DNA of 33,784 bases. Source: Gallionellaceae bacterium (GTDB taxonomy: Bacteria > Pseudomonadota > Gammaproteobacteria > Burkholderiales > Gallionellaceae). The stretch is taken from the NCBI GenBank assembly GCA_008080515.1, contig VIKH01000050.1, positions 1 to 33,784 on the forward strand. Direction: 5' to 3'. The notes below the pieces were generated by a model, which saw only the letters and a list, made by a program, of their open reading frames with translations, was not told the DNA's origin and did not search any database. Of this stretch, positions 1-33,784 are shown in pieces. Numbering within the stretch: position 1 is the stretch's first letter; each line of letters opens with the position of its first letter. The translations under genes and the position numbers were made by a program.

Positions 1-770
1 ACCAGGCGCGGCGTGCCGCCGCTGACGCGGTACAGCGCGCGCACCGCGCTACCGGCGAACAGGGTTTCCCCGGAATAACCCGCCACGCCGAGGCGGTGGC
101 GCAAATAGCGATCCAACTCGCCGCCGCGCAAACCGCGCAGCACGTACTGGAAACTGATGCGCTGGCGCAACTGCCGCACCGAGTCCTGCTTCATGCGCTC
201 GTCCAGTTCAGGCTGTCCGAACAGCACCACTTGCAACAGCTTGCGCTTTTCGGTTTCCAGGTTGGTGAGCAGGCGCAGCACTTCCAGGCTTTCCAGCGGC
301 ATCGCCTGCGCTTCGTCCAGACACACGAGAACGCGCTTGCCTGCGCGCGCAAAATCCAGCAGCGCGCGAGTCAGCTCTTTCAGCAACTGGTGTTGATCGA
401 ACTCCTTGTCGAGGGTGACGCGAAACTCATCGGCCAGCGCCAGCAGCAAGCTGCGCGGTTCCAAGTACGGGTTGGGAATATAAGCGGTGACAAATTTTCC
501 GGTATTGTGCGCGGTGGCGCTTTCGCTCTGTGTGCCGATGGCGGTGGTCGCAGTTTTTTCGCCCTGGTTGAGGGTGGCGAGAAACTTGCGGCACAGCAGG
601 GTCTTGCCGTTGCCCACTTCACCTACGATCTTGATGAAACCCTCGCCGTTGCGCGCCGCCACCAGCAAGGTATTGAGCGCTTCCTGGTAGCTGGAGCAGG
701 CGAAAAAAAAGCTGGTGTCCGGAGTCAGCCCGAACGGGGCTTCACGCAAGCCGAAGTGTTCTAGATACAT
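1..770 (-). CDS. mshM: MshM, ExeA-like AAA ATPase of the MSHA pilus system (3' part outside the window)
   Basis: The reading frame starts with ATG at 770 and is open to the left edge, so 256 codons are visible. The N-terminus MYLEHFGLREAPFGLTPD is typical of the ExeA/MshM group. Walker A GEVGNGKT is at residues 50-57 and Walker B LVCLDEAQ at about 148-155. The family are cytoplasmic ATPases that help assemble or localise the secretin and pilus machine. The gene follows mshL on the same strand after a 116-base gap, which holds a short GC stem (GCCAC/GTGGC) but no convincing terminator. No strong ribosome binding site precedes the ATG. Between Walker A and the conserved FVTAYIPNPYL segment there is an extra polar, Thr/Ser-rich stretch (about residues 66-92) that I do not expect in the family. 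The family assignment is firm; the extra stretch is judged from memory of relatives. Confidence 0.9.
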   Translation of the reverse strand, partial: MYLEHFGLREAPFGLTPDTSFFFACSSYQEALNTLLVAARNGEGFIKIVGEVGNGKTLLCRKFLATLNQGEKTATTAIGTQSESATAHNTGKFVTAYIPNPYLEPRSLLLALADEFRVTLDKEFDQHQLLKELTRALLDFARAGKRVLVCLDEAQAMPLESLEVLRLLTNLETEKRKLLQVVLFGQPELDERMKQDSVRQLRQRISFQYVLRGLRGGELDRYLRHRLGVAGYSGETLFAGSAVRALYRVSGGTPRL

Positions 771-886
771 GGGATGTTATGCGATATGTTCTCTTGCCGG
801 TTATGGCTTAAAACAACACCCGTCATTACGCCCCCTTTGTCATTTCTCGCCACGCTCGAAGTGGCAGTTGATTTTTTGGCATAAAG

Positions 887-2581
887 TCACGGTCTGACGC
901 CTGAAGAATTGGTCATCCCGCTCACGCGGTCGCGGCTGCGGGTGATGTCGTCCGACCAGTCCTTGTCGCTGTCCACCACGGTGGGTTTCAGCAGAATGAC
1001 CAGCTCGCGCTTTTCGGTGCGCTTGCTGGTTTGCCCGAATACCTGTTTTGGCAAACCCGGCAAACCGGACTGGTCATCGAACGTCGCCTGGCGCATCAGG
1101 CCGCCGATAGCCACGATCTGGCCATCGCGGGCGCGCACGATGCTGTCCGTTTCCGAGATCGAACTCGATGCCAGCGGCAGGCTCAACGTACCACCCACCC
1201 CGGTGTTCACCGACTTGGTTACGGTGGAAACCAGGCTGACCGACGGGTGGATGTGCAAAATGATCTCGCTGTTCTCGTCTATGCGCGGCGTCACGTCCAG
1301 CGCGATACCGGAAAAGAATGGCTGCAGCGTGACAGTCGGCGTGGAGGTGGTGGCCGTGCCGGTGGTGGTGGTGGTGGAAACGTTGGTCACAAAGAACTCA
1401 TCCGTGCCCACCTTCAGCACCGCTTTCTGGTTGTTGAGGGTGGCGATGCGCGGGCTGGACAGCACGTGCACATTGCCCTGGGTTTCGAGAAAATCCAGCA
1501 GCGCGGCAAAATTGCTGGTCTGGAACGCCAAGCCGAACAGCGAGCCAGCGCCGACCCCGGTGGCAGTCAGGTTGGCGAGGTTGGTGCCGGGGGTGCCGGA
1601 AGCAATGGCGGTGGTCATGCCGGAAGGGGTCAACGCGCCCGCGGCAGGCGTGCCGGGAGCCAGGGTAGTGCCGGAGCCGACCTGTCCGACCGACACCCGG
1701 CTGTTTGGGCCGCTCTTGAACGCCGCCCAGTTCACGCCGGACTGGAAGCCGTCATTCAATTGCACTTCGACAATTTTCGCTTCCAGAATCACCTGGCGCT
1801 CGACGGAAATCTGCGATGCCTTGAGATAAGCCGCCGCGTTCCTCAACTCGTCCGGCATGGCGCGCACCACGATCACGCCGGACATCGGGCTGATGACCAC
1901 GCTGCGCCCTTTTTCCGTGCCGACAATCGCGTTCAGCGATTGGCTCAACTCGGCCCAGAAATCCGCGCTGGAAGTCATGGTGACCTTGCTGCTGTCAGGT
2001 GCGCGGGTTGCAGTAGTTTGCGAGGTGGCGCCGCCGCCGGTCGTTGCGCCCGGGCTGCTGTCCACAACCGAGCCGCCCGATACCCGCAACGACGAGGTTC
2101 CGGCGCGTTGGCCGGTGAGGTAGCTGACCTGGAACAGCCGCGTTTGCAGCGAAAGCGGCTGGATATAAATGCGGTTTGCATCCACCTTGTACTCGTAGCC
2201 GTACAGCTCGCGGATCGCTTCCAGCGCCTCAAATATGGTGACATCCTTGATGTTGAGCGAAATGCTGCCGGTGACATCCTGGTGTACCAGCATGCTGTAG
2301 CGCGTGCCCGATACAATGGCCATGAACACCTGGCTGGCCGGGGTGTTGTTCACGCTGAGGTCGAACTTGGCCTCCAGCGGTCTGCTGTCTGCCTTGGGCA
2401 GGCTTATTGCGAGCGGTGGCAGCAGCGCCCGGTTGACCGCGTCGGGTTTGCTTGCTTTGGCGCTGTCCTGCGCGGCGGCATCCATTTCCTGGCGTATGGT
2501 TTCCGCAGTGGTGTTTCTCCTGTCGGGCGTAGCGCAGGCCGACAGGGTGGCCAGCACAAACAACCATGCGATCCTTTTCAT
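887..2581 (-). CDS. mshL: MshL, outer-membrane secretin of the MSHA pilus
   Basis: This 564-residue secretin forms the outer-membrane channel through which the pilus passes. It begins MKRIAWLFVLATLSAC, a lipoprotein signal peptide with lipobox LSAC and Cys16 as the acylated residue, so it is probably self-piloting. A short secretin/TonB N-terminal domain follows at about residues 85-150 (ISLNIKDVTIFEALEAI). A NolW-like domain lies near 200-260 and the C-terminal secretin barrel near 330-545, including the typical LLDFLETQGNVHVLSSPRI and ending VILLKPTVV. Low-complexity Gly/Ser/Thr segments (about residues 165-195 and 310-345) lie between domains. Its ATG overlaps the mshK stop by four bases (ATGA), indicating translational coupling. 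Length and domain order fit the PilQ/MshL family. Confidence 0.95.
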   Translation of the reverse strand: MKRIAWLFVLATLSACATPDRRNTTAETIRQEMDAAAQDSAKASKPDAVNRALLPPLAISLPKADSRPLEAKFDLSVNNTPASQVFMAIVSGTRYSMLVHQDVTGSISLNIKDVTIFEALEAIRELYGYEYKVDANRIYIQPLSLQTRLFQVSYLTGQRAGTSSLRVSGGSVVDSSPGATTGGGATSQTTATRAPDSSKVTMTSSADFWAELSQSLNAIVGTEKGRSVVISPMSGVIVVRAMPDELRNAAAYLKASQISVERQVILEAKIVEVQLNDGFQSGVNWAAFKSGPNSRVSVGQVGSGTTLAPGTPAAGALTPSGMTTAIASGTPGTNLANLTATGVGAGSLFGLAFQTSNFAALLDFLETQGNVHVLSSPRIATLNNQKAVLKVGTDEFFVTNVSTTTTTGTATTSTPTVTLQPFFSGIALDVTPRIDENSEIILHIHPSVSLVSTVTKSVNTGVGGTLSLPLASSSISETDSIVRARDGQIVAIGGLMRQATFDDQSGLPGLPKQVFGQTSKRTEKRELVILLKPTVVDSDKDWSDDITRSRDRVSGMTNSSGVRP

Positions 2582-3048
2582 TTCTTCTCCTTCGGCGCAG
2601 CGACTTTATCTGCCTTGCGCGCGGGCGTGGATTTGTCCGCCGCCGAGGCTGCGGGGTTGTTCTTGCGCTCTGGCTCCAACGACTTTTTCTTCAGCCCCAC
2701 ATCCGGGAACAGCGCAAGCGTGCGCCGCCCTTGCGGCCCCTGCAATACTACACTGCTCTCGCTCACTTCGACCAGCTTGGAGTCGCCCAGCCTGCCCCCC
2801 AGCTCCACCGTGTGGCCGTTGATGATAGCCGCGCGGCGGGCGGGTGAAATGATGAGCGATTGCAGGCCGCTTTCTTGCGGGGTGCCTGCCTGTGTCGGTG
2901 AGGCGCCGAATTCGGCGGGCGGGCGGGTGGGATCGGGCAAAGCCTCGGCGTAACAGAGGGCAGAAACCAGGATGCAGAAAACAGAGGGCAGAATTCTCGT
3001 CGCGACTACGTCGCGCAATTTATTGCGATGTGCCGCGCGGCAGCACAC
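2578..3048 (-). CDS. mshK: MshK, small exported MSHA biogenesis protein
   Basis: The product is a small exported protein with mature N-terminus near ALPDPTRPPAEF; the DPTRPP motif is characteristic of MshK and of PilP/GspC-like partners of the inner-membrane complex. A hydrophobic signal segment (ILPSVFCILVSALCYA) precedes it, and the C-terminus is rich in Lys and Ala. The start is uncertain. The first in-frame ATG (3105) lies inside mshJ. I chose GTG at 3048, which has GGGAGG nine bases upstream; TTG at 3018 is another option. The 5' region, including the signal-peptide codons, coincides with a hairpin-rich repeat-like element (2954-3087), so the native start may have been replaced. It overlaps mshL by four bases. 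Confidence 0.75.
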   Translation of the reverse strand: MCCRAAHRNKLRDVVATRILPSVFCILVSALCYAEALPDPTRPPAEFGASPTQAGTPQESGLQSLIISPARRAAIINGHTVELGGRLGDSKLVEVSESSVVLQGPQGRRTLALFPDVGLKKKSLEPERKNNPAASAADKSTPARKADKVAAPKEKK

Positions 3049-3087
3049 GGCGTGCTGCCTCCCGGCTCCTGCCTTTTGCCTCCCGGA
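2954..3087. repeat. Hairpin-rich repeat-like element at the mshJ/mshK junction
   Basis: A purine-rich arm with two copies of CAGAGGGCAGAA (2954-2993) and a pyrimidine-rich arm (3057-3087) flank a 60-base core of overlapping palindromes. The core contains CGCGAC-TAC-GTCGCG (3001-3015), CGCAAT-TT-ATTGCG (3014-3027), TGCCGCGCGGCA (3031-3042) and GGCAGCAC-ACGGC-GTGCTGCC (3039-3059). It provides the signal-peptide codons of mshK. No T tract follows, so it is not a terminator. Confidence 0.5.
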
Positions 3088-3089
3088 GA

Positions 3090-3779
3090 TCAAACCTGCA
3101 ACCATGTTTTATCCAGGCTCAAGGTATAAATAGTCAAGGTCAATTCCGCCGCCGGATGCTGCACTACGCTCATTTTTGCCATGCCCCAAAACATTTTGGA
3201 CGGAAGCCGTTCGAGTTCGGTGAGGTAGTTCAATAAATCCGGGTAGCCGCCGCGCACGGTGATCTGCACGCCGTGACGGAATACCTGCCGGTCCATCTGT
3301 CCGGGTGCCGCGCCTGCCACATCCGGCTTGACCGTTGTCTCGATCAGTGAAGCAACCGGCAAAGTTTGCAGGCCGACCAGTTGTAATTTGCCGTTTTTGC
3401 CGAGCACCTGCCGCAGCAGGTCGGCCATTTTTTCCGGCGCCACCAGCCTGTCACGGCGGCCTTGCAGGTAGGCGTCCCCATCCGCGACCTGCTGTTTTAT
3501 CTGGTTGAGGCGCAGGCGCAACGGCGAATTCGCGTCGTTTCTCCTGGCTTGCAACAACGCTTCTATCCGCGCCTGAATTTCTTTTGTTTTCTCCTGCTGC
3601 CGCACCACGTTGCCGGAAAGTTTTTTCTGCTCCTCCAGCAGTGCGTCAATGAATAGCGCATTGACCAGAGAAACCAGCAAAAACGCGAGGGCCGAAAAAA
3701 TCAGCACGCGTTCGCGCAGCGACATATCATCAACCTTGCCCGCCAGCTTCCCCCAGTACGGTTTCAGTTTTGTCATCAT
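3090..3779 (-). CDS. mshJ: MshJ, PilO-like inner-membrane assembly protein
   Basis: This 229-residue protein starts MMTKLKPYW, with one transmembrane helix at about residues 25-45 (VLIFSALAFLLVSLVNALF). A coiled coil (LLEEQKKLSGNVVRQQEKTKEIQARIEALL, split here only by description) and a compact C-terminal domain ending LTIYTLSLDKTWLQV follow. This is the PilO/GspM-like architecture of MshJ, a bitopic protein that links the cytoplasmic PilM-like and platform proteins to the secretin. The ATG at 3779 overlaps the stop of the PilN-like gene (ATGATGA), so the longer open frame upstream is not the gene. Next is mshK, separated by a palindrome-rich stretch. Identification rests on operon position plus architecture. 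Confidence 0.85.
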   Translation of the reverse strand: MMTKLKPYWGKLAGKVDDMSLRERVLIFSALAFLLVSLVNALFIDALLEEQKKLSGNVVRQQEKTKEIQARIEALLQARRNDANSPLRLRLNQIKQQVADGDAYLQGRRDRLVAPEKMADLLRQVLGKNGKLQLVGLQTLPVASLIETTVKPDVAGAAPGQMDRQVFRHGVQITVRGGYPDLLNYLTELERLPSKMFWGMAKMSVVQHPAAELTLTIYTLSLDKTWLQV

Positions 3780-4399
3780 TTTGCAACCCGCTCGTTTTCT
3801 GCCGATTGCAGGGTAAATTCTATGTGGTGTGCAGTCTTGCCGTCTTCCGCCTTGGGTTGGCGCATTTGCAGCGACGCGAAGATTTTCCCGCGCATCACCG
3901 TTTCTCCGCCCAACCTCTGGATATAGGCCGGCAGCAGTTCCGGGGAAAGCACTGCCCCGCTCATGCCGATCTGGGCACCATCCTCGGCGATATTGAACCC
4001 GGTCAGCCACAACCCACTGATCGCCTGGCGCGCGAACGCCCGCATGTATTCCGAATAGCCCGCAGTGTTGCCTATCGCCCCGCCCTTCAGGGTTTCGATC
4101 AGCGCGCGTTGTGCCGCCGCCCGCGCTTCCTCTTTCTTCAGCTCCTCCTCCAGCGACAGGCTGGCCTGCTGCGGCGAGAACTCTGCGGCATAGCGCGCCA
4201 GTTTGAGCTGTTCGGCAGTATGGCGATTACCGGCTTCTTCGGATTGCTTGGCCAGCAGCCCGACCTGGTAAGCCGCGTAGACGTAAAACAGCGCCGAACC
4301 TGCGGCGATCAGGAGCAGCGCCTGCAACATGGCGTTTGCGGAAAAATATTTTTTCCGTTTCAGGAATACGGGGTTGTACAGGTTGATCTGCTGGCTCAC
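3776..4399 (-). CDS. PilN-like MSHA assembly protein (second part of the MshI/PilMN pair)
   Basis: The 207-residue product begins MSQQINLYNP, the hallmark N-terminus of PilN/GspL-C type proteins, which binds the PilM-like partner. A single transmembrane helix (about residues 24-45) precedes a long coiled coil (about 50-100) and a C-terminal ferredoxin-like domain. In MSHA operons this gene sits between mshI and mshJ. It initiates at GTG (4399), which overlaps the TGA that closes the original mshI frame (GTGA), and it ends in ATGA overlap with mshJ. The overlap of its start with the mshI tail is useful evidence that mshI once read through to 4396. Confidence 0.85.
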   Translation of the reverse strand: MSQQINLYNPVFLKRKKYFSANAMLQALLLIAAGSALFYVYAAYQVGLLAKQSEEAGNRHTAEQLKLARYAAEFSPQQASLSLEEELKKEEARAAAQRALIETLKGGAIGNTAGYSEYMRAFARQAISGLWLTGFNIAEDGAQIGMSGAVLSPELLPAYIQRLGGETVMRGKIFASLQMRQPKAEDGKTAHHIEFTLQSAENERVAK

Positions 4400-4563
4400 G
4401 GCACCCGCCTTTCGAGCCGTAACGCGGCTCCCAGAGCTGGTAGCACATGCGCGGCAAAGCCGCTGTCCGCCAGTTCCGGTGCGGCGCTGATATCCAGCAC
4501 CCTGGCGAGATCAATCTGCTCTACCGCGAGGTCAAGGCTGGACGCAAACTGTTGCATCCAGCT
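4396..4563 (-). pseudogene. mshI: Frameshifted C-terminal tail of mshI
   Basis: Reading the minus strand in the frame one base away from the mshI frame gives QQFASSLDLAVEQIDLARVL followed by DIS and ending PALGAALRLERRVP. The DLARVLDIS and LGAALRLE segments are typical of the extreme C-terminus of MshI/PilM-like proteins. The stop at 4398-4396 overlaps the GTG start of the PilN-like gene, the arrangement expected for an intact ancestor. There is no start codon of its own, so it is probably not translated independently. Confidence 0.7.
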
Positions 4564-5263
4564 CCACTCGCTCCAGATATTGCTGGCGCAGGGTTTCGTT
4601 GCTGTCCTGCAATTGCCCCTCGGTTATATCGAGATGGCGCGCCAGATACAGTTCGCCGCCGCAGGTGACAGTGAGCAACCCGCCGTTGTCGTTGAAGGAC
4701 AGCAGCGCCAGCCCGCGCTCGTCCTCTTCAAACAGGATGGCAACGTTGCGTTGCGCCATTTCCGGGATGTCTATTACCTGGAGGTTGATCTTCGCTTTCT
4801 CGAACAGCGCGATGCGTTTTTTTATCGTTTCGCTGGGTGCCGCAATGGCGTACAGGGATTGCGGGCGTTCCGCACCACTTTTCTTGCTTGGCGGAATTTG
4901 CAGGACATCTACGGTGGCGTCATCTATGTGGTAGTTCAACATATCCTTGATGCGCCAGCGCACGGCTGCCTTGAGTTCGTCCACCGGTACGCTGGGCGCC
5001 TCCACCAGCAGCATCTGGTACTCGCCGGGATCAAGCAGCGTAATGAACTGGAAACCGGCAATATGCGCATCCTTGCGCAGTTTTTCCAGCGCGGCAGATG
5101 TCACGTTTTCCATGGGATGAAAAACACACACCATCACTTGCGGTTTGCTTTTGTTGTATTTCACCTGCGCGAAAAACACGCCTTTGCTGCTCGGGCAGAC
5201 GGCGAACCATCCCACGCGCTGGCGGGTGCGGCTAAACAGGTCGGATAGCGAGGGCAGGTTCAT
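4532..5263 (-). CDS. mshI: MshI, PilM-like cytoplasmic protein, truncated by a frameshift
   Basis: The frame encodes 243 residues starting MNLPSLSDLFSRTRQRVGW. The body has the actin-like PilM/MshI fold signature, for example ELKAAVRWRIKDMLNYHIDDATVDVLQIP and GGLLTVTCGGELYLARHLDIT. Family members are roughly 300 residues long and continue past QQYLERVEL; here the frame changes there and stops after DATVCVQP. The lost C-terminus is legible in another frame down to 4396. The total from 5263 to 4396 is 868 bases, one more than a multiple of three. About 30-35 residues normally present between the two parts appear missing, pointing to a small out-of-frame deletion. A good promoter lies just upstream (5287-5315). 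The product would be a truncated pilus-assembly component. Confidence 0.8.
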   Translation of the reverse strand: MNLPSLSDLFSRTRQRVGWFAVCPSSKGVFFAQVKYNKSKPQVMVCVFHPMENVTSAALEKLRKDAHIAGFQFITLLDPGEYQMLLVEAPSVPVDELKAAVRWRIKDMLNYHIDDATVDVLQIPPSKKSGAERPQSLYAIAAPSETIKKRIALFEKAKINLQVIDIPEMAQRNVAILFEEDERGLALLSFNDNGGLLTVTCGGELYLARHLDITEGQLQDSNETLRQQYLERVELDATVCVQP

Positions 5264-5286
5264 GAGCGTTCTGAATAAGTGACGTG

Positions 5287-5315
5287 AAAATATGCTATTA
5301 ACTAATTGTTGTCAA
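5287..5315 (-). promoter_or_regulatory. Sigma70-type promoter for mshI-pilN-mshJKLM
   Basis: On the minus strand a perfect -35 box TTGACA (5315-5310) is followed by a 17-base AT-rich spacer and a -10 box TATTTT (5292-5287, four of six matches). Transcription would start near 5280, about 17 bases before the mshI ATG. It lies in the 99-base gap between mshQ and mshI, so the assembly half of the cluster can be transcribed separately from the pilin half. Identified by eye from consensus. Confidence 0.65.
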
Positions 5316-5362
5316 TTGATATTTGCTGATCATGGCTTGTCGTTTCAATGACTTGGGTGGGG

Positions 5363-8300
5363 TTAGTAGTTCTCTCGCAAATAGATAAACTCGTTGCTGC
5401 CTTTATACACGCCGAAGGTGGCGCGGGCGGCAGGGTCGTTGTTGTAATTGGTGCCCGGTGGCCACAAGCCTTGCAAGTGAGGCAGGTTTGCGGAAGAAAC
5501 CGCAGCGCAAGCTGCATCCGTGACCAGATCCACGCACACGTCCACCGAAACTTTTGCCGGGGTGGCGGGCTTGGTCAGGATCAACGCCCCTGCGCCGGAC
5601 GAAAGCGTGATGCCCGCAGCCACGCCGACCCCTGCGGGCGGAGCGGCGAGCTGGATGTTGTTCGCGGCCAGGGTGGTGCAGTTGTCGGCGGTATTGGTCA
5701 CGAACGCCGCGCCGTTCCAGTATTGCGCCTGAACCGGAACCGGCAGGTTGAGCAGTTCCGAGCCGTGCGCGCTGGCCAGCTTGAGCCGTCCGAAGTGCAT
5801 CCCTTTGCCACCGCCGAAAGCGATGCCGTTTCCCGCGCTTGCCGCGCCAAATGATGCGGTACCCGCAAAGGCCACGCCATCCGTATCCACCACGTTGAGC
5901 GCCAGCGCGACATCCGCATCGAACGGTGCTGTCGGCGCCGTGATGCTGCGGGTAAATTGCAGCCCGGTGCCCGCCCCGAAGGTCAGCGCGCCCACCCCGT
6001 TGGTGAAGGTTCCGATGGCCGGGTCGGATGCGGCTGGCGGTAGCCCGCTGCCGTCGAGCGAGGGCGTGTTACCCCCTCCCAGCGCATCGAAGCGGGCATA
6101 TCTCCCCGCCGTGGTGTCGTAGGGTGCCTGGGCGAGACTGGCGTTGGTGAGTTTCATGTACACCCCGGCGTAGTTGAGCGTGGTGGCATTGGTCAGGCCG
6201 TTGGCGGTGCCCTGCCGGGCTACCACCGTAATTTCCGGAGCCGTGGTGTAGGTAAACACCTGGCCGACATAACCGAACGTGCCGCACGCCGCGCCGAAAG
6301 ACGGGGTGTTGTAGCCGACATTGAAATTGTCCGGGATGAAACGCCCGAAGCCGCTGCTGCCGATGACCAGAGGAACGGCGGTGCTGCCGAACCTGCACCC
6401 GTATCGCCCTCCAACAAGCGCATTGGAGAAATCCGCCGTGCAGTCGCCTGGCTGATCCACGCTGGTGAAAGTATCGTCGAACACGGCGTTGGCGTTCAGC
6501 CCAAAATTGCCTGCCTCGCTGTAGAAAAACGTGTTGCCCGTTGCCGTGCCGGTCGCCGCCGGGGCGGCAGAGAAAACCCCGCCAAGAGCGCCCTGATTTG
6601 GCGTTCCCGTCACCATGCCAGCGGTGTTGTCAATGGCGGGGGTGCCGTTGTAGCCCACAATCGAGGCGGCGGTGAGGTTGAAGCCAGCGCCGGTCTTGAT
6701 GGCGGGCGCACCGCTGGTGCCGGTGTTGCCCGCATTGGTCGAAGAGACGGTAAACCCTGATGGGCGGATGGAAAAATTGTCGGTGGAACACGAAGTCACC
6801 GTGGGTGCTGCGACGGGGAAGCGAACCCGCACCCGCACGTCTTTCCAGGCGTTGGCCACCGCCGCAAAACTGACGGTCGAGCGCCCTCCGGTGATGGTCG
6901 GGTTCGGTGTCACGGTCTGGATCAGCGTGGAAGTCGTCGGACAGTTCTGCGCGTCCAACGGTACACCCGCCGCCTGGTTGCCCAGCAGTTCCACCAGCAC
7001 CGTGTTGGTGAAGGTGTTCAGTTGCGCGCCACCGCTGATGGCGACCACGTCCAGGCCAAACGCCACTCCGGCGCGCTCGGTGTAGATTCTGCCGGTGATG
7101 GCACCTGCTGCGGTGCCGGTCTCAAAAATGTTGAAGCTGCCGGGCGTCACCACTGCCGAAACCGGCTCGCCGATGGCGAAGTCGCCAAAAGTGGCGGCAG
7201 TCAGCCCATTGACCTGTTTGCACAATTTCGCGGGCGGCGGCGACGGTGGTACCGGCGGCGTGGCGGTGCAGGTCGCGTTCAGGGTCGTGGCGCTCCAGGT
7301 TGCCCCGTTCCAGCGCTGGACGATAAAGTTTGCCGGAACGGCACCGGTATCGAAATCCACCGGCGAGCCGTTGATAAAATTGAAGGTGGCGGAGAAGCCC
7401 GCCGCCGGTAGCCCGACCGGCGGTGCCGGGCCGTTGGTCAGCGTCCAATAGCGGTTGACGCTTTTCGCCGGATCAATGCCGGAAGAGGCAATCGAGGCGT
7501 GGTCTGAACCCGTCGTGCTGGCGGTGATGTTGCCCGCCGTCGTCCCCGCCACAAATGTCGCTACAACCGGAGTGTAGTTGGCTCCGCTGCCGATTTCAAA
7601 GGTGCAGGTGGATGCGCCGGCAGGGATGCGCTTCCGGAGATTTCCCACGACATGCCCGGTTGAAATGGCCGAACGGAACACGCTGGTGGCGCAGTTTGAG
7701 GGGGTGATAACGGAGTTGGCATTGGTGACGATGTTGCCATTGTTGAATATCAGCATATTGCTTACGGTGATGCTGTTGGCAAGCGAGAGCCCGGCATTAT
7801 TGGAAACCTGTATCCGGTAGAAGGTGGTGGCGCCGGTCAGCGTTTGCAGTGCGATTCCGTTGAAATTGATCGAGCCGGTAGAGGGGGTATATGTCCCGCT
7901 GTTGGTGAAATTCCCCCCGATATTGTGGCCGTAAACTCCGTTGTTGAAAGCCGTGCCCGCACCAAGGGTGAAATTGCCGGTGGTGCGGATCGCGTCGGCG
8001 GCGGTGGCCGATGCCGTTCCCGCCATCGTGAAATTGCCGCCGACAAGCAGCGACGTCATGGCCGGCGGCGGCATGGTTTTGACGCCGCTGCCGGATAGCG
8101 TGAGGTGGAAATATCTGCCCGAGGAAGCCGCCTTGACGGTCTGCGCCGCACCGGTGTAGTTCACGGTGTTGCCCGCCGCCGAAGCGTTGAGCGTGCCGGT
8201 GGCAAGCAGGGACGCGCTCACGTTGAGCGTCGAGTTGGCGGCGTTGGTCCAGACGGAACCCGCCGCGCTATTGCCCGTTACGGTTCCTACCGCCACGCTG

Positions 8301-8959
8301 CCGTTGTTGGTCAATGTCGCGGTCGCGTTGTAATACCGGAACGTTGAGGTGGCCGCATTGACTGCTCCCGTTCCGCCGATAACGGTGCTGTTGGCATAAA
8401 GCCGGAGGAAAGTGGTCGTGGCGGTCGGCACCGCCGAGTTGATCGTGCCGTTGATGGTCAACACCGAAGCCAGCGCATTGGCCCCTCCCGCTGTCCTTCC
8501 GGTGTAAATACGCGAATTACCGACGAAACTGAGCGCCGCACCTGCTGCGATGTTCGGAGCCGCTCCGGAGGTATAGAGCCGCGAGTCAACGAACGAGCCT
8601 GCGCCGGAAATAACGGAAGCCGGGCCGGTGACATTCATTCTTCCGCCGCCAGAAATCGTGCCGTTATCGGTGAGGTTGCCGGAAATGGTCAACGTAAATC
8701 CGGCACCGGCCAGTGTGCCGCCCGCATTGATCGTCAGATTGGTCACGGGGATCGAACCCACCAGCGTGACCGTGTGCGGAGATACGATGATGGCCGTATC
8801 GGTCGCCCCCGGGATGGTAACAACCGGAACCCCGGCACACGACCAGGTTGCGGGCAATGCCCAACTGCCCGACGCGATGCTGGTGCAGGTGGCCGCCAGC
8901 GCTGCCGGGCTGCAAAACAGGGCGGCGATTACCGCAATAATCGGCCGGGTGATGCGCAT
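5363..8959 (-). CDS. mshQ: MshQ-like large secreted protein with C-terminal DUF6701 region
   Basis: This gene encodes about 1,198 residues. I chose ATG 8959 (MRITRPIIAVIAALF) because AGGAT lies just upstream; a GTG four codons earlier is possible. A Sec signal peptide ending ...AALA-AT opens the protein. The first half is Gly/Thr/Asn-rich and repetitive, suggesting a beta-rich or beta-helical stalk with segments like TINGTINSAVPTATTTFLRL. A middle segment (SVNRYWTLTNGP, TFGDFAIGE) is typical of adhesin-like surface proteins. The last ~600 residues from about GSFNIFETGTAAGAITGRIY resemble the DUF6701 region of MshQ and end ATFGVYKGSNEFIYLRENY. MshQ is always the last gene of the pilin half of the operon and is probably exported as a pilus-associated or tip adhesin; that role is inference. 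Confidence 0.85.
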   Translation of the reverse strand: MRITRPIIAVIAALFCSPAALAATCTSIASGSWALPATWSCAGVPVVTIPGATDTAIIVSPHTVTLVGSIPVTNLTINAGGTLAGAGFTLTISGNLTDNGTISGGGRMNVTGPASVISGAGSFVDSRLYTSGAAPNIAAGAALSFVGNSRIYTGRTAGGANALASVLTINGTINSAVPTATTTFLRLYANSTVIGGTGAVNAATSTFRYYNATATLTNNGSVAVGTVTGNSAAGSVWTNAANSTLNVSASLLATGTLNASAAGNTVNYTGAAQTVKAASSGRYFHLTLSGSGVKTMPPPAMTSLLVGGNFTMAGTASATAADAIRTTGNFTLGAGTAFNNGVYGHNIGGNFTNSGTYTPSTGSINFNGIALQTLTGATTFYRIQVSNNAGLSLANSITVSNMLIFNNGNIVTNANSVITPSNCATSVFRSAISTGHVVGNLRKRIPAGASTCTFEIGSGANYTPVVATFVAGTTAGNITASTTGSDHASIASSGIDPAKSVNRYWTLTNGPAPPVGLPAAGFSATFNFINGSPVDFDTGAVPANFIVQRWNGATWSATTLNATCTATPPVPPSPPPAKLCKQVNGLTAATFGDFAIGEPVSAVVTPGSFNIFETGTAAGAITGRIYTERAGVAFGLDVVAISGGAQLNTFTNTVLVELLGNQAAGVPLDAQNCPTTSTLIQTVTPNPTITGGRSTVSFAAVANAWKDVRVRVRFPVAAPTVTSCSTDNFSIRPSGFTVSSTNAGNTGTSGAPAIKTGAGFNLTAASIVGYNGTPAIDNTAGMVTGTPNQGALGGVFSAAPAATGTATGNTFFYSEAGNFGLNANAVFDDTFTSVDQPGDCTADFSNALVGGRYGCRFGSTAVPLVIGSSGFGRFIPDNFNVGYNTPSFGAACGTFGYVGQVFTYTTAPEITVVARQGTANGLTNATTLNYAGVYMKLTNASLAQAPYDTTAGRYARFDALGGGNTPSLDGSGLPPAASDPAIGTFTNGVGALTFGAGTGLQFTRSITAPTAPFDADVALALNVVDTDGVAFAGTASFGAASAGNGIAFGGGKGMHFGRLKLASAHGSELLNLPVPVQAQYWNGAAFVTNTADNCTTLAANNIQLAAPPAGVGVAAGITLSSGAGALILTKPATPAKVSVDVCVDLVTDAACAAVSSANLPHLQGLWPPGTNYNNDPAARATFGVYKGSNEFIYLRENY

Positions 8960-8989
8960 TATCCTGCCCACGCTGTTTTCATCTCCGAT

Positions 8990-9421
8990 CTATTGCGCGA
9001 TGGTCGCCTGCATCTGGCGCTCGACGAAGTCCGCGCTTCCCGCCGCGCCGCGCGTCGCCGTGGAGGTGAGGCGGTACACCCACAGCGTCGCCGCCGACTC
9101 GACCGCAGAAGTCGCGCTGCAACTGACGCTGACCGGGAAATCGGCCAGCGTGCCGCCCAGCGCGGGCAGCACCTGCGATGCCGGCCCCGCCTGGCAAGCG
9201 GAGGCAAAGCCCACACCGGAATTCTGCACGACCTGGTACGCGCCCCATTCTATCCCCGCGCGCGACGCCTGGTATGCGCGTGCGCCCAGTTCGTCCAGCA
9301 ACACGCTTTGCTGTTGCGCGGTGAAAAACGTCATCATCGTCGCGCCCAAACCGGCCAGTACGACCAATAGAAAAATGGCCGTGACCAGGCTGAATCCTTG
9401 CTGGAATCTCCGTATCGTCAT
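8990..9421 (-). CDS. mshP: MshP, minor prepilin-like protein
   Basis: This 143-residue protein starts MTIRRFQQG followed by FSLVTAIFLLVVLAGLGATM, a type IV prepilin-like signal with a short basic leader, cleavage after Gly9 and a hydrophobic helix. It lacks the usual Glu at mature position 5 (FSLVT), as is common in MshP/GspK-like components. The rest resembles MshP, with MMTFFTAQQQSVLLDELGAR and an alternating small-residue C-terminus. It sits six bases after mshO and 30 bases before mshQ, the canonical O-P-Q order. Likely a minor subunit that primes or caps the pilus. Confidence 0.85.
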   Translation of the reverse strand: MTIRRFQQGFSLVTAIFLLVVLAGLGATMMTFFTAQQQSVLLDELGARAYQASRAGIEWGAYQVVQNSGVGFASACQAGPASQVLPALGGTLADFPVSVSCSATSAVESAATLWVYRLTSTATRGAAGSADFVERQMQATIAQ

Positions 9422-9427
9422 GGTCGG

Positions 9428-10303
9428 CTACGGCACATTGCTGACATGCGTGGCATTGTACAGGGACACGCTCTCGCCGCCCGAGGTAACGGTCAGAAGC
9501 ATGGTGACCAGCCCGGCGCGCTGCGTCACCACATTGGCGTTGTAAGCAAAGCTGCAAGCGCTGATTCTGCTTGCCAGCAGGGCGTTGTTTCCCCCTGCAG
9601 GCACGGTGGGTGTGGCGGGGGGCGCGGCAATGGCAAAGCCCCAATAGCGGGTCAGATTGCCGGTCGCCGTATCGCAGAGGTAGCGCACCTGCTCGTTCAC
9701 TACATGGAAACGTTGCGAGGGCGATTCGAACGGCAGCGCGGAGGTAGATAGCAGCCGCACCACCGTTCTGGGCCCGGTTCCGCCAGTGGCGACATCGTAA
9801 GCGCGGCGCACATCGGTTGGTGCAGCATATCCGGAATAGGCGTTAGCTCCGGCAGCGCCCAGGTTGTAGACCACCACTTGATCGCCCGCCTGAAAATTTA
9901 CTGCCGGGCCAGTGATCTCAAAACAAGTATCCGCTGCCGCGAAATCCAGACTGTCTCCCGCTGCCCCGCAACCCCCTGCCCCCGTTCCGCTGGCCCGGTA
10001 ACGCCCGCCGCCGGAAGTGGAGAGAAAATCCAGCGCAACCTGTGTGCCCGCATTGGTTACCACCACGCTGTTCGGCAGCGCCAGGCGCAAATCGCGCGTC
10101 ACGCGGCGCAGCGTGGTATCCGCGATGTCGGCCATCTCCGCGCGGCGCGCGCTGTCCACGTAGCCCTGCACCGGCGCGCGGATGAACAGGGCAACCACGC
10201 CGGCGATGAGGCCGGTGAGCACGATTACCGCGATCATCTCGATCAGGGTGAAGCCACCCGGATGAGAAGGAGGGAGAGAGCGGGTGGAAGGGCGTCGCAT
10301 CAT
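9428..10303 (-). CDS. mshO: MshO, minor prepilin
   Basis: The 291-residue product has a 17-residue basic leader (MMRRPSTRSLPPSHPGG) and the prepilin sequence FTLIEMIAVIVLTGLIAGVV with Glu at mature position 5. It then shows the MshO hallmark FIRAPVQGYVDSARRAEMADIADTTLRRVTRDLR in pieces around residues 43-77. The ATG at 10303 overlaps the mshD stop (ATGA). Minor pilins of this type are processed by the prepilin peptidase and help initiate the pilus. Length and position match MshO from other MSHA operons. Confidence 0.9.
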   Translation of the reverse strand: MMRRPSTRSLPPSHPGGFTLIEMIAVIVLTGLIAGVVALFIRAPVQGYVDSARRAEMADIADTTLRRVTRDLRLALPNSVVVTNAGTQVALDFLSTSGGGRYRASGTGAGGCGAAGDSLDFAAADTCFEITGPAVNFQAGDQVVVYNLGAAGANAYSGYAAPTDVRRAYDVATGGTGPRTVVRLLSTSALPFESPSQRFHVVNEQVRYLCDTATGNLTRYWGFAIAAPPATPTVPAGGNNALLASRISACSFAYNANVVTQRAGLVTMLLTVTSGGESVSLYNATHVSNVP

Positions 10304-10923
10304 GGCAACACCCTCGGCGCATAACGGGTGCGGTAGCCGTCCAGCACCACCTGGGTGTTGCCGGGGCCGGTCACGGCGACGGTGATGCGCAACGCGGCCC
10401 CGTCATCGGCGGCACCCAGCAGGGCGGTGCCCGCGCGCGCGATGCCCACGCTGGCAGAGTAGCCGTTCAGCCCGGTAACGTCTGTGCCGGTTATGTCCGC
10501 AATCGTGGGCATGCTGTAGTTGCCGTAATCCGCCACGTTGTCGAATGGCGCTGTGGCGTGGCCGCGAGCTTCGGCAGCAGGCGTGGGTGAAGTCAGCGCC
10601 GCGCCTCCCTTGTTCTGGTCGTTTACGCCGCCAGCTCCGCCCGTGCAGTCCGCTGCGCTGACCGCGCTTGCCGCATTTAAGTCATCCGGGTCGCAAAACG
10701 TGAACGGCATCAGCTCGACTTCCTCCAGCAGCGATTCGGCGATTGCCAGCGCCTGCTTCCTGACCAGCGGGTCGGCGCTGCTCGCGGTAACGCGGTTCAT
10801 CACCAGCAGTACGCCCGCCAGCGCGACGCTGATGATGACGATAAACATGATAAGTTCGATCAGGCTGACGCCGCGCTGGGGCCAGGCATGGCGGCTCACC
10901 AGAATTTTTTTGCTTTTCGCCAA
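10300..10923 (-). CDS. mshD: MshD, minor prepilin
   Basis: The mature region VSLIELIMFIVIISVALAGV with Glu5, followed by VMNRVTASSADPLVRKQALAIAESLLEEVELMPFTFCDPDD (seen around residues 38-78), matches MshD. The start is ambiguous. TTG at 10923 gives the leader MAKSKKILVSRHAWPQRG and lies three bases after the stop of the preceding 64-residue gene. GTG at 10899 gives a ten-residue leader (MSRHAWPQRG). Frames extending further upstream run through that small gene and are unlikely. It overlaps mshO by four bases. Normally mshC directly precedes mshD; here two unrelated genes intervene, which may explain the weak initiation signal. Confidence 0.8.
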   Translation of the reverse strand: MAKSKKILVSRHAWPQRGVSLIELIMFIVIISVALAGVLLVMNRVTASSADPLVRKQALAIAESLLEEVELMPFTFCDPDDLNAASAVSAADCTGGAGGVNDQNKGGAALTSPTPAAEARGHATAPFDNVADYGNYSMPTIADITGTDVTGLNGYSASVGIARAGTALLGAADDGAALRITVAVTGPGNTQVVLDGYRTRYAPRVLP

Positions 10924-10925
10924 AA

Positions 10926-11120
10926 TTATTTTTCCATTGCAGCAACAGGCGCCAGCGAAGACATCAGGTTTTGCACCCTTGCTCCGCCTTGCTTTGCCAG
11001 CGCGGGATTCTGCTTCCACATCTGAATGAAGAACTCACGCATCTGCTCGGACTGCGCCAACCGGGCAAGCATTATTTCTTCCGGGATTACAGTCAGTGCC
11101 GGTGCGGTTGTTTCAGTCAT
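10926..11120 (-). CDS. Small hypothetical protein partnered with a nucleotidyltransferase-fold gene
   Basis: The 64-residue protein (MTETTAPALTVIPEEIMLAR...) is predicted mostly helical and polar. It has no signal peptide and no transmembrane segment. It overlaps the end of the nucleotidyltransferase-fold gene by eight bases and ends three bases before the earliest mshD start, so the two small genes form a tight pair inside the msh operon. I do not recognise the family. The arrangement is reminiscent of toxin-antitoxin or other two-gene cassettes, but that is only a guess from context. Confidence 0.6.
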   Translation of the reverse strand: MTETTAPALTVIPEEIMLARLAQSEQMREFFIQMWKQNPALAKQGGARVQNLMSSLAPVAAMEK

Positions 11121-11613
11121 TCGGATCCTCCCCGCGTCGGATCTTTTCCAGCGCCTCTATGTCGAGGCGGTCTTTCGCCCGGTTCGCAACGCGCTTCATG
11201 GCTATCAGGTCTTCAATGGAAGCGATCCATACTTTCCGGCCATACAATTCTCCAGCCACCGCATTGACCATGAGTTGCTCGAACGATACTTCCGGGCGCA
11301 CCAGAACGTCCACCACGCCACCGCCGGTTTGCGGCTCCCTCAAGGCAAACGCCAGCATCCCTTTTTCCCGGTGCCATTGCTCGATTTGTCCGGCGTTTCG
11401 CAGGGAATCAATCGGCACTGGAATGGAAGGAACCAGCCCGTATTGTTTTGCCACCGCGATAAACCGTGCCAGGTTCCCGTCATTCATTGCGAGCACCAGA
11501 TCAACATCAAAAGTGGAACGCATAAATCCATGCAGTTGCACTGCCAATCCGCCGACCAGCACGCATTGCACCTGCCCTTCAGACAAAGACTGAAGCAGTT
11601 CGGCGATCTTCAT
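11113..11613 (-). CDS. Nucleotidyltransferase-fold protein (DUF6036/AbiEii-like) inserted in the msh operon
   Basis: The 166-residue protein shows the minimal nucleotidyltransferase signature: GG at residues 21-22 (VLVGGLAVQLHG), D36 and D38 (STFDVDLVLA) and a third Asp at 102 (VVDVLV). The metal-binding triad is therefore intact. A C-terminal helical part has IEDLIAMKRVANRAKDRLDIEAL, which in this group precedes the end of the domain. Relatives are often halves of toxin-antitoxin or abortive-infection modules or orphan accessory genes. It has no known role in pili, yet lies in the same direction 15 bases after mshC and before mshD. The fold assignment is strong; substrate and function are unknown. 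Confidence 0.75.
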   Translation of the reverse strand: MKIAELLQSLSEGQVQCVLVGGLAVQLHGFMRSTFDVDLVLAMNDGNLARFIAVAKQYGLVPSIPVPIDSLRNAGQIEQWHREKGMLAFALREPQTGGGVVDVLVRPEVSFEQLMVNAVAGELYGRKVWIASIEDLIAMKRVANRAKDRLDIEALEKIRRGEDPND

Positions 11614-11628
11614 GAACGGAAGTCCTTG

Positions 11629-12084
11629 TCAGTGCACATAACCGGTCTCTGCTTCAACGGCAATGGTGGTGGCATATCCGCTTACCGTGATGTTTTGCGG
11701 GGGGCTCGCCCTGCCCAGTGCATCAAAATTGAACGGTGTCGGTGTGGCCGCAAACGAAGAGGTGCTGCTGGAAATCTGGTAGGGTGCCGTTCCGGTCGGG
11801 CCGACAAGGTTGGTGCCGCAGGCGGGGGTCGCGCCGGTGGTCAGTGTGACGCTGTTTGCGGTAAACGCGACGCACACGAAACGGCGCTGGGCGACAGCCG
11901 CTTTCTGCGCGTAGCGCAGGGTGGAAATTACCTGGTCATAGAAACTGCGGCTGTCGAAGCCCCCACGCTCAAAGAAGCGCGGCATGGCTATCGCCGCGAT
12001 CACCCCGAGGATGACCGTGATGGTGACCAACTCGACCAAGGTAAAGCCGGAATGATGAAATTTGCGGTCAGGCTCTCGGGTCAT
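11629..12084 (-). CDS. mshC: MshC, minor prepilin
   Basis: The product is 151 residues when started at ATG 12084 (MTREPDRKFHHSG), giving a 13-residue leader before FTLVELVTITVILGVIAAIA with Glu5. After the helix, PRFFERGGFDSRSFYDQVIS and RYAQKAAVAQRR match the MshC/GspH-like group. The C-terminal domain is Ser/Thr-rich. A longer frame begins at 12186, but it runs through the terminator hairpin downstream of mshA and is unlikely. MshC is a minor subunit assembled into or under the pilus. It is separated from mshA by 148 bases that contain a transcription attenuator, consistent with lower expression than the major pilin. Confidence 0.88.
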   Translation of the reverse strand: MTREPDRKFHHSGFTLVELVTITVILGVIAAIAMPRFFERGGFDSRSFYDQVISTLRYAQKAAVAQRRFVCVAFTANSVTLTTGATPACGTNLVGPTGTAPYQISSSTSSFAATPTPFNFDALGRASPPQNITVSGYATTIAVEAETGYVH

Positions 12085-12140
12085 CTTTGTAAACCCATCT
12101 GGCGCATAGGCCGTGCGGCAACCGACACGACCACACCCGC

Positions 12141-12172
12141 ACAAAGAAAAACAGGGGAGACGCATCTCCCCC
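12141..12172 (-). terminator. Intrinsic terminator/attenuator downstream of mshA
   Basis: On the minus strand the stem GGGGAGA / TCTCCCC (12171-12165 with 12160-12154) closes a TGCG tetraloop and is followed at once by TGTTTTTCTTT. This is a classic rho-independent shape, located 61 bases after the mshA stop and before mshC. Partial termination here would raise pilin transcript relative to the minor-pilin genes. Confidence 0.7.
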
Positions 12173-12232
12173 GTTTGGTGTTGCATGGCGGGTAAGCAGG
12201 CTCAACCGGTGCGGTCAGCTCGCTCGCCGTGC

Positions 12233-12604
12233 TTAACCCGGGTTGGATACCGATACCACAGCGGAGGCACTGGTCGCGGTCTGGCTCAACGTGCAGCTCG
12301 CCGTGGCACCGGACCCGATCCCGAGCGTATTCATGGTATAGCCTGTCGGCATACCCTGGGGGTCGAGCAAATTGCCCGCCTGGTCGCAGTTGGTGATAGA
12401 TACTCCGCTGGCACTATTCAGCATCCTGGTTGCCTTGTTGATGACGTTGGCGCTGTTGATGCCGCCCGCCACACCCTGCAAGGCGGCGGCTTCGGCTTCG
12501 GCTCTCATGTTGGTAAACCTCGGCATTGCCGTCGCCGCCAGGATGCCGAGAATCACGATCACTACAATCAGCTCGATCAGGGTAAAGCCTTTTTGTTGCT
12601 TCAT
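12233..12604 (-). CDS. mshA: MshA, major MSHA-type pilin
   Basis: The 123-residue type IV prepilin has a very short leader MKQQKG followed by [20 protein letters not shown], with the conserved mature Phe1 and Glu5. [20 protein letters not shown] follows, typical of MshA and MshB. The pair of cysteines at residues 93 (TNCDQAG region, approximate) and in ASCTLSQ probably forms the C-terminal disulfide loop. A very strong ribosome binding site (AAGGAGGAG) lies eight bases before the ATG, and a terminator follows the gene; both fit high expression of a major subunit. The protein is short for an MshA, but no second copy (mshB) is evident. The distinction between MshA and MshB is by position and expression signals. 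Confidence 0.88.
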
Positions 12605-12728
12605 TATTTACTCCTCCTTGAAAAGTTGTGTCCAGTGCCGTGTCATGCGTCAAACTTTAGCAGCGCAACCTGCCAACCCGCAGGTAACGCGAGCATTCTT
12701 AATCATCCCGCCGGATTTTGCAATTTTT

Positions 12729-13349
12729 TTAAAGCCAGCGGTACGGCTCGGCAGGCTCGAACAGCACCCCGCTCAAGTCTTTGAGTTTCTTTTCGGCTGC
12801 CTCCTGGGCCGGTTCGCGCATCAGGTTAACCCGGTAGCGTATCCATTTCTGGCCGCTCTGGCCGGGGACAAAGTATTCGCTGCGGTCAACCACATAAACC
12901 AGTTCGCGCGCCTTCAGGTCGAACATCCAGTTTCCCGGCGCGACCGAACGCGGCGTGGGATCGTAGAATTCTCCGGAATAATTACCCGGTTTTTTCGCCA
13001 GCCAGCTCATCGGGTTGTCTGCCGCCAGCGCCAGAATTTCGTCTTCCGTCCCGCGCACCATCAAGCGCCCATACTGCAAAACCAAAGCGGTTTGTATCGC
13101 GCCCGCCACTTCAACCATCGCGGTTTTTTCAGCCTGCTCCTGATAAAACCACACACGGTTGAGCAACGCTCCGGCAAGAATCGAAAGAATGGCGATCACT
13201 ACGATCAGTTCGACGAGCGTGAACCCGCATTCGGAAGACCGGGGGCTGAAAATAGAAGGCGGTTTTTTGTCCGCGCTTCGCGCGGGCAATTGGCAAGCTG
13301 CGCCAACGACGCGACAAGCTTCGGTCTTCTGTCCTCTGCCCTTTGTCAT
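12729..13349 (-). CDS. Prepilin-like protein at the mshF/mshB position, with an unusual long leader
   Basis: The frame encodes 206 residues. A prepilin helix FTLVELIVVIAILSILAGAL begins only at residue 43, giving a 42-residue leader where 6-20 is usual. The mature part contains WFYQEQAEKTAMVEVAGAIQ, like other MSHA prepilins, and a C-terminal domain with WMFDLKARELVYVVDRSEYF. The leader codons coincide with a hairpin-rich element bounded by inverted GAAGACCG repeats (13232-13354), so the native start was probably displaced. An internal TTG giving MPARSADKKPPSIFSPRSSE plus CG is an alternative start. It lies between mshG and mshA, where mshF or mshB sits elsewhere. Function as a minor pilin is inferred. 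Confidence 0.75.
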   Translation of the reverse strand: MTKGRGQKTEACRVVGAACQLPARSADKKPPSIFSPRSSECGFTLVELIVVIAILSILAGALLNRVWFYQEQAEKTAMVEVAGAIQTALVLQYGRLMVRGTEDEILALAADNPMSWLAKKPGNYSGEFYDPTPRSVAPGNWMFDLKARELVYVVDRSEYFVPGQSGQKWIRYRVNLMREPAQEAAEKKLKDLSGVLFEPAEPYRWL

Positions 13350-13354
13350 CTGAC
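13232..13354. repeat. Hairpin-rich repeat-like element at the mshG/prepilin junction
   Basis: The ends CGGAAGACCG (13232-13241) and CGGTCTTCTG (13322-13331) are inverted copies (9 of 10). A polypyrimidine run (TCTTCTGTCCTCTGCCCTTTG) of the same style as the mshJ/K element continues to about 13346. The core has CCGCGC-TTC-GCGCGG (13271-13285) and TTGGC/GCCAA (13290-13306). It encodes the anomalous long leader of the prepilin-like gene. Confidence 0.45.
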
Positions 13355-13356
13355 GT

Positions 13357-14563
13357 TCATCTATGCAGCGCCGCCTTGCCCAGATCCCAGATCGGCAGGA
13401 AGATGCCCAGCGCCAGGATCAGCACCAGAACGCCCAGCGCCACGATCATGATCGGCTCGATCTGCTGGCTGAGGGTTTTGACTTCGTATTCCACTTCGCG
13501 CTCGTACATGCCGGCGATCTCGAACATCAGGCCGTCCATATCGCCGGTTTCCTCGCCCACCGCGATCATCTGCAATACCGTGGGATTGAACACCCCCGTC
13601 GCCATGGCGGTGCGCAGGATGCTTTCGCCGCGCTCTACACCGTCGCGCATCTGCTCGATACGCGAGCGCACAAACTCGTTGTCCACCACCATGCCGACCA
13701 CGTTCAGCCCCTGCACGATGGGGATGCCGCTCTTGAAGGCCAGCGCCAGGCTGCGCGCAAACCGCGCCAGCGTCGCCTTGAGAATGATTTTCCCGGCGAT
13801 GGGGATGCTGAATTTGAATTTGTCCCACTTGTACTTGCCGTCCGCCGTCGCGGTGTAGGCGCGGAAGCCGACCACCGCCCCGGCGACCAGCGCCAGCAGC
13901 AGCGGCCAGGAATGCAGCATGAAATCGGAGAAGCCGATGAGCGCCCGCGTCAATAAGGGCAATTCGGTGTGAAAGCCCGCGAACACCTTGACGAAAGCGG
14001 GGATGCATGGCGACCACAACAAACGTCGGGTAGCGCAGCGCACCCCGGATGCTTTCTTTCATCTGCTTCTCGAACTCGAGATGGAGGTACAGGCGCATGA
14101 AAGTTTCATCGAGCATGCCGGTCATTTCGCCGACCTGCACCATGCTGACGTAAAACGGCGAAAACACTTTGGGGTGTCGCCGCATCGCCGTGCTGAGCTC
14201 GCGCCCGCTATCCAGGCTTTCGCGCAGATCCTGCAACATCGCGGCGAAAGCGGGGTTCTGCGCCGACTCCTGCAAGCCTGCCAGGGAGCGCATGATGGGC
14301 ACGCCGGCCTTGAGCAGCGTGTACATCTGGCGGCTGAACAGCATCAGATCCAGCGGGTCAATCCGTTTTTCCCGCAAGGCGCGCCACAACAAGCCTTTGT
14401 TGGCGCCGTCGCCGGCACGCGAGGCGCGCGCGAGGGCAATCTCGGTGGGGGTGATGCCGGTGCGCAGCAACTGGTCGGCGACGGCGACGGAATCGGAGCC
14501 ATCCAGCGTACCCTGCACCAGATCGCCTTTTGCGCTCCTTCCCCTGTAGGCGAAAACTGCCAT
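13357..14563 (-). pseudogene. mshG: MshG, inner-membrane platform protein, frameshifted
   Basis: The first ~190 residues (MAVFAYRGRSAKGDLVQGTL...SIRGALRYPTFVVVAM) are a normal PilC/GspF-like N-terminal domain. The frame then changes, and the rest (IPAFVKVFAGFHTELPLLTR...LPIWDLGKAALHR) continues one base out of phase to a stop at 13357. The switch is near 14008. The hydrophobic stretch of about eleven residues that relatives have between VVVAM and IPAF is missing, so the lesion looks like a deletion of about 32 bases within the first transmembrane segment. Without correction the product would lack its second GspF domain. MshG is the polytopic platform on which MshE acts. Placed 14 bases after mshE. 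Assembly error is an alternative to real decay. Confidence 0.85.
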
Positions 14564-14577
14564 CTCAAAATTTCCTG

Positions 14578-16278
14578 TCAGTCTTCAACCTGACTGCTGA
14601 TCCGCATCACTTCCGCCACCGTGGTATGCCCCTGGCACATTTGCTCCAGCGCGCGATCCAGCAGTGTTTTGCCCTTCATCGCCTCGCGCGCGGCTTGCAG
14701 AAAATGCGTGGAATCGTGGTGGGCGGCGGCCTCCGCCAGCGGCAGGGTCATCTCCAACATTTCGTACACGCCCATCCGCCCGCTGTAACCGGTGCCGTTG
14801 CAGTGTGAACAGCCGCGCCCGTGCAGCAGCGCGCCCCATTTGTCGCGCCCGACGCCCTCGTGCTCCAGCCACTCGGTTTCCTGCGGCGTAGGTTGGTGCG
14901 GCTCGCTGCAGCTCTCGCACACGCGCCGCAGCAGGCGCTGTGCCAGCACCACCTGCACCGAGGAAGCCACCAGATATTTCGGGATGCCCATGTCCACCAG
15001 GCGGAACAGGGTGCCGGCGGCGTCCCGCGTGTGCAGGGTGGAAAACACCAAGTGCCCGGTCATCGCCGCGCGCAGGCCGATCTGCGCGGTTTCCGCGTCG
15101 CGCATCTCGCCCACCAGGATCACGTCCGGATCCTGGCGCAACGCCGAGCGCAGCACGCGCGAAAAAGTCAGCTCGATTTTCTCGTTCACCTGCACCTGGT
15201 TGATGCCGTGCAAGCGGTATTCCACCGGGTCTTCCACGGTGATGATTTTCTGGTCTATGGTGTTGATTTCGGCCAGCCCCGCATACAGCGTGGTGGTTTT
15301 GCCGCTGCCGGTCGGGCCGGTGACCAGCACCATGCCGCTGCTGCGGCTGATGATTTCGCGGAAGCGTTCCCGCATGTCCGGCGGCATGCCCAGCTTGTCC
15401 AGCGTCAGAAAACTGCCACCCTGGTTGAGCAGGCGCATCACCACCGATTCGCCGTGCTGCGTGGGCATGGTGGAAATACGCACATCCACCACCTGGTCGC
15501 GCACCTTCACGTTGAAGCGGCCATCCTGCGGCAAACGCTTCTCGGAAATATCCAGCCCGGACATCAGCTTCAGCCGCAGCGCCAGCGAAGGGGCAATTTT
15601 GCGGTCCGTTTCGGTCTGCAAATGCAGCGCGCCGTCAATGCGGAAACGGATTTGCAGGCGGGCTTCCTGCGGCTCGATGTGGATGTCGGAAGCGTGGGCC
15701 TGCGTGGCGTCGCTGAATACGGTCTGCAACAGCTTCACTATCGGGGCCTCTTCCAGGCCCACCGTGTCGCCCAGCGCGCCGAAATCAACGGTGTCGCCCA
15801 GGTCTTCGGAGAGCTCGCGCGCCAGTCCGGTGATTTCCTCGGTGCGGCGGTAAACGCGGTCTATGGTTTCCAGCAACTGCCCCTCGGTGACCACCGCCAG
15901 GCTGATGTCGCGCTTGAGGAGGCGGCCGAGCTCGTCGTAAGCGAACAGATCGGTCGGGTCGGCCATGCCGACCAGCAAGGCGCCGTTGCGTTCTTCCAGC
16001 ACCAGCGAGCGCAGGCGTCGCGCCTGGTTTTCAGGCAGGCGGCGCGCGACGTCAAGGCTGGTGTTATAGTATTTGAGCTTGATGTGTGGAATGTCGAGTT
16101 GCCTGCCCAGCGCATCGGAAATCTGGTCTTCGGTCACGAAGGCGTTGTCCACCAGCACCCGCCCCAGCTTGCGCCCGCTGCGTTTCTGTTCATCGAGCGC
16201 GAACGCGAGCTGCTCCTGCGACAGGAGCTTTTGTTGAACCAGCAGATCACCGAGACGAACTTTTTCCGGACGCGCCAT
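14578..16278 (-). CDS. mshE: MshE, pilus extension ATPase with MshEN cyclic di-GMP-binding N-terminus
   Basis: This 566-residue GspE/PilB-family ATPase powers MSHA pilus extension at the cytoplasmic face of the platform. The N-terminal MshEN region contains RLGDLLVQQKLLSQEQ (residues 8-23) and a second copy-like LGRVLVDNAFVTEDQIS (39-55). These are the type of motif that binds cyclic di-GMP in the Vibrio cholerae MshE structure. Walker A GPTGSGKT is at 321-328, the Asp box/Walker B around 384-391 (PDVILVGE) and the His box GHLVFSTLH at 408-416. A CESC...CSHC tetracysteine Zn site follows. GGGGAGA lies six bases before the ATG. As first gene of the cluster it is probably served by the promoter at 16344-16372. 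Confidence 0.95.
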   Translation of the reverse strand: MARPEKVRLGDLLVQQKLLSQEQLAFALDEQKRSGRKLGRVLVDNAFVTEDQISDALGRQLDIPHIKLKYYNTSLDVARRLPENQARRLRSLVLEERNGALLVGMADPTDLFAYDELGRLLKRDISLAVVTEGQLLETIDRVYRRTEEITGLARELSEDLGDTVDFGALGDTVGLEEAPIVKLLQTVFSDATQAHASDIHIEPQEARLQIRFRIDGALHLQTETDRKIAPSLALRLKLMSGLDISEKRLPQDGRFNVKVRDQVVDVRISTMPTQHGESVVMRLLNQGGSFLTLDKLGMPPDMRERFREIISRSSGMVLVTGPTGSGKTTTLYAGLAEINTIDQKIITVEDPVEYRLHGINQVQVNEKIELTFSRVLRSALRQDPDVILVGEMRDAETAQIGLRAAMTGHLVFSTLHTRDAAGTLFRLVDMGIPKYLVASSVQVVLAQRLLRRVCESCSEPHQPTPQETEWLEHEGVGRDKWGALLHGRGCSHCNGTGYSGRMGVYEMLEMTLPLAEAAAHHDSTHFLQAAREAMKGKTLLDRALEQMCQGHTTVAEVMRISSQVED

Positions 16279-16343
16279 AATATCTCCCCGAATTCAGATA
16301 GCAGCCCGCTCGTTATTGTTTGTCCGCGCCGGGTGCAGGCGGC

Positions 16344-16372
16344 AAGGTAGCCTGTTTTCGTACCGCTGACAA
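16344..16372 (-). promoter_or_regulatory. Candidate promoter for the mshE-led operon
   Basis: The minus strand reads TTGTCA (16372-16367; five of six to the -35 consensus), a 17-base spacer, then TACCTT (16349-16344; three of six to -10). It lies in the 114-base divergent gap between mshE and trmL. The -10 match is poor, so it may need an activator or may not be the real promoter. Confidence 0.35.
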
Positions 16373-16392
16373 GCTCCAGCCATGCTCAAACC

Positions 16393-16857
16393 ATGTTCCA
16401 TGTGATTCTTTACCAGCCTGAGATTCCGCCCAACACCGGCAACGTCATCCGCCTGTGCGCCAACACCGGGGCGCAGTTGCACCTGATCCGCCCGCTCGGC
16501 TTCGATCTGGACGATAAACAGTTGCGCCGCGCCGGGCTGGATTATCACGAATACGCCTATGTGCGGGCACACGACAGCCTGGAGGCCTGCCTGCAAACGC
16601 TGCCGGGCGCACGCCTGCTCGCCTTTACCACCAAGGGCGCACAGCCTTACCACGAGGTAAGTTACCGGGCCGGTGATGCCTTGCTGTTCGGGCCGGAGAG
16701 CCGGGGTTTGCCGCCGGAGATACTGGATTCATTGCCGCCGGAGCGGCGTCTGCGCCTGCCGATGCTGCCGCACAGCCGCAGCCTGAATTTATCCAACACC
16801 GTGGCGGTGGCGGTGTTTGAGGCGTGGCGGCAGTGCGGGTTTGGGGGCGCGGCGTGA
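16393..16857 (+). CDS. trmL: TrmL, tRNA (cytidine/uridine(34)-2'-O)-methyltransferase
   Basis: The 154-residue protein is a single-domain SPOUT methyltransferase that uses S-adenosylmethionine to 2'-O-methylate the wobble base of certain leucine tRNAs. Visible motifs are [21 protein letters not shown] at the N-terminus (cut here at its key residues N15, N18, R21), [11 protein letters not shown] in the middle and the knot segment [20 protein letters not shown] near residues 124-143. All three are diagnostic of TrmL/YibK. Length is normal. It is divergent from mshE. In many betaproteobacteria trmL lies next to gpsA; here 4.5 kb of accessory DNA separates them. Confidence 0.95.
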
Positions 16858-16920
16858 GAAGGGAAGCCTGACGAGTCCGCAGCGCGAACTATTGACCCGG
16901 CATGTAAACAGTATCAGTTT

Positions 16921-16949
16921 CGTCATTCCGGGCTTGACCCGGAATCCAG
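16921..16949. repeat. Short dispersed palindrome (ATTCCGGG type)
   Basis: CGTCATTCCGGG-CTTGA-CCCGGAAT followed by CCAG forms a perfect 8-bp stem with a five-base loop. The same CGTCATTCCGG...CCGGAATCCAG pattern appears again at 26126-26152. It is a common intergenic repeat type in proteobacteria. Here it has been drawn into the frameshifted tail of the vapC-like gene. Confidence 0.7.
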
Positions 16950-17429
16950 CGATAACAAACATCCGCGTCGTTGAACTGCTTGGGCGGCTCGGCAAAAAGG
17001 GTGCTCTATGCGGCAAAAGGGTTGATTACAACCAGGCACAGCAATGTGCTGGCCGCTTTGCATATCTTCGGTCAAGAGTTCTGACGCTCCCGAACGTTCG
17101 GCGGCAGCAATAATCATCCCGTCCCAAAATGATGTTTGCCATGCATCTGCAATTTCCGATGCGCGGATAATCATTTCGCCGTCGGCTCCGGTTTTGACCC
17201 ACGGCAAATAGGTTCGCACAACTTCGCGGGCCACTGCGGCCGGTAACGGCTGCGGGATTTTTTTCGTGACATTGACGAAAAACTCCTGTAACACCTGTAC
17301 GCTCAAACAGCCGCTCTTCTGGTTCCAGAGGTCTGTCAATATCCGTTTTGCCTTGTCGTGTTTGACCCCGGCATCCCGGTCATGCGCGTAAATCAGAATG
17401 TTGGTGTCAACGAAGCGAAGCGCGGTCAT
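16923..17429 (-). CDS. VapC-like PIN-domain toxin with frameshifted C-terminus
   Basis: The protein starts MTALRFVDTNILIYAHDRD. PIN-domain acidic residues are present: D8, E49 (VLQEFF), D103 (FWDGMI) and D122 (LLTEDM), so the ribonuclease site appears complete. The family normally ends shortly after LLTEDMQxGQ.IA with ...INPF. Here, after GQHIA the frame slips: the expected LVVINPFAA and a stop at 17006 are found in the next frame. Meanwhile the open frame runs on about 40 residues through a dispersed repeat to 16923. The ancestral length (17429-17006) is one base more than a multiple of three. It overlaps the upstream antitoxin-like gene by 23 bases. Toxin activity is inferred from family and arrangement. 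Confidence 0.8.
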   Translation of the reverse strand: MTALRFVDTNILIYAHDRDAGVKHDKAKRILTDLWNQKSGCLSVQVLQEFFVNVTKKIPQPLPAAVAREVVRTYLPWVKTGADGEMIIRASEIADAWQTSFWDGMIIAAAERSGASELLTEDMQSGQHIAVPGCNQPFCRIEHPFCRAAQAVQRRGCLLSLDSGSSPE

Positions 17430-17652
17430 GGAGCGTCTCCCGGCTTTTTATGCCAAGCCCGCCAAGCGGCCACGATTGTTCGAGCATCGCCAGCGCAATC
17501 TGTTTGGAATGCTCGTAGCGGCGGGTTTTTCCAATCTTCTCGCACAATTCTCCGGCCAGCATAGCGCTGACGCTGATGCCTTGTTGAGCGGCAAAAACGC
17601 GCGCAGCCGAGAGTATCTCCCGGTCAAGCGCAAGTGTTATGTTCTGTTTCAT
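17407..17652 (-). CDS. VapB-like antitoxin
   Basis: Starting at ATG 17652 (MKQNITLALDREILSAARVF), the product is 81 residues with a ribbon-helix-helix-like N-terminus (NITLALDREILSAARVFAAQ) and a C-terminal toxin-binding tail. A GTG three codons upstream is a less likely start. It lies immediately upstream of, and overlaps by 23 bases, the PIN-domain gene, which is the standard antitoxin-toxin order. A perfect inverted repeat 25 bases upstream (17677-17693) is the probable autoregulatory operator. It would neutralise the toxin by direct binding and repress the pair. Confidence 0.75.
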   Translation of the reverse strand: MKQNITLALDREILSAARVFAAQQGISVSAMLAGELCEKIGKTRRYEHSKQIALAMLEQSWPLGGLGIKSRETLHDRASLR

Positions 17653-17676
17653 GGGCTGCACCCAGTCAAAATAAAC

Positions 17677-17693
17677 GCACGTATATTACGTGC
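17677..17693. promoter_or_regulatory. Palindromic operator upstream of the vapBC-like pair
   Basis: GCACGTA-TAT-TACGTGC is a perfect 7+7 bp inverted repeat with a three-base spacer. On the minus strand it contains TAATAT, a possible -10 element, so repressor binding would block transcription. Position (25 bases before the antitoxin ATG) fits antitoxin autoregulation. Confidence 0.6.
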
Positions 17694-17771
17694 TAACAGG
17701 GTTGTTTGCCAGTTATTCCGCGACAGTTATTCCGATTCCAGTTCAGGGCTAATTTGTTCCTCAAATAATTA

Positions 17772-18816
17772 CCTGATTAGCCACAAAGTTCAGCAGGCTC
17801 ATCTATTGAGCCTGTCGGTGTAGATAATAAGCGCATTCCAACAAAAGGAGATGCGCGATGGGTATCAACAAGATTCAGTTTCAAAAAGGGTTGTCGATGG
17901 CGGAGTTCATGGAACGTTATGGGACGGAGGAGAAGTGCCAGGCCGCGCTCGTGGGCTCGCGCTGGCCGTCCGGGTTTGTCTGTCCGGAGTGTGGCGGGGA
18001 GCGGCATAGCACCTTTGAGCGCAAAGGGTTGCGGTACTGGCAATGTACTGCGTGCCGGGAGCAGACCACCGCGATCTGCGGCACGATTTTTCAAGCGACC
18101 AAGCTGCCGCTGACACGCTGGTTTCTGGCGATGCACCTGCTGAGCCAATCGAAGAACAGCGTTTCGGCGCTGGAACTCAAGCGCCACTTGGGCGTGCGCT
18201 ACAAAACCGCCTGGCTGATGAAGCATAAGCTGATGCAGGTCATGAGTGTGCGTGAGGGGTCGCGCCAACTCGATGGGCGCGTCGAGATCGACGACGCCTA
18301 TCTGGGCGGCGAGTTGCCCGGCGGCAAGAGCGGGCGGGGCTCGGGAAACAAGGTGCCCTTCATTGCCGCCGTGCAGACTACCGAAACCGGCCACCCGCTG
18401 TTCGCTTGCCTGACCAGGCTGGAATTCACCAAAGGCGCGATGGCCGAGTGGGCGAAGAAGTCGCTGTCCGCTCGGGCGCACGTTGTTTCCGATGGCTTGT
18501 GGTGTTTCAGGGCCGTCACGGCGTCGGGCGCGAGCCATGACCGCACCGTCACGGGCGGAGGCGCCGCCAGCGCGAAGCTGGGGAAATTTCGCGCGGTCAA
18601 CACCCTCTTGAGCAATTTGAAGACCGCGTTTTCCGGTACCTACCATGCGTTCAATTTTTCCAAGTACGCCCATCGCTACCTCGCCGAAATCCAATATCGA
18701 TTTAACCGCCGCTTCGACTTGTCGGTCATTCTGCGCCGCCTGCTTCGAGCATCCGCCGTTACTTCGCCATATCCAGAGCGCCTTATTCGCGCGGCTGAAC
18801 ATTGTGGCTAATCAGG
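17772..18816 (+). mobile_element. IS1595-family insertion sequence, complete, 1,045 bp
   Basis: Terminal inverted repeats of 22 bases begin CCTGATTAGCCACAA at 17772 and, as reverse complement, at 18816; they match at 21 of 22 positions. The element is flanked on both sides by the perfect 8-bp duplication AATAATTA (17764-17771 and 18817-18824), the target-site length expected for IS1595. One transposase gene fills the element, and its stop codon lies inside the right repeat. Intact ends, intact transposase and a perfect duplication suggest a recent insertion. The target is an AT-rich intergenic site, and no gene is visibly broken. Confidence 0.95.
17858..18811 (+). CDS. IS1595-family (ISXO2-like) transposase
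   Basis: The 317-residue transposase starts MGINKIQFQKGLSMAEFMER with AAAAGGAG shortly upstream. An N-terminal zinc ribbon (C42-C45 and C63-C66) is followed by a conserved helical segment TIFQATKLPLTRWFLAMHLL. The ISXO2-like catalytic domain has Asp at GRVEIDDAYLGG (145/146) and at VVSDGLWCF (212). The C-terminal GTYHAFNFSKYAHRYLAEIQ segment supplies the remaining active-site region. Length is typical and there is no frameshift. Confidence 0.95.
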   Translation: MGINKIQFQKGLSMAEFMERYGTEEKCQAALVGSRWPSGFVCPECGGERHSTFERKGLRYWQCTACREQTTAICGTIFQATKLPLTRWFLAMHLLSQSKNSVSALELKRHLGVRYKTAWLMKHKLMQVMSVREGSRQLDGRVEIDDAYLGGELPGGKSGRGSGNKVPFIAAVQTTETGHPLFACLTRLEFTKGAMAEWAKKSLSARAHVVSDGLWCFRAVTASGASHDRTVTGGGAASAKLGKFRAVNTLLSNLKTAFSGTYHAFNFSKYAHRYLAEIQYRFNRRFDLSVILRRLLRASAVTSPYPERLIRAAEHCG

Positions 18817-18840
18817 AATAATTATGTTTAAAATCAATAA

Positions 18841-18919
18841 ACGTAGGGTGGGCACGTTTTTGTGCCCACGCGGTCACCAATCCGCGTGGGCAGACGATAA
18901 AGCTGTCTGCCCACCCTAC
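18841..18919. repeat. Nested-hairpin repeat CGTAGGGTGGGCA...TGCCCACCCTACG
   Basis: The 79-bp unit is bounded by perfect 13-bp inverted ends. Inside, complementary GTGGGCA and TGCCCAC segments alternate four times, so it can fold in three mutually exclusive ways: GTGGGCAC/GTGCCCAC (8 bp), GCCCACGCGG/CCGCGTGGGC (10 bp) or GTGGGCAGAC/GTCTGCCCAC (10 bp). It is a mobile-repeat (REP/MITE-like) sequence, 17 bases beyond the IS target duplication. The whole 318-base stretch 18812-19129 has no gene: it holds the IS end, this repeat, and the promoter region of the PEP-CTERM gene. Confidence 0.8.
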
Positions 18920-19007
18920 GATTATTTTGAGAACAAATTTACCCTGGATTCCAGCTTGAAAGTAAGACAGGCACGATTGCCGCGCCACCCAAGCTAAAGG
19001 TGTGTAC

Positions 19008-19053
19008 TTGTACTTCAGTACAATTGACATCCCCCCCCCGTGCACACAATAAA
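19008..19053 (+). promoter_or_regulatory. Promoter of the PEP-CTERM gene with operator palindrome and C9 spacer tract
   Basis: A perfect -35 TTGACA (19024-19029) is followed by a spacer that contains nine consecutive C (19031-19039), then AATAAA (19048-19053, four of six to -10) at 18-base spacing. The palindrome TTGTACTTCAGTACAA (19008-19023) abuts the -35 box, centred about 44 bases before the likely start site, where an activator dimer would sit. Losing one C would give the optimal 17-base spacer. Identified by eye; the start site is unmapped. Confidence 0.5.
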
Positions 19054-19129
19054 CCGCACAATCTGGCAGATCGGGTAAGACCCGTGCCGGGTTGGTCAAA
19101 ATTTTCATTCAACTACAAAGGGAGGAATC

Positions 19130-20248
19130 ATGCGATCCATTGTTACCGCGCTCACCGCGCTCGCTCTGGGCATTGCCTGCAACACCGCTTCCGCCGCATA
19201 CACCATCACCGACCTCGGCTCTTTGGGCGGGTGGGAAACCCACGCTTTGGGCCTCAATGATTCCGGGCAAGTGGTGGGTTGGTCCCGGAATGGTACAGGC
19301 ACACAGCGCGCCTTTATTTACAGCAACGGCGTCATGACGGATCTCGGCTTGCCGGGAGGAATGAGCGGCTATGCAAGAAATATCAACAATGCCGGGCAGG
19401 TAGTGGGAGATAACTGGTCTACAAGCCGTGGTTATCTTTACAGCAACGGCGTCATGTCAGAGATCGGGACACTGGGTGGGCCGCATAGTAATGCTTGGGG
19501 CATCAACGATGCCGGGCAGGTGGCGGGTGGGGTTTTTACGGCAGGAAACCCAGATGTCCGTGCATATATCTACAGCGGTGGCGTTATGAATGTTCTCGGC
19601 ACCCTGGGTGGCTCATACAGTCAAGCCACAGCTATCAACAATGCCGGGCAGGTGGTTGGGGATTCTAGAACGACGGGAAATGCTGCGATGCAAGCTTTCC
19701 TCTACAGCAACGGCGTCATGACGAACCTTGGCACGCTGGGTGGGGCGAATAGTACAGCGCTGAGCATGAATGATGCCGGGCAGGCGGCGGGGGTGGCTAA
19801 CACGGCTGGAGGTGAACAGCATGCCTTTCTCTACAGCAACGGTGTCATGACGGACCTTGGCACACAGGGCGGGTCATATAGCAACGCTTGGGGCATCAAT
19901 AATGCCGGGCTAGTGGTGGGAGAAACGGGTAGCCATGGTATTGATTTTGGTATGCCCGATCACCACAAGCACGCTTTCATTTACAGCGGCGGCGCTATGA
20001 TCGACCTCAACAGCCTGATTGATGCGGGGTCGGGGTGGTATCTGTACCGGGCGGCTGACATCAACAACAACGGGCAAATCTCTGGCACGGGCATGTACAA
20101 CGGCCAGTACCGCGCCTTCCTGCTGACGCCTGACGCTCCGCCGCCGCCTGTGCCAGAACCCGAAACCTACGCCATGCTGCTGGCCGGGCTGGGGTTGATG
20201 GGTGTTGTCGGGCGGCACAGAAAAGGGATGGGCGGGCAAACGGCGTAG
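19130..20248 (+). CDS. PEP-CTERM surface protein with HAF repeats
   Basis: The 372-residue protein has a Sec signal peptide (MRSIVTALTALALGIACNTASA) and about seven repeats built on INNAGQVVG and YSNGVMTDLGTLGG. It ends with a PEP-CTERM sorting signal (VPEPETYAMLLAGLGLMG, then a basic tail RHRKG). The repeats are of the extracellular HAF type. PEP-CTERM proteins are processed by an exosortase and delivered to the cell surface or extracellular matrix; no exosortase gene is in the window. GGGAGGA lies before the ATG. At DNA level, near-identical 20-base words recur at 120-132-base spacing (e.g. from 19321, 19441, 19573, 19705, 19834), so repeat number could change by recombination. Specific function unknown. 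Confidence 0.88.
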   Translation: MRSIVTALTALALGIACNTASAAYTITDLGSLGGWETHALGLNDSGQVVGWSRNGTGTQRAFIYSNGVMTDLGLPGGMSGYARNINNAGQVVGDNWSTSRGYLYSNGVMSEIGTLGGPHSNAWGINDAGQVAGGVFTAGNPDVRAYIYSGGVMNVLGTLGGSYSQATAINNAGQVVGDSRTTGNAAMQAFLYSNGVMTNLGTLGGANSTALSMNDAGQAAGVANTAGGEQHAFLYSNGVMTDLGTQGGSYSNAWGINNAGLVVGETGSHGIDFGMPDHHKHAFIYSGGAMIDLNSLIDAGSGWYLYRAADINNNGQISGTGMYNGQYRAFLLTPDAPPPPVPEPETYAMLLAGLGLMGVVGRHRKGMGGQTA

Positions 20249-20265
20249 CCCTTTCGCTCAATGAT

Positions 20266-20300
20266 GGTTATACTACAAAAACTACGTTTGTAGTATAACC
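20266..20300. promoter_or_regulatory. 14+14 bp perfect palindrome abutting a start codon
   Basis: GGTTATACTACAAA - AACTACG - TTTGTAGTATAACC is a perfect inverted repeat ending two bases before the ATG of the next gene. It contains TATACT (20269-20274), a five-of-six match to a -10 box, and it occupies the place where a ribosome binding site would be. It may be an operator for an autoregulated gene or an RNA hairpin that hides the start codon. Confidence 0.6.
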
Positions 20301-20302
20301 AC

Positions 20303-21355
20303 ATGAACGATCTCTACCGCGATTTATCCCCCGGCGCGCAGGCCGCATATGCGGAGTTGTTCGATGTCGCGCGCGCGCACGACCTGCATCGCTCGGTTTC
20401 CGATCTGAACGGCAGTTTTGCATCCAAGGAGGTCAAGAGGCGTAAATACTGGTATTTCCAGTTCCGCGATATTGGCGGCGGGGTTCGCCAGATTTATGCC
20501 GGGCCGGATAGCGAAGGTTTGCGGGCGCTGGTCGCCAAGACGGGCAGCAAGCCCGCACGGGGTGTCACGCCGCTGGCGAAAGCCGCAATTGCGCTGGGGT
20601 GCGCGCGCGTTGTTCCGGCGCACTTCAGGATTATTCGCAGGCTTTCCGAATACGGGTTTTTCAGCGCGGGCGGGGTATTGGTGGGAACGCACGCATTTCT
20701 GGCCATGGGCAATATGCTGGGCGTGTCGTGGTGTGACAGCACCGGGACGCAGGATGTGGATTTCGCGCACCCCGGAAAGAACATCTCGATCGCGTTGCCA
20801 TCCACCATCAAAATAGACGTTCACGCGGCGATCGAATCGCTTGCGCTGGGGTTGCTGCCGATCACCTCATTTGCGGGCAATGCGGGGGCGACCTACATCA
20901 ACCCGTCGCGCCCGGACTTGCGGGTGGATTTCCTGACCATGCGGCATCGTGGCGGGGATGCGCCAGTAGTCGTGCCCAATTTGAACATAGCGCTGCAACC
21001 GTTGAAATTCATGGAATTTTCAATGGAGCATCCGGTGCAGATGGCGATCGTTTGCGATGAGGGCGCGTTCACGGTAAACGCCCCGATTCCGTCCCGTTAT
21101 GCCTTGCACAAGCTGGTGGTCTGGGGCGAGCGCAACAAGGCTTTTCGCACCAAGGCAAACAAGGACTTGAGGCAGGCGGCGGCGCTGATTTCCTACTTTG
21201 CGCACCATCAACCGGAAGATCTTGTGCAGGCATGGCAAGACATGGTTACGCGCGGCAGGGGTTGGAAAAAGCGCGTGCGCGAAGGGGTGCGGGCGCTTGC
21301 CCTGGCTTATCCGGACCGACCGGAATTCGTCAGTCTTGCAGCAGAAACTGGGTAG
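20303..21355 (+). CDS. Nucleotidyltransferase-fold protein (GSU2403-like)
   Basis: The 350-residue protein has a central nucleotidyltransferase motif: GVLVGTHAFLAMGNMLG (residues 124-140), D151 and D153 in TQDVDFA, and a third Asp at 209 (LRVDFLT). The catalytic triad seems complete. The N-terminal ~100 residues are helical, with RKYWYFQFRD, and the C-terminus is also helical and basic. Proteins of this layout are annotated as GSU2403-family nucleotidyltransferase-fold proteins and are of unknown function. It lies alone in the accessory patch, convergent with gpsA. No Shine-Dalgarno sequence is visible because a palindrome covers that position. It is unrelated in sequence to the smaller nucleotidyltransferase-fold protein at 11113-11613. 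Confidence 0.75.
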   Translation: MNDLYRDLSPGAQAAYAELFDVARAHDLHRSVSDLNGSFASKEVKRRKYWYFQFRDIGGGVRQIYAGPDSEGLRALVAKTGSKPARGVTPLAKAAIALGCARVVPAHFRIIRRLSEYGFFSAGGVLVGTHAFLAMGNMLGVSWCDSTGTQDVDFAHPGKNISIALPSTIKIDVHAAIESLALGLLPITSFAGNAGATYINPSRPDLRVDFLTMRHRGGDAPVVVPNLNIALQPLKFMEFSMEHPVQMAIVCDEGAFTVNAPIPSRYALHKLVVWGERNKAFRTKANKDLRQAAALISYFAHHQPEDLVQAWQDMVTRGRGWKKRVREGVRALALAYPDRPEFVSLAAETG

Positions 21356-21389
21356 CGGGCCATGCGGCATGCGGATTTGAGGGTGCCTG

Positions 21390-22376
21390 CTAAAACTCCG
21401 AATTCGGCGCGCGGCTGAGCAGCGCTTCCACCGCGCTTGCTGCCGGGATTTGCTCATACAGTACGCGGTAGACCGCCGCGCTGATCGGCATGTCCACTCC
21501 CAGCCGCTGCGCGAGACGGTAAACCTCGCGCACCGTGGTGACGCCCTCCGCGACATGGCCGAGCTGTTGCAGAATGTCCGGCAGAGCTTGCCCTCGTGCC
21601 AGCAACCTGCCGACGGTGCGGTTGCGCGACAAGTCGCCGGTGCAGGTGAGGATCAGGTCGCCCGCCCCGGATAGCCCGCCCAGCGTTTCCGCGCTGCCGC
21701 CCAACCGCAGCCCCAGCCGGGTCATCTCGGCCAGGCCGCGGGTGATCAGCGCCGCGCGCGCGTTGTGGCCGAAACCCAGCCCATCAGAAATGCCGGCGGC
21801 GATGGCCAGCACATTTTTGACCGCGCCACCCACTTCGACGCCGACCACGTCGGTGCAGGAATAAATGCGCAGGCGCGCGTGGTGCAGCGACTGCGCCATC
21901 TGCCTGGCGAACCCGCCGTCGCCGGACGCCAGAGTCAGCGCGGTGGGCAAGCTGCGGGCCACTTCCATGGCAAAGCTCGGCCCGGACAGCACGCCGCGGG
22001 AAAACGAATCCGGCAGGGCTTCCGCCGCCACCTGATGCGGCAGTTGCGCGGTGTCCGTCTCAAACCCCTTGCATACCCAGATCACGGGGATCGGCGCGGG
22101 CCGTTGCGCGACCTGCCGCAGAATGATGCGCAACGCGGAGGTGGGAACGGCAACCAGCGCCAGCCCGGCATCGGCCAACGCGGCGTCCATATCGGCGGAA
22201 AATTGCAGCTCCGGCGGCAGCGCCGCATCCGGCAGGAAGCGCCGGTTGCTGCGCGTGGCAAACATTTCTTCGGCTTGCGCCACCTCGTTGGTCCACAGGG
22301 TGACGCGGTGACGTGCCGACAGATTGATGGCCAGCGCGGTACCCCATGCACCCGCACCGAGGATGGCAATGTTCAT
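21390..22376 (-). CDS. gpsA: GpsA, glycerol-3-phosphate dehydrogenase [NAD(P)+]
   Basis: The 328-residue cytoplasmic enzyme reduces dihydroxyacetone phosphate to sn-glycerol 3-phosphate for phospholipid synthesis. ATG 22376 gives MNIAILGAGAWGTALAINLS with the dinucleotide-binding GAGAWGTA at residues 7-14; the frame upstream of it enters a repeat element and is not coding. Other signatures are SGPSFAMEVA, the catalytic-lysine region GGAVKNVLAIAAGISDGLG, GHNARAALITRGLAEM and GLSGAGDLILTCTGDLSRNR. Length is normal. It is last in the rhodanese-grx-secB-SH3-gpsA block. Confidence 0.97.
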   Translation of the reverse strand: MNIAILGAGAWGTALAINLSARHRVTLWTNEVAQAEEMFATRSNRRFLPDAALPPELQFSADMDAALADAGLALVAVPTSALRIILRQVAQRPAPIPVIWVCKGFETDTAQLPHQVAAEALPDSFSRGVLSGPSFAMEVARSLPTALTLASGDGGFARQMAQSLHHARLRIYSCTDVVGVEVGGAVKNVLAIAAGISDGLGFGHNARAALITRGLAEMTRLGLRLGGSAETLGGLSGAGDLILTCTGDLSRNRTVGRLLARGQALPDILQQLGHVAEGVTTVREVYRLAQRLGVDMPISAAVYRVLYEQIPAASAVEALLSRAPNSEF

Positions 22377-22412
22377 GGTGTCGAAAGTAAACCGGTCAGA
22401 AAATGACACTTC

Positions 22413-22539
22413 GCCACGGATGAACACGGATGTTCGCGAATTACCATCATGGGCTGTATCGGCAAGTATGTTTTGCTGAAAATAGGCGGATATTTATAGC
22501 CACTATTTTTAGCGGTGTAAATCCGTGTTCGTCTGTGGC
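22413..22539. repeat. 127-bp MITE-like inverted-repeat element
   Basis: The ends GCCACGGATGAACACGGAT (22413-22431) and ATCCGTGTTCGTCTGTGGC (22521-22539) are inverted copies matching at 17 of 19 bases. The interior is AT-rich and has no gene. The element fills most of the gap between gpsA and the SH3-domain gene. The GCCACGGATGAACACGGAT word is one I associate with dispersed repeats in many bacterial genomes. Confidence 0.65.
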
Positions 22540-22548
22540 CAAGTCAGT

Positions 22549-22995
22549 TTAGCCGCCCCACGCCTCGGATGTCCTGATATAGCCCGCCACTCCATCCTGA
22601 TGGCGCACTTTGAGCCAGCCGGCACCGGTATTTTCCAGCCATTCCAGTGCCACCTGCTTATTTGTCTGAACGAGCGCGGGGGCCTGCTCGTCCGGCGACT
22701 GGCGGATTGCGGAAATACCGGCTGTTACCACCACAAAACGCCTGTTGCTCAAGGCGCGTTTTTCTATCCACGCCATCACGCCGGCACTATCGCGCACCTT
22801 GCTCCAGCCCTCCAGTTTGACCACCTGCTCCAGCGGCAGGTGGCGGCTGGCGACAAATAGCTTCTTCGCCTTGAGCGAGGGCGCATCGTACAGGATGGTC
22901 GGCCCATCTGCGACCGACACATAATCTGCGGCACAAGCGGGGCCGTTTGCCGCAAGAAGTGCGGCTGACAGAAACAAAGCGGCCCGGATATCCAT
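22549..22995 (-). CDS. Periplasmic SH3-domain protein
   Basis: The product is 148 residues starting MDIRAALFLSAALLAANGPACA, a Sec signal peptide. A bacterial SH3-like domain follows (DGPTILYDAPSLKAKKLFVASRHLPLEQ...WSKVRDSAGVMAWIEKR). A second, weaker SH3-like half spans about residues 88-145 (VTAGISAIRQSPDEQA...GWLKVRHQDGVAGYIR). The ATG overlaps the secB stop (TGATG). Such proteins probably bind peptidoglycan or other periplasmic partners; the exact role is unknown. The neighbourhood with secB and gpsA is common in betaproteobacteria. Confidence 0.85.
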   Translation of the reverse strand: MDIRAALFLSAALLAANGPACAADYVSVADGPTILYDAPSLKAKKLFVASRHLPLEQVVKLEGWSKVRDSAGVMAWIEKRALSNRRFVVVTAGISAIRQSPDEQAPALVQTNKQVALEWLENTGAGWLKVRHQDGVAGYIRTSEAWGG

Positions 22996-23459
22996 CAATG
23001 CCTGGTTGGCGTTGCCTGCTGCTGCCTCTGCTGCTGGTACAGCGCCTCAAAATTGATCGGGTTGAGATACACCGGCGCAAACCCGGCGCGCACCGACATA
23101 TCCGACACCAGCTCCCGCACATAAGGGTAGAGAATGTTGGGGCAGGCCATCGCCAGTATCGGCTCCATTTCTTCCTGCGACAGGTTGCGCACCTGAAAAA
23201 TGCCGGCCTGTTTGACCTCGATCAGGAACATCACCTGATCCTTTCCGGACAAGGTGGCGGTCACCGTAACGGTGACGGTGACATCGAACACGCCCTCCTC
23301 TATGGGGGTGGCCTGGCTGTGCAACTGGAGATCAATCTGCGGGGTCTCGCGTTCCAGGAATATGCCCGGCGCATGAGGTATTTCCAACGACACGTCTTTC
23401 ACATACACCTTCTGGATGTTGAACTGGGGTTGTTGGGTGGGTGTCGCAGCTTCGCTCAT
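22995..23459 (-). CDS. secB: SecB, protein-export chaperone
   Basis: The 154-residue protein carries the SecB hallmarks: FNIQKVYVKDVSLEIPHAP at about residues 13-31, EVKQAGIFQVRNLSQEEMEP around 81-100, CPNILYPYVRELVSDM and the C-terminal segment FAPVYLNPINFEALYQQQ. It is a cytoplasmic homotetramer that keeps preproteins unfolded and delivers them to SecA. Large secreted proteins in this window, such as MshQ, are plausible clients. It lies 18 bases after the glutaredoxin gene. Confidence 0.97.
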   Translation of the reverse strand: MSEAATPTQQPQFNIQKVYVKDVSLEIPHAPGIFLERETPQIDLQLHSQATPIEEGVFDVTVTVTVTATLSGKDQVMFLIEVKQAGIFQVRNLSQEEMEPILAMACPNILYPYVRELVSDMSVRAGFAPVYLNPINFEALYQQQRQQQATPTRH

Positions 23460-23477
23460 TATCTTGTCCTCGGTTAA

Positions 23478-23732
23478 TTAGTCGCCCAACAGCCGCACCA
23501 GTTCGCCGCTCCGGTCCAGTGCGGCCAAGTCGTCGTAGCCGCCAACGTGGCGTGCGCCGATATAGATTTGCGGTACGGTGCGCCTGCCTGTTTTCTCCGT
23601 CATTTCGGCGCGCAGCTCCGGTTGCAGGTCAACGCGGATTTTTTCGATTTCCTTCACGCCCCTGGCACGCAACAAGCTCTCTGCCCGCACGCAATACGGA
23701 CAGATCTCGGTGCAATACATCAGAACCTTCAT
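23478..23732 (-). CDS. grxC: Glutaredoxin (GrxC-like)
   Basis: The product is 84 residues when started at ATG 23732 (MKVLMYCTEICPYCVRAESL). The dithiol active site is CPYC (residues 11-14), with the TVPQIYIG cis-proline loop and GGYDDLAALDRSGEL binding glutathione. It reduces disulfides and mixed disulfides using glutathione. The start overlaps the rhodanese stop (ATGA). The longer open frame upstream lies inside the rhodanese gene in another frame and is not coding. Confidence 0.95.
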   Translation of the reverse strand: MKVLMYCTEICPYCVRAESLLRARGVKEIEKIRVDLQPELRAEMTEKTGRRTVPQIYIGARHVGGYDDLAALDRSGELVRLLGD

Positions 23733-24139
23733 TTCTCCAGCGGCAAGCCGGACTTGGTCCAGGCAGTCATGCCCCCGTTGAGCAGGTAAACCTGGCCAAA
23801 ACCCTGCTTGCCCAGCAGCGCGCATGCCGAGTTTGAGCGGTTGCTGGTGCGGCATACAGCCACGACCGGCTGGTCGCGGTGGCGCTCCAGTTCGCCGGCG
23901 CGCTCCTTGAGCTTGCCGAGCGGTATGTTCCTGGAACCCAGGATATGCCCGTTCTTGAATTCATCCGGCTCGCGCACGTCCAGCACCAGCGCGCTCTTGT
24001 GGTTGATCAGCTGCAACGCCTCGGAGCAGCTCACTTCTTTGATGCCACGCAGACGGTTGCCGAAGTGCGCCCAGAAAAACATGGCACCACTCAAGATCGC
24101 CACCAGAATCAGCCCGACGTTATCCTGCAAGTATTGCAT
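23729..24139 (-). CDS. Membrane-anchored rhodanese-like protein
   Basis: The 136-residue protein has one N-terminal transmembrane helix (about residues 8-26, GLILVAILSGAMFFWAHFG) and a single rhodanese domain with LVLDVREPDEFKNGHI and the catalytic loop VVAVCRTSNRS (Cys at about 95). Rhodaneses of this type carry persulfide sulfur on the loop Cys. The gene is the first of the grx-secB-gpsA block and overlaps the end of the ligase gene by 20 bases. It is conserved beside secB in betaproteobacteria. Substrate unknown. Confidence 0.9.
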   Translation of the reverse strand: MQYLQDNVGLILVAILSGAMFFWAHFGNRLRGIKEVSCSEALQLINHKSALVLDVREPDEFKNGHILGSRNIPLGKLKERAGELERHRDQPVVAVCRTSNRSNSACALLGKQGFGQVYLLNGGMTAWTKSGLPLEK

Positions 24140-25934
24140 GTTGCCGTTCCTCGTTTTTTTGAAGCGCGAATTCTAGCAGAGCCGCGAAGCGAGCGGGATC
24201 GTTCCTTGCCAGCTCGCGCAACTTTTCCAGCGCAGACGGAAAATCTGCCGGGTAAGACCATATCGCGCGCTCCATTTGCAGCTTGGCCGCATCCGGCTCG
24301 CCGGAAAGTGCCAGCAGGTATGCCTCGCGATATGCCGCCGAGCTGATCGGCACGAAGCGCATCACGTTCCGGTTCAGCTCGCGCTTTTGCCCGAGAAGGT
24401 CGGGGCCCGCATCCATCATGCCGCTTATCAGCATTTCGGCGTAAGGGCGCAACAGGAACTGGCTGTAAATTTCTCCGATGCCCTCGCGCAAGCGCCGGGG
24501 ATAACTTTCGTCCGCAGCAGAGGCCGGTCGCATCGCCATCAGGCTTTCCAGGTTGCGGTAACCGGGCAGCATCTGGGCCAGGGACAACATCCCCAGCAGC
24601 AGCATGGCGGCCACCGACAAACGCCCGACGCCGCGCAGCTCCAGGCGGTAGGCCGTATTGTCCAGCGCACCCAGCAGAAATGCCGCCACGCCCAGAAAAT
24701 AGGCGTACCACAAGGGGTATTCCAGCAGGCTGTGGATCGCCAGTACGGCGAGCAGGGCAAACCCCCACCAGTGGTAGAGGTCGCGCTCTGCGGCGCGGGC
24801 TTGCCGGAACCACAGCGCCAGCGAACCTGACAGGGCGAGTAACCCGGCCAGCCCGGTTTCTGCGGCAAGCTGAAGCACTAAATTATGCGCGTTGTTATAC
24901 AGGCCGGTGATGTAGGTGGCGCGCAGTTCCGGGCCAAGCTGGAAGTGCTGCCAGGCAAACTGGCCAAAACCGGCGCCCAGCAGCGGGGACTCGGTGAAGA
25001 TCATCCACGCTTCCCGCCACAGGTAGAGGCGGATGCTGTTGCCGGTGCCCCCCTCGGCCAGGCGCTGGACAGTGCTGGTGCCGGCGGAGAACAAGGGCAG
25101 TTGCACCAGCGCGTTCATCAGCGCAAAACCGAGCAACAGCAACAGGCAGTATCGCAGCAGCGACAGGCCCGGCTGGCCCATCTGCAAGGAATTGGCCGAC
25201 GCGCTCCCGACGGCCCTTCCTTCGCCCCTCCTCCACAGCAAGGCCAGCACGGCCATGCACGACAAATACAGCCAGGCGCTGCGTGAGCCGCTCAAGGACA
25301 GCACAAACAGCAACGGCATCGCCAGCAGCAGCGTCTGCCAGGCGCGCAGACGGCGGGTCTCAAACAGCAACCCGAGAGAAATCAGGCCCAGAGTGACATA
25401 GTCGGCAAAATGGTTGGGCTGTGCCAGGTTGCCGTATACGGCGGCAGAAATTTTGACTGTTACCACCGGATCAAGCGGGGTATGCCAGCGGAAATGCTGC
25501 AATACCCCGGACAGCGCGCTCAACTCGGCCCCCAGCAGCAGGAAAACGGCCAGCGTCAATGCCAGTGCGGGCAAACCGATTTCCTCGCGCAACCGCCGAC
25601 CGAGCATGATCAGCAGCGCCACCCACAAAAAATACAGGGCAAGCAGCAGAACCTGGTCGAAGTAAGGCACTTTATCCAGCAACCACTGCGCCAGGGCTAT
25701 CATCATCAGCCCGATGGGCAGCAGAACGATGCGCGGGATTTCCGGCTGCTGCCAGAAACGCCGCGCCAGCAGCAAGGGCATGGCGCACAGGCCGAGTATG
25801 GCCGCGCCCCATTCCTGGTAGAACGTGGTGAGCGGGTAAGCGTGGCGGTAATACAGGAAAGGCAGAAGCCACATCAGCCCGACGAAGGCCAGGCTGATAT
25901 GGGCGGAGCGCGATGGAGCGGGTTTGCTGAACAT
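24120..25934 (-). CDS. O-antigen ligase / PglL-type O-oligosaccharyltransferase family membrane protein
   Basis: The 604-residue polytopic inner-membrane protein has about ten to twelve hydrophobic helices in its first ~430 residues. The Wzy_C/WaaL motif region includes SGSRSAWLYL and, in the large periplasmic loop, YNNAHNLVLQLAAETGLAGL with the conserved His. A soluble C-terminal part (about 470-600) follows, as in PglL-like enzymes (Wzy_C_2). The family moves lipid-linked glycans onto lipid A core or onto proteins such as pilins. With an MSHA pilus cluster nearby, pilin glycosylation is an attractive but unproven idea. The ATG has no ribosome binding site. Confidence 0.8.
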   Translation of the reverse strand: MFSKPAPSRSAHISLAFVGLMWLLPFLYYRHAYPLTTFYQEWGAAILGLCAMPLLLARRFWQQPEIPRIVLLPIGLMMIALAQWLLDKVPYFDQVLLLALYFLWVALLIMLGRRLREEIGLPALALTLAVFLLLGAELSALSGVLQHFRWHTPLDPVVTVKISAAVYGNLAQPNHFADYVTLGLISLGLLFETRRLRAWQTLLLAMPLLFVLSLSGSRSAWLYLSCMAVLALLWRRGEGRAVGSASANSLQMGQPGLSLLRYCLLLLLGFALMNALVQLPLFSAGTSTVQRLAEGGTGNSIRLYLWREAWMIFTESPLLGAGFGQFAWQHFQLGPELRATYITGLYNNAHNLVLQLAAETGLAGLLALSGSLALWFRQARAAERDLYHWWGFALLAVLAIHSLLEYPLWYAYFLGVAAFLLGALDNTAYRLELRGVGRLSVAAMLLLGMLSLAQMLPGYRNLESLMAMRPASAADESYPRRLREGIGEIYSQFLLRPYAEMLISGMMDAGPDLLGQKRELNRNVMRFVPISSAAYREAYLLALSGEPDAAKLQMERAIWSYPADFPSALEKLRELARNDPARFAALLEFALQKNEERQHAILAG

Positions 25935-25948
25935 ACGAATGGGGTGCG

Positions 25949-25977
25949 AGTATAAAGGCCGTCAGGCATATTGTCTT
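25949..25977 (-). promoter_or_regulatory. Promoter of the ligase-rhodanese-grx-secB-gpsA block
   Basis: The minus strand has AAGACA (25977-25972; four of six to -35), a 17-base spacer and TATACT (25954-25949; five of six to -10). Transcription would begin near 25942, only about eight bases before the ATG at 25934, so the message may be nearly leaderless. The rest of the 277-base gap to 26212 holds one dispersed palindrome and nothing else I can recognise. Confidence 0.45.
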
Positions 25978-26125
25978 TATCAGGCAACTTGGCTAGGGTG
26001 ACAAGATTCAACGGTTAGCCGTGCGGTGAGGGGTATGAGGACAAAGAGCCTGGAAAGTGGCGATGTTGCAATGCAAGACCTGACCCCATCGCTTGCCATC
26101 GCTTGGACCCCCTCGCTTGGATTTT

Positions 26126-26152
26126 GTCATTCCGGCGAAGGCCGGAATCCAG
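26126..26152. repeat. Short dispersed palindrome (ATTCCGGC type)
   Basis: GTCATTCCGGC-GAAG-GCCGGAATCCAG forms a perfect 8-bp stem with a four-base loop, the same repeat class as 16921-16949. It is intergenic, between the ligase promoter and the DUF2892 gene. Confidence 0.65.
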
Positions 26153-26211
26153 TATTTTCAATAGCCTGGACACCGGCTTATGGGTGCGCCCACCCCGGCC
26201 TGCTGCGTTTT

Positions 26212-26421
26212 TCAGCAACTGCCGCGCACACCGAACTTCTTCAGTATGCTGTCGAGCGGGCAGAAGTTGGTGAAGCCGCTCTGGAACAGGTTCAGGCCGA
26301 CGAAGGCGGTGAGGAGAAAGAAGTACCGGCTGACGAAAAGCGGGCTGCCTTCCACGGCCAGCAGCAGGGACAGCAGGATGAAGGTCCCGGCGACAATATG
26401 TACGATGCGGTCTGCGTTCAT
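26212..26421 (-). CDS. DUF2892 (YgaP-type) small membrane protein
   Basis: The 69-residue protein starts MNADRIVHIVAGTFILLSLL and has two hydrophobic helices. The conserved NLFQSGFTNFCPLDSILKKFG includes the FCPL signature of the YgaP transmembrane/DUF2892 family. Members are often fused to or next to rhodaneses and sulfide-metabolism genes. Its ATG overlaps the RND permease stop (ATGA), so it is the last gene of the sulfide-linked operon. A membrane role in sulfur or persulfide handling is inferred from context. Confidence 0.88.
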   Translation of the reverse strand: MNADRIVHIVAGTFILLSLLLAVEGSPLFVSRYFFLLTAFVGLNLFQSGFTNFCPLDSILKKFGVRGSC

Positions 26422-29400
26422 GGTGTTACTCCTTTGGGGTTGAAAATTCCTTCAGATTTTTTGTACAGCGTGGCGTAATACAGCACCGGGATCACCACCA
26501 GCGTCAGCGCGGTGGATACCGTGATACCAAAAATCAGCGCGATGGCCAGCCCGTTGAAAATCGGATCATCCAGGATGAACAGCGCCCCCAGCATGGCCGC
26601 CAGGCCGGTCAGCAGGATCGGCTTGGCGCGCGCCGCCGCCGCCGCGATCACGGCCTGCTCCAGCGCGATGCCATCACGCAGTTGCAGGTTGATGAAGTCC
26701 ACCAGCAGGATGGAGTTGCGCACGATGATGCCGGCCAGCGCGATCATGCCGATCATCGAAGTGGCGGTAAACTGGCTGCCCAGCAGCGCGTGGCCGGGCA
26801 TCACACCGATGAGGGTGAGCGGGATCGGCGCCATGATGATCAGCGGCACCAGATAGCTCTTGAACTGCGCCACCACCAGCAGGTAGATCAACACCAACCC
26901 GACGGCATAGGCGATGCCCATGTCGCGGAAAGTCTCGAACGTCACCTGCCATTCCCCGTCCCACTTCAGCGCGTAGCCCGCGTAGGGGTTGGATGGCTGC
27001 TTGAAGAAATAAGGCTCCAGCTTGCCGCCTTGCTCCAGCGCCATGCCGGCAGTCTGCGCGTTGATGCCGAACATGCCGTACAGCGGGCTGTCCAGCTCGC
27101 CCGCCATATCGCCGAACACGTACACCACCGGCAGCAAATCCTTGCGGTAGATCGGATAATCGCGCTCCACCTGTACCGGTTTCACCACTTCTGACAGCGG
27201 CACCAGCACCCCGGAACTGCTGCGCACCTTGAGCTTGAGCACATCGGCGATGTTACTGCGCTGCTCGGGCGGCAAGCCGAGGCGCAGCGGCGGTGCATAT
27301 TTTGCCGCCGCATCGTGCAGCGAAGTCACATCCTGCCCCGACAAAGCGACATGGATTGCGTCCACGATGTCGTGCGGCGCCACCCCGAGCAGCGCCGCCT
27401 TGTTTTGCAGGACATGCAATACCAGCTTGGGCGCGGCTTCGGTCACGCTGTCGTCCACCGCCACGATATCCGCAGTCTTGCCGAACTGTTCGCGCACCTG
27501 CCGCGCCACCTTGCGCGCGCCCTCGTAGTCCGGCCCGTACACTTCGGCCACGATCGGCGACATCACCGGCGGGCCGGGCGGCACTTCCACGATCTTAACG
27601 TTGGCGCCCCATTTTTTTGCGATGACCTCAATCGGCCCGCGCACGCTGCCAGCAATTTCGTGGCTGCTGCGCTGGCGCTCATGCTTGTCTTGCAAGTTGA
27701 CCTGGAGGTCGCCTTGTTCGGCGGCGCTGCGCAGGTAATATTGGCGCACCAGGCCGTTGAAGTTGATCGGCGAGGCGGTGCCGGCATAGCCCTGATAGTC
27801 GCTCACTTCCGGGACCGTGGCCAGATACGCCCCGATTTCGCGCAACACCGCAGCGGTCTGCTCCAGCGCCGTGCCACTGGGCATATCCACCACCACCTGG
27901 AATTCCGACTTGTTGTCGAACGGCAGCATTTTCAGCACCACCGCTTTCATTCCACCCAGCGCCACCGCGAAAAATAGCCCGGCAACAATGCCGAGCCACA
28001 GCTTCCGACGCGCGGGCTTGCCGAGTTCGCGGTTGAGAAACGGCGCCAGAAGCGGGCCGAAGAAGCGCGCCGCTGCTGCGCCACCGCCATGCTCCGCCGT
28101 CGCGCCACCCTTTGCGGCAAAGCGCAACGCCAACCACGGCGTAATGACAAAAGCCACCGCCAGCGAGATCAGCATGCCCATGCTGGCGTTGATCGGAATC
28201 GGGCTCATGTACGGCCCCATCAGCCCGCTGACAAAAGCCATCGGCAGCAAGGCGGCGATCACCGTGAAGGTGGCGAGGATGGTCGGGCCGCCCACTTCGT
28301 CCACCGCTTCAGGGATAATTTCGGGTAATGGGCGATGCGGTGACAACCCGCGATGGCGGTGTACGTTCTCCACTACGACAATGGCGTCATCCACCAGGAT
28401 GCCGATGGAGAAAATCAGCGCGAACAGCGACACGCGGTTCAGCGTGAAGCCCCACGCCCAGGAAGCGAACAGCGTCGCCGCCAGAGTAAGCAGCACCGCT
28501 ATGCCGACGATGAACGCCTCGCGCCGCCCCATCGCCATCCACACCAGCGCCACCACCGCGACGGTGGCGAAAATCAGTTTCTGGATCAGCTTCTTTGCCT
28601 TGTCGTTGGCTGTTTCGCCATAATTCCGCGTGGCGGTGACCTGAACGTCCGAGGGGATCACGCTGCCCTTCAGCTCTTCCACGCGCTGCAACAACCGGTC
28701 GGCGACCTCCACAGCGTTCTCGCCGGGTTTTTTGGTCACCGCCACGGTGACGGCGGTGAATTCGCCGCGCGGCTTGATACCCTTGCCGGATGCGGCCGCA
28801 CCGGTGCCAAACCAGGCATAGCTGGAAGGCTGGTCGGCGCCATCCAGGATCTCCGCCACATCGTGCATGAACACCGCTCGGCCTTCGCTGGCGCCGATCA
28901 CCAGTTCGCCCACCTCGCTGGCATCGCTCAAAAAATTTCCGGTCTGCACCAGTATTTCGCGGTTGTTCTGCACCAGGCTGCCCGCGCTTTGCGATACGTT
29001 GGCGGCTTGCAGTGCAGCGCGCACCTCCTGCACCGAAAGCCGGTAGGCGTTCAACTTTTCCGGGTTGAGCAATACGCGCACCACTCTGGGGGTGGCGCCC
29101 AGCGTCGCCACCTCGCGCGTGCCGCCGACGCGCTTCAGTTCGGCCTCGATGGCGTGCGCCACCTGGGTCAGCGCCAGGCCGCTGGCGAGCGGGTCTTCGC
29201 GCCACAAGGTGAACGCCACCACCGGCACGTCGTCTATGCCCTTGGCCTTGATGATCGGCTGCGCCACCCCGAGGGTGGGGGGCAGCCAGTCAACATTGGA
29301 ATGGACAACATCGTACAGCTTGACCAGCGAGGGGATGTGTTCTTCGCCCACCTTGAACTGCACGGTGAGAATCGCCATGTCTGGCCGCGATACCGAGTAC

Positions 29401-29648
29401 ACGTGATCCACCCCGGAAATCTGCGACAGCACCTGCTCGGCGGGAACCGCTACGGTGCGCTCCACATCCCGTGCCGACGCGCCGGGATAGGCGATCAGCA
29501 CGTTCGCCATGGTGACGTTGATCTGCGGCTCTTCCTCGCGCGGCGTGACCAGCACCGCGAACAGGCCGAGCAGCACCGCCACCAGCGCCAGCAGCGGCGT
29601 CATCTGCGAATGCAGGAAGTAGCGCGCGATGCGCCCGGAAATTCCCAT
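26418..29648 (-). CDS. RND-family efflux permease (AcrB/HAE-1-like)
   Basis: The 1,076-residue inner-membrane protein has the RND layout of two halves, each with a transmembrane helix, a large periplasmic loop and five more helices. The first helix is LLALVAVLLGLFAVLVTPRE. YPGASARDVERTVAVPAEQVL and the proton-relay helix IFSIGILVDDAIVVVENVH, with its Asp pair, are typical. The C-terminal half has ATSMIGMIALAGIIVRNSIL. It probably forms a tripartite pump with the adjacent periplasmic adaptor and an outer-membrane factor encoded elsewhere. The substrate is unknown; linkage to sqr suggests a sulfur-related compound. A terminator-like hairpin lies between it and sqr. Confidence 0.92.
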   Translation of the reverse strand: MGISGRIARYFLHSQMTPLLALVAVLLGLFAVLVTPREEEPQINVTMANVLIAYPGASARDVERTVAVPAEQVLSQISGVDHVYSVSRPDMAILTVQFKVGEEHIPSLVKLYDVVHSNVDWLPPTLGVAQPIIKAKGIDDVPVVAFTLWREDPLASGLALTQVAHAIEAELKRVGGTREVATLGATPRVVRVLLNPEKLNAYRLSVQEVRAALQAANVSQSAGSLVQNNREILVQTGNFLSDASEVGELVIGASEGRAVFMHDVAEILDGADQPSSYAWFGTGAAASGKGIKPRGEFTAVTVAVTKKPGENAVEVADRLLQRVEELKGSVIPSDVQVTATRNYGETANDKAKKLIQKLIFATVAVVALVWMAMGRREAFIVGIAVLLTLAATLFASWAWGFTLNRVSLFALIFSIGILVDDAIVVVENVHRHRGLSPHRPLPEIIPEAVDEVGGPTILATFTVIAALLPMAFVSGLMGPYMSPIPINASMGMLISLAVAFVITPWLALRFAAKGGATAEHGGGAAAARFFGPLLAPFLNRELGKPARRKLWLGIVAGLFFAVALGGMKAVVLKMLPFDNKSEFQVVVDMPSGTALEQTAAVLREIGAYLATVPEVSDYQGYAGTASPINFNGLVRQYYLRSAAEQGDLQVNLQDKHERQRSSHEIAGSVRGPIEVIAKKWGANVKIVEVPPGPPVMSPIVAEVYGPDYEGARKVARQVREQFGKTADIVAVDDSVTEAAPKLVLHVLQNKAALLGVAPHDIVDAIHVALSGQDVTSLHDAAAKYAPPLRLGLPPEQRSNIADVLKLKVRSSSGVLVPLSEVVKPVQVERDYPIYRKDLLPVVYVFGDMAGELDSPLYGMFGINAQTAGMALEQGGKLEPYFFKQPSNPYAGYALKWDGEWQVTFETFRDMGIAYAVGLVLIYLLVVAQFKSYLVPLIIMAPIPLTLIGVMPGHALLGSQFTATSMIGMIALAGIIVRNSILLVDFINLQLRDGIALEQAVIAAAAARAKPILLTGLAAMLGALFILDDPIFNGLAIALIFGITVSTALTLVVIPVLYYATLYKKSEGIFNPKGVTP

Positions 29649-29662
29649 ATTATTTTCTCAGT

Positions 29663-29703
29663 AAAAAAACCGCAGCGAGCCAGGCTTGTCTGCCTGGTTG
29701 CGG
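29663..29703 (-). terminator. Terminator-like hairpin between sqr and the RND permease gene
   Basis: On the minus strand the stem CCGCA-CCAGGC / GCCTGG-TGCGG has an internal bulge and an AGACAA loop, and is followed directly by seven T (29669-29663). It would partly end transcription after sqr and reduce permease expression. Confidence 0.6.
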
Positions 29704-29718
29704 CTTCTTGCGATGGTA

Positions 29719-30990
29719 TTACTTCAGTTTTTCGATGCCCATCATTTTGAGCAGGCTCTTCTCATAGAACGGGTCTGAAGAACCTTTCTTTATCTTGCGG
29801 ATAAAGTATTTTTCAAACGCCACCTTCGCCAGATGCACCCACTTGCCCTCCGAGAACCAGTTCACGTTGCGCGGCGGGATCTGCGGCATCGCCACAAACG
29901 CGATCCCGCTATCGCCGAAATCCGCCAGGCAAACCGCATTCCAGGTCGCATTGCTGTCAGGCGGATTGCCGTTCAGTTCGGCCTGGATGTTATGCGCCGT
30001 TGCCGTCACCATGGATTCAATCATGTAGCCGGTCTTCGGGGTGCCGCATGGAACCGGTGTCACTTCCACCGGCGGGATGGCCACGCACACGCCGACCGCA
30101 TAAATGTTCTTGTATTTCGGGTTGCGCTGATGCTCATCCACAATGATGAAGCCGCGCGGATTGGTCAGGCCTTCGATGCCGAACACCGCATCTATGCCCT
30201 TGAAAGCGGGCAACATCATGCTGTAGGCAAACGGCAGCTCGTGTTTCTTCTTTTCGTTGCCTGTTTCATCAACTTCCGTGACATGCATCTTGCCCGGCTC
30301 GACCTTGGTGACCTTGGCATTGCAAATCCACTTGATGTGCCGGTCGCGCATCGCCGATTCGAGCATGCCCTTGGAGTCGCCCACGCCACCCAATCCAAGA
30401 TGGCCGATATAAGGCTCGGAGGTGACGAAGGTCATCGGCACCTTGTTGCGGATCTTGCGGCGGCGCAAATCGGTTTCCATGATGAACGCATATTCATATG
30501 CCGGCCCGAAGCAGGATGCGCCTTGCACCGCGCCCACCACGATTGGGCCGGGGTTCTTTGTGAAATGCTCCCATTCGCCATGCGATTTCATGGCGTGATC
30601 CACATGGCAAACCGAATGGGTGTGCCCTCCGTGCGGACCCAGTCCTTCGATTTCATCGAAAGCCAGCTTGGGGCCGGTGGCGATTACCAGGAAATCGTAG
30701 CTCACCGACTGTCCGTCATTCAGTTCGAGACGATTCTCCTCCGGGTGTACCCGTTTTACGCCGGAGGAGATGAAACCGATGCCCTTGCGCTCAAGATAGG
30801 AGCGAACCGGGAACTCGATGTCTTTGCGGTCGCGCCATTTCACGCCTACCCATGGGTTGGAAGGCACAAAGTGGAAGTTCTCGCTGTTCGAGATCACTGT
30901 CACCTTGTCGCCCTTGCGGATTTTTTCCTGCATTTCGTAGGCCATCGGCATTCCGCCGATGCCCGCCCCCATGATGACAATGTGCGCCAT
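29719..30990 (-). CDS. sqr: Sulfide:quinone oxidoreductase, type I
   Basis: The 423-residue flavoprotein oxidises sulfide and passes electrons to quinone at the membrane. The FAD-binding N-terminus MAHIVIMGAGIGGMPMAYEM is followed by NFHFVPSNPWVGVKW, characteristic of the group. The three redox cysteines known from the Acidithiobacillus ferrooxidans enzyme (128, 160, 356) have counterparts at C128 (THSVCHV), C160 (GASCFGP) and C354 (NAVCLADFG). The C-terminus ends with an amphipathic stretch (HLAKVAFEKYFIRKIKK) for membrane attachment. A GGGGGG-containing ribosome binding site lies before the ATG. It sits 29 bases after the RND adaptor gene and 70 bases before the permease gene. Activity is well supported. 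Confidence 0.93.
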   Translation of the reverse strand: MAHIVIMGAGIGGMPMAYEMQEKIRKGDKVTVISNSENFHFVPSNPWVGVKWRDRKDIEFPVRSYLERKGIGFISSGVKRVHPEENRLELNDGQSVSYDFLVIATGPKLAFDEIEGLGPHGGHTHSVCHVDHAMKSHGEWEHFTKNPGPIVVGAVQGASCFGPAYEYAFIMETDLRRRKIRNKVPMTFVTSEPYIGHLGLGGVGDSKGMLESAMRDRHIKWICNAKVTKVEPGKMHVTEVDETGNEKKKHELPFAYSMMLPAFKGIDAVFGIEGLTNPRGFIIVDEHQRNPKYKNIYAVGVCVAIPPVEVTPVPCGTPKTGYMIESMVTATAHNIQAELNGNPPDSNATWNAVCLADFGDSGIAFVAMPQIPPRNVNWFSEGKWVHLAKVAFEKYFIRKIKKGSSDPFYEKSLLKMMGIEKLK

Positions 30991-31019
30991 ATTGCTACCC
31001 CCCGTAAGTTGAAGAACCG

Positions 31020-32064
31020 CTACTTCTGTTTTGCACCTGACATCCCGGCCTTGACCGGTTCCAGCGCCACTTTTTCGCCGGGGTTCAGCCCGGCCAGGAT
31101 TTCGACTTCATCCTGTCCGGTTGCTTCGCCCAGGCGCACCTGGCGCAGTTTTACCGCGCCCTTGTCATCCACCACATACACCGCCACCACCTCGCTGCGG
31201 CGCAGCACCGCCCCAGACGGGATCAGCAGCTTGTTCGCCTTGCCGGTCACGAACTGGACGCGCACGAACATGCCGGGATAAATACCGGCCTCGTTGGCGG
31301 GTAATTGCACGCGCACCTGGGTGCTGTGCGTGCGCGCATCGGCTGCCGGGCTCACCGTTGCTGTCGTGGCGGCGATCATGCGGCCGGACGATGCGATTTT
31401 TACCGTGGCTTCCGGGCGGGCACCGATATCGGCCAGCTTGTGCTGTGGCACGTGGACGATGACGCGCATTTGCGATGGATCGAAACCGGTCATCAGCGGC
31501 TTGCCGACCGTGACCATTTCGCCCACTTCCACGTGGCGCGCCGCCACTACCCCGCCATAAGGTGCAATTACAGCGGTGTAGGCCTGCGCCAGCGCCGATT
31601 GGCCGGCGCCCGCTTCACTGGCCGCCGCCTGCGCCTGCGCCACCCGGTAGTCTGCCTCTGCCTTGTCCAGCGCGGCCTGGCTGATGAATTTTTGCGCGTA
31701 CAACTGGCGCGCCCGCTCGTACTCGGATTTTGCGTTCTGCGCGGCGGCCTGAGCCTGCATCACCTGCGCCCGGCTGCCGGCCATGGCTTGTGCCGCCTCG
31801 CGCTCGTCTATGCGTAAAATGACCTGACCCTTTCTGACCGTATCGCCGGCATCGAACAGGATTTATTTCCTTTACCCGCCCGGCAATCTGCGCCGACACC
31901 GTGGATTGGCGCGCCGCTTCCACCACGCCATCCGCGCTCCAGGTCAGCGCCACCTCGCGGTATTGAGCCACAGTGGTGGCAAGCGGTTCTGCCGCCCGCG
32001 CGGCGGGCGCGAGGGCGGTGCAGGCCAAACCGAAAACCAGCAGGGATAATGCGCGTAGCGTCAT
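31020..32064 (-). pseudogene. RND periplasmic adaptor (membrane fusion protein), frameshifted
   Basis: The N-terminus MTLRALSLLVFGLACTALAP is a signal peptide, followed by SADGVVEAARQSTVSAQIAG and RVKEIN, the start of the lipoyl-like domain. The sequence then resumes one frame away as FDAGDTVRKGQVILRIDERE, a coiled-coil hairpin (MAGSRAQVMQAQAAAQNAKS...AQKFISQAALDKAEA) and the beta-barrel ending ILAGLNPGEKVALEPVKAGM. The slip is near 31856-31866 (AATCCTGTTCG on the minus strand). The span is 1,045 bases, one more than a multiple of three, so a single inserted base would explain it. The adaptor bridges the RND permease and an outer-membrane channel. ATG 32064 has GGTGA six bases upstream. Sequencing error is a real alternative. 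Confidence 0.8.
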
Positions 32065-32090
32065 GGTTGTCACCGGAATGATGAATCTGA

Positions 32091-32110
32091 ATATTAGGAT
32101 ATTCTAATAT
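32091..32110. promoter_or_regulatory. BigR/SqrR-like operator upstream of the sulfide-RND operon
   Basis: ATATTAGGATATTCTAATAT is a 20-bp inverted repeat with perfect 7-bp arms (ATATTAG/CTAATAT), ending 27 bases before the adaptor ATG. AT-rich palindromes of this kind are bound by the BigR/YgaV/SqrR group of ArsR-type persulfide sensors, which control sqr, persulfide dioxygenase and DUF2892 genes elsewhere. It overlaps possible -10 sequences on the minus strand. No such regulator gene is in the window, so the regulator assignment is inference. Confidence 0.6.
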
Positions 32111-32286
32111 GCAGTAAAAAGCAACCGGCTGGCTGCTGTTACGTTTCATGCGGGTAATGGCATCTATACCCTATAGCCTGTGGCAAGGCCAGTCCTTTGC
32201 TGCTAAATTGCGAAATTATCAGGGATCAATATCAACAGGTTAAATATGGCCCGCATCGTTGCTCCGCAAAAATCCGGCGTTCCGAG

Positions 32287-33784
32287 ATGCCGTTAAGCTG
32301 GGATGAAATCCGCAGCCGCGCCCACGAATTTTCCAGGCACTGGGAAGGCGAAAGCTCGGAGCGCGCCGAGGCGCAGAGCTTCTGGAACGAATTTTTCTCG
32401 GTGTTCGGCATCGAGCGCAAGCGCGTCGCCGTGTTTGAAAAGCAGGTGTCCATCGCGCGTGCCGGGCACAAGCTCAAGCAAGGCCGCATAGACGCATTCT
32501 GGAAAGGCGTGCTGCTGATCGAGCACAAGAGCCTGGGGCAGGATTTGAGCCGCGCTTTCGCGCAGGCCGCAGACTATTTTGACGGCCTGCCCGAGCGCGA
32601 CCTGCCGCGTTACATACTGGTCTCCGACTTTGCGAACTTCCGCCTGTACGATCTGGAAGACAACACCGAGACCGAATTCCGCCTCGCCGACCTGCACAAG
32701 CGCATCAAGCATTTCGCCTTCATCGCCGGCTACCGCACGCAAACCATCGCGCCGCAGAACCCGGTCAACATCAAGGCCGCCGAGCGCATGGGAAAACTGC
32801 ACGATGCGCTCAAGGCGGCGGGCTACGGGGGCCACCCGCTCGAAGTGCTGCTGGTGCGGCTGCTGTTCTGCCTGTTCGCCGAAGACACCGGCATCTTCCA
32901 GCCCGCCAGCGCGTTTCGCGCCTGGGTTGAGGAACGCACCGCGCCCGACGGCACCGACCTCGGCGCGCAACTGGCGCTGCTGTTCCAGGTGCTCAACACG
33001 CCGGAAGATCACCGTCCCAGGACGCTGGACGAACAGATCGCCGCCTTTCCCTACGTCAACGGCAAGCTGTTCGAGGAGGCGCTGCCCATCGCCGCCTTCG
33101 ATCTCACCATGCGCGAGGCGCTGCTCGATTGCTGTGCGCTGGACTGGAGCGCCATCTCGCCCGCTATCTTTGGCGCACTGTTCCAGAGCATCATGGATGC
33201 CAGGGCGCGGCGCAACCTCGGCGCGCACTACACCAGCGAAGAGAACATCCTCAAGCTGATCGGGCCGCTGTTCCTCGATGATCTGCGTGAGGAATTCAAG
33301 CGGGTGAAAGGCAACAGGAACAGGCTGTTCGAGTTTCACAAGAAATTGCGCTCGCTGACTTTCTTCGACCCCGCCTGCGGCTGCGGCAACTTCCTGGTGA
33401 TCGCCTACCGCGAACTGCGCAAACTGGAGCTGGACGTGCTGCGCGCCGTGCATGAAGGCCCCGGCTCGCGCTTCCTCGACATCCACCAGCAAATCAGCGT
33501 GGACGTGGACCAGTTCTTCGGCATCGAGATCGAAGAGTTTCCGGCGCAGATCGCGCAGGTCGCGCTGTGGCTGATGGACCACCAGATGAACGTGCGCGTG
33601 TCGGAAGAATTCGGCATGTACTTCGCGCGCATCCCGCTCAAGACCTCGCCCCACATCGTCCACGGCAACGCGCTCGCGCTGGACTGGAACACCGTGCTGC
33701 CGGCGGAACAGGCGAGCTACGTATTCGGCAACCCGCCGTTCGTCGGCGCGAAATTCATGGACGATGCCCAGCGCGAGGACGTGC
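32287..33784 (+). CDS. MmeI-like type IIG restriction-modification enzyme (5' part; runs off the window)
   Basis: The frame from ATG 32287 (MPLSWDEIRSRAHEFSRHWE) is open to the right edge, about 499 codons; family members are roughly 900 residues or more. The N-terminal nuclease has D69-(9 residues)-E79-H-K81, matching the D-X9-EXK motif of MmeI. A helical connector spans about residues 165-330. Methyltransferase motif I is DPACGCGN (361-368) and motif IV is NPPF (482-485), placing it in the N6-adenine group. The target-recognition domain lies outside the window. These single-chain enzymes both methylate and cut at a set distance from their site. The 222-base gap to the divergent adaptor gene contains only the operator and a 16-codon frame overlapping this start. 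Confidence 0.9.
   Translation, partial: MPLSWDEIRSRAHEFSRHWEGESSERAEAQSFWNEFFSVFGIERKRVAVFEKQVSIARAGHKLKQGRIDAFWKGVLLIEHKSLGQDLSRAFAQAADYFDGLPERDLPRYILVSDFANFRLYDLEDNTETEFRLADLHKRIKHFAFIAGYRTQTIAPQNPVNIKAAERMGKLHDALKAAGYGGHPLEVLLVRLLFCLFAEDTGIFQPASAFRAWVEERTAPDGTDLGAQLALLFQVLNTPEDHRPRTLDEQIAAFPYVNGKLFEEALPIAAFDLTMREALLDCCALDWSAISPAIFGALFQSIMDARARRNLGAHYTSEENILKLIGPLFLDDLREEFKRVKGNRNRLFEFHKKLRSLTFFDPACGCGNFLVIAYRELRKLELDVLRAVHEGPGSRFLDIHQQISVDVDQFFGIEIEEFPAQIAQVALWLMDHQMNVRVSEEFGMYFARIPLKTSPHIVHGNALALDWNTVLPAEQASYVFGNPPFVGAKFMDDAQREDV

Follow-up and report, generated by a model that had tools for sequence, protein, structure and literature searches.

An operon in which the gene for sulfide:quinone oxidoreductase (SQR) lies among those of a tripartite RND pump raises the question of what such a pump removes and what switches it on. 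This was examined for a Gallionellaceae bacterium (assembly GCA_008080515.1) using a stretch of 33,784 nucleotides, the window, of contig VIKH01000050.1. The pump most likely relieves the toxicity of sulfide-oxidation products, with the operon probably being switched on by these products through an operator common to tolC. Open reading frames and profile searches identified four genes, all on the minus strand, running from the adaptor through SQR and the RND permease to a DUF2892 gene, which confirmed the order given in an earlier note made from the sequence alone (sqr between adaptor and permease, DUF2892 last). The features of the region are as follows:

23729..24139, minus strand: rhodanese-domain protein, downstream of the operon (profile search)
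26212..26421, minus strand: YgaP-like transmembrane protein (PF11127, DUF2892), 69 aa, 47.4 bits against a cut-off of 25.3
26418..29648, minus strand: RND permease, HAE type, 1076 aa with zero cysteines, PF00873 (ACR_tran)
29719..30990, minus strand: type I SQR, 423 aa, best solved chain 3sz0
31020-32064, minus strand: RND adaptor (MFP), whole gene, in two frames in the assembly
31020..31784, minus strand: C-terminal part of the adaptor, TIGR01730 (RND_mfp) 175.7 bits against a cut-off of 94.9
31855..32064, minus strand: N-terminal part of the adaptor, ATG at 32064, signal-peptide-like start
32091..32110, no strand assigned: candidate operator, exact palindrome ATATTAG-N6-CTAATAT, 26 bases before the adaptor start codon
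32197..33783, plus strand: start of an MmeI-type restriction-modification gene (PF20464, PF20465, PF20473)

The DUF2892 and RND genes overlap by four bases. A single PglL/O-antigen-ligase-type gene separates the DUF2892 gene from the rhodanese-domain gene in the window, and in two Thiobacillus relatives (L096, L098) a rhodanese-domain gene follows the DUF2892 gene immediately. No count of DUF2892 genes across loci is given because the profile also matched other-frame ORFs inside the RND gene, such rows being set aside by eye.

The 20-bp palindrome in front of the operon proved to be real and exact, and window shuffles yielded it 0.00 times. When the six central bases are left free, the 2.9-Mb genome contains a single copy of its two arms and zero matches to the reversed motif, which served as a control. 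Allowing up to two mismatches, five sites were found (one exact, one with one mismatch and three with two), and three of these lie at the operon, in the upstream region of an ArsR gene and at a tolC-like gene. The other two precede an acetyltransferase-like ORF (a weak likeness) and a CysB-family regulator ORF, and have no sure connection to sulfur or the pump. The earlier note had named absence of the palindrome upstream of orthologous operons as grounds against its reading as the operator of a persulfide-sensing ArsR; with up to two mismatches allowed, 45 of the 102 readable loci have it before the adaptor, compared to 0, 0, 1 and 5 for the controls, and shuffles over the same loci gave a mean of 0.1 and a maximum of 1 match. 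In the remaining 57 loci no palindrome was present at this threshold in the scanned stretch. This conservation, together with the type of ArsR encoded nearby, supports the predicted operator function at the level of sequence.

A search for a BigR/SqrR homologue elsewhere in the genome, as the earlier note had proposed, identified a two-cysteine ArsR gene of this type on the same contig, 6.9 kb from the operon. Its best solved matches include HlyU, BigR, SqrR-type and YgaV chains, and both sensing cysteines are present: C55 and C121 are invariant in 15 of 15 aligned rows and align with the cysteines of HlyU and BigR. An ArsR of the BigR/SqrR type is encoded upstream of the adaptor at 20 of the 39 loci from relatives. 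In one Burkholderiales clade the adjacent ArsR proteins mostly belong to a different type that lacks the first cysteine. Among 61 genomes, 35 possess both pump and ArsR, three the pump only, three the ArsR only and 20 neither (Fisher p 4e-10, a value uncorrected for kinship). The ArsR would be the protein that binds the palindrome, with persulfide as its presumed inducer.

The adaptor is not a single ORF in the assembly, a point missed by the earlier note. Its C-terminal frame remains open beyond 31784, upstream to about 31850, and the frame switches at about 31850-31870. As the frame is broken in the assembly, the pump may not be made in the window genome. Decay of the operon in this genome could account both for an adaptor that reads in two frames and for a displaced regulator, the ArsR gene lying behind the MmeI-type gene and, outside the window, a DnaJ-like ORF and a gene for cytochrome c. 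We consider decay unlikely: the SQR, permease and DUF2892 genes are intact, the operator is exact, and the adaptor of a same-genus genome (G001) is intact in a single frame of 349 codons. Furthermore, a pilC/gspF-like gene (13357-14563) also reads in two frames, as probably does the CysB-family gene, for which only the first 169 residues were matched, making single-base assembly errors the likely cause.

While the operon itself has no outer-membrane gene, tolC is found elsewhere in the genome (C129:3148-4455) and carries its site with two mismatches. Of 29 pump-bearing genomes in the family, at least 21 have the site at tolC. At 17 loci of relatives the permease gene is followed by one of OEP type, identified by scanning at one locus and by clustering at 16.

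Compared with solved chains, the SQR scored highest with 3sz0, the Acidithiobacillus ferrooxidans SQR (588.8 bits, E 6.3e-176), followed by 3hyv (369.1 bits), with other kinds of protein reaching at most 63.5 bits. The catalytic cysteines C128, C160 and C354 are present as the earlier note had described, and all 23 SQR rows from near the pump, including one duplicate locus, retain them. Of 117 loci, 24 have an SQR gene within 7.5 kb of the pump, a distribution that takes no fewer than 19 changes on the pump tree. The position at which sqr joins the pump varies among relatives' loci; the Accumulibacter locus L100 shares the order of adaptor, SQR and permease seen here. In nine of 38 pump-bearing genomes no protein passed the cut-off for type I SQR. 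SQR is therefore an optional partner of the pump.

The possibility that sqr forms the core of the regulon was rejected. At 19 stand-alone sqr loci (L169-L187, 20 copies; a count that leaves out three further copies, in G007, G013 and G029) no site at up to three mismatches was found within 1.5 kb upstream, the best having four, so that membership of sqr as such in the regulon is unsupported. The exceptions having a site are L168, the same operon in G001, and L214, whose site lies 921 bp ahead of the sqr gene of a TusA-DsrE-SQR run.

The gene order of the operon is already in print and is not new. Besides its occurrence in G001, it matches the annotated order of Dsui_3440-3443 of Azospira suillum PS, described as an unknown protein, a cation/multidrug efflux pump, SQR and an RND-family MFP (PMC5358917); the likeness (MFP, SQR, RND, small protein) is one of order and annotation only. 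Expression of the A. suillum operon was high in the presence of H2S, the operon was picked by Bar-seq, and its complete deletion left the H2S oxidation rate unchanged (PMC5358917), indicating that the pump is dispensable for oxidation itself. This H2S-linked expression supports the sulfide induction suggested in the earlier note. Unlike the present analysis, the published account of Dsui_3440-3443, as far as consulted, draws no link to an operator, ArsR or tolC, its main text containing 0 mentions of TolC (PMC5358917).

The permease was found to be a full-length ACR_tran protein (PF00873, 494.7 bits, profile 11-1018 of 1021). It shares this domain and the motif VDDAIVVVEN with the solved HAE-type RND pumps (6vej, MdtB, MexB, AcrB) but is distant from them, scoring at most 209.8 bits against any solved chain. 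Cysteine is absent from 96 of 114 permeases, compared to 7 of 28 other ORFs; a cysteine-poor permease as a trait of the pump is only suggestive, given a small control set in which one row (L270) represents a protein outside the RND family. Copies on plasmids (51 records) were all less than 60% identical. A pump of Paracoccus denitrificans (43% identical) is encoded in a cluster that also holds genes for an MBL-fold hydrolase, YeeE/YedE, a sulfur transferase, DUF2892 and an ArsR with two cysteines; the oxidoreductase beside this pump is only 21% identical to the SQR described here.

Export of metals or metal-sulfide complexes, with sulfide induction serving metal stress, is improbable in our estimation. 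The authors of PMC5358917 proposed metal-sulfide export, and in that study H2S also raised the expression of other RND pumps and of genes for iron uptake. Nevertheless, the permease matches multidrug models (NF033617, 426.6 bits) better than CusA/CzcA (236.5 bits), all scores being below their cut-offs, and further sites lie at tolC, rhodanese, TusA-DsrE-SQR, OsmC-like and bc1 genes, with some having no recognised neighbour. One further site (L190) lies past the end of an ORF that by eye resembles a metal P-type ATPase.

RND pumps are often broad in substrate. This would favour a pump that exports unrelated toxicants, with sulfide being a mere cue for anoxia, as would the tie that YgaV makes in E. 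coli between sulfide and both anaerobic genes and antibiotic tolerance (PMC9774250). The repeated joining of sqr to the pump in several positions and the Bar-seq selection of the A. suillum operon in the presence of H2S (PMC5358917) argue against this, and we regard it as unlikely.

The preferred reading, control of the exporter by a persulfide-type ArsR, has a close parallel in the BigR/SqrR/YgaV regulons, which share the two-cysteine ArsR, the ATT-N10-AAT operator spacing and DUF2892 and rhodanese neighbours; in E. coli, ygaV is paired with the sulfurtransferase gene ygaP. The spacing is that of the SqrR site, quoted as ATTC-N8-GAAT (PMC9774250), with the adjoining letters differing (ATTA versus ATTC). 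The E. coli ygaV stretch contained no site at up to three mismatches; by eye, TTTAG-N6-CTTAA can be read twice before the gene. As far as these regulons are described in the sources cited, their targets are a dioxygenase, membrane proteins, ygaP and anaerobic genes, whereas the predicted ones in this genome are a tripartite RND pump and tolC. RND pumps have already been placed among the likely targets of sulfane-sulfur-responsive ArsR regulators, in an account (PMC12423496, section 2.1) that, unlike the present one, describes no operator, tolC or SQR-RND operon.

Gene content, the operator, the regulator gene, the operator also at tolC and the recurrent joining of sqr form the basis of this reading. 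The exporter would be held off by an ArsR of the BigR/SqrR/YgaV type, a repressor with two cysteines. SQR would oxidize sulfide to sulfane sulfur (persulfide, polysulfide or S0), which would bridge both ArsR cysteines, causing the repressor to leave the palindrome before the adaptor and before tolC. Adaptor, permease, DUF2892 and TolC would then be made together, and the pump would clear the periplasm or inner membrane of a sulfide-oxidation product or of another toxic species arising alongside it. The probability that a persulfide-type ArsR controls a tripartite RND exporter which removes such a product or an accompanying toxic species is put at roughly 0.6. Sulfane sulfur may be the substrate; that the pump is a dedicated exporter, taking the zero-valent sulfur of SQR (polysulfide or S0) on the inner-membrane/periplasm side and passing it out via TolC, is a tentative and somewhat doubtful extension.

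These results tie an RND pump family of beta- and gammaproteobacteria to a type of persulfide-sensing regulator through a defined operator, and name tolC as the outer-membrane channel having the same operator. An operon that a published H2S screen had left unexplained thereby becomes a regulon open to testing. Should sulfane sulfur be the substrate, the finding would bear on extracellular sulfur deposition by sulfide oxidizers, and a dedicated exporter of zero-valent sulfur, if true, would explain how some of them place sulfur outside the cell.

Gene and profile reading of the minus strand of the window yielded an RND adaptor, a type I sulfide:quinone oxidoreductase (SQR), an RND permease and a YgaP-like/DUF2892 protein, upholding the order described in an earlier note, in which sqr lies between adaptor and permease and a DUF2892 gene is last in the operon. 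The adaptor and SQR genes are separated by 29 bases, while those of the permease and DUF2892 overlap by 4 bases. The 20-bp palindrome that the note had described ahead of the operon (ATATTAG-N6-CTAATAT, a predicted ArsR operator) was found to be exact at 32091-32110, consisting of six bases flanked by two 7-base arms, 26 bases 5' of the adaptor start. The adaptor is readable only across two frames in this assembly and is intact in a genome of the same genus (G001). This frame break is likely to be an assembly error, because comparable breaks or partial matches are found for a CysB-family gene elsewhere in the window's genome (match confined to the first 169 residues) and for the following gene:

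13357-14563, pilC/gspF-like gene (named by eye), in two frames, probably a further single-base error or break

The permease (26418-29648) and its relatives were devoid of cysteine in 96 of 114 copies, compared to 7 of 28 control ORFs (the relatives' other RND matches).

At up to two mismatches, the motif was located at five places in the 2.9 Mb genome of the window, with none for the reversed control:

Site 1, before the adaptor of the window operon, 0 mismatches
Site 2, contig C49, 1 mismatch, ahead of a small ORF with weak similarity to N-acetyltransferases
Site 3, immediately 5' of the ArsR ORF on contig C56 described below, 2 mismatches
Site 4, stretch L298 (G000:C86), 2 mismatches, 57 bases 5' of a CysB-family regulator ORF
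Site 5, contig C129, 2 mismatches, 20 bases before a tolC ORF

CysB controls sulfur assimilation in other bacteria. No site was found at the tolC paralogue on contig C127. Self-control of ArsR is plausible, as site 3 sits directly before its ORF.

A BigR/SqrR-type homologue, which the note had proposed to seek elsewhere in the genome, was identified as the best of four ArsR-type matches (PF01022), at C56 39017-39388, on the contig and strand of the operon and 6.9 kb from the palindrome. HlyU, BigR, SqrR-type and YgaV chains were among its best solved matches (chains labelled just 'ArsR family' being SqrR), and its two cysteines were invariant in all 15 aligned rows. A DnaJ-like ORF and the following two genes lie between it and the operon:

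Window 32197-33783 and L005:2198-5726, MmeI-type restriction-modification gene, with an internal DUF559 domain and a two-base N run
L005:7240-8979, cytochrome c protein containing several haem domains, its gene converging on the ArsR gene

Of 39 loci from relatives, 20 carry the same ArsR gene 5' of the adaptor and co-oriented with it (several others end at contig edges), and a 4-kb stretch of G001 encompasses ArsR, palindrome, adaptor and SQR.

These 39 loci were drawn from 61 genomes; addition of the best 80 of at least 579 further confirmed loci gave 120 with the window, or 117 after removal of three duplicates, of which 102 had a readable adaptor upstream. In a scan that ran from 260 bases 5' of the adaptor ORF start to 110 bases 3' of it, the palindrome was present at up to two mismatches in 45 of the 102 loci of this sample, which includes the best 80 of at least 579 (0 mismatches in 18, 1 in 17 and 2 in 10), so that its occurrence upstream of orthologous operons, the test named in the note, was borne out. 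On the same stretches, controls gave 0 (reversed), 0 (spacer 5), 1 (spacer 7) and 5 (halves swapped) loci, and dinucleotide shuffles a mean of 0.1 and a maximum of 1. At least one extra locus (L084) carries the motif beyond the scanned stretch. Hosts include Gallionella-type bacteria, Thiobacillus and Accumulibacter, along with gammaproteobacteria such as Thiocapsa, Allochromatium, Thioalkalivibrio and Contendobacter.

In one large clade, the readable Burkholderiales loci showed no motif in the scanned stretch at up to two mismatches, and the majority of adjacent ArsR proteins there are divergent and of another type. At L137, L140, L119, L128 and other loci of this clade, the pump adjoins a divergent ArsR with an LC(D/E)LVC motif and without the first sensing cysteine; a TATTTG-N10-CAAATA repeat between ArsR and pump genes is common to four loci. 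Two Gallionellaceae pumps placed inside the clade (L079, L080) have the exact palindrome before the permease. Azospirillum possesses a two-cysteine ArsR, with AATTTAGTCTTTGCTAAATT between ArsR and adaptor. The SqrR site, as quoted in PMC9774250, is ATTC-N8-GAAT, and shares with the palindrome the identical spacing ATT-N10-AAT.

Across the 61 genomes, the motif at up to one mismatch occurred in 38 and its reversed control in 2. Among 40 stretches examined around listed sites distant from the pump, the site lay directly before a tolC-like gene in 14 and directly before a rhodanese gene in two (L195, L208), 0.3-0.4 kb from a rhodanese gene in three (L212, L218, L220), and upstream of a DUF2892 gene without a pump in three (L202, L217, L221). 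Single cases involved TusA-DsrE-SQR (L214) and an OsmC-like gene (L206), and two genomes belonging to one genus have a one-mismatch palindrome closely preceding Rieske and cytochrome b genes (L200, which was scanned, and L201); the remaining stretches had other or unrecognised neighbours. A tolC with a site at up to two mismatches occurred in at least 21 of 29 pump-bearing Gallionellaceae genomes (pump at E <= 1e-200, four of the 29 being only 41-64% identical). As the window operon is without an outer-membrane gene, a tolC carrying the operator would supply the pump's third part; in 17 other loci an outer-membrane gene lies 3' of the permease. Genome G040 has six palindrome places and ArsR, yet a pump of this family is absent at the cut-off applied. 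The sequence evidence strongly suggests regulation by an ArsR of the persulfide-sensing kind, through one predicted operator before the pump, arsR itself, tolC and several sulfur genes.

An SQR gene was found within 7.5 kb of the pump in 24 of the 117 loci (again including the best 80 of at least 579): just before the permease in 11 (in L103 the contig begins there and the adaptor is unseen), downstream of the permease in nine (an outer-membrane gene intervening in five), before the adaptor in three and on the opposite strand in one. In a FastTree phylogeny of 114 pumps (87 rows labelled, 27 with short flanks left open), SQR presence changes at least 19 times, gain and loss being indistinguishable. 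Pump and type I SQR were both present in 29 of the 61 genomes, the pump only in nine, SQR only in one and neither in 22 (Fisher p 2e-8, kinship not corrected). At up to three mismatches, the palindrome was absent from the 1.5 kb 5' of stand-alone sqr genes (19 loci), and sqr as the core of the regulon was rejected on this ground. SQR, recurrent near the pump yet without the palindrome when standing alone, is thus a frequent pump partner and not the regulon core.

According to PMC5358917, Azospira suillum Dsui_3440-3443, which has the gene order of the window operon, is highly expressed with H2S and was picked by Bar-seq (the sign of the values being given in the supplement), and a separate DUF2892 gene is up approximately tenfold. 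The same paper reports that H2S oxidation was unaffected by deletion of sqr or of the entire operon (0.49 vs 0.50 mM per hour in the latter case). RND pumps are counted as likely targets of two-cysteine ArsR regulators in PMC12423496. No paper linking this operon to an operator, ArsR or tolC was found in a literature search that covered few subscription papers.

The pump may export metal sulfides, or it may export unrelated toxicants. In Paracoccus denitrificans, the cluster of a 43% identical pump includes a two-cysteine ArsR alongside an MBL-fold hydrolase, YeeE/YedE, a sulfur transferase and DUF2892, although the oxidoreductase beside it is just 21% identical to the window SQR; a sulfur-related role fits with this placement among sulfur genes. 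A pump called up with sulfide yet dispensable for sulfide oxidation would, most simply, remove a harmful species arising with sulfide; we infer this role for the pump, with sulfane sulfur as the first candidate.
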